NCBI GenBank assembly: GCA_961205875.1
Contig: OY540812.1
Coordinates: 29,645,098 to 29,709,097, forward strand
DNA: 64,000 nucleotides
DNA from: Sialis fuliginosa
Lineage: Eukaryota; Arthropoda; Insecta; Megaloptera; Sialidae
Direction: 5' to 3'
The first letter of the stretch is position 1. Each line of letters begins with the position of its first letter. The notes beneath the pieces are model-generated. The model had not been told where the DNA came from and ran no database searches. It saw nothing but the letters and a program-made list of their open reading frames with translations. Positions 1 to 64,000 of this stretch are shown here, in pieces. The translations under genes were made by a program, and so were the position numbers.

Positions 1-2125
1 AAGTCAAAAAAACAAATTTTAATTTATAAAATCGTATAAATAGCATGCTATGAAAATTAGTATTACATAAGAAAATAACATATTGGTATAGAAAATTAAT
101 GAAAATAAAGGTAATTAATAATTCCAATACTTCAAATAAGACTTTTAATAACATATTATGATAACAATGTACTGAGGTGTAATTTGTAGCCCCTAGATTT
201 AATATTATTGTATGTTTTAATAGTTTTAAATATAAATCTTCAAGACATTTTATTTTATATTCAAAATACGGATATTAAATAAGAACAAAATCAGAGTATC
301 ATAAAAATTTGCATATATGTAGTACTTATATTACATTAGACATGTGCAAAAGTCCTCATAAATTGGAGATATGGAAAAAAAATTATAGCTGTTTTAATTT
401 TGATATGATAAATTACTATGTATCATATTTTCACTTATTATTAACCGTTTTTTACTTGGACATTTACATATTGTGTATCTCTGTATAGCATGTACATTAT
501 GAACAATTGAATTATGATCATTTTGATAGAAAATTTTGATTTTTAAATCAAACGGTTGTTAAGATATAAATTTATTTGTTTAATTCGATTTTATAAAAAT
601 ATATTTTGTTATGTATTTTATACCCGTTTACAGATACGCTTATAACTTTTCTTTCGGGGTATCAATTAATGGGGATTTTCAAACAAGCGTAGTAGATACA
701 TTAGTGAGTGCATCTGAAAAAGTCCCCATACATTGAAGCCATAGGACAAAAGTTACAGCTGTTTTATAATTACGGTGTGGTAAATTGTTATCTATGTAAT
801 GTGTTAACTGTAAATTTAATTATGGGTGATTCTCTCAAAAATTGAAAATGAATTTTATTCCTATTTGATCAATGCTAACGTTCTTATTGAAAGTAGTAAC
901 CATTTTTTTTAATTTCCCCTCGAGACTCTCCATAAAATATTCTTAAGTTTTTTTTTTAAATATACATAGATTTTATACCACATCGTGTTTATAAAAACAG
1001 CTGTAACTTTTGTCCTATTTCTTCAATGTATGGGGACTTTTTCAAATGCACTTACTAATGTATCTACTACGCTTGTTTGAAAATCCCCATTAATTGATAC
1101 CCCGAAAGAAAAGTTATAAGCGTATCTGTAAACGGGTATAAACCTATAAATAATAATGAAAAGCATTTTTTTTTTTAAACTTAAGAATATTTTATGGAGA
1201 GTCCCGATGGGAAATTAAAAAAATGGTTACTACTTTCAATAACAACGATAACATTGATCAAATAGGAATAAAATTCAGTTTCAATTTTTGAGAGAATCAC
1301 CCATAATTAAATTTACAGTTAACACATTACATAGATAACAATTTACCACACCGTAATTATAAAACAGCTGTAACTTTTGTCCTATGGCTTCAATGTATGG
1401 GGACTTTTTCAGATGCACTCACTAATGTATCTACTACGCTTGTTTGAAAATCCCCATTAATTGATACCCCGAAAGAAAAGTTATAAGCGTATCTGTAAAC
1501 GGGTATAAAATACATAACAAAATATATTTTTATAAAATCGAATTAAACAAATAAATTTATATCTTAACAACCGTTTGATTTAAAAATCAAAATTTTCTAT
1601 CAAAATGATCATAATTCAATTGTTCATAATGTACATGCTATACAGAGATACACAATATGTAAATGTCCAAGTAAAAAACGGTTAATAATAAGTGAAAATA
1701 TGATACATAGTAATTTATCATATCAAAATTAAAACAGCTATAATTTTTTTTCCATATCTCCAATTTATGAGGACTTTTGCACATGTCTAATGTAATATAA
1801 GTACTACATATATGCAAATTTTTATGATACTCTGATTTTGTTCTTATTTAATATCCGTATTTTGAATATAAAATAAAATGTCTTGAAGATTTATATTTAA
1901 AACTATTAAAACATACAATAATATTAAATCTAGGGGCTACAAATTACACCTCAGTACATTGTTATCATAATATGTTATTAAAAGTCTTATTTGAAGTATT
2001 GGAATTATTAATTACCTTTATTTTCATTAATTTTCTATACCAATATGTTATTTTCTTATGTAATACTAATTTTCATAGCATGCTATTTATACGATTTTAT
2101 AAATTAAAATTTGTTTTTTTGACTT
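1..2125. repeat. Giant near-perfect palindrome, arms about 950 bp
   Basis: The first 952 bases are the reverse complement of about 1174-2125. Base x pairs with base 2126-x without any indel at the places I checked (661/1465, 900/1226, 1/2125). I saw no mismatch in the outer 860 bases; differences appear only near the centre (902-952). The spacer is about 220 bases and itself holds another copy of an arm segment. The left arm runs off the window edge, so the true left boundary is unknown. No protein-coding signal is seen. It could be a foldback-type element, an inverted satellite segment, or an assembly artefact; the diverged centre argues against a simple read-through artefact. Confidence 0.9.
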
Positions 2126-2530
2126 TTTAAAAATGAAATATCTAACAAAAATTTACACATCGAATGTTGTACCTTACAAAAAAAATTGTAAAATTTTATT
2201 CTCTACAACTTTTATAGAAGACATTTGTCTCGATTATCAGTTTTAAGAGCTTAAAAATCCATTTAAACATATTTTTTTGATTAACCGCACTTAGTTTTCA
2301 GATTCACGGCGATTTTTCAGAAATTTATGTAGATACGTTGGAGAAAATTTTGAAATAAAGTTGTAAAGCAAATATTTTTGAAAATTTTAATGTAAGGCAC
2401 GTCTCGGTATCTTTATTTGTCTTGAAGTTATTCAATAAAAACTAAATTAAATTTCAAACGGCTGTAATTTTTTTTCCACAAGGTCTATGGATGGGGACTT
2501 TTGTGTACAGACGTACTATTATGTATATTA
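976..2530 (+). repeat. Degenerate tandem unit of about 363 bp
   Basis: A motif with the core CAATGTATGGGGACTTTTTC, preceded by a CAGCTGTAA-like word, recurs near 1010, 1374 and 1737, and again near 2455, two periods further on. The left palindrome arm carries the same units inverted, near 345 and 710. The copy at 976-1140 is almost identical to 1344-1507; the copies at 1737 and 2455 are more diverged. The palindrome therefore looks like a head-to-head turn inside an old array of about 363-bp units. Confidence 0.65.
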
Positions 2531-3325
2531 TATGGGCACCAAATTTCATTCCACTCCGAATTTGTTCCAAAAACAGGGCAATTTTTCCCTTCATTGCCTG
2601 TACTATTACTAATTATAGAATTATTAAATAAACAAAAAAAATAAATAAATTGAGTAAAATTTATCGTACATTTTTAAATAGTAACAGTTCCATTCAATTC
2701 ACAAAAAAGAAAAATTCATAAAATTAGTTTAATTAAAAAAATATAAAATTAAAATATATTCTAATAAAAAAATATGAAACATAATTTTTTAAATACCTAA
2801 CGCCATTACGATATTACATTCCAAAATTTACAGAATGTAATAAAAATCAAGATAAATTTATTTTTATTTTAACATCATTTCACAAAATTGGCATTCAGTA
2901 GCTTTTAAAATGACAAATTAAACATTATGTTCTACATTATTGTAGCTCATGAATACAAATTAGAAGCAATATATATAAGAATGAAGACATTTACAATGAC
3001 AAAAGAAATATATCTATATACAGTTTAAATTTTTAGTCTCAAATAAAAAATAAAATAATTATCTATCTAAAAAAGAGCAATATTTACTGAAGCTGTAAAA
3101 TATAATATTTACTAACCATTTTCTTACACTGATGTTATTAAACAAAAAATATAAAACCAAACGATAAATTATTTTAAAATAAATATACCTAATCTTTCAC
3201 AACTCAATTAATTAAAAATAAATCTTCAAACAGACAAACAAAAAATGCACAGTACCTTTTTATTAATTTTATTTAACAACAACCGAAAAAAACACTGGAT
3301 TCTAAAAATTGAAGTAAAAAATAAA
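2531..3325. other. AT-rich sequence, nothing recognised
   Basis: Very AT-rich, with A-rich stretches and short open frames only. I see no repeat ends, no long hairpin and no coding character on either strand. Confidence 0.6.
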
Positions 3326-3329
3326 ATCA

Positions 3330-3605
3330 AAACGTAACGACAGACAAAAGCTCAGGCGTTACACGACGATTCGTTAACGGGCAACGACTGCGAGCTAGAG
3401 ACATTTATGGACCAAACGACACAACTTGTCCTGCCCGAACACGTCCGAGCGTTGTCGGTAACGCACGAGATAACTTGTCTATACCGAACGATCACCGAAC
3501 TGCACCGAAAGTAGCCGAGTTCATCTCGATTTTTCACAAACGCAAATATTTTCTATGTAAGCTCGTGCAAGCTACCGTAGATCGAACTGTGTTTATTCAA
3601 ATAAT
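3330..3605. promoter_or_regulatory. CpG-rich island, possible promoter or untranslated exon
   Basis: About 270 bases with many CG dinucleotides stand out in AT-rich surroundings. A 61-codon frame is open on the minus strand (3352-3537) but resembles no family I know. On the plus strand a donor-like GTAAGC lies at 3557. The composition fits a promoter or 5' exon of a host gene lying outside the window, but no start codon or splice pair can be confirmed. It could also be a fragment of an old element. Confidence 0.3.
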
Positions 3606-3948
3606 AAATATCTAACATCGGTTGTGGGAGGTAATTCTACCCCTATTAATAAGGGATGGTTTTATATGATTTCTGTTTAAATTTATCGCTTACAAACGGA
3701 ATTTATGTAATGGATTTTTTTTGTATAAACATTTTATGTTTTAAATAAAAAGGTTCGGTTGCCACTGTGATTAATTAATTTTATTGATTTGGTTTTAAAT
3801 GATTTATGTTTCTTGAAAATTTTATATTTGAGTCAAATATTGATTGTGTTTTTTTGTATTTCGTACGTTAGACTAATTTTCATGTTGATTGTAGAAATAT
3901 CATTGTGAGATTTTGCTAATATGAAACATTTTACTATCTATATAGATC

Positions 3949-4050
3949 GGTTAAAGCACCAGTTTTGGTCGCTTTAAGAGGTAGGTATACCGTTTTTTTT
4001 AACCGATAGGCTTATTTTTTGTAATTCTCATAACCTCATATTACCAATAA
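3949..4050 (-). repeat. Family B element, terminal fragment
   Basis: AGCACCAGTTTTGGTCGC and the following words match the terminal inverted repeat and subterminal part of the complete B copy at 35226-35785, including GTAATTCTCATAA. The rest of the element is missing; the sequence after about 4050 carries short repeats of a CAATTGTATTTCAG-like word. Confidence 0.55.
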
Positions 4051-4261
4051 TACTACACCTTTTCCAATTGTATTTCAAAAAGCGTCAATTGAATTTCAGA
4101 TTAGTCAATTGTATTATATTTCAGAAAGCATCAATTGTATTTCAGAATTTTAATAAATTTTTGTATTTTACTTATTATATTACGTAGATAATACATTATT
4201 ATATTATTAAATAGTATTAGTACAAGAGCTGTACAAGTACTAGAATAATTTTTAAAACGAT

Positions 4262-4790
4262 GGCTAGAACAAAACATCTGCCAAGTGAATGCACAATGCC
4301 TCCTCGTGATAAATTCACCAAAGAGAGTTGATTATCAAACAATTTCAATTTAAATATTATTTTTTCTGTTATTTAATATGCCAAAGTATATTTATAGCGA
4401 TTGTAAAGAACAAATGACGAATTTTTAATGCAAATTGAGATCAATCCTAAAATTGAATGCTCTACAAAAACGTTTCACGTAACATATGTCTTTCTTGAAA
4501 TATAGTCAAAATATAAATATTTTGTGGTGTCATACTAACGATTTTAAAAATTTGGAAATGGGACCGTCCTCAAGCCAGACCAAACCAACCAAGTTTCATC
4601 GGTTCAGTGGTTCATGAGTTATGCGTGTGACAAGGATTCACTCGACAGACAGACACACAGACAAAGTGTTTGTCTTGATCTGAAACGGAAAGATCAAGTT
4701 AAAATTTTGAAATCGGAGAACAATTTTTTTTTTAATTTTAAAACGATCACAAATCTTCTTGTATTTGATATGGTGAGAAAGCAATATTTT
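4262..4790 (+). repeat. Family A interspersed repeat, copy 1
   Basis: Starts with AACATCTGCCAAGTGAATGC and a CCTCGTG-containing word, then carries the shared words GGTTCAGTGGTTCATGAGTT and GCGTGTGACAAGGATTC, a GACAGACA-rich core, and the tail AAATCGGAGAACA. It is shortened against the copies near 29.2 and 43.4 kb and lacks the exact (GGAC)n run. No coding capacity is conserved between copies, so the 69-codon frame inside it is judged fortuitous. Confidence 0.75.
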
Positions 4791-4991
4791 GTAGAAAAGA
4801 TCGAACAATATTATTATCTATAATTTAGTCTATTTATTTTATCCCAAAAAACGGAAATAATCCATTTAAAAAAAAATTCGAAAAAATACTCTTAAAAACA
4901 CTGAAAAGTATACTTAATAATTAAATTCTTTTTTCTTTAGTAAAAAAATTTTTATTGGCTTGGCGCCTACTTCAAAAGCTGTTTTTAATTA

Positions 4992-5854
4992 TATACCGGT
5001 GATCCAGATCACCTATCCACTATGTGTTTTACGCCCAAACTATTGAAGATAGAGTTTTATGATAAAAAATGTATTATATATATCGACCCTAAGAATTTAG
5101 GGAAAATATTTTCAATCCCCTAAAACCCCTCCTTGGGGGGGTAGTTTGAGGGGTACATACCCGTTTCTCAGCAAAATCAAATGGAACGGTATATCCAAAA
5201 GTACATAATTTTAAAGATCATTAAAAAGTAAGAAACTTTTTTTAAAAAATTTTTTATACATTCAATTTAAATTAACAACTTTTGTTAAGAAAATTTTAAA
5301 TTTTATAAAAAAAAGTTATAAGTTTTCAATATAATTTTAAATTTTCTTAACAAAAGTTGTTAATTTAAATATATTTTTTAACCCTTTATATATGACACTT
5401 TAAACTATCCAAATCTCAAATAATCATACACCATTAGAAAACTTATTATTTCTACTTTCTAAAAAAAAACAATTCGTTAATATTTAAGGAACCTAGAGCA
5501 CTTTTAGTAAAACCCTAAAATTTGGGAACAAGTTGCCATATTTTCTAAACAATTTAATGTATGAAAAAATTTTTTTTACAAATGTGTCTTACTTTTTTAT
5601 GATCTTTCAAATTATGTACTTTTGGATATACGAGTACCACGGATATACCGTTCCATTTGATTTTGCTGAGAAACGGGTATGTACCCCTCAAACCACCCCC
5701 CAAGGAGGGGTTTTAGGGGATTGAAAATATTTTCCTGATATTCTTTAGGGTCGATATATATAATAAATTTTTTATCATGAAACTCTATCTTCAATAGTTT
5801 GGGCGTAAAACATAGTAAACGAGTGGTCTGGAACACCCGGTATATGTTTTTAAG
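4992..5854. mobile_element. Element D, long-TIR non-autonomous DNA transposon
   Basis: Long inverted repeats of about 240-250 bases (4996-5235 and 5589-5850) flank a centre of about 350 bases. Both ends read ACCGG(G)TG inward and share words such as ACGCCCAAACTATTGAAGAT and AAATGGAACGGTATATCC. Flanks are TATAT on both sides, compatible with a short TA-rich target duplication. The centre contains a hairpin with arms near 5265-5301 and 5339-5370. There is no transposase, so movement would need a relative's enzyme. A second, truncated copy lies at 31299-31850. Confidence 0.8.
5265..5371. repeat. Internal hairpin of element D
   Basis: Arms containing TTAACAACTTTTGTTAAG and its complement form about 31 paired bases around an A/T-rich loop of about 40 bases. 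Confidence 0.6.
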
Positions 5855-6164
5855 ATATTTTTTGATGTCCTTTTTTAAGTTTTTTATTTTTCCTTTTGAG
5901 TGGCGTATCTTTGAAGTCCATGTTCATATTCTGATAAATTTATATGAGACTACCACGGAAATATACTTTTTCAGACAAAAAAAAACATCTAAATCGGTGT
6001 ATAAAAAATATATAATATTGATTGAATTGAGAACTTTCTATTTTTTTGAAGTCGGTTAAAAATGGTTCATAGCAGAATTTTTTTTAAAAATGTGTAATTT
6101 AAATTCAAGACTGTTTATCCACAGTAAAACATTCAAAGGTAGGATTATGAATTAGAGATCAATC

Positions 6165-6470
6165 GCCATATTCAGATGCCCCCTACCCTCCCGCTGCGCC
6201 GGCACGCGAGCTAATACAGTTTATGTAACACTGGTTTATACCATTCAATAAATTCATACTCCTCGTGACATCGACAGTTTCTATAACAACCCAGTTGTCA
6301 TGGAACAGTTCCCCGGAAGTTGTGTATTCGATTTCCGGCCGCTGTTTGTGACGTCACATAATTACATACACGATAGTTGGTTATAGGTCTGTGTGTCCGC
6401 TGATAATTCAAAACAGTTTAATAGCGTATTGAAACGCGCTCGGGTAAATATATGATTGTGTGATTTTTGT
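6165..6470. promoter_or_regulatory. GC-richer unique island, possible regulatory region
   Basis: A stretch not seen elsewhere in the window, with a CCCTCCCGCTGCGCCGGC block and a GTGACGTCACAT palindrome (CRE-like) near 6348. It may be host regulatory DNA or a promoter. No TATA box, start codon or exon boundary is convincing. The window from 6470 to about 7150 after it is AT-rich with nothing recognised. Confidence 0.25.
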
Positions 6471-7189
6471 AATTTCATTTTTCTATTGTTTCATTCGGGC
6501 GCATTTGATTTTTTGATAATCTCTGTTAATGCCTGCTACAAAATAATACAGCAGAATAAATCGAACGGTTATTCAGTAGGCAAAGAAATTAACTCCACTT
6601 AACAAAACTGAATAATTTACTTACAATAAGTTAGGGCTCAAAATAATAATTTTCATATATGTATATACAAATAAAATAAAAAATTGATAATTTTTTTAGT
6701 AATAGAAAAATTGATTGATTACACTGTCCAACAAAATACTACTAATACTAATTTTTTTATTACAGGGTCATTTCGCCTGTTTTCCGACTTGTGTCTGTTT
6801 TCGACCATTTGACGAATCATTCTTAGAAAAACGAAAAATGTTGGCAATATACACTTATATAGAAAAAATATATTCCTGGAAGACCTTGAATATCTTAGCA
6901 ACACATATACACACACGAAAGCTGGATTTTTTAGTCGAAAATTGGCGAAACATTTTCAGCTTTTTATGAAATTAAAAAAAATCAGTAAACTGACTATCAA
7001 AACCGTTAGATCGAATTAAAATAGAGTAATTAAAAGTACATTCTAATAATTTTTTGTTCGAAATTATTACAATAAAAAGTTGACAACTCCACCCATCAAA
7101 ACCCATTTTACTCTCACTAAGGTGGTACATAGGCGTAATTTTTTAAGTTTCACATGTCTCGTGTTACTATACATGTTCTTGTTCAGTCA

Positions 7190-8915
7190 TAATCTACTTT
7201 GTTGAAATATTAAAGTAGGTATTTAATAAATCATACATTAATTGTATAATCTACGGGAAAAATATCATGTAAGTAAACAATATGTATAAAGTTAAGACCA
7301 CACAACGGGAAGTCAGATGCTAACACTGTTGTTTCAGTCATATCATTTATTCATTAGACTTAAGATTATATTAATCAATACAATGTATTTATATTAGGTA
7401 TAAAATGTAATGTAATCATTTAAAACAGCCACTCTTATATTGGCTTGCACATGAAGTGAATCTTATGCTGTATAGTTAATATATTAGGCAGTGGCGTATT
7501 TACCATGGGGCCATGGGGGCCATGGCCTAAGGCGGCAAGTTGAGAGGGGCGGTAGAAAAAAAATAGGGAGACAAAAAATGAGTAACGCGACTAAAAAAAA
7601 AAAGGTCTTCAAGTTTTTATTTCCCTATGTTCCAAACTTTTTAGTTCATAAAATCAGAAATTTCAATGGACGTGACAAAAAAAAAGGGCATCGGTTTTTA
7701 ATTTATATTATACTTGTAAAAATTCTCACTTTTCACTTCATATAGGAATTCTGACTGTCAAAAATAAATTATATTTTCCCTTGGTAAAGGGGCGGCAATT
7801 ATTTTCTACTCAGGGCGGCATTTTTTTTGCCCAGGGCGGTACTTAACGTTAATACGTCATTGATATTAGTCAATACAGTGTAATTGTTTTTAAAAAGACC
7901 TTTTCCGGGAACCGACACTTAACTTGTAGTGTACGTTATAAAATTTGTGGCACTGCCTAGATTAATATTCACTTACATATTACAATTGTATAGCAGGTTT
8001 TTAATAAATTTTTAGTCTACGTGAAAAAAATATATAAACAATATTATGTAGGCAATGTGTAAACTACGTTTTATAATCCATGTTAATATGCACATGTTAA
8101 TATCCACAGTATATAGTATTTCAATGTAGGCATGCCTTTTAGATAAATAACCATGTAAATAATATGTAAACGTAGACTACGTTTTACAATATGTGGCACT
8201 GCGTGGAATAATATTCACTTGCATATTAATATTTAAAGTAAGTATAAAACATACAATAATTGTATGCATAAAAAATGGTCATGTAAACAATATGTAGTCA
8301 ATACGTAGACTACGTTTTGTATGTTGTTGCACAGCACGTGTTAATACTCACAGTATATAGTATTTTAATGTAGGAATCTAGGCATGTCTATTAGATAAAT
8401 AACCGGGTAAGTAATATGTAGACAATAAGTAGACTACGTTCTACAATATATGACACTGCGTGGAATTATATTCACTTGTATATTAATATTTTAAAGCAAG
8501 TATTTAATAAAACATACAATAATTGTATACATGACAAATGTTCATGTAAACAATATGTAGTCAATGTGTAGACTACGTTTTGTATGTTGTTGCACAGCAC
8601 GTGTTAATACCCACAGTATATAGTATTTTTTATGTAGTAATCTAGGCATGTCTATTAGATAAATTACCGGGTAAGTAATATGTAAACAATAAGTAGACTA
8701 CGTTTGATAAATATGTGGCACTACGCGGAATAATATTCACTTGTATATTAATATTTAAAGCAAGTATTTAATAAAACGTACAATAATTGTATGCATAAAA
8801 AATGGTCATGTAAACAATATGTAATCAATACGTAGACTACGTTTTGTATGTTGTTGCACAGCACGTGTTAATACCCACAGTATATAGTATTTTAATGTAG
8901 GCATTTAATAAACGC
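7190..8915 (+). repeat. Dimeric satellite-like array, 264-bp unit
   Basis: The word CACGTGTTAATAC recurs at 8335, 8598 and 8862 (spacing 263 and 264), with a variant at 8091. Each unit is made of two related halves that both begin ACTACGTTT: one of about 139 bases, with CACTGCGTGGAATAATATTC, and one of about 125 bases, with CACAGTATATAGTATTTTA. Units between 8150 and 8900 are close copies. The part left of 7900 is more diverged and is interrupted by the hAT element at 7489-7862. No genes are present. Confidence 0.85.
7489..7862. mobile_element. hAT-type non-autonomous element
   Basis: Terminal inverted repeats CAGTGGCGTA and TACGTCATTG are flanked by an 8-bp target duplication, ATATTAGG (7481-7488) and ATATTAGT (7863-7870), differing at one base. 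An 8-bp duplication with CA...TG ends is the hAT superfamily signature. Subterminal GGCGGC words occur near both ends. It is 374 bp and encodes no transposase. It is younger than the satellite array it interrupts. Confidence 0.85.
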
Positions 8916-9480
8916 GCCGCTCAAATCTCTGGCCACGTTAACAACAGTGTTATATTTTATTGTTTCATAAATTAATTTTATGTTCTCCGGCTTACTAGAT
9001 CTATGGATGCTGCGTGTACTCTCGCAGCCAATTACGTTAACCACAAGAACACACACATACACAAATATATATATGTAAGTAAACATTCTATGTTGGTAAG
9101 TCAAGATAATTTGTTATACCCTCCTGGCCATTAATATTGAATTTCAATAGAATATCCATCAATCAATCAAAATTGTTTCTTGTGTTTAGCATCTTCAAAG
9201 ATTCCATAAAAACTATGTTTTATGAATTATCCAGACAAAATTCTATGCTTCTTAAGTGGGTAATTAGAAAAATTACAGCATATTGAAAATTTTGTATACA
9301 TCGGTCATTCCATAAATAACTACACACGTTTAAAAAATTAATTGACAAAGTTGACAACCTTATTAATTAATACATTTTAAAATGTTTGAGAGGTGTGCAT
9401 TTTATGGCCAAGCCAGGCTATTTTCTATTATTTTTGTGGTAAAAAGAGATTAAGTTTAAAAAACTCAATTAATTAGATAT
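8916..9480. other. No gene; possible short E-like element near 9302-9413
   Basis: After the satellite there is some non-repeated sequence with CA-rich and TA-rich stretches. Near 9302 the word GGTCATTCCATAAATA and near 9413 an inverted relative (TTTTATGGCCAAGCC) could be the ends of a small, decayed element of the family E type. Confidence 0.3.
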
Positions 9481-9509
9481 TTACAGTGCCGCCGGAACCA
9501 TTTTTTTCT

Positions 9510-9526
9510 GGGGGGGGGGGGGGGGG
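9510..9526 (+). repeat. Poly(G) run, 17 bases
   Basis: An uninterrupted run of about 17 G lies between GCCGGAACC and a C-rich word ending in CTCCGGTGCC, suggesting the loop or end of a small GC-rich element. Confidence 0.85.
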
Positions 9527-9680
9527 CAGTACGAACCTCTGCTGTCCCTCTTCCCCCCAACTCCGGTGCCAATGGATATGTATAACGTGGTTGATTTTTT
9601 AATAATGTTTGTAATTTCAATAAAAAAACTCCTTCCATCTCAAATGTCTGTTTGATTGTATATCTCTTCTATACACACAC

Positions 9681-11135
9681 AAAGGCTATAGCCGGGTAAG
9701 CATGTAAAACATGCCTTTACATGGTTTGGCGGATATTTTTTTGGATGTCACATTCTATTTAACTTTCAATCTGACCAAATATTAGCTTTCAAAAATTTAT
9801 AGTTTTCGAAAAAAAAAATTTTTTTATTTTCTTGTGTTATTAATCACCCTAAATGTCTATGCTTCAATATGTTCATGTTTGCTGAGAACATTTTTATTTT
9901 GTCTATAGTTTTTAATGCAAGAATTTTCGCTAATTCGCAGCGGCAATGTGATTTGTTACTACTAAAGATGATTATAAACACTTTTGTTACTTAAAAAGCA
10001 ACTTATGAGCAGTGTTGCCAGAACGTACTTTTTAGCACGGTTTTCGTACTATTCATGACCCGAACGTACCAAAATCGTACCTCAACTCTGACCGTACCTT
10101 TTGCCCCACAAAGATTTTTACAAGTTTTGATTCAGCTTCATTACGTAAAAAAATAATTAAAAAATAAAATGTTTATTATGAATAACACCAATAAAAATTA
10201 AAGTAAAAACAAAACGTACCTTAATTTTTTCATCTATATCTACTTTTCAGTATTTTTTTAACGAAACATGAAGGGCGTTCCGATGGGCGTCCACTAATTA
10301 CTTGATAATTGATGTCTTTTAACACAAAATAAAATAAAGAATAATTAAAAAATAATAATTAAAATACATTTCTAACTATTTTAATATTTGTAGTATCAGG
10401 GGTTGGGGGCGACAAAATGTGGAAAAAAAGTTCTTTAATCACAACAGTTTAAAAAGTTGAAACCATACCTTTTTGTCAAATTTCGTACCATTTTGGTAAG
10501 CCTATCGTACCTCTTAGGGAGTTCATACTGGCAACACTGCTTATGAGAAAAAATTAGTTAAATCGATTCAATCTATATCTATATTCTATATATATATATC
10601 TATATCTTTATCAGGCCATGGGCTCCGTCAAATTTTCGGTATCCCTCCGGGCTAGTCCAGCCCTGTTTAGCAATAAATTAGAGATGTTTTAAAAAGTATT
10701 AAGACATTTGGACATCCGCGTCGCACCGAAACAATCGTATGCGAACTTATACGAGAATGTTATACCCTTTGAATCAGTTTGGGATTTTGATATCTTGTTT
10801 GGGTACATACAAGGTATATTTTATAAAAAAAAATGGTGGTTGCCCTCCGAGTACAGCATAGCGTTTTTTTTGTTCTTTTTTTTTTTTTTTCTGGTTTACT
10901 ATGATCACAGGACCATATTAAAATTACCTCTAATGAGTCGTAAGTACCTCTATAATATATTACAAGCACCATCAAATTCGATTGACAGATTATAAAAAAA
11001 AACTATAAATTTTTTGGAAGCTAATATTTGGTCAGGTTGAAACTTAATTAGAATGTGACTTCCAAAAAATACATATATCAGCCAAATCTACATATGTAAA
11101 GGCATGTTTCGCATGCTTACCCGGCTATAGCCTTT
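9681..11135. mobile_element. 1.45-kb TIR element, outer shell
   Basis: Both ends read AAAGGCTATAGCCGGGTAAG inward, and the inverted similarity continues for about 130-150 bases (9681-9815 and 10990-11135, shared word TGACCAAATATTAGCTT). The centre has an open stretch at 10708-10995 that resembles no transposase I know. Removing the nested hAT element leaves about 0.92 kb. The flanks show no clear target duplication, so the superfamily stays open. Confidence 0.8.
10010..10539. mobile_element. hAT-type element nested in the TIR element
   Basis: A perfect 8-bp target duplication CTTATGAG (10002-10009 and 10540-10547) flanks perfect 12-bp inverted ends, CAGTGTTGCCAG. The 530-bp body repeats CGTACC-containing words near both ends, as expected for subterminal transposase-binding repeats. 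It has no coding capacity and is the clearest insertion in the window. Confidence 0.93.
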
Positions 11136-11159
11136 ATCAACATATAAAAACTTTACGAA

Positions 11160-11255
11160 ATATTATTTTTCTTAGGTGACGGCGCATGAATCAAAGAAGG
11201 AGGGGGGGGGTAAAAAATTCGTGAATTTTGAGTGACGTATTTTATGAATGACTTC
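11160..11255 (+). repeat. Family E element, end fragment with G run
   Basis: GAGTGACGTATTTTATGAATGAC and the preceding GGAGGGGG tract correspond to the right end of the family E element at 45771-46562. The partner end is not visible. Between here and 11575 a second run of about 13 G lies near 11467. Confidence 0.5.
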
Positions 11256-11574
11256 AAAAAACAGCTATAAATTATTTCCATCGAATGTCGAGGTCCCAAA
11301 GTACAACCCTGTACAATACATGCATAAGTAATGATAATAAAACCATTAGAAATTCGTAAACAGTGTAGAATAACCCATTGCACCAGAGGCAATCCTTGAA
11401 TGTACAAACACACCAATGAAGATGGTGTTTTTCCTAGCCTAGCAGGAAGAAGGAGTGCCGGGAAGGTGGGGGGGGGGGGTGTACTCTTAAACACCAACAG
11501 CGAAGATACAAGGAACAACACGCATATGCGTATAAAAGCGAAAAACCAAACAATTGAAAATTCAAAAACTGAAT

Positions 11575-11855
11575 CGCATGATTTTTACTTCCATGTTTTG
11601 AAAGAAGTGGAAGTATTTTAATACCATCGAAAAATCGTGTCCTAGATAATGACAAATTCTGATTGTACTAACTTCAAAACGTAAAGAAAAGTTAGGATGC
11701 AGAATTTTCTTTCGTTCACGATAACTACTGTGAAAATGCACCGCTATGAATTATTTTTGGAGAAAATGTTTTGTGTCGGAGAGTACTCCAGACCTATTGA
11801 TTTTGGTACTAATCACATTATGCGAGGAATCGCAATAATTTTTAAGAAGAAGAAG
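11575..11855 (+). repeat. Fragment of the 37-kb dispersed element (family F)
   Basis: Shares AGTACTCCAGACCTATTGAT, CACGATAACTACTGTGAAAA and CGAAAAATCGTGTCC with 37465-37745, in the same order. Open frames here are therefore parts of a repeat. Confidence 0.75.
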
Positions 11856-11935
11856 ACTGTTGTAGTACTAACTAAAAAAAAGAAGATGTTGATAAAGAAA
11901 ACAACTAAAGATCCTCCTGTTGAAAACTGACACAG

Positions 11936-12181
11936 TGGTCAAAGTATATCCATAATCGGTTAATCACAAATACATAAGATTTTGTTTTTTCTTTATTGTT
12001 AATTTTGTTCTTATATTTTATTAAAATTGATAATGAAAATTTATAACTACTGAATTATATAATTTTAATACGCAATACATCTAATGATTTCTAACTCAGA
12101 TTTTAATTTATTTTATTTTCCCTTGCACTGAAAAAAGAGATTATTTAAAGATAACGAGATTTGGTTATAGTTAGCAATACA
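11936..12181. other. AT-rich, nothing recognised
   Basis: No repeat end, hairpin or coding signal is seen. Confidence 0.5.
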
Positions 12182-12430
12182 TACAGTACAGGCCAAAAGT
12201 TTGAATACACCTAAAGAAAAAACAATTTTTTGAGTTTATTTGATTATTTCACGAAATCAACTTACTTTATTCACATAAGTTTATTGTGTTTAACATATGT
12301 AGTTTAGACATTTTTTTATTATTATTAATGTATTTTATAGAAACAAATCAATTTTGAACATCGAGAAATGAAAATGTTACTTTAACCGATTTTCTTAAAA
12401 ATACCCACCTTTTTATTAATGATTTTGATG
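12182..12430 (+). mobile_element. Possible Tc1/mariner-like left end
   Basis: ACAGTACAGGCCAAAAGTTT followed by GAATACACC resembles the terminal repeat of Tc1-type elements. The opposite end was not found and no transposase reading is visible, so this would be a broken remnant cut by the family B copy that follows. Confidence 0.35.
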
Positions 12431-12741
12431 AATTGATAGCAACTGCTTTACATTGTGATTTAAAGATTATTATTTCTTTTATATCTTTTGTGTCGTAGTA
12501 CTTATCATTTTGTAATCATTAGCAAGTGTCCATCACTTCGTGCTCATTACTGGTATTACCTTTGCCATTACAGAAGAAAAAACATAAGCAAAATAAAAGG
12601 CCATAATTTAAAAAAACAAACAACAAATAGTTACTTGTTTTATTAGTAACATGAGTTCATGAGAATTACAAAAAACAAGCCCATTAATTCAAAAAAACCG
12701 AAAATTTGCTCTTATAGCGGCCATAACTGGTGCCTTTACCA
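12431..12741 (+). repeat. Family B element, right part
   Basis: Matches 20932-21231 word for word over AGCAACTGCTTTACATTG, GTAGTACTTATCATTTTG and GCAAGTGTCCATCACT, and keeps the terminal CATAACTGGTGCCTTTACC. The left half is missing. Confidence 0.75.
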
Positions 12742-13232
12742 TATGTGGTTAGTGGATATTCCGGTCCCGGGAAATTCTGCTATTCTTCCCCGATACATTC
12801 TTCGGTAGCACCGCCACTGTCAGAAATATCCGGATTACGTACGTACATGAGAGAGACAGAGAGGGGCTCGTGTAAGCCGTGTTTATTGTTGCAATTAACA
12901 TACAAGTTGCATTGAATCACCTTATAAACAACTACACAATTAACGAATGCAAATTTAATGTCTATTTTACACAGTGTGTGTGTGTATGTGTGTGTGTGGG
13001 CAGGTGGGTGGGTGTGTGTGATTTGTCTCAAGAAAGAACGCATCAAAATGATCGCATCTACGTGATGCTAGTTGCGAATTGCCGGGTTTTAAATGATTTT
13101 GAACACGGTGGTTAAAAATATTAGCATACGTTCTGTATGTCTGAATTCATAGATATAAAAAACATGTAACAAGTTGGGTTCTTACCGATATGATATATCG
13201 GTTACGGATACGAATATGAAATTATTTAGGAC
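12742..13232. other. Unassigned segment with (TG)n microsatellite
   Basis: A non-repeated segment with a TG-rich microsatellite at 12973-13020. On the minus strand a frame reads NPDISDSGGATEECIGEE then stops (12780-12840); it has some coding flavour but no recognised family and no clear splice sites. Confidence 0.4.
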
Positions 13233-13695
13233 TAGCTGTAACCCGTGGCTTCGCTCGCGTGGATTTCGTAACCCCCATCCACTTATTACAACCATTCATA
13301 TGTAAAAGGGGGTGAAATATTAAATTTTTTATTTTTCATTCATTATGTAAAAACGTAAATATATCGGCTGCTATGCGAGATAGGGGGTTGTTTTTCTTTC
13401 TAATAACTCATTTTCGTAGTATTTTTCCTACCGGATCGACTGAAACCAATAACAACCCTTTATATGTGACAGTGGGTAAAATATTAAATACAAAATAAAA
13501 TCTCGTACAAATTTTTCCAACCCCTGGAAACCCCATAGGGGTTAGATTTTCAGTATACAAAAATACCATACGTCCTTCTTCAGGATGCAAGCTATCTCCT
13601 TACCAAATTTCATCACGATCGGTTCAACGGTTTAGCCGTAAACAGGTAACAAATAGACAGACAAAAACACACTTTCGCATTTATAATATTAGTCT
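13233..13695 (+). mobile_element. Family M element, apparently full length
   Basis: Opens with ACTAGCTGTAACCCGTGGCT then TCGCTCGCGT. It ends with CCAAATTTCATCACGATCGG, a GACAGACA word and TTTATAATATTAGT. This combination marks a repeat common in insect genomes. The body contains a block of about 170 bases, with CGAGATAGGGGGTTGTTTTTC, that is repeated again at 13696-13870. Translated frames are not conserved. I do not assign a superfamily. Confidence 0.75.
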
Positions 13696-13880
13696 TGACT
13701 CCTTTGCGAGATAGGGAGTTGTTTTTCCCTCTGATACCCCCTTTCTCGTAACATTTTCCCGCCGGATCAAATGAAATCAATTACAACCCATCATATGTGA
13801 CAGGGAGTGAAATATTAAATTTTTCTTATATTTGTTTTTCATTCATTATACAAAATCGTAAATATCTCATTTCTTGAACA
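13696..13880 (+). repeat. Extra internal unit of family M
   Basis: GCGAGATAGGGAGTTGTTTT, GAAATCAATTACAACCC and AAATCGTAAATATCTC repeat the internal block of the preceding element. It is either a leftover of a second M copy or a tandem extension. Confidence 0.6.
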
Positions 13881-13895
13881 TGTATAGGTGTCCCA

Positions 13896-14555
13896 ACACT
13901 GTGTCAAAGTTTAATATTTCATTTATTATAACAACTGAAAGAAAACTTTAATACAAAAGTTATCAAGATAGACAAGCAGAAATTTTTTAAAATAGTAACA
14001 TTTATACAGGCTGTCCCATAAGTGCGTTAAAAATCAAAGTTATATTATTTTAAATACAAAGTATATTTTTTTAATTGATAATCTAAAATCATTTTTTTTT
14101 TACATTTTGATATAAGCATGTGTGGGATTATACTGAGTGGTTTAGAAATTATGACCATTTTGTAAGAAAATATAAATATTTTCAACCAAAAAAATTTTGT
14201 TCTCTGTTATTATTACGATGTTACATCAAACATTTACAAAATTGTATTCTTTGTACAGGATGTATCAAAACTCTAAACCCAATCATTCAATTCTAAACAC
14301 ATTTTATAAAATATGTTCTACCTAAATCAAGCCGTTAAAAAGTTATTTGAAATTTAATTTGAGTGATAGATTACATCTTTGTATAAACGCGGCTGGTGGA
14401 CATTTAGAACAAACAAATTAACTTTTGTGTATCATCATCAAAGTATAAATGTAACTATTTTCAAAATTTACTGCTTGTCTATCCTGACAACTTTTGCATT
14501 TAAAGTTTTCTTCCATTTGTTATGATAAATGAAATATTGAACTTTGACACAGTGT
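13896..14555. mobile_element. TIR element with nested TACAGG-type pieces
   Basis: ACACTGTGTCAAAGTTTAAT at 13896 is inverted at the right end (14555), and the inverted match continues for about 115 bases. Two inner words, TACAGGCTGTCCCATAAG (14015) and TACAGGATGTATC (14257), look like ends of other elements but lie in the same orientation. No target duplication is obvious. Confidence 0.65.
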
Positions 14556-14639
14556 AGTTAATACAAATAATAATTTCGAAAAAAATTTAAAATATTTAAA
14601 AAAAATTCCTTTAAAATTGAGGTCATTGAAAAAAATAGG

Positions 14640-14835
14640 TTTCCATTAAAAAAAATTGAAATGAGTTCAAAATGACCAATAAACCTTCATTCAAGGTCAA
14701 ATATTGTACTCCATTAGTTTCCCCCTCTTAACCCTGAAACTTTTGTTCCAAACATTTTCCGTGAATAATCATAATTTTCAAAATATTTGGTGTCTCAATT
14801 TAAAATTTAAATAGACCACCCGGTATAATTGCGTA
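14640..14835 (+). repeat. Family K fragment
   Basis: TTCAAGGTC, CCTGAAACTTTTGTTCC and TTTTCAAAATATTTGG appear in the same order as at 42190-42320. The right end is ACCACCCGGTAT, similar to the ends of element D. Confidence 0.55.
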
Positions 14836-14949
14836 GTATTTTTCTGTTGTAAATTTCACGCTTCATCCAAATTTATTGTCAGATCCAAATTTTGTCTTTG
14901 GGTTCGCCACAGAACCACAAAAATAAAAATAAATGCTGGATACTCCACG

Positions 14950-15195
14950 TAGGAAATGTCAGCCTTGATGATGGGCCCAAGTTTGGCTCAATATTGGATT
15001 GTCAGTGTTGCTTTTTCGATATTGGTCCCAATCTAGGCCAACCTTCAGATACGGAGCACTATTGGGCAAACTCTGGGTCAGCCTCGGTACAAGCTTTGGT
15101 CGACAAACCTTGGCCGAGTCTTGAACGAAGTTATCATTTGTATCTTGGCGCAAATCTGGGCCAACCGTGGCCCCCTTGTAATTTCTTACATGGGA
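14950..15195 (+). repeat. Degenerate TTGG/CCAA-word array
   Basis: Short words such as GGGCCCAAGTTTGG, AATATTGG, CTAGGCCAACC and CTGGGCCAACC recur at irregular spacing. They make a 107-codon open frame look protein-like, but the word structure on both strands explains it better as a low-order repeat. Confidence 0.55.
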
Positions 15196-15440
15196 CGTAC
15201 ATTTCTGTGTTTTAATAAAAGTAATTTATTTGTCATTTCATCCTAAACAAACGTTTATTTTAAATAATTGTTTTCCAATAGGCCCGTATCAGGAAAATTT
15301 AATGTCGATATTTTCTATTAAAAATAAAATAAAAACTAATCGTATTTGTGATGTTCATACAATTAATATGAGATATGCTGTATATTTTATATTAGTTATA
15401 AAAAGTCGTTTATCGTACCGATTATCATCGATTTCGAAAT

Positions 15441-15787
15441 ACACGCGGGTGAAGCCACGAGGCAGGTCTAGTTCACAAAATTTTCAGGATAAAAATATAG
15501 TTTTAAGTCCTAGAAAAATTTGTATAGAAATAACTAGGATGATTTATTAAAATTAATATTCATTGTATCACAAATTTTTATAACGAAATGGATGTCGTTT
15601 TATAATAACATATACACGCGGGTGAAGCCACGGGGAAATTCTAGTTCAGAAAATTTTCAGGATAAACAATATAGTTTTTTTTTCCTAGAAAAATTTGTAT
15701 AGAAATAACTGGGATGATTTATTAAAATTAATATTTATTATATCACAAATTTGTATAACGAAATGGATGTCGCTTTATAATAACATA
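15441..15787 (+). repeat. Two tandem copies of a 173-bp unit
   Basis: Units 15441-15613 and 15614-15787 both begin ACACGCGGGTGAAGCCACG and end in TTATAATAACATAT. The GAAGCCACG word is the inverted start of family M, so this looks like a duplicated M terminus. Confidence 0.85.
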
Positions 15788-16196
15788 TCATTTTAATATT
15801 TCCATACAGGTTTTGTGAAAATTCTCACTGCAGAGAGCAGCGTTTTCACGGTTTATTAGTCCTCAAGAATATATTATTGTTACTTTGATCTTGTTACAAA
15901 TTTATGGCGTTCTTAAAAATTTATCACCACATTAAAACGGGCTTGGGGGTTCGCGACGGCTTCTGTTATTGCAGCAGTCGGGGAGCATTCACAAGAAATG
16001 CATGGTGACAGGGGCGTACCCGCGAATCGGGAAGGGGGTTAAAAATATTTTTTATCGGTACATTGGTTGCAAAAAAAAAAAGTATATTAATTATTTAAGA
16101 TTTTCAATGTTTGTTTGTTCTGGCTTGACACGAAAACTACTGTACCGATTTTGATGCGAATTTCACTGGACGAAAGACCTTAGAATTAGTTTAGGT
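15788..16196. other. No gene recognised
   Basis: The segment around 16010 (GGGGCGTACCCGCGAATCGG) has a repeat-end look; the rest is AT-rich. Confidence 0.4.
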
Positions 16197-16404
16197 CAGT
16201 GGTTTTCAAACTTTTTTGACTTGCGGCGCCTTTTGGCTAAGGTTTCACCCTTTCCTAATGTAAGTCGAAGCATAACTAACTTTTTATGAATAAGTCAAAA
16301 AACTTTAGTATTGAACAAAGTTATTAATTTATTATTTATTAATTAACATCAAATTAATAGAATGGATCTGCAGGGCGTTGCGGTGTACACTTTGGGAACT
16401 ACTG
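16197..16404. mobile_element. hAT-like small element, decayed
   Basis: Starts CAGTGGTTTTCAAAC and ends CTTTGGGAACTACTG, whose complement is CAGTAGTTCCCAAAG. Both are of the CAGTGGTTCNNAAAC type typical of hAT elements. Subterminal GCGGCGCC and GCGTTGCGGTG words face each other. The 8-base flanks do not match, so the assignment rests on the ends only. Confidence 0.55.
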
Positions 16405-16884
16405 GATCACACTGATATCACAGACCCATGAAAAACTTTGTTTTTCTTAAGTATTTATGAGTGCGGAAAACGAATTTAACAATAATAAATCTTACTAACT
16501 TCCAAAATATTTGCTATCGTGAAAAATATAAAATTTATATTAGTTATGAGAGCCAACATGGTCCATGATAAATTTTTTTAACCAAATCTAATTAATAGTT
16601 TTTGTAGAGGGTCAATCCATATGAAGTGGTCCAGTAGTGGTTGCTCGATCATTCAAAAAAAATTGTTTTTTTGTGTGTAATTACCCTAACATGTTGGTAG
16701 TTTGAAATGACCATTATTTTAATTTTTTTATTGTTTTTGGTTTTCGCGTGACGGCCATATTTATTGTACAGGTTTCAGAAGTTTTGCACTTTAAAGAGTT
16801 TGCGGAAACTAGAATATCTCAGTTTCTATCAAACCTTTTAACATGGGACTAAAAGCAAATTGTTCAGAATAAAACGGGCTACAA
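16405..16884. other. No gene recognised
   Basis: AT-rich, with no repeat pair or coding signal noticed. Confidence 0.4.
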
Positions 16885-17375
16885 CAACGGTTCTTAAACT
16901 AGGGCCCGCGGACCTCCGGGGGTCCGCGGAACTTTTTCCGGAGGTCCGTGAAACATGTTTGGCATAAGTTAAAGTACTTTTACATTTCTATTTACCAATA
17001 ATAATTACTATCTAACGACCTTTGTTTTTCTGTCAGCGAGGCAGGGGTTATTTTAGTGTGTAGTTATTTCTGCAGTTGTAAAAGCTAATTTGTGTAGCAC
17101 AAAAAATTGAAAAAATGTATAATAAATAAATAAAATAATCAAATGTGTGGAAAAAAGGTCATTGCAGTTGTAAAAGCAAAAAATGTAAGAAATGTAGAGC
17201 AAAAAACAGTAATTGCAGTTGTAAAAACAAAAAAAATGAAAGAAATGTAATGCAAAAAACAAAGGTCTTTGCAGTTGAAAAGCAAAAATTGTATGTATGG
17301 ACCAAAAAAAGGTTGTAAAATTTTCTTAAAATAACCTCTGCAAGAAGGGGGTCCGATCAGTTTATAGATTTTTTG
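16885..17375. mobile_element. hAT-like element interrupted by element J
   Basis: CAACGGTTCTTAAACTAGGG, two GGTCCGCGG-type words and GTGAAACATGTTTGG match the hAT element at 38308-38532. After the J insertion the right part resumes with AAGGGGGTCCGATCAGTTTA. The last bases of the right terminal repeat are lost. Confidence 0.65.
17041..17341. mobile_element. Element J with internal 55-bp tandem repeats
   Basis: The ends GCAGGGGTTATTTTA and TAAAATAACCTCTGC form a 15-bp inverted repeat with one mismatch. Inside, GCAGTTGTAAAAGC-type words start four units of about 50-60 bases (near 17072, 17165, 17214 and 17270), each followed by AAGAAATGTAGAGC-like sequence. A second copy with fewer units lies at 52091-52290. 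There is no coding capacity; superfamily unknown. Confidence 0.75.
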
Positions 17376-17379
17376 GACT

Positions 17380-17665
17380 CGGTAGGTGGCATTGGAGTCA
17401 AGATATTTCGAAAAATTGTATTTTTCCATATAAAAAAATATATCAAAATGTTTTTTTGTATGTGACATCATCAGGCATAAACCACTGGATATATTTATAC
17501 CATATTCACATCATATGTTCGTTTAGTGTTCCGTTAAGTTTATCTTTTTTTGAGGTGGCGCTGGAGTGGAGATATTTACGAAAATGTGTATTTATGGTTT
17601 TCCGGGTCAGCTAAAACAACAATTACAACCCTCCATACGTGACAGGGGGTGAAATATTAACTCCC
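17380..17665 (+). repeat. Diverged tandem pair plus family M fragment
   Basis: GGTGGCATTGGAGTCAAGAT (17386) and GGTGGCGCTGGAGTGGAGAT (17554) start two related segments about 170 bases apart. The right end (ACAACCCTCCATACGTGACA, then GGGGGTGAAATATTAA) is family M. Confidence 0.55.
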
Positions 17666-17689
17666 GTACGCGACGGGTACGTAAATAGT

Positions 17690-17765
17690 AAATTTTTACA
17701 ATGACAATTATTAGTTTTCATCTCGTCTAAATTTAAGGCACTCTCGTCTCGGCGTGTAGACATAG
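17690..17765 (-). repeat. Family N (GAGACGAGA) fragment
   Basis: TTAAGGCACTCTCGTCTCGG is the reverse complement of a word at 33045-33070. An open frame just downstream (17806-18024, 72 codons) has no recognisable similarity. Confidence 0.5.
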
Positions 17766-18024
17766 CGAAGAATTTCGTTTTTATTTCCCCCACGTTAAAA
17801 CAGATATGCTCGCCTCTGTATTACAGAAACCGATCGAGAAAACTAAGTTATCTAGAACTGCAGCACTCCTGATAGATTTTTCATCTAAGGAAAATATGAA
17901 ATGTATATTTGGATTGCATTTAAATATTTGTTTTATTTTTCATTCAAAGGGTGTAAAATCCATTCTTGTGATTTCTGATTTTTACGTGATCGAATTGAAA
18001 CAATCAAATAAACAAATAGAATAA

Positions 18025-18957
18025 TATAGTTCAACCAACCAGATTTAAATTTTCTTGGCTTCTGGGTATTCATTACAATATTGTCAATATTCTAATGATT
18101 TATTAGGATTTTTAATAATTGTAATAATAACTAAAGATCTATATCTGTCTATTTTCTATTAACGTTGAAATTATAATAATTATTAAGTTTCGACCATTAT
18201 AACTAGAATAGGCACGATGTCTAATTTTTAAAAACTATTTTATGATGATCTTACGTGTCTCCTATTTCCAAAAAAATACTTATTTCTGCAGAAAATAAAG
18301 GTTTAATCACAAAAATTGACCCTTTTAAAACTAATTTTGAATTTTACACCAAAACGCTCGCAGGTGTCATGGCGCATTTTTGACGTCACGCCTATGTAAA
18401 CACTCCTTGTCAAATATAATAAATCCTCATTTCATCCGCTAATGTTTCTTGGTTTTAGTTTTGGTAACACAAAACTGAGCAAATTGATAATTTAAAACCA
18501 CAAAATAATGTATAAACAAAAATGACGTTTACGTAGCCGTGACGTTACTTACTTATTTAACATTATGTTATAGAGGTCGTAAAACGATTACTTCAAGTTA
18601 AAGATGGTAAAATGTATCAAAAGTTGGTACCTCTTAGGGAAACTGTAAAATGTTCGAGTCTTATATTTCGAGTAATATAAATTTTTAGGCCTGAAAGAAA
18701 GGGAACACACTTATTATTCGACTTACAGTGGATGTACTGTATTTATTATATGTTATATTTATTAAGAATTATTTTTACTGTCCAAATTAACAAAACATCA
18801 CCTAATGTAAGTTTATAATTATAAATAATAATAACGAGTTTAATATAAGGAAGACAATCAATTTACTTATTTTTCTATAATTTTAGGTCTCTTTAAGAAC
18901 CAATATTTAATTTGTATTGTATTTATCTAAAATATATAATATTCAAAATACTTAAAT
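18025..18957. other. AT-rich, no assigned element
   Basis: The part near 18360-18400 has GGTGTCATGGCGCATTTTTG and a TGACGTCACG palindrome, which could be an old element end or a regulatory site. Otherwise nothing was recognised. Confidence 0.35.
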
Positions 18958-19137
18958 CATTTAAAAGGAAAATACAGAAAACAGTATTGCACCCGCGAGA
19001 AGAACTGAAATATTTTCAGATAAATGCATTGTAAAGTGCTGTCATCAATATCTGAAAAGCAGTCGATAAATTTTTCATCTGTAAAATCACTCGAATAAAA
19101 ATTCTCTTCGAATTCATATCTTAACTCTAACTAAAAA
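18958..19137 (-). pseudogene. Possible coding remnant, acidic segment
   Basis: A minus-strand frame is open for 60 codons. Its first 38 residues are acidic and protein-like, including FEENFYSSDFTDEKFIDCF; the following residues are hydrophobic and look like read-through. There is no start codon at a sensible place, no recognised domain and no clear splice donor. It may be an exon scrap or the acidic N-terminal part of a lost transposon protein. The evidence is compositional only. Confidence 0.25.
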
Positions 19138-20344
19138 CTCTACTGCCTGTCTACTAGGCCTGTTTATTTATTTATATATTATATATTTATTATATTATAT
19201 TTTATTCGATGTAGAAGGTCTTCTTTGTGGTTGTCGAAAAATATGAATAATTTGACTTAAATTTTTGTAATACTTAAAATTTTGAGTACTTATAAGTCAA
19301 ACATTTTTCGAGATTTCGACATTGGGTGCAAATCATTATTTAGGTCAATCTTTTCCCTATTATAATTTAAAATTTTATTTCGAAATTCAATTAAAGACAT
19401 ATTAAACACAGCGGTTGAACGGAACTCTACATTTTAGGCGTGGTTTTCAAACTCGACGTCGCTAAATGATTTTTTCTCGAGTTCTATTTCAATAACTATT
19501 TATGATACATAATTTTTAAAAACACCATTTTGTTGGAAATTTTATCAGCTTTAATATTTATAAAATCTATTGTATCCTAAAACTGATAGCTCCAGTGTTA
19601 TTCCCAAATAACTGATTTTAGACAGCTTTCTAAGCCCTTAAACCGATCCTTATAAAATTTTGAATCTTAACGAAGGACATGGACTACTTTGTATCCCGAA
19701 ATTTTATTAGATAAAAAAATATGTGCGGTGGTAAACAAATTTTGGCGTAGACATCTAGCGTTCAAATGCGAAACTAAAAACCTGTTTTATCGATTATAAT
19801 GATTAATTTAAAACAGATTTTCGATGAATGGATTATAAAATGTATAAACTATCATACAATAACTTATAAAAATACATTTAAATGAATTTTTTTTGTTTCC
19901 ATTATAATTATATTTTTTATGACAGAATATTTTGTATTTTTAAAATGATAATAATCGCTTTAAAGAAGGTAAAATATGTATTATTTATTTCTCGTACCGC
20001 CGTCACTGGTATATGTTAAGACTGACTGATTTGTATCCACACCATTTACAAATTACTTATCATAAATATTTTTGACACATTTAATTTATCATTAACATAT
20101 TTTCTTTAAAATGTATTACCTGTTACGTAAATTTAAGACGTTTGTAATTTATCAGCACCGTCTAACGCTGTGTAAACGAAATAAAAATATAACACTCTAG
20201 TATAGTGGAGAGATACTTGCAAACAAAATTTATGGTCTGATTTTAAAATATATAGGTAAATATCTAAATAACTAAATAAAAAAAATTACAAAAATATATA
20301 CGAAAAATAATTTTGTTCGAATTAGAACTTTTTAATTTAAAACC
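19138..20344. other. AT-rich, nothing recognised
   Basis: No repeat ends, tandem units or coding signals were detected. The only visible local feature is a TA-rich stretch near 19165-19205. Confidence 0.45.
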
Positions 20345-20394
20345 AAATGTTATTTTTAACCGACTTCAGAAAAGGATGTTCTCAATTCAATCAA
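20345..20394 (-). repeat. Family C end fragment
   Basis: AACCGACTTCAGAAAAGGAT then GTTCTCAATTC is the inverted end of family C. It is cut by the family B copy that begins about 20395. Confidence 0.6.
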
Positions 20395-21231
20395 TATAAG
20401 ATACTAGCACCAGTCTTGGATATGACCCCAGTAATGGCAAATTTTTAATTAAGTATACTGAATTAGAAGTATTTGTTGATATTTGATTACTACCATTTCT
20501 GAATAATATTATTTATACATTTAACTGTCTTACAGCGTGATTTGATAACAATCGGCCATTAGGTGTCAAAATAGAAGACATTTAAACCACTGATCTGGTA
20601 TTATTTAACTGGATAGTGGATACCTATGGAATTACGGATGGCTAAATTTCATACTTTTTCTAACAGTATCGTTTCCATTTGCGCATGCGCGAGACATAAC
20701 ACTGAACTCAATTTTGATATAATATAGAGGTATGTGACGTGCTTCTATAGTTTCTTTGATAATTTGATAAATTTGAATTTCGAACATCCGTTGACGCATG
20801 CGCATAATCAGTTTCGGTTGTTATGAAATATTCAATTTCAGCCATCATGTCTGACTTATCATCAGTCCAGCCATGTCAATGATTTAAACTAATTATTAGT
20901 ATAATTTATTTATTAATTATTATATTATCATAGCAACTGCTTTACATTGTTTCAAATTTGATGGTTCTATCTTTTATATTTTTTGTATCGTAGTACTTAT
21001 CATTTTGTAATCATAAGCAAGTGTCCATCACTGCGTACTCATTGCTGGTTTTACTTTATCTATTACTGGAGAAAAAACATAAACAAAATAAAAGGCAATC
21101 ATTTAAAAAAATATACTTACTATATCAGCAGACCTTGATAATTAAATTGATCAAATAAAGAGTTACTTGTTTTATTAGTAACATGAGTTCATGAATATTA
21201 CAAAAACCTTGCTCTTATAGCGGCCATTTTT
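20395..21231 (+). mobile_element. Family B element, near complete, with hAT insertion
   Basis: Left end TACTAGCACCAGTCTTGG; right end CTCTTATAGCGGCCAT, where the last TIR bases are replaced. Co-linear with the inverted complete copy at 35226-35785 except for the hAT insertion. Flanking TATA suggests a TA target, as in Tc1/mariner-type elements, but there is no transposase. It sits in a family C copy. Confidence 0.75.
20588..20881. mobile_element. hAT-type element nested in family B
   Basis: A perfect 8-bp duplication ATTTAAAC (20580-20587 and 20882-20889) flanks ends CACTGATCTGG and, inverted, CATTGACATGG (8 of 11 matching). The uninterrupted family B sequence at 35.6 kb confirms the empty site. 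It carries two GCATGCGC-centred palindromes near 20681 and 20794. Length 294 bp, no coding capacity. Confidence 0.88.
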
Positions 21232-21289
21232 GTTTGTTTGAAAGAGTATACTCTCGAGGACTGCGAAGATATGTCACTTAAAAGGGAAA

Positions 21290-21350
21290 AATAAAAAACC
21301 GACTTCAACAACTGTTAAATTTAATTATTAGGTATATATTTCAGTGTTTT
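21290..21350 (+). repeat. Family C fragment
   Basis: AACCGACTTCAACAACTGTT then AAATTTAATTATT matches the words at 24400 and in the 55.6-kb tandem array. Confidence 0.5.
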
Positions 21351-21549
21351 TATAATTTTTAAAAGTTTTTTATTAAATAAATTTTTATGTGGACTTATGA
21401 AATTTTCGGAATTCGAAAATGCAGAAAAAGGTTCCTATTTAAAAAAATTAACTCGGCCCGATAAGACCCAACACGGACTCCAGACCCAAATTTTAATAAG
21501 CTTTTCAAAAAGTAAAATATCAATTACATAGATCCATATCAAACATTAA

Positions 21550-21660
21550 GGACACGTCTATATAAGTAGACGGGCAGTTTTTTTCAGCTTGCGGAAAGGA
21601 GTATGCTAATTAGCTTTGCCTTGACCGAACCCATGTACATTCCTGTACTCACCTCACTTT
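21550..21660. promoter_or_regulatory. Unassigned conserved-looking segment with hairpin and TATA word
   Basis: CGTCTATATAAGTAGACG (21555-21572) is a small hairpin containing TATATAAG. It is followed by GCTTGCGGAAAGGAGTATGC and GCTTTGCCTTGACCGAACCC. The composition differs from the AT-rich flanks. It could be a promoter, a small RNA gene or part of a short interspersed repeat; nothing decides among them. Confidence 0.25.
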
Positions 21661-22519
21661 TAGTTATTTAAACATTTATTGAAAAAAGTAAAATATGTGA
21701 AAAAAGCTTAACGATACTTATATGGCCGTAAACAGTAAAAATTCAACATTTTACTGTTAAAGGTACCTCATTTGTTCTTTCCTAATTAAATTAGTTGATA
21801 TTTTAACTAAAAAATAACATGTAAAGACTATATAACTGTATGGGTATCATTTAAAAAAATAATTTGAATAGTGCTTACCAACATAAAAGAAAAAAAAATA
21901 CAGTTCAAGTTATATTCTAATTACTTCAAATAAAAAAAATCTCTCCGATAATAAATAACTAATAAAAACCTCTATCAGACGTTGTGAAAATGCGCCGCAT
22001 AAAAAATGACAAATTTACGAGAAAACTACACTACAAAGTAAAAACAGTACACAATAGATAACAAAAGCCTAACGACCATTCATTTTTGTAATGCGTGCAG
22101 GGTTGTCACAAATATCTGTCGCAGGGATGACATTTTCATATATTTTTACTTTTTTATACAAACATGAAATGAAATGGGGTAAAAAATGCAATACTGGGGT
22201 AAAAGTAACATTCTATTATTGCACAGCCCAAACAGGCTCTGCTTCTAATTTTTTTTTCCATATTTACTTTGTTTAATATCGATTGGTTTTAATTTTCTGT
22301 TGTTAAACTATAGATAAAGTTCAATTTGTCGATTTCATCCCATTTTTATGTGTCGGCAACACACTACAGGTCGCAAAACGTAATAAATCAACAGCAATTC
22401 TTTTGAATTCACTTATTCTGATATCAACATAAAACCCTATTAAAAGTTAGCCAAATCGGATAATAAGAAAATAATAAAATTTAAAAAAAATTCATATTTT
22501 GAAAAATTGAATAGATATT
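21661..22519. other. AT-rich, nothing recognised
   Basis: Only short chance frames are present. Confidence 0.4.
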
Positions 22520-22688
22520 TATTTTCATATCTAGACATGTGGGGTGTCAAAATGTAGATCTCAATTAGTAGACCATATTTTTATATAGATAATTTTGTAA
22601 CTCAAAAATGCACCTGTGGCTCCAAACAGTCCACGTAGTATGTACTTCGGAACCCTTATGGCATACACCCGTGTATGTCTTGACAGAA
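22520..22688 (+). repeat. Family H end fragment
   Basis: GGGGTGTCAAAATGTAGATC, TCAATTAGTAGA, GCACCTGTGGCTCCAAAC and ACTTCGGAACCCTTATGGCA follow the same order as 49570-49730. Confidence 0.75.
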
Positions 22689-22689
22689 T

Positions 22690-22920
22690 TATATTTCATA
22701 AAAAGTTTTTATGTTTCCTCTTTGATTGGCGTATCTTTGAACTCCATCAAATTCTAATAAAATTTATATGGGACCACTTTGGAAATATATATATATATAC
22801 TCTTTCAAACAAACAAAAAATCATTCTAATCGGATCATATTTGTCCGAGTTATACCCGAACATACATACAAATCAATTAACGAATTGAGAATCTCTCTTT
22901 TGAAGTTGTTTATAAAAAGG
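22690..22920 (+). repeat. Family C fragment
   Basis: GATTGGCGTATCTTTGAACT, TTATATGGGACCAC and TTGAGAATCTCTC match 24470-24650. The 90-codon frame across it is a repeat reading. Confidence 0.7.
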
Positions 22921-23029
22921 TGCATTGATCATACTGGCAACTGAAAGATACATATTTCATTCTACTCACAGCTATTCCTACAATGCAGTAATTATAATTA
23001 TCAACCAAAATAAGTCAAACTGCAAATGA

Positions 23030-23395
23030 AAATTCACAGAAAATACACGTAACCCCCTTCTCTCCCCAGGGGGGCGGGGTCTGCACCTGAGGCACTTAAC
23101 ATGTTCGCACACGTTTCCGTATAACGGCTGATAAATTCGGCGTTGTCGTCTACTTTCAACGCGCACTAATTAAGACGTTTGTCTTGAATTCAAAACCATC
23201 TCTTTACAATTTACATTTTAAATACACGCGTGAGAGGCCTATATCTGGCGAGAGCTTTCCGGTCTTCTTATTTGATTACAATTTGCAACTGTGTGTTGCT
23301 TTGTTTTCTCTTTGTTGTCGTTTTCTTCAGCGTTTTGTTTTTAAAATGTGTGGAATTTGTAAACCGGTCGATTTATTTGTTTAATTTGATCTGCG
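23030..23395 (+). promoter_or_regulatory. GC-richer unique island, possible promoter or exon
   Basis: Contains CCAGGGGGGCGGGGTCTGCA, CGTATAACGGCTG and CGCGTGAGAGGCCTATATCT. None of this recurs in the window. It is a candidate for host regulatory or 5' exon sequence. The 66-codon plus-strand frame from 23184 has no recognised domain. Confidence 0.25.
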
Positions 23396-23634
23396 TTTGA
23401 TTAAAATAGATTTGTTTCGAAATTAGAATAAAAAACATTTTTACGAAAAAAAAATCTGAAAAGTATATAATAAAAATAAACTGCCCTGGTCGGCACAAGA
23501 CTTTTTTATACAGTTGTAAGAATAAATGCTATTTTCATAGATAACTGGATTATTCATACATATTATTATTAAAATTATTTTTAAATTAAAATTAAAATTA
23601 TTATTTTTGGTCAATTCATAAAAGATACAAAAAA

Positions 23635-24015
23635 AAATTGAACATAAATTATAGAAAATAAGGTTCTCTACAACTTTTATTATAAACATTTTTTTCTGTT
23701 ATGAACCTATTGAAAAAAAAAAAAAAGATTATTTCCTTACACAATTTTTTTTTAAATATATAAATATAACAAAAATTATAGATAGTAATATTCTCTATAA
23801 CTTGTATCTAAAACATTTTTTTCTAATATGTACCGTTTAAAAAATAATGCAAAAAATTCAAAAATTAAAGAAAATCGATTATTTCCTAAATAAAAATTTT
23901 GGGAGGAAAAATGAACAGAACATAAATTATAGATAAGAGCATTTTCTATAATTTCAATCTAAAACATTTTTTTCTACTGGGGACCGTTTCAAAAATAATT
24001 CGAAAAATTCAAAAA
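23635..24015 (+). repeat. Three diverged tandem units of 130-150 bp
   Basis: The word pair AACATAAATTATAGA and AAAACATTTTTTTCT recurs, starting near 23640, 23768 and 23919. A further copy begins at the right edge of the window (about 63900). Downstream, at 24120-24300, there is unassigned sequence with CACACAGACACACACCC. Confidence 0.7.
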
Positions 24016-24329
24016 TTGACATCAGTAAACATCCGCTTCCGGTTTAGTTATGGTTTTCAAAAATAGGAGGTGCACATCTAGAGTATACAAGAACCTTAAA
24101 TTTGAAATTTCATGTCTGCAAGTCTTACCGTTTTGGCTGTAGAGCGTTCACAGGCACACAGACACACACCCACAGACGTCATTGAGAAAATGGTCGTACG
24201 TGTTCAGAGACCCTCAATAGTGTAATTCCGTTGAAATCTCGAGTTCGAATTTTTTCATGATCACTATTATACTTTATTATACAGTACATTTCATGTATGT
24301 ATAATAAAGTAACAATATTTAAATTTAAC

Positions 24330-24665
24330 AGTTTTTGAAGTTGAATTAACTTTTTTCTTTATTAAAAAGTTTTTTATTAGCATGGCACCGACATCAAAAA
24401 CTGTTAAATTTAATTATTATAATACTTTGAAGTCTGTTTTATTTTTTTCTTGAAAAGTTTTTTTTCCCCCTTTTGAGTGGCGTATCTTTGAAGTTCATAG
24501 TCAGATTCTGATAAAATGTATATGGGACCACCTCGGGAGTATACTCTTTAAAACAAAAAATCTTCCAAATAAGTACATTTGTCGGAGTTATTCCTGAACA
24601 TACGTAAAAAATATATAAGTATTGTCGAATTGAGAATTTCATTCTTTTTGAAATCGGTTAAAAAG
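24330..24665 (+). repeat. Family C repeat, uninterrupted copy
   Basis: Runs from TAAAAAGTTTTTTATTAGCA through CCGACATCAAAAACTG and TTTTGAGTGGCGTATCTTTG to GAAATCGGTTAAAAAG. It gives the empty site for the D insertion near 5 kb. Confidence 0.7.
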
Positions 24666-24839
24666 TAGAGACCCGGAAAAAAAAATTCTCCCTACGTATA
24701 GATCAAATTTGATCTAATTTTCTCAAAATTTCTTTATGCGTCAATAATAATAATATATTTACTTATTGTTAGATTTAAGTACATCATAGTAAGACTTAGG
24801 GCCGGAATGAAAGGTCTGGAGACCCTGAAACAAAATTAT

Positions 24840-25195
24840 ATTTTTCTGCCACACTGCATGGATGTCAATATGACATTTAAATCGTCAAAATGACATTTGA
24901 TATGTCAAAGTAAATAGCGATTGTATTTTTTTGATTTTTTATGCAAATAGAGATAAATTATTTTCGTAAGACAATATTTTATTACAGAAAATGTGATGAC
25001 TTATTTTATATAAAATTGAATGCTCTACAAAAAAGATTCCATTAAACTTTCACGTTGAGATATATTTGAAAAATAACTATTTTCGGATGTAATTTTAATG
25101 ATTTTTAAATGGAACCTTCCTCTAATTAATATCGGTTCAATGGTTCATGAGTTAAGATTCAGACAGACACGGAAAAATATATATCAATTTTTATA
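24840..25195 (+). repeat. Family A, diverged copy
   Basis: GTCAAAATGACATTTGATAT, GAATGCTCTACAAAAAAGAT, ATCGGTTCAATGGTTCATGA and CAGACAGACACGG are in family A order. The GGAC tract is lost and about half the element is missing. Confidence 0.65.
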
Positions 25196-25520
25196 TCAAG
25201 TTGAGCAACATATTTCAATTTTATCAAAATTCATTAAATCAAATTTTTATTGTTGTCACAAGTTATTCGACATGATCTAACTACATTAGTTTGTAGTTTT
25301 GTAGAAAATATCCGTTATAATACCCTCATAGAGAAATGAGGATGCGGATATTTTAAAATTCAAAGTTGCGGATATGTAAATTAATGAGGATAATCCGCAG
25401 TTGCGGATTCGGATACGAATGTCTGTTACAACTCTACATAGGGCCATTGTATTCTCCGACATTTTATCTTACCTCCTTGACAACAAACCTATCCCTTTAC
25501 TGTATAGTCTAAACAGTCTA
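25196..25520. other. Short word repeat, no gene
   Basis: Several GCGGATAT / GTTGCGGATT words (25340-25420) form a weak local repeat. Confidence 0.35.
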
Positions 25521-26359
25521 ATGCCCGTTTGCACCGTATTAAACTTAAGTCAGGCTTAGCTATAAGTCTGGATTAATTCTGAGCAAAGCTTAAGTTTTGT
25601 TTCGTTTGCACCGTCTCCCAAGCCATCATGCTTAGCTATAAAACCGTTAACCATGACAACACTGTAAAAATCTAGTAAATTTTTATATCTTACGTTTGTG
25701 TACTTACACAAAGAGGCTGATTTTTCAAAAACGCATCTGTCAAACACATATTTTAGTCGAAATTTAAAACAGAGAACCATAATTTCGAAATAGAAATGTA
25801 TTTTTTATTTCTATGTCTAGTAAGACATAGAAATAAAAAAGGAAACATTTAAAAAAAATGAAAGAATAATTTAAAGTATTTTTATTTATTTATACATATA
25901 ATAGTCATCAAACGAAACCGTTGATAAAAATTATATTCATCCATATCATTAAAATAATTTGAACGGGCATAATTCAGTCTTGGAAAGCCAAACTCAATAA
26001 TATCTATAATGTCTAAATCGTCCTCAAAAATATTGTGCATTCAAATATCCATGATTAAATTCTACACAAAACAAATTATACTTAACACAAAGAAACAGAA
26101 CTGTGTGACAGACGTTTATAGGTTATGCAGTAATGTCCAGGTTATGTACAATAAGTATGTCGTTTGCCGATGTAATGGCCATGCGCAAACACTCGATTCC
26201 TTTTGATTACTTAATTTAAGTTTGACTTAAGACCTCGCTAACAAGGACTTAGATTTAAGATAGACTTAAGAAATTGTGCAGAACGGCGCAACGAAAATCG
26301 TTGTCTTAAGATTGACTTAAATTTAAGTCAGACTTAACTAACACGGTGCAAACGGGCAT
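25521..26359. mobile_element. PIF/Harbinger-like element remnant
   Basis: The ends are inverted repeats, ATGCCCGTTTGCACCG on both sides, followed by CTTAAGTC-type words that recur as subterminal repeats (25546, 25585, 26217, 26265, 26308). The 839-bp element encloses a minus-strand remnant resembling the N-terminal region of Harbinger-family (HARBI1-type) nucleases. G/C-rich ends of this kind plus that remnant support PIF/Harbinger; a 3-bp TAA target duplication is not clear at the flanks. Confidence 0.7.
25883..26041 (-). pseudogene. Harbinger-type transposase N-terminal fragment
   Basis: A 52-codon frame reads MHNIFEDD, then LDIIDIIEFGFPRLNYARSN, then YFNDMDEYNFYQRFRL before losing similarity and stopping. 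The pattern of an aromatic-rich stretch followed by F-x-x-R-F-R-L is familiar from the region before the DDE nuclease domain of HARBI1-type proteins. The catalytic domain (about 250 residues further on in intact proteins) is absent, so the fragment cannot transpose. The family assignment is from memory of the motif and was not checked by a search. Confidence 0.55.
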
Positions 26360-26646
26360 CAGTAAAGAAACAGTTTTTGTTCTCTAGATGTCATTGTTCA
26401 TGTAATCCATCATAAAAAATAAGGATAAATTATATTTCTACTATAAGAGGTACTTTGCTATTTTTTTAAATATAAAACAAAAGGAAAACCGTATTCCCAT
26501 GTGTATAATATTATAAAATATGTTAATTTTTGATTAACATTTTAAATTATTCTTTTAAAAATTATTATACATAATATAAACACATGCACACTTACCAAGG
26601 TGTTGTAAAGTTACGCTTTGGGTCGAAACGAACCAATCATCCAACC
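26360..26646. other. AT-rich, nothing recognised
   Basis: No repeats or frames of note. Confidence 0.4.
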
Positions 26647-27273
26647 TAGAGCTGGGCGCGGGACGTGAATTTTTTGGGTCACGACCATGACCCGACGTGA
26701 GTGTGAGCGATTGTCAAATCTTGAATCGTGAGCATACGTGATCGTGAGTCAATGTAAAACAATCATGCGTGAGTACATTTTTGTCGTGCGTGAGTCCGTG
26801 AGTATATTTTAAAGATAATTTTTTTTATAAACTTGTTTGATATTTTTTTAATATTTGAACTGATGCATAAATAAAATAACGTTTTAAAACGAATTTTTAC
26901 ATTAAAAAATACAGTATAAAAAATAAACGTCAATTTTAGAAGAAGCACTTTCACATGGTCAGTATTGCCAACTCTACCCGAACACCAAAAAACTCCAAAT
27001 TTAAAAATGCATTGTTGCTTTATTAACTTCCCAACTGAAAGTTACTTTATTTTTGTTTTGTTTGCTATTACTTGCACTAAATATGCTGTTTAGAAAAAAT
27101 AATACGAATATAAAATACATACTTATTAAACTACGCAAAAAAAAATTATTTATAACAATTATATTAAATCGTGTCACGAACGTGACCCGCCGTGCATGAT
27201 CGGGCGTGAGTAAAAAAATAGGATTCGTAAGCGTGCGTGATCGTGAACAAAAATTACTAACGCGCCCAGACTG
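26647..27273. mobile_element. hAT-like element with CGTGA subterminal repeats
   Basis: Starts TAGAGCTGGGCGCGGG and ends CGCGCCCAGACTGG, an inverted CTGGGCGCG. Both subterminal regions are full of CGTGA/TCACG words (26685-26800 and 27172-27250), as expected for transposase-binding sites. The 8-base flanks do not match, so the exact boundary is uncertain. No transposase remains. Confidence 0.6.
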
Positions 27274-27367
27274 GAACTGTTAAGCTCCTGATGAGGACTT
27301 CATGTGAAGTCAAAACACATGTCGAGTGACATTGTTTTAGTGTGGTTAAGGTGTATATTTTTAGTTT

Positions 27368-27394
27368 AATAATAATAATAATAATAATAATAAT
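27368..27394 (+). repeat. (AAT)n microsatellite tail
   Basis: About nine AAT units directly follow the 3' end of the non-LTR remnant. Confidence 0.9.
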
Positions 27395-27490
27395 ATGTGT
27401 ATTTATTCAGTCGGTACAGAGTACATTAAATAAGTCAGAAGAAATATTTTACCGTTTAATTAAAGGTAATATATATTAAGTGTTAATGAT

Positions 27491-27700
27491 CTATGCATTG
27501 TCGAAAAACTCATGTAAGCTGTAGTGACACTTTTCTATCAGATATTCTCTTAACACAACTTTTATTTTAGAGACTGGAAGATCTGTTATACGTTTCGGTA
27601 TCTTATTAAATATTTTAATAGTATTATTTATGACATTTTTATATACTATGGCTTTGCGGGTTTGAATAGATTTTATATTATGTTTATGTCTTTGTTTAAT
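27491..27700 (-). pseudogene. Reverse transcriptase C-terminal fragment (non-LTR)
   Basis: A frame of 70 codons ending at a TAG (27491-27493) reads KSIQTRKAIVYKNVINNTIK, then contains NKIPKRITDLPVSKIKVVLR and EKCHYSLHEF close to the end. The spacing of a NK-L/I-P word, a K-x-K-x-x-L-x-E-Y-L word and a C-terminal YS-x-x-EF word is typical of the last residues of Jockey/CR1-like ORF2 proteins. A stop at 27701 and a likely frameshift cut it from upstream sequence. The RT catalytic motifs lie outside and are gone. The clade is a guess. Confidence 0.6.
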
Positions 27701-27750
27701 TTAAGAGATATAGCTTTGTTTGTATGAGTAATAAGGCTGAGGGGCGTTTT

Positions 27751-28960
27751 GTCAACTGGGGCATATTGTACAGTTTTACCCTACTGAGTGAACGCCAAAA
27801 TCGAGTGATCATGGCTAACTTTGTTATTATTGGAGCTAGAAGATCGGTTAAATGGGCGAAATAACAGTATTTTTTTCGGAATGATATATGGCGATGTCAA
27901 AAAACAATTGAATGTCGAATTTCAGAGATATATTGAAATATATAACTTATTGGATTATAAAGATGAGAATTTTGTCTTTATAAAAGTGGAGAAAATGCAT
28001 AGTGGTAAAATTGATAAAAAAATAAGTTATAACAAGTATAAAATTAATAGAAAATATCAAAAAATAGTGCGCTATATAAATATAATAATACCTATTGTAT
28101 AAACAAATGATTAACATTTTTAAAACACGTATTTAAGGTATTTGAATTTTGTTGTTAAAGAAAAATAAACCTATAATTTATTATAATTTTTTATCAATAA
28201 TTCTGAAAAAATTCTGAGAAAAATCCTTATTTTAACAACGAATTCTTATACATATAATATACATTATATATGTATATACATATAATATTATCTTGTAAAA
28301 AATTGGATTAAATAATATATAAAATTTATAAATTCTACAAACTTTTAAAAAAAAAATATGTTACTTATATTAAAAAATTTGGATTATAAAAAACTTAATT
28401 TGACGACCAGAATCTTTATGATTTCAAATAATATAGTATGTATAATAAACGTTTTACAAAAATCATCTAAATTGGTTCTACTTTTGTGGGTTCCAAAGTT
28501 TTGACGATTTTTTGGCTTCACTACTCGTCTACAAAAAAAAACATGTTTTAAAAGAATTACAGTCAGAATCTGACCTTTATCTTGGACAAAACATTTCGAC
28601 TCTATGACCATTATCATACTTCCATTTCTTTCGCGAACGTAGAAATAGTGAAAAATAATAATTGTTTCACATAAAATTAACGAATGAAACAAGTGTACAC
28701 AAACATAATATAATAAATCTTTATTAGTACGATCCTGCACACCATTTGTATATATTGTCACGTAATATATTTACAAAATGTATACCCATCAAACTATATT
28801 CTGTCGGAGATATGTACATGATTTGTAATTTTGTGTATGACATGTGATATGAATTCTAATTTGTCATAATTCTCGACACAAATACACCATGATTTAATTA
28901 ATAATGTACACACACACACACAAACAATTAAACCTCAATGATATTGAGACCCCAAACAAT
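27751..28960. other. AT-rich, no assigned gene
   Basis: Two fairly long frames (27821-28102 plus and 28384-28761 minus, 93 and 125 codons) are open but of biased, AT-driven composition, and I recognise nothing in them. A (CA)n stretch lies near 28908-28922. The segment 28970-29165 looks like a decayed minus-strand family A head (GATTTCAAAATTACC and TGTGATAATTTTTGAAAACA). Confidence 0.4.
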
Positions 28961-29164
28961 TCGCAATTATTTTGCAATATCGACAGTTATGATGAACCGC
29001 GATGTTTTTGACTTTATTCATTTGTTTTTGAAAATAATTAGTTCTAACAAGTATTTACTTCTGCGTCATATTCAAATCATAGATGGAATCTATGTGATAA
29101 TTTTTGAAAACAGGAAAAATGTTGGCATCCGATTTCAAAATTACCACTTGGTCTTACAATTTAG

Positions 29165-29955
29165 AGTAAAAAAACATCTGCCAAGTAAATGCACAGTGCT
29201 TCCTCGTGCTAAATTCACTAAAACCGATAGTGTTCAGATAAATTGCCTGGCATTGGTTAACCATTTAATTTTTATACAAATTTTACTAAAAAATCTTAGT
29301 TCGAAATTTTTCTTAAAACGCACCTGAATATTTTTTCATATATTTTTAATTTTTTGACAATTTCAATCTAAATCTAAATTTATGCAAATGTCAAAATGAC
29401 ATTTAAAACGTCAAAGTGACATTTAAAACGCCAAAATGACATTTCATATATCCAATCAAATATCAATTTAGAAAAACAAAACACGAATTTTTAAAATAAA
29501 TTGAGATAAATCTTTGTAAGGGAATATTTTACAACAAACGTAGTAGACCCATATTATAGGAAATTTAATGCTCTACAAAAAATATTCTATAAAATTTTCT
29601 CGTAACATGTGTCGTTCTTGAGATATCTTGAAAAATGAAATATTTTGGGGTGTCATCCCTCCCCCTTACACATAATTTTGAAGATTTTGAAATGGGCCGT
29701 CCTCAAACCAAACCCAACCATCCGACCAAGTTTCAATAATATCGGTTCAGTGGTTCATGAGTTATGCGTGTGACAAGGATTCAGGGGACAGACGGACGGA
29801 CGGACGGACGGACAGACAGACAGACACGGAACGAAAAGTGTTTGTTTTGATGTGAAACGGATAAATCAATTTAAAATTTGGAGAACTTTTTTTTTGTCTC
29901 AATCTGAAACGATCACATAGCTTCTCGTATCTTCGATATTGCGAGGAAGCAAAAA
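29165..29955 (+). repeat. Family A, nearly full-length copy 2
   Basis: AACATCTGCCAAGTAAATGC, GCTTCCTCGTGC, AACCATTTAATTTTTATACA, GAATATTTTACAACAAACGT, GGTTCAGTGGTTCATGAGTT, five GGAC units (29791-29812) and ATATTGCGAGGAAGCAA come in order. It serves as the reference copy. It includes a three-unit 20-bp tandem repeat at 29386-29455. No reading frame is conserved between copies. Confidence 0.85.
29386..29455 (+). repeat. Three 20-bp palindromic units in family A
   Basis: GTCAAAATGACATTTAAAAC repeats three times with small changes; each unit centres on the palindrome-like ATGTCAAAATGACAT. The same array is present at 43547-43595 and 24866-24915. Confidence 0.8.
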
Positions 29956-30029
29956 AACAGTTTTCATTCCGTCTTGTCACATGTATAACTCATGTTCACT
30001 GAACGGATTTTAATGAAACTCGGTTCTAT

Positions 30030-30235
30030 ACAAAAATAAATACGGACAAGTGCGAGTAGGACTCGCGCGCTGAGGGTTCCGTACCGTTATATAAAACTTT
30101 ATTACTAACAATAATTATATAGTTATACGTAGACAATAGACCCGATTAATTAAATTTGTCACGTAATAATTCCACATAGAATTATACATTTTTTTACTTT
30201 TTCCTTTACTAGTATGAGACCTTCCTCCGAGAATA
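30030..30235 (+). mobile_element. CGGACAAGTGCGAG-type element, 5' part
   Basis: ACGGACAAGTGCGAGTAGGA, CTCGCGCGCTGAGGGTTCCG and ATTATATAGTTATACG begin a repeat of a type frequent in insects. A minus-strand relative lies at 44395-44573. Truncated; no ORF. Confidence 0.7.
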
Positions 30236-30334
30236 AAATTTCAAAATTCTAGGTTCACGAGAAGTATCTTATAGGTTTTGATATTAGTGCGTTATTCTGA
30301 CAGTATCAAAATATGCTTTGAAAGGCCGTATTTT

Positions 30335-30900
30335 TTTGCTGCAATATCGAAGATCCGAGACGAGAAGCTTTCTAATAGTTTTAAAATGAGACAAAAAATT
30401 GTTCTCCGATTTCAAAATTTTAAATTAATCTTTCTGGTTAAGGTCAAGACAAAAACTTTTCGTTCCGTGTCTGTCTGTCTGTCCTATGAATCCTAGTTAC
30501 ATGCAGAACTCATGAACCGATATTAATGAAACTTGATTGGATGGTTGGGTTTGGCTTATGGACGATTCCATTTCAAAATCATCAAAATTGTGTGTAAGGG
30601 GGAGGGGTGACATCCCAAAATATTTATTTTTTCAAGGTTTCTCAATTTCCTATTATATATGTATAAAATATTCCCTTACACAGATTTATCTCAATTTGCT
30701 TTAAAAAATCGTGTTTTGTTTTTTTAAATTGATATTTCCATTGATATATTAAATGTCATAATCAGGTACCTACTAACGTCTATCGAACTAATATTTTTTA
30801 GTAAAATTGTATAAATTCATTAGTTTTTATTTAGATTGTTCAATAATTAATTATCTTTGATGAATTTAGTATGAGGAAGCACTGTGCATTTACTTTACTG
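30335..30900 (-). repeat. Family A, inverted copy 3
   Basis: Contains the reverse complements of the family A tail (AATATCGAAGATCCGAGACG), core (CGTTCCGTGTCTGTCTGTCT) and head (GAGGAAGCACTGTGCATTTA). With copy 2 it forms a loose inverted pair around the 30030-30235 element. Confidence 0.8.
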
Positions 30901-31298
30901 TTTGTGACAGACAAATGATGATGATTTGTCAGCTAGAAACAGACAAACAATATAGTAATTTTTCTTATTTGCAGGTAAACATTTTTGCATAAATGAATAT
31001 CATGTATAGAGAGTTTGTAACAAGGATAAAATTTAATAAAACTTTTATTTTTAGGTACGTATGTATAATATTATTATGTAGGCAGGTACGTTTATGAATA
31101 AATTTAAATACATGAGTTTCCTATTGGCGTTCTTAGTAATCAAATAAAAGTCTATAAATATAATATTATCTAATAAACTTTCTACAGCTCTCCGATACAA
31201 AGTAAACATGTAGTGTGTACAATACATTTTATATACAGTGGGCAAAAAATACACCCACTGGTCGAAAATGGGAAAATTATTCGCTCTTAAACTTAAGG

Positions 31299-31855
31299 AT
31301 ATACCGGATGTTCCAGAAATCCAGACCACCCGTCCACTATGTCTTACGCCCAAACTAATGAAGATAGAGTTTTATGACAAAAAATTTACTATATGTTTCG
31401 ACCCTAAAGAATTTCAGGAAAATATTTTCAACTCCCTAAAAAAAACCTTGGGGAGTAATTTGAGGGGTACATGCTCGTTTCTCAACTATATCAAATGGAA
31501 TGGTATATCCAAAAGTACATATTTTGAAAGATCATAAAAAAGTAAGAAACTTTTCCAAAAAAAAATTTTTTAATAAAATTTCATTAATATTTAACAAAAC
31601 TAGTCGCCATATTTTCTAAACAATTGAATGTTTAGGGACAAGTCGCCATATTTTCTAAACAATTGAATGTTTAGAAAATATGGCGACTTGTTCCCAAATT
31701 TTAGGGTTTTACTTAAAGTGCTCTAGTTTTGTTAAATATTAATCAAATTTTATTTTCAATTTTTTTTTAGAAATTAGAAATAATTACCTTTCTAATGATG
31801 TATAATTGTTCGAGATTTGTATAGTTTAAAGTGTCATACGCGACATATCAAAAAT
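31299..31855 (+). mobile_element. Element D, second truncated copy
   Basis: TACCGGATGTTCCAG, ACGCCCAAACTAATGAAGAT, TTTCGACCCTAAAGAATTTC and AAATGGAATGGTATATCC match the left arm of the 5-kb copy. After a hairpin the interior appears in inverted order (TTTAAAGTGTCATACGC), and the right arm is missing where family A copy 4 begins. Confidence 0.75.
31639..31690. repeat. Perfect 23-bp stem hairpin
   Basis: CAAGTCGCCATATTTTCTAA with its exact complement downstream and a 6-base loop. A third partial copy of the same word lies just upstream (31610-31640), and a related word lies at 5528-5560. Confidence 0.9.
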
Positions 31856-31861
31856 GCAAAA

Positions 31862-32562
31862 GTTCAATTTTGGTGTTTAGATAAATTGCCTGAAATTGGT
31901 TAACCATTTAATTTTCATACAATTTTACTAAAAAATATTAGTTTTCGTATATTTTTATTTTTTTGACAATTTCAATCTAAATCTAAATGTATGCAAACGT
32001 CAAAATGACATTTAATATGTCCAAGCAAATATCAATTTAGAAAAACAAAACACGATTTTTAAAAATAAATTGAGATAAATCTTTGTAAGGGAGTATTTTT
32101 TAACAAACATTGTAGACCCATATTATAGGAAATTTAATGCTCTACAAAAAATATTCTATAAAATTTTCACGTAACATATGTCGTTCTTGAGATATCTTGA
32201 AAAAAATAATATTTTGGGATGTCAACCCTCCCCCTTACACAAGATTTTGATGAAACGTTGTAGACCCATATTATAGGAAATTTAATGCTCTACAAAAAAT
32301 ATTCTATAAAATTTTCACATAAAATGGGACCATCCTCAAGCCAGATCCAACCATCCGACCAAGTTTCAACAATATCGGTTCAGTGGTTCATGAGTTATGC
32401 GTGTGACAAGGATTCAGGGGACAGACGGACAGACACGGAACGAAAAGTGTTTGTCTTGACGTGAAACGGATAGATCAATTTAAATTTTGAAATCGGAGAA
32501 CATTTTTTTGTGTCAATCTAAAACGATTACAAAGCTTCTTCGATATTGCGAGGAAGAAAAAT
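31862..32562 (+). repeat. Family A, copy 4, with internal duplication
   Basis: Lacks the first 60 bases but otherwise follows family A. A block of about 68 bases (32107-32176, beginning ACATTGTAGACCCATATTAT) is repeated 148 bases downstream (32255-32324). Copy 7 at 43.4 kb has the same duplication at the same offset, so the two form a subfamily. Confidence 0.85.
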
Positions 32563-32679
32563 AACCTACACCAATTTAAATATCAGGTGTTCAAAACAAA
32601 ATAATCCAATTCAATTTAAGAAAAATACATACATAATGATAAAAAAAATGCTATGAAAACTGGTAAAAAAGAGTACCGA

Positions 32680-32850
32680 CCGACACAGTCTGGTGAAAAG
32701 TGCAAACTTGTGCAACAACAACAGTGTTGGCAACATGTCGTGGGCCATTAGCCCTGTTTGGCAGCGCGCCTGGGCCACGGGGGCCCCCAAAAGGGGTAGG
32801 GGGCCACATACACGGCCGCATGGCTCCCGTCCAGGAACAATTATCACTCT
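32680..32850. repeat. GC-rich segment, probable element fragment
   Basis: GGCAGCGCGCCTGGGCCACG and GGGGGCCCCCAAAAGGGG-type words are sharply GC-rich against the flanks and resemble interiors of hAT-like elements such as the one at 7.5 kb. No matching ends were found. Confidence 0.35.
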
Positions 32851-33029
32851 AATGTCTGTCGGTTGAGACCGCCAGATTATACGATCTCGTATAATTAGAT
32901 TTTTGCATCTAGGTTATGTATGCATGGGCATGGGCGGCTGCAGTTCAACTATTTCAGGGGGGCTGATCTCCGATATTTATATAAAAAAAACATTAATTAT
33001 GTATTTCAAATACAATAAAAGGTGTTTAA

Positions 33030-33150
33030 TCCAGTGTAGAGCTGCATGCCGAGACGAGAGTGCCTTAAAGTCGGACGAGACGAGACCGAGACGAATTTGG
33101 CTTAGACTGAGACGAGATCATCTAAAATTTTTACAAGATAAGACTGAAAT
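33030..33150 (+). repeat. Family N, GAGACGAGAC-word repeat
   Basis: AGAGCTGCATGCCGAGACGA, GTGCCTTAAAG and several GACGAGA words. The word ACTTCTGCATGCGACTCTAC at 33675 may mark its far end, inverted. The stretch between (33150-33670) is otherwise featureless. Confidence 0.5.
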
Positions 33151-33873
33151 ACATGTTTCCAAAAACAAGAAAATTTTAAAAAAAATTTTGTGTCGAAACT
33201 CTACATAATTAAAAATGTATGCACTATGGGCTTCAGAAGTCGTCTGCCACCCTAAAGGTGAGAATCGCTTACTACAGATTCGAAAATATTAAATCAAACA
33301 TAATCAGTTATCTTTTTATAGGGCGGAACTTATATAATTACATCGTTTTAAATAAAAAACATAAATATACGTCCATTTCATTAATTAATTTTATATCAAG
33401 TTTAACATAATTAAATACTAAATTCGGTATATCAAATAATATTTATTTCCGCAAAATTTACTTAGACAATTTTCAATAGATTACATATTAATTTAATCGC
33501 ACAAATATACGAGATGAGTACTATAAACGAAGAGTACTTCTTTATGTAGCAAATGAGTTTCAAAATATATGTCTTTGTTTGGTACATGGAGAAATGATTT
33601 AAATATTATAATAATCAAATGGGAGGAGCCTACTAAGTTTGTAATAAGCGAATTTCAACGAAAACTGGTCGACCACTTCTGCATGCGACTCTACATATTA
33701 ATACATCTTTTAATTTTCAAAAACATTTTTTTATATTTAAAAATGGTGGCTGTACGACACTCGCTTTAGAGAAGGTCGAGCTGAGCGGAAGTCAGTAGCG
33801 TTCACAGGCTATAACTTCGGAAGGAGTGCGATTTCACATTAAAATTTTAGGAAAATATTTTACACATGTTTAA

Positions 33874-34589
33874 GGTATTTCTCGGAAAAATTAAAAGATT
33901 CAAGAGTAAGCTAAAATTTTGTAAAAAACTAAAAAAAGGTTATTAGAAGCTCCATTCAAAATCTTAAAATGATTGACCATCTGTGAACGAAGATATCGTC
34001 AAAATAAAATCAAAAATTTAACATTGCGAGTATAGGGATTACGATATTTTAAGCGGATTTTCAATGAAAAAGTAAATAATTTTATGTGAAGGAAGATCAT
34101 GAAATTTATGAAATTTTCAGGGAAACTAAATTAATATAATTGGAGTTAATATAAAAAATCTCAAGTATTTTCACCATCCCGTTTTTAAGTTAAAAGTAAA
34201 ATAAAAACTTATTTTCTGATAAAAAATATCACGGTACTAGCTATGACAACGCCGCAAAGTATTGATAATTGCCGCGGTATTTAAAAATCGTACGTGCTGA
34301 ATATATTGTTCTTTTAATTTTAAGGAATAATAAAAATAATAAAAGCCATTTCTTAATTATAAACTGATAATATATAACAAATTCAGCTGCAAATAATAGT
34401 ACACGTTATCATATCAAAACATTAAATAATATGTAGCTGTCATCGGGAATACAAAAGTCGCGCATGCGCAATAGAAAAAATGTTGCCAAATTTTATTTTA
34501 ATTTATACCACGGCTATCTTGATTTTATAGTACACTTTTTTTTTCCTTTTCTAACATATAGCGTACCTTGCTTTTTCCCGAGAAATACC
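33874..34589. mobile_element. TTAA-flanked short-TIR element (piggyBac-like target)
   Basis: GGTATTTCTCGG at the left and CCGAGAAATACC at the right are perfect 12-bp inverted ends, each directly bordered by TTAA (33870-33873 and 34590-34593). Exact TTAA duplication is the target signature of piggyBac-type elements. The 716-bp body is non-coding and carries a GCGCATGCGC palindrome at 34460. Confidence 0.72.
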
Positions 34590-34593
34590 TTAA

Positions 34594-35154
34594 CTAACAT
34601 TTTATATAAAAAATAACATTTTTGAAAATTATAAAGTGAACTCCCCTTTAATTTGGTAGTCGCGTGACCTTTCATATTCATTCCTCAAAACCCTACAACT
34701 TTTACCTGACATATTTTATTTAAAGCTTTTTTAATTATTTTCCATTGTCACTTTAAATTACTCACTCGAGTGAATCTGGGATTTGGGCGTCTAGTGAATA
34801 ATAACAAAACAAAATAAAAAAATACTATTACATGAATATTTACAAATTTTCTAAGGAAGCTTTTTCTTTAATTTGATTCTCGAATTACGAGGGTACCCCT
34901 AAATGCAGGACGCCACTGTATACATTATGTATTTAACACATATACGGGCATAATGTGCAAGACGTTTTGGCAAGCAGACAAAACCCGTACCTTGAAAATA
35001 TCAGGCTACATACTCGTACATCTATAAATACATATACATACACATAGGTACATACATACATATATAATAAATTCATATATACCTACATATGTACATATTG
35101 TACATTTTGTTATATGTGTTATATGTATCTGAGAAATCCAGTAAAAATGTATGT
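34594..35154. other. No gene; microsatellite-like ACAT/ACATA stretch
   Basis: Non-repeated AT-rich sequence, then imperfect ACATA/TATGT repeats at about 35020-35130. A hAT-type end word GACGCCACTG lies at 34909 without a partner. Confidence 0.45.
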
Positions 35155-36150
35155 AATTGAGTAAAAATAATATTCCAACGTTATAGACCTATATTATCGA
35201 AAATTGAATGCACTACAAAAAGATTATAAGGTAAATGCACCAGTTATGGCCCCTATAAGAACAAGTTTTCGAGTTATTTTGGATTAATGGGTTTGTTTTT
35301 GTAATTCTCATAAAACAAGTAACTCTTGATTTAAACAATTTAATTTCCAAAGTCCACAAATATAGTTTATTTTTTAAATTAAAATTTTTATTTTGTTCGT
35401 GTTTTTTCTCCAGTAATGGATAAAGTAAAACCAGTAATGAGCAGGCAGTGATGGACACTTGCTAATGATTACAAAATGATAAGTACTACGACACAAAATA
35501 TATAATAGAGAGAATCGTCAAATTTGAAACAATGTAAAGCAGTTGCTGTGATAATATAATAATTAATAAACAAATTATACTAATAATTAGTTCAAATGTC
35601 TACCATTTTGACACCTATTGGCCGATTGTCATCAAATTACGGTGTAAGATAGTTAAATGTATGTAGAATAATATTCAGAAATGGTAGTATCAAATATCAA
35701 CACATATTTCTAGTTCAGTACATTTAATTAAAAAATTGCCATTACTGGGGTCCTTGCCAAGACTGGTGCCAGTACCTTATACTATTTTTACGTAACATGT
35801 ATCGTTCTTGAGATATCTTGAAAAAATAAATATTTTGGGATGTCACCCCTCCCACTTATATTTGATTTTGATGATTTAGAAATGGGACTGTCCTCTAGCC
35901 AGACCCAACCATCCAAACAAGTTTCATTAATATCGGTTCAGTGGTTCATGAATTATGCGTGTGACAAGGATTCAGGGGACAGACGGACGGACGGACACAC
36001 GGACAAACAGACAGACACGGAACGAAAAGTGTTTGTCTTAACGTGAAACGAAAAGATCAATTTAAAATTTTGAAATCGGAGAACATTTTTTTTGTCTCAT
36101 TCAAAAACGATCACTAAGTTTCTCGTATCTTCGATATTGCGAGGAAACAA
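35155..36150 (+). repeat. Family A, copy 5, split by a family B insertion
   Basis: The first part (35155-35226) ends in GAATGCACTACAAAAAGATT; the second part (35786-36150) resumes with TTTTTACGTAACATGTATCG. The unbroken copy at 56700-56760 gives the empty site. The GGAC tract is at 35988-36000. Confidence 0.85.
35226..35785 (-). mobile_element. Family B element, complete copy
   Basis: About 560 bp, with ends AAGGTAAATGCACCAGTTAT and CCAGTACCTTATA. The ends show imperfect inverted similarity of about 20 bases (shared GGTAnnnGCACCAGTnnTGGC) flanked by TATA-like bases. No reading frame resembles a transposase. It is inserted in family A and is itself the target of a hAT element in another copy (20.6 kb), which gives an insertion order. 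Confidence 0.8.
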
Positions 36151-36737
36151 TTCGATACCATTTTTTCCACTTTCGGAAATAATAAAAAATGAATATTGAG
36201 CAAACCATTAAGTATTTGATGTTTTGGGGGGAATCGAATGAAACTGATTTCACCAATTTACTTATTTTTAAATCGTATTAATTACCAGAAAAACGAATGA
36301 GGTACCTATCTAGAAATTTTTAAAGGTACTTTTTCCTAAATTAAAGATAATCCTGATAAACCAAGTAAATACATATACTTTTATAAGCTGAGTAAGTAAA
36401 AATGAAAAGAGCATTATTGCAAAAACATTACTTTATTTTATATAGGCACTTTGTTATTCCACTAGACATAACCGTAAAAAATTCTATAAAAAGTGTTTTA
36501 TTCAACAAAAATGGGGCATTATATTGTAATCATATCTTATAATACATCCAACGAGATTTTACCGTAATGGTTATAGCAGTGGTATCCAAACTGTGTTCTT
36601 GGGAACTTTCTTATTTCATTATTATTTTTTGTTCTAACGTTTAAAAGTAATATTTAGTTTTATATGTTTCTAGATACGTACCGTAGGTACTGCTTTAAAT
36701 ATTATTATCATACCGTGTATTACTTGACTAATATAAT
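36151..36737. other. No gene recognised
   Basis: AT-rich. A hAT-like left end CAGTGGTATCCAAACTGTG sits at 36579 without a visible right partner. Confidence 0.4.
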
Positions 36738-36992
36738 TTTACTTCCTCGCCATATCCAAAGGATAGGGGAAGCTATGTGATCATTTCTGAAAGCAGAAAA
36801 AATCGATTTCAAAAATTCCACGTCATTTTTCCGATTCAGGTTAAAACAAACGCTTTTCGTTTCATGTCTTTCTGTCTGTATATCTGTTCCCTGAATCCTT
36901 TTCACATGAATGTAATTGATTCATGAACCATTAAACCTATAATAATGAAACTTGGTTTGTTAGTTGAGTGTGGTTAGTAGATTGTTCCATAT
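36738..36992 (-). repeat. Family A, inverted fragment, copy 6
   Basis: CTTCCTCGCC, CGATTTCAAAAATTCC, TCTTTCTGTCTGTATATCTG and ATTCATGAACCATTAAACC are the family A tail and core, inverted and diverged. Confidence 0.7.
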
Positions 36993-37000
36993 AAAAAAAA

Positions 37001-38241
37001 CCGGCCAAGTGCGTGTTGGGCACGCACATGATAGGGTTTCGTAACCATTCTCACTAGCATTCGCTATTTGATAATACGTATCAAGAGCTATTTTATGTTG
37101 ACGAAGGATAAATCTCTATAAAAGTATACGTGTTCGTGTGATGATTTATAAAAATAGTTTTTTCTAAATTTTTCATAAAATATTTTTGCTAGTGTTCGTT
37201 ATAATTTTATTAAAAGTATTATATTAATTAAAAGCTACATTCTTGATTTTTTTCAGATTTTTTGCATCGATAGTTTAGAAATTAGAGGGGAGAAGGACGC
37301 TCTGATAACGACTTTGAAAGCAAATTACTTGTTTAAGAAGGGTTAAAATCAAAAGATCCTATAACATTTTTTGTTGTATGTACTTTAGAAGACCGATCTA
37401 AAGACACCCCACTTAAAGGTGTAAATAAAAACAATTCAGTGCACATTTTAGTCTATTTACCTATTTTACCTCCATCTTCCGAAGGAAATGGAAGTATTGG
37501 AATACCGTCGAAAAATCGTGTCCGAGAAAATAACAGATTCTGATAGTACTAACTACAAAATGGAAAGAAAAGTTAATTTCCGCAAGGCGGCTGTGCGTGT
37601 GTGTCTGGATGTAGAATTTTCTATCGTTCACGATTACTACTGTAAAAATGCACCGATCTGAATTATTTTTGGGGAAAATGTTTGTCTCAGTGAGTACTCC
37701 AGACCTATTGATTTTGGTGCTAATCGGATTATGGGTTTTGGAAATATTCGAAATTTTGTAACTTTTTTCGTCTAAAAAGTGAACGTTGCGAGTATTATCT
37801 CACTAATTTTGATAAGACTTGATACATTTGTAGTTTAATTGAACCTAAGGGACATTTATTATTTGTACGTGCCTAAACAGTCATTTAAGAGGTGAAAAAC
37901 ACTCTCAAAATTTGAATTTTAAGTACTAATTAATACGTCATTAATTTATGTTGCCGTTATGTAACCGTCGTAAGTATATATGTTTTTTATGTATTACGAA
38001 ATTTATATTCATAGTAGTAGGTTATATAAATAGTTTTTTTTTTTTTAATTTATATTTAAAACGATAGAAAGAACATGGAAGTCATGTATGGTTCTCCATA
38101 CCGATATTTGATTTTGGATCATCTTAATAGGTACATATATATATAATAAATGAGATAACGAGAGGGCTGTGACATATCGAAAGACAGACAGACGGGTAGA
38201 GCGTAATCATAAGAGTTCATAATTTTTTACGGAACCCTAAT
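37001..38241 (+). mobile_element. CCGGCCAAGTGCG-type element, about 1.24 kb
   Basis: Begins CCGGCCAAGTGCGTGTTGGG then GCACGCACATG and GGGTTTCGTAACC. It ends with AAAGACAGACAGACGGGTAG then ACGGAACCCTAA. This start/end pair is typical of a repeat frequent in insects. The interior (37465-37745) is shared with 11575-11855. No long ORF remains. Superfamily not assigned. Confidence 0.7.
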
Positions 38242-38307
38242 AATTAAAACCGGGTGAATGGTACGGACAGCTTGTATATATATTTTTAGTATTTTTGAAT
38301 CTCTACG

Positions 38308-38532
38308 TCAGTGGTTCTTAAAATAGGTTCCACGGACCCCAGGAGGTCCGCTGAACTTTTGCTGTTGGTTCGTGAAACATGTTTGGAATAAATTAAAATA
38401 CTTTTACATTTCTATTTACCAGTGATTAATAAGTATCTAAATAACTGTTTTTTTCTATTCGGAGGAGGGGGTTCCCTGAAAAATAATTGATCAAAAGGGG
38501 GTCCCCAGACCATATAAGTTTAAGAACCGATG
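38308..38532. mobile_element. hAT-type element with 8-bp duplication
   Basis: Ends CAGTGGTTCTTAAAA and TTTAAGAACCGATG, flanked by CTCTACGT (38300-38307) and CTATACGT (38533-38540), one mismatch. GGGGTCC-type words face each other inside. Length 225 bp. It provides the intact model for the interrupted relative at 16.9-17.4 kb. Confidence 0.83.
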
Positions 38533-38599
38533 CTATACGTAATTTTACAATACAATTCATTTCGACAGTGTTTAGAATTTTAATGGCTTGTAATAAATA

Positions 38600-38740
38600 A
38601 TAAATTAAATAAATTCGAAAACAACTGAACCGATTTTGATGTAACTTTTTAATAACCTACACATTTAGAGGAACTAGTCTCGTGGGTATTCACCGATTTT
38701 CAAATACACACATACGAAACCGCAGAAAAACTAGTCGTTT
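38600..38740 (+). repeat. 3' fragment of a family M-like element
   Basis: AACTGAACCGATTTTGATGT, then ACACACATACGAAACCGCAG and AACTAGTCG. The stretch 38741-39198 after it is AT-rich without assigned features. Confidence 0.4.
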
Positions 38741-39198
38741 ATAAATAAATGTAAAAATAACTTTTGTAACATTCATTTTCCGTAAAAATCTTTATTTTTC
38801 CAGATATTTTAGTCTCAAGATAAAAAAATATTCTTATTAAAATCTGTAAGTACATTTTAAAGTAATTAATATTATCATGAAAGTACAAATATTTTCTGAA
38901 ATATTACATAATAATCATTATAATCTATTATGCTTCTAAAAAAGTAATAGAATTTTACGTTGCGTTCAACTTCTAAGTAGACGGTATTATAAACCTTCAT
39001 CCGTCCCTTGAGTATTTTCTTATTCAAAATTACTTTCATTTATAAATTACAGTTTATAAAATTAATATGACTAGTCTAGTATTTTTTAAAATTCAATTAT
39101 TATTAGTGTAGATTAAATTAAAATATATATCTACCCACACTCTCACCAAAAAAAAGAGAAAAATAGAACAAACTATTTTGTTTTTATTTATGAACCCT

Positions 39199-39493
39199 AT
39201 ATAAGGTACTGGAACCAGTCTTCTTCGACAATACCTCAGTTTTGGACAGTTGTTTAATTAATTAAATTAAATTATAAATATTTCTTGATATTTGATTACT
39301 ACCAGTGGCATAATCTATAGACACTGTAAAGCAGCTAAATTTGATGACAATCGGGCCAATGGGTGTAAAAATAATGGAAATTTAAACTAATTATTAATGC
39401 AATTTATTTATTAATTATTATTTTATCAAATCACCTGTTTTACATTGTTTCAAATTTTACGATTCTTTGTTTTATAACTTTTGTATCGTAGTA
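39199..39493 (+). repeat. Family B element, left part
   Basis: TATAAGGTACTGGAACCAGT through TTTGTATCGTAGTA matches 20395-20995. It ends abruptly where GGGGAACATTGGTTAATATG starts, probably another element's end. Confidence 0.7.
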
Positions 39494-39700
39494 GGGGAAC
39501 ATTGGTTAATATGGCACACCCAGAAAAACGCTGATTAATAAAGTTTATATGTTTGAAAATTATGGAATTGTTTTTTTTTATGTATGAGATGCAATTGTAG
39601 AAAAAAAATGCAATTCCATAATTTTTTTATATTATTTAAAATAATAATGATTTTGGACATTTTCACCTTTGCTTTATTGTATATCAAAATTATATAATTA

Positions 39701-40960
39701 TACAGGCTGGTTCGGTTTGGGATACAGATATTTTATGAGCTGATTCCTTGGCTCATTGTGAGTAAAAAATTGTACGGGAAAATGAGGTCTATCTTCAACA
39801 CCCACTGAGCTACAGAATGTTTAAAAACTTTCTTCAGAGTCGTACTTACAAACAAAGATTATCTCATAACTTCCAAAGTAACGTAATTAGAGCAACCACA
39901 ATGAGTCAGTTTCATAAGTAATTAACTAACGTATTTTTCTGTATTAGCGTTATTGCTACAGTGTTTTCAGTTCAGAGTTATAACTCATCAAAGTCAAAAA
40001 ATATGTTTATTTTTTTGAAATTTTTTATGAAAATGACATTTTTCTTCAAAAGCACCTATAATATGGGGTATTTTAATCATTATTTTGGTGTGTCATAAAT
40101 CATAATATTACCTACAAATTCACTCTACAAAATTTGGACCTGAGTCCTTCAGTTATGATTATTTAGATAAATTTATAACTGGTAAACTGTAAGACCCAGG
40201 TCCAAACTTTGTATAGTGAATTTGTAGGTAACATTATGATACACCAAAATAATGATAAAAAATACCACATATTATAGGTACTTTTGGAGAAAAATTTCGT
40301 TTTCATAAAAATTTTCAAAAAAAATAAATATATTTTTTGACTTTGATGAGCAGTAATTCTGAACTGGAAACACGGTTAGCAATAACGCCTGAAAAAAATT
40401 AAAAAATTGGTCATATTCTACTAATTGAGATCTACATTTTGCCACCCCACACGCCTTGATATACCATTTTTATTTTCTTATTTTTGAATTTGCTTTAAAG
40501 CCCCCTGCAGGCGCCATTTATGATTTAGACAAAAATAAGAAAGTGGGTCAATTTCCGCTGCTTTGGTTATACATTTTAACATGCCACATGCCTTGGTATA
40601 AAAAAAATATTTTTTTTATCTAACTTTAAGTCCTTAGCGCCCCCCTCTGAAAAATTAAAGTTCCGCCCAGGCACAAAATGATTTTTCTCATGCTCGCTAT
40701 GAGTACTAACATTTAAAAAATATTTTACCCTGTTACTCGATAGGCTAGTTTTTTTGCAGTCAGCTCTTGCTCTATTACGTTACTTTGGAAGATATGAGAT
40801 AATCTTTGTTTGTAATTACTACTCTTAAGAAAGTTTTTAAACATCCTGTAACTCAGAGGGTGTTGAAGATAAACTCCACCTTCCCGTACAATTTTTTACT
40901 CGCAATGAGCCAAGGAATCAGCTCTTAAAATATCTGCATCCCAAACCGGACCAACCTGTA
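39701..40960. mobile_element. Foldback-like TACAGG element with broken right arm
   Basis: Ends TACAGGCTGGTTCGGTTTGG and, inverted, TACAGGTTGGTCCGGTTTGG. Inverted similarity covers about 200 bases at the ends (39701-39900 with 40770-40960) and resumes for 39980-40150 with 40190-40395, so nearly the whole element folds on itself. The right arm is interrupted at 40397-40735 by family H sequence. TATCAAAATT stands immediately after the element and about 19 bases before it. No coding capacity. Confidence 0.82.
40397..40735 (+). repeat. Family H segment inside the TACAGG element
   Basis: TTGGTCATATTCTACTAATT, CACCCCACACGCCTTG and GCCCCCTGCAGGCGCC match 57840-57910 and the other H units. Confidence 0.75.
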
Positions 40961-41324
40961 TATCAAAATTAAAAGTAATAATAATTCTACTGTATAAATC
41001 GAAAAATATTAATTTACTTAGAAAAAGTATACGTCGGCACTGGTTCACTTTTGATTCTTGTGCTATTCTCTGCCACCTGTCAAAATTTTAAATCAATTCA
41101 TTCATGTTCAAAGAATTATGAGGTGATAACCGTCATTTACTGGACTATTGGGCAAAAGTAAGTTCTAATAATTTAAAATACCACAGGATATTATTATTAA
41201 AAAAATATTGAATCGTTGATAAATAAAAAAATATGAAACTATAGATAGGCGGTTAATGTAGCGCATTCAAGCAAATGTTGAAAATGTGATAAATTTGTGA
41301 ATGTTAATACGCACAATTTGTTAC
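40961..41324. other. No gene recognised
   Basis: AT-rich; short frames only. Confidence 0.4.
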
Positions 41325-41600
41325 CCGCGGCTTCGTTCGCGTGGATTTCAAAACACCTATTCACGCCGAATCGAATGAAACTAATTACCACTCTCCATAC
41401 GTGGCAGGGAGTGAAATTAAATTTTTATTTTGTTTTGCTTTTTAGTCATTATACAAAATCGTAAATATCTCGGCTCCTATGCGAGATAAGGGGTTCTTTT
41501 CCCCTTAAAATCCCATCTCTGTGGTATTTTCCACGCCTTAGGGAATGAAACTAACTACAACCCTCTACACGCGACAGGGGGTGAAATATTAAAATTTTCT
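41325..41600 (+). mobile_element. Family M element, 5' part
   Basis: TTACCCGCGGCTTCGTTCGC, ACCACTCTCCATACGTGGCA, AAATCGTAAATATCTCGGCT and GCGACAGGGGGTGAAATATT. Two internal units of about 170 bases are visible. The 3' end is not present. Confidence 0.7.
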
Positions 41601-41934
41601 TTTTTCTTACTTTATATTCTTTTATTAATTTTTATTTTATTTCAGTACCTGTCACAATTGAAAACTCGATATTTCTTATCATATTTTTAAGCATTTAAAA
41701 TTAAAATAATCAAATGTGTTCTATATTATAAAAGATACTGAATAAACAATAAATTTTTTATTAATTCATAAATAAAAAATTTGGCTAAGATCATGTCCAT
41801 CATTACATAAGCCAAACTGGAGGGCAAGGTGGCACAAACTAACATTTGATAAATTAATATATTAAATTAACAAAAAATATAAAACCAATATTGTCATATT
41901 ATAAGTTAAATTGCAGTTTATTATATGATTTTTA

Positions 41935-42708
41935 TTGATTTTGAAAGTGGCCTAAATTTTGAAATTATTATCTTAAATGTTTGAGGAAAAATGCAGTTTA
42001 AAAAAATAATTTTTTTATAATTTCATAAATTTTTAAAGCAAAAAATTTTTTTTAATGTTACAAAATTAAAAAAATATGTTAAAATTGAAATTTTTTATAA
42101 AACTTTTCAGACAAAAGTTATTTCTTTTTTTCTGCGAAATACGAATCTTCAAAAAAATAAATAGATTTCCTTTGAAAAAAAATTGTTGACCCCAAAATGA
42201 CCTTCAAACCTCCACTCAAGGTCGAAATTGTTGCCCCTCTAAATCCTGAAACTTTTGTACCAAATATTTTTCCTAAAAATCCATAGTTTTCCAGATATTA
42301 AACAATCTCAAGACTTAAAAATCATCTGTATACATACTTAGATTTCCTGAATTGTATAATTTTTTTAAGAGTAATAAAGAAATAATATAAATTAAAATGA
42401 GTGTTTTTTTTTTTTTCAATTTGAAGCATATTAACTAACTACAAATGGAGTTGAGTTCTTTTAAATTAATAACAAACGTAATTGTTGATTTTTAAAGTGT
42501 CCTAACTCCAATTGTGGTAAAAAAACACATATTATTCATTTAATAATTGGGGTTATTTTAATTGTAATTATAAATTTAACTCCCTTAGAAACACTTAATT
42601 AATGTGGCACATTGATATCTTACACGTATATTTTTAATTTTATTGAAACACAAACTCTTTAATATCTCAGTTTAAACATAAATGGAGTTAGGCCACTTTC
42701 AAAATCAA
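41935..42708. mobile_element. TIR element, 21-bp perfect ends
   Basis: TTGATTTTGAAAGTGGCCTA(A) at 41935-41955 is exactly inverted at 42688-42708. The interior includes a family K segment at 42180-42330. It is 774 bp with no ORF. Flanks give no clear target duplication. Confidence 0.6.
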
Positions 42709-43397
42709 CGGCTCATATATTGTTGTTAGACTTCAAGTGACAAGTATATTTTCAAACACAAAAAAACAAAACACCAATTAAAATCTTTACACATCTCATT
42801 CAAAAATAATTAACATGAAAATTAAACTATACAATACCAAAATGAATTTTAAAATGCTATAAAACACTACATAAAATATTTTAATGTTGATATAAAAATA
42901 CAAAACAGTACCCGGAATAAAAAAAAAATGTCGTCATTATTCTCACAACTCTGTTGCCTCATAAAGGGTCATTAATGGCCCCTGTACATTATATATGCAA
43001 TCTTTTGTAGACAATCTAGGTCATTTTTTGTTACCACGTCTTTAGCATTGTGTGTATGACCGTTAAAGACCGTTCCGTTTACAAAATGCGCGGCAATATT
43101 GTTTTATTAGACGAGCATGTATTTTAATCTGGTAAAGAACATGTGTAGAAAAACTGATATTGTGGGATCATACAGACTTTACTAGATTATTATTTTTACT
43201 ATAAATATCTTATACAGGAGCGGACACTACATCATAAACTAGGGGGGGGGGGGCAGGCGCGTATACAGCCTAACTTCTTGGAGGGGGTCATACAGAAAAA
43301 AAAAATACAAATTTAACTTTCTAATAACAGCATACACATATATTTTAAATACATAAACATATAATAAATCTAAAATATTTTTTATTGTTTAGTTTTT
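42709..43397. other. No gene; contains a 12-base G run
   Basis: Mostly AT-rich. The segment 42960-43150 is less AT-rich and unique (TTACAAAATGCGCGGCAATA). A G run at 43242-43253 is followed by CAGGCGCGTATACAGCC. Confidence 0.4.
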
Positions 43398-44165
43398 GTA
43401 AAACATCTGCCAAGTAAATGCACAGTGCTTCCTCGTGCTAAATTCACCAAAGGTAGTTAATTATTGAACAATTTAAAAAAAAAACGATAGTGTTTAGATA
43501 AATTGCCTGGAATTGGTTAACCATTTAACAAAATAAAAATGACATTTAAAACATCAAAATGACATTTAAAACGCCAAAATGACATTTAATATGTTCAAGC
43601 AAATATCAATTTAAAAAAACAAAACACGAATTTTTAAAATAAATTGAGATGAATCTTTGTAAGGGAATATTTTACATCAAACATTGTAGACCAATATTAT
43701 AGGAAATGTAATGCTCCACAAAAAATATTCTATAAGATTTGCACGTAATATGTGTCGTTCTTGAGATATCTTGAAAAAATAAATATTTTGGGATATCAAC
43801 CCTCCCCCTTACACAAGATTTTGATGAAACGTTGTAGACCCATATTATAGGTTTAATGCTCTACAAAAAATTTTCTTTAAAATTTTCACGTAAAATGGGA
43901 CCGTACTCAAGCCAGACCCAACCATCCGACCAAGTTTCAATAATATCGATTCAGTGGTTCATGAGTTATGCGTGTGACAAGGATTCAGGGTACAGATGGA
44001 CAGACACACGGACGGACAGACGGACAGACAGACAAACACGGAACGAAAAGTGTTTGTCTTGACGTGAAACGGAAAATTTTGAAATCGGAGAACATTTTTT
44101 TATCTCAATCTGAAACGATCACAAAGTTTCTCGTATCTTCAATATTGCGAAGAAGCAAAATTTCC
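43398..44165 (+). repeat. Family A, copy 7, with internal duplication
   Basis: Full order of family A words, from AACATCTGCCAAGTAAATGC to ATATTGCGAAGAAGCAAAA. It carries the 148-base-offset duplication (43681 and 43829) also present in copy 4, and the 20-bp ATGACATTTAAAAC array. Confidence 0.85.
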
Positions 44166-44199
44166 AGAACAGTATTCAGAAAAATTCTCTGATTAATAA

Positions 44200-44573
44200 A
44201 CTACATATAAATCAAGATTTATTTAGAGCTGTTGTTTTCGAGATATTAGTTAACAAACATTTTCTTGACTGTAAATTCTTTAATTGTTTATTTTACAAAT
44301 TCGAATTTTGCAATAAACGGTAGTAGAGAGAGATGCACAATATTGCAACTAGAAATGTATTTATTTTAAGTTTCAAGTAAATCCGATCAAAAAAGTACCT
44401 ATTTGAAATTATTACGTGACAAACTGAATTTTATGATTTATTTTATACAGCGATAAACGCAACGAAAGACGCCTTGGGAATCGGATCCATTGTGTACGTA
44501 ACTATTGTCAATAATTCAGTTTTATATTACGGTACGGAACCCTCAGGGCGCGAGTTCTACTCGCACTTGTTCG
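44200..44573 (-). mobile_element. CGGACAAGTGCGAG-type element, inverted
   Basis: ACGGTACGGAACCCTCAGGG then CGCGAGTTCTACTCGCACTT is the reverse complement of the start at 30041. ATTACGTGACAAA is shared further in. Confidence 0.7.
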
Positions 44574-45770
44574 TCATTTTTCGAGTCAGTGTTTGAGTTA
44601 GTTTTATTGATTTTTTGAGATAATTCGAATTGTATTTATACAAATTAAAAATACGCTAATGAATTAATGATATAAAATACATATCTAATTTATCTATGAA
44701 TAATTTTAAACCAAACTCTTGGAAGGAAAAAGAAGAATGAAATGTATCTATCTAAAGAAATTCTTCATTTTCTAAAGGGATATTGAAGTTTATTCAAAAT
44801 AAAGCTCAGCGAGTCTTTAAGAGCTTACTTTAAACTCTATGGGAGCTTTCAAACTTCGAACGCGGGGTTTTATTTTGAATTAATATTATAATTCATACAT
44901 TTCTGATGAATTGTATTTCATTTTGTTCGCAGTTTCAACACAAAACATGTTTTTTAAATTATAATACGTTAAACAACAAAAAATATAAGTACTTTATATT
45001 GTTTGGAAATATACTCGTACATATATAAATACTTACATTTAATATGAGCTTTTTTATAAAAAGATTATTTGTTTTTCGATAATTTTGGTAACACAATATT
45101 TAATTTGTGAAGTACATTCCATAATATTTATATTATTTCATTAAGGTAATTAAAAAATATTGTTTTTTACTATTCTAAAACTTTTTACCCAAACGAAACC
45201 CTTGAAATAATATTTGTTTTAAAGATCCCATGCATAAAATTTGTTTATATAATTTTTTTAATATTCTCTTGTATAACTAATTTATAAACTTATATTTTTA
45301 TAAAGAAAGCATTTTACACTCATAAAAAAATTTAAAAAAATTTTTGTTAATGTCGAATTAAAATCAAATATAATTGTTTTTGGAGTTATAGGGAGCGGAA
45401 AATGAAAAAACGATGAGCTACTTTACGAATTGAATTTTTTTTTTACTATTTTGAAAGTTTCATACGCAGATATGTCTAATTTTTCCAAATTTCAAGATAA
45501 CCATTTTTTTAAGTTTTGTAGCATTTTTTGGTGCTGCGATATTCAAGTTTTATTGAAAACTACCAAAAAGCGTTTAAAGATTATTCAGAGCCTAATTTTG
45601 TTCCTACAGAAAAGAAAACAAAAGAAAATTAAAACTGAAACAGTCGCCTATAATGTAATAATATTTAAAAAATATTAATTTTAATTAAACCATTCAAATA
45701 TGAAAATAAAATAATGTTTAAATCTTGAGTTTTAAAAAATCCTATAAAAATGACTTTTTCCTATTAGGGG
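44574..45770. other. AT-rich, nothing recognised
   Basis: An 82-codon frame (45430-45678) has lysine-rich, AT-driven composition and no recognised domain. Confidence 0.4.
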
Positions 45771-46562
45771 GTCATCATAAAATACGTACGAAAAAGGAGG
45801 GGGGGGGGTAATTGGCTAGCATGATGATATGTGACGAGGAGGGGAAAGGGGTCCGAAGACACGACATGACGTTTGAATTACATACATCACCTTTATTTTG
45901 CTTCCTCGCAATATTAAAGATACGAGAAGCTTTGTGATCGTTTTAAAAAGACAAAAAAATTGTTTTCCGATTTTATAAGGACACATGCTACGTGATAATT
46001 TTATAGTCTTTTTTGTAGAGCATTCAATTTCTTATATTATATAAAATATTTCCTTACAAAGATTTACCTCAATTTACTTAAAAAATCGTTATTTGTTTTT
46101 TTTTAAATTGATATTTACTTTGACATATTAAATGTCATTTTGACGTTTACATAAATTTAGATTTGGATTTAAATTATCAAAAAATTAAAAATATACGAAA
46201 AAATAATCAGGTATTTGCGTCTTAAGAAAAATTTCGAACTAATATTTTTTAGTAAAATTGTATAAAAATTAAATGGTTAACCAATGCCAGGCAATTTATG
46301 TGAACACTTAATCGGTTTTTATTTAATGTTCAATAATTAACTACCTTTGGTGAATTTAGCATGAGGAAGCACTGTAAATTTACTTGGCAGAAATTTTTTT
46401 GATACAAAAGACGTTACTTTTAATGATTTTTGACAGTTTTCTTTTGTGACGTATTATTAAATACGAAATTGAAAAAAAATGTTGTGCAGCGTGACAAAGG
46501 GGGAGGGAGGGGTTAAAAATGCGTGAATTTTGCGTGACGTACCTACCTATTTTATGGATGAC
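45771..46562. mobile_element. Family E element holding a family A copy
   Basis: GTCATCATAAAATACGTACG at the left and, inverted at the right, GTCATCCATAAAATAGGTAG. G-rich words (GGAGGGGGGGGG and GGGGGAGGGAGGGG) lie inside both ends. The interior is largely an inverted family A copy. The GTCATCCATAAA(T/A)ACGT end is of a type I know from other insects. Confidence 0.65.
45898..46396 (-). repeat. Family A, inverted copy 8
   Basis: TTGCTTCCTCGCAATATTAA to GAGGAAGCACTGTAAATTTA, inverted order of copy 2, without the GGAC core (deleted between about 45985 and 45990). Confidence 0.8.
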
Positions 46563-46844
46563 TCATAATCTTACAATTAGTTCTAATGTTAAAAACAAAT
46601 CCAAAAATTAAGTTCTATCGAGGAAAAAGAAATTTAGGAATACACCAGGGTTCCAGCAAAAAAAAATTTTTTTTAATAAGAAAAACAGTTCGCTTTTGGG
46701 AAAAATTGCAAAAAATATATATATTTATAAATATATTATATGGGTGTATGTATATATAATGTAATATAGTGGATTCTTTTGATACTGCTTATCTTTTTTC
46801 CCCCTTTTCATGCTCAATTTTAGTTTAAAAAGGTTGTTACCCTT
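46563..46844. other. AT-rich, nothing recognised
   Basis: TATATA-rich stretch near 46717-46765. Confidence 0.4.
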
Positions 46845-47060
46845 GAGAATATCGATAACGCAGATGTCTACCTTATCTACGTAGTAATGACGTCGCTTCA
46901 TACAATAAGCGCGGGAAATCTGAATTTCCCACAGCCTTCTCGCTGTTTGCGAGCTTGAAGCGTTTGCACAGCCTACTTATCATTTTCAATTAAATTCTCT
47001 TAAGTCTTTCTTTTAACACAAATCCGTGTTACAACTTGGAGCTCTTCAGGAGGATTACAT
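46845..47060. promoter_or_regulatory. Promoter-like island with DRE, CRE and E2F-type words
   Basis: TATCGATA (46850-46857, the insect DRE/DREF site), TGACGTCG (46888-46895, CRE-like) and GCGCGGGAAA (46909-46918, E2F-like) lie within 70 bases. They are followed by a small GGGAAAT...ATTTCCC hairpin (46913-46930). This combination is known from housekeeping promoters in insects. No transcript start or ORF can be linked with certainty; the nearest plus-strand frame begins at 47674. Confidence 0.4.
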
Positions 47061-47224
47061 AAACGGATTTTTTCTTCTTGTGTTTTAAAGGGTTCTTTTG
47101 CACTCACAGTCTTTTCATAATATTAAAAATTTTCTGTGATTATAATTTTATTTATATCTAATATTAAATTATAATTTAATATAATATTTAGTAATTATTA
47201 TTATTATTTTGTATTATATTATTA

Positions 47225-47480
47225 TCTATACAAAGTATAAAATAAAGTCCCCCGTCACGTCTATCTGTCTGTCAATGTACGATTTTCAAGCAACTACAGA
47301 TTTTATTCCTGTTTTCACTAATGAATAGGTTAGGTTTAGGTATATAATTTATGGATGGAGTGTTTCACGAGAAAAGTTTAGATGTATAATTTGTGGATAT
47401 TTTGTGTAAATTTCACGAAGTCGAAGAAAAAAACAATAATCGCAGAGATAAATAGCGATATTAAACAACGTTTACAGTTA
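47225..47480 (+). repeat. Dispersed repeat start (TACAAAGTATAAAATAAAGT type)
   Basis: TATACAAAGTATAAAATAAA then GTCCCCCGTCACGTCTATC and CTGTCTGTC is a word order typical of an insect repeat of which only the start is present. Confidence 0.45.
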
Positions 47481-47673
47481 AACGCGCGCTAGTGTAAATT
47501 TACAATCAGTATAGTTCGACACTCATTGTCAGAGCAGCTAGCACGAGGGTTTTGGTCTCAAGTTATAGATCTCGATTAGATCTACGAGGTATAAGTACAA
47601 TTCAAAACATTTAACCTGTTTTAATAATGAGTGAGAAACTTCATATAATAATAAAAATAAAAAATAAATCATA

Positions 47674-47862
47674 ATGTCGGCTAAAACATGCGCAAAAGGC
47701 AGTATGTATTATAAAAGAAGCACAGCATTGGAAAGATTGTTTCAGCAGCTATCGAAAAATAAACCATTACCAATAGCTGAAAGGATCAGGAGGTACAGAG
47801 CACGCCAAAATGCGAAAGACAGCGGCTTGGTCAACGACGGCGCAAGCATATCATTAGTCTGA
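47674..47862 (+). CDS. Small ORF, basic AERxRRYRAR protein, uncertain
   Basis: A 62-codon frame from ATG to TGA. The middle reads LERLFQQLSKNKPLPIAERI followed by RRYRARQNAKD. The AER-x-RRYRAR word is familiar from the N-terminal part of various insect transposon-associated and hypothetical proteins, where longer proteins continue; here a stop follows after 14 more residues. Codon use is less AT-driven than in neighbouring chance frames. An Inr-like ATCAGTAT lies upstream near 47507. It may be a true small protein, a first exon, or the truncated head of an element-encoded protein. The end is 11 bases from the insertion at 47874. Confidence 0.35.
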   Translation: MSAKTCAKGSMYYKRSTALERLFQQLSKNKPLPIAERIRRYRARQNAKDSGLVNDGASISLV

Positions 47863-47873
47863 GTTTTATTTAA

Positions 47874-48753
47874 GGGGAAGGGTAAGGTTTTAAAATTTTT
47901 TTTTGCATTTTTTTTCTGAATGTACATGTCGAGAGTATTGTGTCAAAATTTCAAGTAAATCGGAATAAAACTAACGAAGATACAGCGTTTCAAGCGACCG
48001 ACCCTCATGCTCGATTTTTATACGAACAGCTGCACGTACAAGTAAAGAGGGTAGAATCCAACGTAGGCAAGAACAAAAAGATGCATTGGACATCCTAAAT
48101 GACAGTGTATGGAGCTGGCATTGATGATTCTGTGTAAATATAAAAAATTATACCCTTTTATTGATGCTTAATTTTGGATGTTCGAGTATAAAAAACTTTA
48201 AATCGATTTTCTCGCAAACGTCATTTTTGAAGTTCGTGAACATTATAACTCAAAATCTACTTGACCGATCCTTTTGAAATTTTAAACACTATTTCTACAC
48301 ATAAATCAACAGGTAATCAGAGAGAGGTTTTTTTACCATTTTTTTCCATTTTATAATAACAAATTCACCGAAATTTTTTAGCGAAAATCACGTTTTTCAC
48401 TTTCAAATGCTGCCAAAAATAAGAAAATCGAAAGAAAAAAAAACTCTCTCTGACTACCTAGGGAAACATATCACCTTTTAAGCACATTTAGATTTTTTTG
48501 TTTCAGATGATCCGGTAACGAGTTATGGAGTTCACCGCATAACAACTTTTTTTCGAGGCGCCTCCAGAGATTCGCTGTCATGGACTTATTTTTTGATATT
48601 TTTGATTGAAAATTTTTCCAAAGATACTTTAGATGTCATACTATAACGTGTATATAAAATAAATATACCAACATTATTCATATCTCCAAAAAAATCATGA
48701 AAATATGCCTTTTTTTCGCCTTTAAAACCTTACCCCCCCCCCCCCCCCCCCCC
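47874..48753. mobile_element. Element L with G-rich ends and TTTAA duplication
   Basis: Ends GGGGAAGGGTAAGGTTTTAA and TTTAAAACCTTACCCCCC are inverted and bordered on both sides by TTTAA (47869-47873 and 48754-48758), a 5-bp duplication or a TTAA-type target. The right end has grown into a run of 21 C (48733-48753). An inner inverted pair (GTAATCAGAGAGAGGTTTTT and ACTCTCTCTGACTACC) is visible. Short coding-like words inside (48040-48110) lead nowhere. Confidence 0.65.
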
Positions 48754-48758
48754 TTTAA

Positions 48759-49216
48759 CACCAATACCACAAATGACGCGATCTTGGATTTGGAATGTAT
48801 TCACGTCAATCCCTCGACTGTGCATCCCGACACAGTCATACCCTTTTTTCATACCATTTTTTGTTAACTTTAGTAATAATAAAGTTCAATCCAGATAATA
48901 ATAAGAGAAGCATGTTGGGAAGTTTTATGTGTAGAATTTCATGATCTTTAATTTGTCTGCAGAATTTCTTTTAAATCAGAGATTTGAAAAAATGTTTTTT
49001 TCACAATTAGATCCATTTTTGAGAGAATAAGATCCCTTTTAATCAGTGTTCACATTTTTTGTTTTCAAGTACACGCCAGAAATTCCTGAAATTTACTTGG
49101 ATTGGTATTTTTTTAATATCTCTAAGTTACCTACTTGATGACTTCAAATATTTATTTATCATACAAAGTTCTAACTGCCGATGAAGTTTTATGGGTGTTT
49201 ATAAGAAGGAATTTTT
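48759..49216. other. No gene recognised
   Basis: AT-rich; nothing assigned. Confidence 0.4.
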
Positions 49217-49730
49217 TTACTAAAGTCAACAATATAATTTTAAATTTTGGAATAATAGGGAGGGGTGTAATTGAATTTTTAATTTTTATTTTCATATCTA
49301 GGTATGTGGGATGTCAAAATGTACATCTCAATTAGTAGAACATGACCATATTTTTTATTTTTGGCGCCTGTAGGGAGCTTAAAGTAGTATTTTATTTTGC
49401 CCCCCCCCCCCCCTCTAACTCTGTAACTACTGGCTCAAAAAATCTGAAAAAAATTTGGTAACGAGGCTTTGGTGGGACTACCAACGACAAATACTAAAGT
49501 CAACAATATAATTTTAAATTTTGGAATTATAAGAAGGGGCGTCATAAAAATTTTTATTTTGATATCTAGGCAAGTGGGATGTCAAAATATAGATCTCAAT
49601 TAGTAGAACTTGACACTTGTTTATATTTTAACATTAACTTAAAAATGCACCTGTAAGTGGTTCCAAACATTCCACGTAGTACGTACTTCGGAACCCTTAT
49701 GGCATACACTCGTGTATGTCTTGCCCGAAT
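49217..49730 (+). repeat. Family H, two tandem units plus end
   Basis: Two units of about 290 bases, each with ACTAAAGTCAACAATATAAT, AAATTTTGGAATxATA, GGGATGTCAAAATxTA and ATCTCAATTAGTAGAAC. A 14-C run (49400-49413) lies where other copies have long G runs in the opposite strand. The end is ACTTCGGAACCCTTATGGCA then CTCGTGTATGTCTTG. Confidence 0.8.
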
Positions 49731-50106
49731 TAATTACTTACGCGTGAATATCTCGTTAAAAAAAATTTTTTTTTTAATTTCTCAGGGGAATATTTTGTAG
49801 AAAATTAAGTGCTCAATTCATATATCCAATAAATTTTAAGAAATGTTTGTTTAAAAATTATCATAAAAATTGGATTTTACTTTTCATGATAATGTTTAAA
49901 CGAACATATCTTTAAAAATATTCGATCTATGAATTCAGCACTTTCTTTTTTGTAAGAAATTTAATTCTCTATGATGTGCTGCTGTAAGAAATTAAAATAA
50001 ATAAATTTTTCAACGAGATATTCACGCATTAGTAAAAAGTAATCTTTGCCATGTTAATCAAATGGGAAAAAGACTCGGTTTTACACCGTCCACAGGTTTG
50101 ATCTAT
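49731..50106. other. Weak inverted pair, no gene
   Basis: ACGCGTGAATATCTCGTTAA at 49740 and AACGAGATATTCACGC at 50013 are inverted, so a small element of about 290 bp with decayed arms may lie here (49740-50030). Confidence 0.5.
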
Positions 50107-51255
50107 GAGTCTGAAATTTTGGGACAATTAACTTTTGATCCAAAGCAAAAACATAGGCCTGCGGGACCGAAAAAACAAAAATAAAAAAAAACACCCTAAT
50201 AATAATGTACTAACATGTCCTAACTGACTGACTGATTGACTAATTGATTCATCGTTGCCGAGCCAAAACCCCTGGACATAGAATCGTGTAATTACGGTTT
50301 TTTTTCCTTTTGTGATGAAAGCACCCACCAAGAAAGAATTTTTTGAAAATATAACCCTACAGGGGTAATAGATGTAAAAATTTGTATGGGAATAAATATT
50401 TTTTTGGTCGGATTTACTTGAAATTTAAAATAAATAATCTACAATACAAATAATGAAACAAGTATTTAAGAATTTTCCAAAATTCAACCCCTAAGGGGTT
50501 GCAAGGAGGTGGAAAATTTTGTATGAGAAAAAAAATGTTGTTTGTACTCACTCGAATGAAACATGGCACAAATATTCTACAAGACAAATAGTATTTTCGA
50601 AAATTCAACCCCTAATAGCGTAAGAGGGGGACGAGGATGGGTTTGTAATATGTTTATGTGTATGACTGCTTTAGTTATAAAGGTAAATTAGGGTGAAATA
50701 GTCTTCTATTAAAATAAATTCAACCCTTAATGGCGGCGGTAGACATAGTGGGTTTTTGCAATTTTTAACTAAGAACCGAGATATTTACGATTTTGTATAG
50801 GTAATGAATAAAAAAATAGAAAAATAATAATTAAATATTTCATCTCCTGTTAGGTATGGAGGGTTGTAATTAGTTTCGTTCGATTCGGCGGAAAAAATAC
50901 TTAGGGGGAGAGGGTTTATGCGGAAAACAACCCCCTATCTTGCATAGGAGCCGAGATATTTACAATTTTGTATAATGAAAAAAAACAAACAAAAAATAAT
51001 TTAATATATCATCCCCTGTCACGTATGCAGGGTTGTAATTAGTTTCATTCGATGAGGCCGAAAAAATACCACGGAAGAGAGTATTTTAGGGGGAAAAACA
51101 ACCCCCTATCTCGTATAGGAGCCGAGATATTTACGATTTTGTATATATAAGGAATAAAAAGCAAAAATAAAAATAAAAATTCATCCCCTGTTTTATAATA
51201 TTATCTGTACTGCCAACATAAAAAATTATAAGCCGGTTGGTAGGTCCGCTAGTTT
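50107..51255 (-). mobile_element. Large family M-type element, inverted
   Basis: Read on the minus strand it starts ACTAGCGGACCTACCAACCG. It passes through repeated blocks of about 170-190 bases (CCGAGATATTTACGATTTTG at 50775, 50950 and 51122) and two blocks with AATTCAACCCCTAA, and ends near CTGACTGACTGATTGAC. The start and end words are typical of an insect repeat. The 67-codon minus frame at its end is not conserved. Confidence 0.75.
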
Positions 51256-51597
51256 GCAATAATATAAAAATATATAGGTATAACGTTTTAACAGTTTCTA
51301 GTACAAAATTAAGACAAGTGCAAGCTATGCTTGCACAATTAGTGCCTTCATCCCCCTAACAAAAGTTGTTTCTTACATCGTGAGAAATTTTTTTTATCAA
51401 AGATCTTTTTTTCTAAAACCAATGTTCAGCTGTTATAAGAAAATAAACAATTAAATTGTTTTGAAAACAATATTTTAGTATCATTTTTTTTAAATTCTAT
51501 GAGTTTTTCACATAAAAAAATACATAATAAAATTTAGTGTTCCAAATAATTGTTTTACAATTTATTTTTATTTTTTTCTATATTTTATACTGTGTTC

Positions 51598-51729
51598 TAA
51601 TGCCGTGTTTAGACCAAAAAGATAAAACAACAACAGGGTGTTTTTAAAACACTTCGTATTTAAAAATAAATAGGGTTTATTGCTATTTAGTCAAAACACG
51701 ATGTTGCTGATTTGTTAAACACGACATTA
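51598..51729. mobile_element. 132-bp miniature inverted-repeat element
   Basis: TAATGCCGTGTTTA and TAAACACGACATTA are 14-bp inverted ends with one mismatch; AAAACACxxCG words lie between. Possibly Harbinger-like by its TAA start, but this is a guess. Nearby, 51317-51335 is a short hairpin, GTGCAAGCTATGCTTGCAC. Confidence 0.5.
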
Positions 51730-52090
51730 TGTTGACATGTTGTACACCGGCATTTCCCAAAATGGATTCCATGGAACTCTGCTATTTTTTATCGTTTAAA
51801 TCGCACCGCTAAATTAAAGCATTTGCTATATACAATGGGTTAATTACATATCTTCGCGTGAATATGTATCAATAAAATAATTTTTGCTTCATTTATGCCC
51901 TGTATTATAAAGAAATCTGTTCGGCAGTTAACGCTATCTGCGGGGTATTAAATATAAATGACAACCCACTGACAGATGGAATAAATGATGTGGTTTATAT
52001 TATATGATTTTGACTCATACGCGTTAAGAAGAAATCAGTGATTTAAATTACGTGGTGACAAGTGTACCTCATAAAATGCATAGTATTCAG

Positions 52091-52290
52091 GGGTTATTTT
52101 AGTGTGTAGTTGTAGCTTGTTTCTGCAGTTCCAGAAATGAAAACTGTAGTTGTAATAGCTAATTTGTGTAGTTGAAAAATGGCAAGTATTATAGAATGAA
52201 AAATATAAAATATAGGTTACTATAATTTCTAAAAGAAAAATATACAAAATGTAGAGCAAAAAAAAAGGAAAAAATTTTCTTAAAATAACA
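52091..52290. mobile_element. Element J, second copy
   Basis: CAGGGGTTATTTTAGTGTGT at the left and TTTTCTTAAAATAAC at the right, with GCTAATTTGTGTAG and AAATGTAGAGC in between, as in 17041-17341, but with fewer internal units. Confidence 0.7.
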
Positions 52291-52399
52291 TTACATTACT
52301 ACCTATACATTTATTACCACTGCTCTAGAATTCCGAGCAAATTCATTACGCTTAGACACCTCACAGATAGCGTTAGCTGTCGAGCAAATTTCTTTATAA

Positions 52400-52530
52400 T
52401 ACTAGATACTAATGTCTTATTAAATTTGGGAGAAGGGATATGTAAAATATAAGTATGGTCAGGGTTCCGCAATTTTTTAAAATTCGTGTAAGGGCTCCAC
52501 AACAAAATAAGTTTGGAAACCGCTGTTCTA
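52400..52530 (+). repeat. hAT-like right end, partner uncertain
   Basis: GGGTTCCGCAATTTTT, GGGCTCCACAAC and AAGTTTGGAAACCGCTG are typical of the right end of a hAT element. A possible left end (CACCGGCATTTCCCAAAATG, 51745) has no matching 8-base flank. The 81-codon minus-strand frame here is explained by this repeat. Confidence 0.4.
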
Positions 52531-52597
52531 AACTCTCTTAAACCACTGTGACGGGTCAAAAAATTGTCAATGTTTAGAAATTTTTTGTCACAGTAGA

Positions 52598-52970
52598 CAT
52601 TTTATTGTAAGTAAAAATAAAAACAAACTTGTTTGTTTAAACGTCAAAATTTATTAAAGAAGAGGAAACCGCAAGCTTTCGATTCACAGAATCATCGTCA
52701 GGCTAAAATATAATAAGTAACAATTAAATACAATAAATATAATGCAAAATATTGATATTTTAAAATAAAAATTCAGAAATATACCTATTAATAAAGATTT
52801 AAATTTATTGTATTTAATTGTTACTTATTATATTTTAGCCTGACGATGATTCTGTGAATCGAAAGCTTGCGGTTTCCTCTTCTTTAATAAATTTTGACGT
52901 TTAAACAAACAAGTTTGTTTTTATTTTTATTTAACGTCACTACTATCATATTATCATTTTATTGTAAGTA
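52598..52970. mobile_element. Palindromic insert with 16-bp target duplication
   Basis: CATTTTATTGTAAGTA occurs at 52598-52613 and again at 52955-52970. Between them are perfect inverted arms of about 127 bases (52612-52738 and 52803-52928) around a 64-base loop. The arms include CCTGACGATGATTCTGTGAA and CGAAAGCTTGCGGTTTCCTC, words typical of the 3' region of insect retroelements. A 16-bp duplication suits target-primed reverse transcription, so the insert may be an inverted double copy of a retroelement 3' end. Confidence 0.8.
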
Positions 52971-53630
52971 TATATTCAATTTATTCAGTACCAATTTTTA
53001 TGGAAAAATATTAAATAAAAAGTTATGAACCTCGATGTGACTACCAAAAAAATATAAATAAATATATTATCAATATTTATATGAATGATGGATGTGATTT
53101 GTGAGTAACCGTTTTTTTTTTTTTTAATTTAATTTTTCTACAAAATGGCGACGGTTTGAAATTTTTATTTTTTATTTTTAACATCTTTCTTTAAATTTAA
53201 GCGGTCTTAAAAAATAGTAAATATCAAAATCGACTACGCACATACTTAACCACTGCAATTACAAAAATTTTGAAAAAAAATGTCTTTGAGGAATCGCTGC
53301 AACCAGGTCGAAAAAAGTTGTTTCGAGAAAAACGCGTTTATATGTAGTTTTCTGATGGTCATAATCGGGCACGCTATCTGCTCTCACTAAATTGACTGTA
53401 AGTTTTAACTTAATTTTTTTACATATTTTTGACTATGTATACTTTAAAAAAATGCATAAAAAAAATTTTCAGAGAAAAATATTTTTATTATTATTATTAT
53501 TATAGTTATTGTATTGGCAAAATCTTAATTTAGTATGCACCTCAAACCAAACTTTACAACAAATAATTGACATTATCAATCTAGCCTCTAGATAGAATAA
53601 TATAAAACGTAACTACTAATAAACTAATTA
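52971..53630. other. AT-rich, nothing recognised
   Basis: A poly(T) run near 53110 and a short TTATTA run near 53490 are the only features. Confidence 0.4.
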
Positions 53631-53639
53631 CTATATAAG

Positions 53640-53830
53640 AAAAATAAAACTACTATATCCGCAAAATAAAAGAACATCGCAAGAGCAGATCGCCAGAGGA
53701 ATCATCAAGTGATGTGTTTTTTCATGCAGCACCCTGTAGGAGGCGTCGATACGTTTGAACGACGATGGCGTATCGATTACTTGGCTACCGACGCTCCGCG
53801 CGGGGCTAAAGGGGGACATTCAGGAGCGTA
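53640..53830. other. GC-richer segment with coding-like frames
   Basis: Plus strand reads YIRKIKEHRKSRSPEESSSD then VFFHAAPCRRRRYV and stops (to 53748). Minus strand reads SQVIDTPSSFKRIDASYRVL in another frame. Both look better than AT-driven noise but cannot both be real, and neither matches a family I know. GGACATTCAGGAGCGTAGCT at 53815 resembles a hAT-type end. Confidence 0.25.
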
Positions 53831-54064
53831 GCTACTGTGTAGTAAGGGTGAGCAAAATCATTTAGAAAAAATTAGGTAAGCAAATAACTTTTGATCTACA
53901 GAAAGCCTTCAAAAAAGAAGAAAGTGAAAATCGTCAAGTGGCCAAGGGTTTTAAAGGGCTTCAGTCATGAATTACATTGGGTCGTGGTATTGGTTTATCG
54001 GATTCGAGATTTTGATGGAAATGTCCATTTATACCTTCCCTGAATCAATTCTGACTATTTTTAT

Positions 54065-54110
54065 CATGATGTCTGTCTGTCTGTCTGGCTGTGTATCTGT
54101 TTGTCTGTAA
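54065..54110 (+). repeat. (TGTC)n-rich stretch
   Basis: GTCTGTCTGTCTGTCTGGCT and following CTGTTTGTCTG, preceded by ATTTTGATGGAAATGTCC, probably the end of a dispersed repeat. Confidence 0.6.
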
Positions 54111-54129
54111 ACGCTGTAACTTAAAAATG

Positions 54130-55198
54130 ACAATTCATAAAGGGGTAAAATATTACATTATTATTATTATTATTTATATTATAGGATTAATTTGTTTTAA
54201 GAAACAAAATCTGCTGTTTTTAAAACCGGAAACGGATGTTTATGTTCTATTAATTTTTTTATATGTCATCAGTAAGCCAAAATTATTTGTTTTAAATTAG
54301 TAGATACACGCACATTTTTTTATTGTATAAGAAAGTTCAGTGACATCCATGACAGATTTTTCAATTTTTTAACTATGCCATATGAGAAAATTGATCCCAA
54401 CATAAAATTTCATATGATAAAAGGTAAACTTGACATGGAATGATCCAAAAATAGTCTATTTTTCTTAGTTTAACACGCTATTTCCAAAGAAATTGTTAAT
54501 TAAAACAGTATTATCTTGTTATTAATGGAACGCAGAAAAAGTCTTCCTTTTTTATATGAGGTAAAAAAATGATATTGGGCACAAAAAAAAGATATAACAA
54601 TTAAGTTCCCCCTTAAGATTTAGAGAAAAATGAATAATGATAAAAAATAATTTTCTTAATAAGAACTTTAAAATAAACAAAAGAAAATTGAAATCGGATG
54701 ATTAGGAGCTGAGATACAGTCAATTTAATAACAACGTTGGGGGCCATCTTTAATAGCCAATATAATAGTGTTCTACACGAATTTTAAAGTAGCTCCCTAT
54801 CTGAAAATCTTTCTTTTGACCTTATATATGACCACAGAAAGTGGCATACTCCAATCAAAAAGTGCAGCGTTTTGACTTTATTTGCCACGAACCAGACGTA
54901 TACTAATAAATAATTAACTGCTTTAAAAACAACTGATAATAGATATTTTCTTATTAAAATATTAAAATACTTAAGTACAACTACTCAAGAAAGTACTTAA
55001 GCACGTGCACAGCTCAGCCTCCACATCATATTTTTCTGCTGTCCAGGTATTCTATGTGATATCACGTGATGATACATGTAGCCTAAATCTGTCCAAAAAA
55101 TGATCTAACTTTTCGTGAAAACCGCAATAAAATCAGTTCAGTATTTTTTAAGTTTATCTCGCATATACAGACGGACAGACACTTATTTTCATTAACTT
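54130..55198. other. AT-rich, nothing assigned
   Basis: A TTA-repeat at 54155-54175 and a repeat-like tail (AAATCAGTTCAGTATTTTTT and ACAGACGGACAGACAC) at 55128-55178 were seen. Confidence 0.4.
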
Positions 55199-55199
55199 T

Positions 55200-55530
55200 A
55201 GGGCCATTCAGTTATTACGTAAGCACATAAATTCTGTACCTCAGAACCAGACGATCGTAAGTCCAAAAATAACGATTTTAAAATTAAGCCATTATAGCTA
55301 TAAAATTACTACAAATTAACCAACAATGTATGTATATATTTTTATTGTTAACAACCAATATTTACACTTTAATTCAAAATGCAAGCTTTGTAGCCAGGTA
55401 ACATGCCCCTTCTTTTCAGTTATTATGTTTTCCTAAAAAAATGGCATGATGTGGCATACGTTCGCCGGGTTCTGAGGTACAGAATTTTTGTTGATTTTGA
55501 ACTTCCTCCCTTCCCCTACGTAAGACAAAA
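55200..55530. mobile_element. Family E-like element
   Basis: GGGCCATTCAGTTATTACGT at the left and CTACGTAAGACAAAAC at the right. An inner word ATTCTGTACCTCAGAACC (55231) is inverted at 55466-55485. The two halves face each other over about 90 bases. Confidence 0.5.
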
Positions 55531-55552
55531 CAATTATATAACTTACCTTCTA

Positions 55553-55880
55553 CCTAAAATTATAATAATTATAATAAAATCCCTCATTAGCAGCCTACTT
55601 AAAAACTGTTAAATTTAGTTATTATATACTTTTCAGTGTTTTTATGGTTTTTAAGTCGGTTTTTTAAGTTTTGTTTTTAACCTTACCTAACCTAAAATTA
55701 TAAAAATTATAATAAAATCCCTCATTAGCAGCCTACTTAAAAACTGTTAAATTTAGTTATTATATACTTTTCAGTGTTTTTACGTTTTTTTTTAAGTCGG
55801 TTAATTTATGTTTTGTTTTAACCTTCCCTAACCTAAAATAACAATAATTATAATAAAATCCCTCATTACCAATCACTAAA
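55553..55880 (+). repeat. Tandem array, 2.3 copies of about 140 bp
   Basis: CCTAAAATTATAATAATTAT begins units at 55553, 55691 and 55832 (138 and 141 bases). Each contains AACTGTTAAATTTAGTTATT and a TTTAAGTCGGTT word, so the unit is a fragment of family C. Confidence 0.88.
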
Positions 55881-55914
55881 TACGGGCTCTAAAAAAATCT
55901 ATCTACGCCACTGG

Positions 55915-56265
55915 AAAAATCACACGCACACACACACATACACATACAGAGGCGTAGCGGCGCTGCGCGTCGGCAAACATTGAAGACAGAGACAGACAAC
56001 AGCACGCACAGACACACAGACACACGCGCGCGTAGTGAGTGAAAGAAAGCACGGTGGTGCCGTGTTACAACGGAGGCCGCCAGCGCTAATGGACCGCCGC
56101 CCGCCACCAGAACGCTCTATACTGTTATCAGGTTTCAACAACAACAATAACAATAGCTAGCTCACACCGCGCACAACACCCAAAGCGGTCACCTTACGTG
56201 AGCCTCGTTCAAACTCTCTCGCAATTAGTGTAGGTGTTACGATGATTATGTCAATCCGAACAGGG
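55915..56265 (+). promoter_or_regulatory. CpG-rich island, possible promoter and first exon
   Basis: Begins with a CA-rich microsatellite, then GGCGTAGCGGCGCTGCGCGT, CACACGCGCGCGTAGTGAGT, GGAGGCCGCCAGCGCTAATG and GCGGTCACCTTACGTGAGCC. This is the strongest CpG cluster in the window and is not repeated elsewhere in it. It is followed by a short AAC-rich ORF. This fits a host promoter and 5' exon, but a GC-rich element fragment cannot be excluded. The CCACTGGAAAAAT word at 55909 resembles a hAT end. Confidence 0.4.
56089..56160 (+). CDS. Possible N-terminal coding segment, 23 residues
   Basis: ATG in a purine-poor but acceptable context (GCTAATGG) opens MDRRPPPERSILLSGF followed by six asparagines and serine, then TAG. 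Asparagine runs are common in insect regulatory proteins, so this may be the start of a protein whose frame continues by splicing. A weak donor TCAGGTTTC lies at 56130. Without a second exon this is only a candidate. Confidence 0.22.
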   Translation: MDRRPPPERSILLSGFNNNNNNS

Positions 56266-56336
56266 AGCTGATTATTAAAGGCACTTTTAGGATTCGATAG
56301 GTCTACAATCGGAATTTTATAAATTACACAAAATAT

Positions 56337-56397
56337 AAAGTACTGGCTCCAGTCATAGATCATACCTCATTGTTTAATTAAATGCACTAAATTAGAA
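56337..56397 (+). repeat. Family B left-end fragment
   Basis: AAAGTACTGGCTCCAGTCAT and TTTAATTAAATGCACTAAAT match the B left end before family A starts. Confidence 0.65.
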
Positions 56398-57082
56398 AAC
56401 ATCTGCACAGTGCTTCCTCGTGCTAAATTCACCAAAGGTAGTTTATTATTGAACAATTTAAATAAAAACCAATAATGTTCAGATAAATTGCCCAGCATTG
56501 GTTAACCATTAAATTTTTATACAATTTTACTAAAAAATATTAGTTCAAAATTTTCCATAAGACGCACCTAATTATTTTATTTTTTTGTACATTTAAATAT
56601 CAATTTAAAAAAAAACACGATTTTTTAAAGCAAATTGAGATAAATCTTTGTAAGGGAATATTTTACAACAAACGTTGTAAATCTATATTATAGGAAATTG
56701 AATAATTGAATGCTCTACAAAAAAGAGCATATAAAGTTTTTACGTAACATGTATCGTTCTTGAGATATCTTGAAAAAATTAATATTTTGGGATGAAATGG
56801 GACCGTCCTCAAGTCAGACTCAAACATCCAACCAGGTTTCATATCTATTTAATATCGATTCAGTGGTTCATGAGTTATGCGTGTGACAAGGATTCAGGAG
56901 ACGGGCACACACACACACACCGACGGACGGATGGACAGACAGACACGGAACGAAAAGTGTTTGTTTTGACCTGAAACGAAAAGATCAATTTAAAATTTTG
57001 AAATCGGAGAACAATTTTTGTTTGTCTCATTCTAAAACTATTACAAAGCTTCTCGTATTTCCGATACTGCGAGGAAGCAAAA
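56397..57082 (+). repeat. Family A, copy 9
   Basis: Lacks GCCAAGTAAAT near the start but otherwise follows copy 2, up to ATACTGCGAGGAAGCAAAAT. The GGAC core has become a CACACACACACACCGACGGA word. It gives the empty site for the B insertion in copy 5. Confidence 0.85.
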
Positions 57083-57144
57083 TGTGTTGATATTTGATTA
57101 TTATAATTACTGAATCATAATCTATAGGCTATAATTTTAATAAA

Positions 57145-58030
57145 ATTCGGCCAAGACATACCGAGTGTATGCCATACATACATAGGACTGTTTGGAGCCA
57201 CTTACAGGTGCATTTTTGAGTTTATCATATTCTACTAATAGAGATCTAAATTTTAACACCCCACTTGCTTAGTTATAAAAATAAAAAATTTTATGACGCC
57301 CCTTACTCTTTCTCCAAAATTTGAATTGATATTGTTGATTTCAGTATTTATCGTTGATTGTCCCACGAAAGCCTCGTACCATTTTTTTCAAATTTATTGG
57401 GCCAGTAGTTACCGAGTTAGGGGGGGGGGGGGGGGGGGGGGGGGGGCAAAATATATTACTGCTTGGAGCCCCCTACAGACGCCATTTTTAGTTAGAAAAA
57501 AATATAAAATAGGGTCATATTCTACTATTTGATATCTACACCCCACATACCTAGATATGAAAATAAATAATATAATATAAAAAATAATAATAAAAAATTA
57601 TATAACGCCCCTCCCTATTATTCCAAATTTTATAATGATTGATTTATTTATAATTAATTGTTGACTTTAGTATTTGTCGTATCAAAGCCTCGTTATCATT
57701 TTTTTTTTCAGAATTTTTGAGCCAGTAGTAATCGAGTTAGAGAGGGGTTGGAGGGTAAATACTGCTTGGAGCCCCCTGCTCACGCCAATTTTTGAGTTAG
57801 AAAACAAATAAAATAATAAGGTTACTGATCGAGATTTACATTTTGACACCCCACACGCCTTGGTATAATTTTTTTTTAGTTGCTTTAAAGCCCCCTGCAG
57901 ATGTCATTTTTGATTTAGAAAAAATAAGAAAAAGGGTCAAATTCCATTGGTTTAGTTATACATTATAACGTGCGACATACCTTGGTATAAAATTTATGCC
58001 TATCTTTAGCTCCTTAACAACAAAGGGCAT
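57145..58030 (-). repeat. Family H, 3-4 tandem units with 26-G run
   Basis: Starts AATTCGGCCAAGACATACCG. Units of about 290 bases contain GGAGCCCCCT, CATATTCTACTA, CACCCCAC, CTTTAGTATTTGTCG and AGCCTCGTT. The first holds an uninterrupted run of 26 G (57421-57446) where the second has GAGAGGGGTTGGAGGG. The starting word resembles the CGGCCAAGTGCG elements, so H could be a derivative. Confidence 0.82.
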
Positions 58031-58727
58031 AGGGGGATAAGCATATGAAAATTGCCCCCGAAAGATATTGGATTGAAATTTTCAGGATATGTTGATACTA
58101 AGATCCTGAAAATTTCAGCTCCTAACCTCAACTGATTTTCGGAAAATTAAAAAAAACGTGAAAATAAAAAAATAAAATTTTCTTCGGATTGAATAAACCG
58201 ATTTTGATAAAAAATTTATATGTTTCAGAGGCCTATAGAGACTTCTCAAAAAAAAAATTAAAGCAATATTTATTGGTATTAACCCTGAAAAAAAATTGTT
58301 TCATGTTTTTTAAATTTTTTAACTATGATGCTTTTCGAACACAATTATGAAATAATTTTTTTTTCAAAACTTATGTACCTCTAGATAACATATAATTTAT
58401 TCAGATTTTTCGAAGGGTTAGATCAAAGTTAAAAAAAATGAAAACAATTCTTTTATGTTAAAAAATTCACTTCTTAATTATTATTTTCTATTCGTAATCT
58501 TTTTAATATCATTTTTTTCTGTAAATTTATCACTTTTAATCAATTCAACCATCGAAGAATATTGGAAAAAAAAAATTTTGTTTCATTTTCGATTTTCAAT
58601 GTAAAAATATTAATACTAATTTTTATGAATTATTTACTTTTTTTTATTAGTAGGAATAGTATGTACATTTAAAACTAAGTTATGATAGTTATTAATAATT
58701 TTATTGACAGAATATTAAAAATCAATT
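58031..58727. other. AT-rich, nothing recognised
   Basis: No repeat pair or coding signal. Confidence 0.4.
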
Positions 58728-58819
58728 GAATAGAAAAAAAATACTTTTTCAATTAGGTACATACCAAATGATGAAGACTAGTGTTGGTATGTAATTGAAA
58801 AAGTATTTTTTTTCTATTC
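58728..58819. repeat. Hairpin with about 38-bp near-perfect stem
   Basis: GAATAGAAAAAAAATACTTT and following bases to CATACCAA are complemented by TTGGTATG up to CTATTC, with a loop of about 15 bases. It looks like a very short inverted-repeat element or a small-RNA-type hairpin. Confidence 0.85.
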
Positions 58820-58825
58820 CAGGAG

Positions 58826-59244
58826 TTATTTTAAGAAAATGTTTCAACTTTTTAGTTGTTTTTTTGCTCTAAACTTCACTGTCAAAAATTTCCGAGTCAA
58901 ATTTACAAGAAATGTGTTGGAAGTTTTATTCATAAACAGTGTCCGAAATTTCTAATATGTATTGTAATTGAAGAAGTGAAGATTTAGGATAATTCCAACA
59001 TGGTGTTGGAATTTGAAATACTATACCTACTGTGTAGGAAATTACGATACCATAACTTTGTAAAATTCCTATATTGGTTATACTAACAATAAGATTACAA
59101 TATCAGTATACTATTTTTAATTACGAGAAAAGTTCTGAAAATTTACAAAATGTATTGGAAATTTCAAAAATTGTATATGAATAAAACTTCCTACACATGT
59201 TTTGTAAAATTAATCTTGGATATTTTTTCTAATTTTGTTTTGTA
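58826..59244. other. J-like end and spaced TTACAAAATG-type words
   Basis: AGTTATTTTAAGAAAATG at 58826 resembles the J terminus. From 58900 on, words such as TTTACAAGAAATGTGTTGGA and ATTTACAAAATGTATTGGAA recur irregularly, prefiguring the array downstream. Confidence 0.45.
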
Positions 59245-59265
59245 CCCCCCCCCCCCCCCCCCCCC
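59245..59265 (+). repeat. Poly(C) run, 21 bases
   Basis: Uninterrupted C run after TTTTGTA; no G or A inside. Confidence 0.9.
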
Positions 59266-59499
59266 ATTCTATATTGTCGTGAGATGATCTTTTGTGCGGG
59301 ATCTTGTGTTGAATTTTTTAAATCAGACATTATTCTATTTACTTATTAAACACATATTTATATTTAATTATAAACACATATTATTAATAATCATACGGGT
59401 AGATAAACAAACAGAGAGGGGGGTGGGGGGCTTGAGAAGTCACCACAGATTATATTTTCTGAAAATACACGGGTAGTGAGAGCTAACTTGCATCAAATT

Positions 59500-60060
59500 T
59501 TTTCCGAACATGTGTAGTAAACCAGCAAGATGTATTGGAAATTTACTAAACTTAATGATGTATATTTTTTTCATATACCTACAGGTCTACTAAATTGTCA
59601 ACTAAAAAATTGTAAATTTCATAGCTAAATGAATTGTAAATTTACATATTCGTAAAGTAAATTTACCACAACTTGTTTTGTAGCGTAAAAGTATAGGAAA
59701 TTTCCAATCTTGTGTAGTAAATTTACAAGATGTATTAGAAAATTACTAAACCTAATGGTACAAAAAAATTTCACACACATGTCTGCTAAATTTACAAATA
59801 AAAAAATGTGAATTTCATAGATAAATGTTGTAAATTTACACATTCGTAAAGTAAATTTACCACAATTTGTTTTGTAGCGTAAAAGTATAGGAAATTTCCA
59901 ATCTTGCGTGGTAAATTTACAAGATGTATTGTAAAAATACAAATTTTATTAGAGATATAACTGTGAGGTAATTTTTTTTCCCAACACTGACTTTTGGAAT
60001 TTTCCTTTACATTTGTATAGTAAAAATATTGTAAATTTACTATTTTTTTTCTCAGTGTTA
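59500..60060 (+). repeat. Array of about 194-bp units rich in GTAAATTTAC
   Basis: Two close units (anchors CGTAAAGTAAATTTACCACA at 59651 and 59845) and a diverged part upstream. Within units GTAAATTTAC and close variants recur about ten times. The overlapping minus-strand frames (59625-60103) are readings of this array. It ends at CTCAGTGTTATGC, close to a word (CCCAACACTGAC) at 59980. Confidence 0.8.
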
Positions 60061-60239
60061 TGCTCGGTATTATAAAGGAACCAGCAAATTTGCTAGCTAG
60101 CAAGTATTTTCAAAATGGAGTATTAATTCTGTTATAGTATACAGTATAGTATCGAAGAATAGTGTGAATGTGAACTTGAGTTCGTCTTCGATCATTCTAG
60201 TACTGACCACCGAGTAAAGCGTAATCTAAACTTGCGAGT

Positions 60240-60360
60240 TAATGTGAATACCATAAGATTTGATTGGACCGAGACTGACCCGAGAGTGACTCGTTAACGT
60301 AAATATCATAAGATTTAATTGGAGCGAGATCGAACCGAGACTGCCCCGAAACCGGCTCGA
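60240..60360 (+). repeat. Tandem pair, 55-bp unit
   Basis: ATACCATAAGATTTGATTGG (60248) and ATATCATAAGATTTAATTGG (60303) begin two units containing CCGAGACTG. Confidence 0.75.
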
Positions 60361-60370
60361 TAGTATAGAT

Positions 60371-62785
60371 CACTGATTCCCAAACTGCGGTCCTCGGCTT
60401 CCTTGACGGTATTGGGGAGACCAAAGGGAGCCCTGCTGGTTCTGGGTGAACTTCGGGAGCCGCGGGAGGACAAAAGGGGGCTTTTTTAATATTATAAAAT
60501 GTTATAAAATCCTTTATTACACAATTACATTTCTAATTTGTTTCATCGTTTGATTCATGAAAGTGACACTTCGAAGTTCATAATGTGACCACAAGTACCA
60601 AAACATAACCAAAAAAATTATACCTGGTGAAACTGACATTTGAATGTCAAAACTACTTGTTCTTTGTTTTTGGTGTTTTTTGCCGTTTTTAATTATCGTT
60701 TTAAAAATAAATACTACGTTTTTTTAACAACAATTCATTAGAAAACGTGATTTCTTATTAGTACCCCTAATTATAATTTTAATTTTATAATATTATGGTT
60801 TTTATATATTACTAGTAGGGGGCCTATGGTCAAAATTCGACCAATATTTTACCTGCCTTAACGGCAACATATAAGTATGATTTTTTTGCACATCTATAGC
60901 ACAGTACCTTTTGAATGACATAAGTTTCATTTGCCTCCTTTTCTAATAAATACTAAAAAAACGTACGACAATTTTATATTATTATTATATAACACTATAT
61001 AAAACTATATATAACCTGTATGTACAATGAACATATATGTACAGGGTAGTTCAATAGTGCGTCCGGCTTTCCTAGCGCGCTTCTGGTAGGAGATAGAAAA
61101 AAACGTTTGGTACATAATATTATTGGTCTGAAACGATGAACGTCGTAAAATTATTGTCAACAATACAGATATCCCATTTTTGCGCTATGATAAAAACAAA
61201 GTTTTTTTTAAATGGAATACCCTGTAACGTTTTATGTCTTTCGATGTCATTTTTTAACCTCTACATTATCGTTTGTTCATTTTTTGATTTAGTGACAGTG
61301 TTGCCAAATTGTAATTTTTTTTCCGAAAAATAATCCATATTCAGGCTCAACCATAAAAAATCGTAGCGACCTCGTTTTTTTTGAAGCGGTGAATTTTTTT
61401 AGCAATAGTGTTAGTCCTGGAAAAGAGTACCATTTTGATAACAAACAATTTTAATTTAGTTCTACAGGATGTTAATAAAAAAATGTCAAAATTTGCAATC
61501 TTCAAAATAATAAAACTCATTTTTTTCAAATGTGACTACCCTTTTTTTATTTCACTATTCGATGGGTATTTTTCTCCTCTTCAATTTGTATAGGATATAT
61601 CTTATGACTAAACCCCATAGTTTCTGAGATATTCAATAATTTTCACCAAAGTAACCATTTCATCACATTTTTATGAACCAAAGTAGGCCAAAAAAATGCA
61701 AAACAAATGCGAAACTAATAGAAAACAAATGCCGGTGAATTGATTTGTGCCTGGATGAAAATGGAAGATATTCCGAACATTTATTATAGTCTTATCTTTT
61801 ATAGGTGTTTTGAATTTTGTTACTTATCATAGTTTTTTTGAAGAAAATAAATAATTTTATTACATAAATATTATCCGTTTTAATTATAAAATTAAATCAA
61901 ATGTTACATTGATACTTACATTTTGGCATTTGTTTTATATCAGCGCAGCCTACTTCGATGCATAAAAATGTGATGAAATGGTTACTTTTGTGAAAATTAT
62001 TGAATATCTCAGAAACTATGGGGTTAAGACATAGGATATCTCCTATACAAATTGAAAAGGAGAAAAATAACCATTGAATAGAGTAATGAAAAAAGGGTAG
62101 TCACATTTTTTTTAAATGAGTTTTATTATTTTGAAGATTGCAATCTTTGACATTTTTTTATTAACACCCTGTAGAACTAAATTAAAATTGTTTGTTATCA
62201 AAATGTTACTCTTTACCAGGACTAACACTATTGCTAAAAAAATTCATCGCTTCACAAAAAAACGAGGTCGCTACGATTTTTTATGGTTGAACCTGAATAT
62301 GGATTATTTTTCGGAAAAAAAATTACAATTTGGCAACACTGTCACTAAATCAAAAAATGAACAGACGATAATGTAGAGGTTAAAAAATGACATTGGAAGA
62401 CATCAAACGTTACAGGGTATTCCATTTAAAAAAAACTTTGTTTTTGCCATAGCGCAAAAATGTGATACCCTGTATTATTGAAAATAATTTTATGACGTTC
62501 ATCGTTTCAGACCAATAATATTTAGTGGAGAGCCGTAAGGCATAGAAATCTTAAAACCTCGGAATCCAGGACCAGTCAATGAATATTTATGAAACCTTTT
62601 GGAATTATGTACCAAACTTTTTTTTCAATCTCCAACGAGAAGCGCGCTAGGAAAGCCAGACGCACTATTGAACTACCCTGTATATGAAAAAATGTTCACT
62701 ACTAAAAATGTAAATTATCAGAGGAGCCTTGTGATTTTTTATAACTGAAAAGAGGGTAGTAGGTAAAAAAGTTTGGGAACCTATG
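60371..62785. mobile_element. hAT-like element containing a foldback element
   Basis: CACTGATTCCCAAAC at the left and GTTTGGGAACCTATG at the right match at 12 of 15 positions. Flanks GTATAGAT (60363-60370) and ATCTAGAT (62786-62793) agree at 6 of 8 positions, an aged 8-bp duplication. Subterminal sequence is GC-rich at the left (GCGGTCCTCGGCTTCC). Without the inner element it would be about 0.77 kb. No transposase. Confidence 0.55.
61040..62682. mobile_element. Foldback-like element, arms about 650 bp
   Basis: Both ends read TACAGGGTAGTTCAATAGTG inward and are bordered by TATG (61036-61039 and 62683-62686). The arms (about 61040-61695 and 61940-62682) are highly similar, with few mismatches, but the right arm has about 84 extra bases near 62522-62605. 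The loop is about 245 bases. All open frames in it are arm-symmetric and not coding. Confidence 0.85.
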
Positions 62786-62793
62786 ATCTAGAT

Positions 62794-63454
62794 CGACCCT
62801 AAATATGTCAATCCAATTTCAATATCTATATAAAATTAGGCCCTGTGTTCAATGCGGGCCTCTCAAATTATCGGGTTGGCCCTGTCGATATGTATAGTAA
62901 GATGGAAAAAAATTAGATATTATCTAAGAGCAAACATTTCTACTATCACTGCTTTAATTCGACACATCACCACCGTGAATGTGAGTGAGTGAACTCACGC
63001 ATCAATTAGCACGGGGCGTGAGAAGTGGAGGGTAAGATTGAATGCATCAGAAAGAGAGAGAGGAGGAAATCAGTTAAATAAAAAGGCACACGCCGATATC
63101 CCGTTGCTAAGGTGTCGTTCTCCTCAAAGGGACTCTAATCACCGCCTTTGTTTTGATTTGGTTTAGATTATTTGGGAATAAGTTTGTTAAACAAGTGAAT
63201 TAATCTACCGGAAAAGAAGTATGGGGTTCTTTGATTTCCGATAGTCGTAATATGTTTATTCACATATTCTCTTAATTTTTACCAATACTCGTTTATAAAT
63301 ATTATTAAAATAAGAGAACTAATTATTTGAGCAGTTTTTTTTAAACATTCGGGCGGTTACATTGGGCAGTTAATAATTCTATTGGGCAGTATTAAACTTT
63401 TTATGCGGTAATTAAATCGATTGTCACAGTAAAATGTAGCTGGTAATATAAAAA
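62794..63454. other. Mostly unique sequence, GC-richer at 62940-63170
   Basis: Includes CGACACATCACCACCGTGAA, CACGCATCAATTAGCACGGG and GGCACACGCCGATATCCCGT. None of it recurs in the window. It may be host sequence; no frame or site is convincing. Confidence 0.3.
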
Positions 63455-63890
63455 ATATCTGCCTTGGGAACCACGGGACTTTCTTATACGTAATCCTAAC
63501 AGTGAATTGTATACGTGATTCTTTGTTTATTAAAACATTTCTAACAAACTAACAAGATATTATTCTCTCCATTATATAACAAGTGATTTTTTTTAACGTA
63601 ATAACTGAAAACGGATGTTTACTCTTGTAAATTTTTGAATTTTCGAATTATTTTTGAAATAAGAAAAAATGTTTTAGATAAAAATTGTCGAGTGTGTTAT
63701 AATTTATTCCCCATACATTTTTTTCGAACATTTATGATTTAGCCTGAAGAAAGAATTTTTGTATGTAATTATTTAGATTCACCTACACTGTTCACTCTCA
63801 GTATTACGTATAAGAAAGTCCCATGGTACCTATTGCAAACACACACACTGTTCAATCTCTGTAATACGTATAAGAAAGTCCCATGACACT
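63455..63890. mobile_element. TIR element with tandemly duplicated right end
   Basis: GGGACTTTCTTATACGTAAT at 63475-63494 is perfectly inverted at 63803-63822 and again, with one change, at 63863-63882. The last two lie in direct 60-bp tandem units that both contain ACACTGTTCA and GTATAAGAAAGTCCCATG. Body of about 330 bases without ORF. Confidence 0.75.
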
Positions 63891-63899
63891 CATGGCAGA

Positions 63900-64000
63900 T
63901 ATTTCTCCTCTGTTATGAACCATTTGAAATTATAATACATTTTTTTTTCAAAAATTCGTTTTTACGAAAAAATGAATAGAACATAAATTATAGATATTGA
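63900..64000 (+). repeat. Start of a copy of the 23.6-kb tandem repeat
   Basis: CTGTTATGAACCATTTGAAA and AACATAAATTATAGATA match the units at 23635-24015; it continues past the window edge. Confidence 0.6.

Follow-up and report, generated by a model that had tools for sequence, protein, structure and literature searches.

A near-perfect palindrome in Sialis fuliginosa is a copy of a dispersed, foldback-type transposon whose arms probably recombine with each other

The stretch of Sialis fuliginosa DNA analyzed here (hereafter the window; 64,000 nucleotides, C4:29645098–29709097) opens with a near-perfect palindrome, which raises the question of what kind of sequence this is and how its two arms come to be so alike. 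The initial annotation had described a palindrome with 950-bp arms between positions 1 and 2125. Alignment confirms that positions 1–950 and 1177–2125 are reverse complements, but the two limits are only the edge of the window and its mirror image. The left edge lies 29.6 Mb inside a 35.8-Mb contig and is therefore not a contig end, and the symmetry continues beyond it for 93 more perfect pairs and then, with few differences, to about 450 bases. From its termini, length, and symmetry beyond the window, the complete copy spans window positions −469 to 2605 (1–2605 within the window) and has 3,075 bp with a GC content of 0.256. Its left tip lies at G000:C4:29644628; the copy starts with TAGTACAGGC and ends with GCCTGTACTA (2596–2605, plus strand), and it is flanked on both sides by TTA, at −472 to −470 just left of the left tip and at 2606–2608.

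This copy on contig C4 consists mostly of long terminal inverted repeats, two arms of ~1.42 kb around a centre of ~226 bp. The left arm (1–950 in the window, minus strand, true start at −469) carries a tip that we call type A, while the right arm (1177–2605, plus strand) ends in a tip of type B; the centre, or spacer (951–1176, plus strand), flips its orientation to the tips between copies, as the copy comparison below reveals. The outer positions 1–847 of the left arm are paired in 847 of 847 cases, whereas its inner end (848–950, minus strand) differs from the counterpart in the right arm (1177–1278, plus strand) by six substitutions and one indel. The base-for-base match over at least 860 bases claimed earlier is thereby corrected to a perfect run of 847 within the window. 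The chance that all seven differences would cluster in the inner 103 positions out of 950 is ~1.8e-7. Over window −404 to 847 only 2 of 1,252 sites differ between the arms, compared with 6 of 98 sites at the inner ends. In addition, the spacer segment 994–1142 is 97% like 1361–1509, which bears out the third copy of an arm segment that had been noticed there. A naked strand of window 700–1426 is predicted to fold into a hairpin, as any palindrome would, and it is possible that a cruciform or long double-stranded RNA could form from the palindrome.

Nine inverted-repeat rows of the window, with limits set by the analyst and with one element entered twice and two rows that are parts of another, were compared with one another. 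The arms of the C4 palindrome are 99.3% identical versus 73.5–90.9% in the other eight rows, and its longest identical run of 847 is followed by one of 127 bp at 52.6 kb. The latter belongs to a short inverted repeat at 52608–52933 with 135-bp arms at 99% and 56 bp between them. A long inverted-repeat element at 61037–62685 has the ends TACAGGGTAGTTC.../...GAACTACCCTGTA and TATG on both sides, and the main parts of its arms (61116–61714 and 61922–62522) are ~92% alike. Nested inverted repeats with the ends TATACAGG.../...CCTGTATA occupy 39699–40962, with arms 91% alike outside and 83% inside, and a diverged inverted-repeat element (75% overall, ends ATATACCGG.../...CCGGTATAT) lies at 4991–5845, parts of which recur near 31.3–31.8 kb. 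The window also contains a 264-bp unit in three tandem copies with 89% matches (8123–8901) and a dispersed repeat family around TTCAGTGGTTCATGAGTTATGCGTGTGACAAGGATTC at 4595, 29738, 32371, 35929, 43942, and 56851, mostly followed by GGAC/AGAC runs. To the right of the palindrome, the block 3300–3620 has a GC content of 0.417 and an observed/expected CpG ratio of 2.02 (window means 0.296 and 1.11) and is possibly an exon or promoter; a 96-aa open frame within it has no Pfam match.

A search of the genome, 392,097,322 bases (392 Mb) in 20 contigs, gave 97 matches, with 40 of 189 candidates scored, and the merged rows correspond to at least 40 places, partial copies included. Twenty-three loci were fetched, and their flanks outside the tips differ from one another. 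Both ends are in hand for 22 copies out of the 40 places, namely 11 copies of 3.04–3.09 kb, four composites described below, the pair L026/L045, and six shorter variants of 2.47–2.72 kb. Equal 3-bp flanks border all 22 (11/11 full copies, 6/6 shorter variants, 4/4 composites, where the comparison was made by eye, and L026/L045), while the chance of equal flanks is ~0.025 per copy. The duplicated target is TTA or TAA in 12 of the 22 and TTT, AAA, TGA, ATT, TAT, or TAG in the rest. At 13 other places (L012, L013, L014, L017–L021, L025, and L027–L030), the fetched stretch holds one tip only; one exact tip was found in L039, L040, and L042 and no exact tip in L043, and C4:32013247 lies outside the fetched places. 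Four copies of ~2.71 kb on contig C1 (L031–L034) have a shorter centre, where the module of the spacer apparently joins the next arm module directly, and matching 3-bp duplications of TAA or TTA (4/4).

The dispersal of the copies implies that the palindrome is genomic and not an artefact, and the matching 3-bp duplications around 22 of 22 two-ended copies identify the family as a mobile transposon of the foldback type. Long inverted repeats round a short middle, dispersed copies with fixed ends and a target duplication, and repeats inside the arms are all present. The element looks non-coding, because stop-free stretches in 11 copies reach no more than 67–100 aa, depending on the copy. Within the window there is no Rfam match at gathering scores and no tRNA, and Pfam comparison of 10 of the 56 stop-to-stop open reading frames of at least 75 aa gave two weak matches, both below the curated cut-offs. 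The palindrome therefore represents a mobile and apparently non-coding DNA transposon of the foldback (long-terminal-inverted-repeat) type, and the initial suggestion of a foldback element is upheld.

The internal repetition of the arms comes from a module of ~165 bp. On the minus strand it occurs at 246–409 (L2) and 615–782 (L1), and on the plus strand at 977–1142 (C, in the spacer), 1344–1511 (R1, the mirror of L1), 1717–1880 (R2, the mirror of L2), and 2441–2600 (R4, tip-proximal and stopping almost at the terminus). For the four sites in the centre and right arm, similarity exceeded that of 1,000 of 1,000 shuffles in 6/6 pairs, and distant pairs are alignable over only ~47–122 bp. By contrast with the modules, the linkers are alike in 1 of 15 pairs (the mirrored one), and the other 14 were equalled by at least 20 of 200 shuffles. 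The ~363-bp units proposed earlier thus contain a truly recurring module but are not units throughout, and a tandem 363-bp satellite is ruled out by the unrelated linkers. No module is present at 1881–2440, no outstanding copy occurs in the window outside 1–2600, and the module pattern gave 0 matches in prokaryotic and viral collections. A candidate dyad inside the module, seen as a weak profile match (E 0.0007), was dropped after a shuffle test, since shuffles were as good in 11/300 cases for C, 68/300 for R1, and 69 to 212/300 for the other four modules. Internal repeats of Galileo are said, in the available parts of two reports, to hold extra transposase-binding sites (PMC4079207, PMC3573991). 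By analogy, the repeated modules here may be putative transposase-binding sites.

Ten copies (L009, L011, L012, and L014–L020) share an insert junction in the outer arm and form a composite sub-family. In the four that were fetched further (L035–L038), the insert sits at arm position 559–566, has the ends CAGGGCCGGCC.../...GGCCGGCTCTG, and is surrounded by a repeat of 8 arm bases, like the one left by a hAT-type insertion. These inserts measure 3,986, 7,649, 6,599, and 4,312 bp and lack any stop-free stretch that reaches 90 aa. Inside the insert of this sub-family, an array of a 184-bp unit occupies L045:85–2938 (15.5 units at 98%), and both of the two composites compared with L045 match this array. 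L026 together with L045 gives the order tip, arm, 184-bp array, rest of the insert, outer 566 bp of the arm, and tip. A reading of L025–L030 as solo arms was discarded, since L026 with L045 proved to be a two-tipped element with an insert; L025 and L027–L030 were compared with L026/L045 over ~1.5 kb only. The "turned satellite" of the initial annotation is unsupported for the palindrome itself, although a real satellite, the 184-bp one, is carried in the element inserted into this sub-family. Over 36 pairs that exclude L019, the composite cores differ by a mean of 0.33% and so form a very young clade, while the 12 cores outside it differ by 3.05% on average (66 pairs). Their own 3-bp duplications (4/4) indicate that the composites moved with the insert on board. 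The composites thus show a foldback element gaining a satellite-bearing insert and then multiplying with it.

To examine the likeness of the arms, 10 complete copies were compared over the window interval −404 to 847; L023, whose centre is altered, was excluded. Within a copy, the arms differ by 1.03% on average, whereas the between-copy means are 2.23–2.56%, and the true pairing of arms was better than all 20,000 random reassignments of the right arms. The nearest arm was the copy's own right arm for 8 of 10 left arms, the exceptions being L004 and L005. Differences within a copy range from 0/1252 in L003, 2/1252 in L001, 4/1252 in L002, and 4/1253 in L007, through 10/1250 in L008, 13/1251 in L006, and 13/1209 in L022, to 22/1251 in L010, 30/1252 in L004, and 30/1238 in L005. 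Of the gap-free columns, 143 are variable: in 38, a variant unique to one copy is present in both of its arms; in 59, the private variant is confined to one arm; and 46 show other patterns. Because a new mutation arises in one arm, the 38 both-arm columns need arm-to-arm copying or double hits. Such variants could come from a source element before transposition, so the copying could precede or follow insertion. The 46 multi-copy columns comprise 11 in which the variant is paired in every carrier and 35 in which at least one carrier has it in one arm only, and homogenisation is therefore incomplete. Moreover, the arms of L004 and L005 differ by 2.4%, as much as separate copies do, and those of L010 by 1.8%, which implies that recombination is episodic and not constant.

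A patchwork in L022 shows where one arm pair changes its state. The informative positions are 20 sites at which L004 and L005 show the same difference between their arms. Along these sites, L022 is r/r from −223 to 711 (12 sites), then l/l at 735 and 741, and finally l/r from 759 to 803 (six sites), so that the state switches once in the interval 711–735 and again in 741–759. This pattern is tract-like and has the look of conversion tracts. Most likely, the identical-looking arms result from the two halves of a copy recombining from time to time. The C4 copy looks recently homogenised from near the tip to window 847, with the inner ends and tips having escaped.

Recombination between inverted arms is also suggested by the centre. 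The composite L019 (C2:37.41 Mb) is 99.8% identical to L015 in its first 800 bases and 100% in its last 1,250, but its centre matches that of L015 only when reversed (score 505 versus 40), while in all of the eight other composites compared with L015 the centre is forward. The inverted centre of L019 is exactly the outcome of a crossover between inverted arms, although the flip could also be a local assembly or haplotype error. When the other copies are oriented by their spacer, tip A is on the left in L001, L002, L003, L006, and L023, and tip B is on the left in L004, L005, L007, L008, L010, and L022. In a tree of 22 cores, from which L023 was excluded, the two orientation classes are interleaved, and at least four changes are counted, L019 included; the tree is built on recombining sequence and is a guide only, with support of 0.86–1.0 for the branches that separate the classes and 0.27–0.63 for others. 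Within-copy homogeneity, the L022 patchwork, and the L019 flip together sustain the earlier proposal of conversion between arms.

The tips themselves stay unlike. Each of 10 aligned copies shows six substitutions and a 10-base indel between tip A and tip B, and all 22 copies with both tips known have one tip A and one tip B. Either conversion tracts seldom reach the tips or like-tipped copies do not spread.

Several other explanations were weighed against a self-recombining transposon. Young insertions with long inverted repeats naturally have alike arms, and a young clade exists among the composites (0.33% mean pairwise core difference, 36 pairs, without L019); arm identity could then simply reflect recent insertion from a source with identical arms, with no arm recombination required. 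We consider this unlikely, as the 38 both-arm columns, the L022 patchwork, and the centre flips need arm exchange at some time, and the C4 copy differs at 6 of 98 inner-end sites against 2 of 1,252 in its arms. Nor is the recent formation suggested initially needed, since the family is older than the arm identity of the C4 copy, as the 3.05% mean difference among the 12 cores outside the young clade indicates.

An assembly or library artefact, such as a foldback read, a missed adapter, or a collapsed inverted repeat at a contig end, would suit a palindrome that opens with the first base of the window, and foldback reads are known to occur, including one with ~2 kb between its halves (PMC12870357, available part). 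However, the window lies deep inside a 35.8-Mb contig, and matches at 40 or more places, with different outer flanks at the 23 fetched loci, refute an artefact at the level of the structure, leaving this explanation with practically no probability. The same contig context and number of places refute an origin by fold-back copying, whether in vivo or artefactual at a contig end, in which an imperfect inverted repeat would have been the starting point (compare PMC10164571, PMC3907307, PMC7467729, PMC12870357, PMC6218980); the sharp change at 847/848 and the start of the palindrome at position 1 had pointed that way. With its fairly regular module spacing, its change of orientation, and the diverged unit where it turns, the palindrome also recalls an inverted satellite array, or macro-dyad, as in Tribolium madens, whose inversion sites look similar in the accessible text (PMC13081366). 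That species has long tandem satellite arrays according to the same text, whereas dispersed 3.1-kb elements with fixed ends are found here (PMC13081366). The ends are sharp and bordered by target duplications, single copies are dispersed, and the linkers are mutually unrelated, all of which makes a macro-dyad extremely improbable; a satellite is a long head-to-tail array of alike units, and what we find instead are diverged modules, unrelated linkers, and fixed ends. Judging from the sequence, a transcript across the palindrome would fold into a stem of ~1.4 kb, as expected of a domesticated long-hairpin RNA locus (hpRNA) yielding small interfering RNAs, but the structure is common to the copies of a mobile family and is explained without such a function, so that this reading is very unlikely, if somewhat less so than the macro-dyad.

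The target duplication helps to place the family among known elements. PIF/Harbinger elements leave a 3-bp duplication, preferably TWA; the family described here has 3 bp in 22/22 copies, but TTA or TAA in 12/22 only, and a link with PIF/Harbinger is possible. The P superfamily leaves 8 bp. Long chromosomal palindromes (e.g. in willow) are parts of sex chromosomes and undergo arm-to-arm gene conversion; they resemble the present element in having arms homogenised by conversion but, unlike it, are not a mobile family. Tetris of Drosophila virilis, as described in the available part of PMC4079207, is a non-coding foldback element with true tandem repeats of ~220 bp and target duplications of 8–10 bp. 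The two are alike in being non-coding, in having long inverted repeats round a short middle and internal arm repeats, and in their link to a satellite. They differ in that the ~165-bp modules here are diverged and joined by unrelated linkers, the duplication measures 3 bp, and the 184-bp satellite is in a nested insert and not in the arm itself. For Galileo, a Drosophila element of the P superfamily, the accessible portion of PMC3573991 gives 98–100% identity between the arms of one copy, with exchange and conversion proposed, P-type transposase sequence in nearly complete copies, and flanking duplications of 7 bp, the last being drawn from a passage on chimeric copies. Galileo shares long, internally repetitive arms that are alike within a copy, as well as extended and recombinant arms, but the element here has a 3-bp duplication and no coding sequence was seen in it. 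Neither the 8–10-bp duplication of Tetris and Mutator-type elements nor the 7–8-bp duplication of Galileo and the P superfamily is present, 3 bp being found here. Overall, the element fits the foldback type by structure and is neither Tetris/Mutator-like nor Galileo/P-like by target duplication.

Taken as a whole, the account of the palindrome as a dispersed, non-autonomous foldback-type transposon copy with self-recombining arms is very probable. Each copy would be moved as a whole, presumably by a transposase acting in trans, of which none was found, and the arms of one copy would recombine after or between transpositions. Exchange of the conversion type would equalise the two arms, and exchange of the crossover type would invert the centre relative to the tips. 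The agent would be intramolecular recombination or repair, possibly by way of a hairpin or cruciform. A further idea, which we regard as rather doubtful, is that the transposon requires two different ends: tips A and B stay distinct even though the 1.25-kb arms are equalised and the centre is flipped again and again. On this view the arms would serve for inversion in place and for self-repair, neither of which would extend to the ends, whose asymmetry would be functional, and A/A or B/B copies would be lost through selection at transposition.

The available text on Galileo discusses, without settling it, why very long inverted repeats recur in unrelated DNA transposons, and arm exchange was inferred there from the variety of copies (PMC3573991). 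In Sialis fuliginosa, such exchange is unusually directly readable, in one genome, from the tract-like edges in L022, the inversion of L019 within a very young clade, and the unlike tips. The family could allow direct measurement of how often and how far the arms recombine and of the need for unlike ends.
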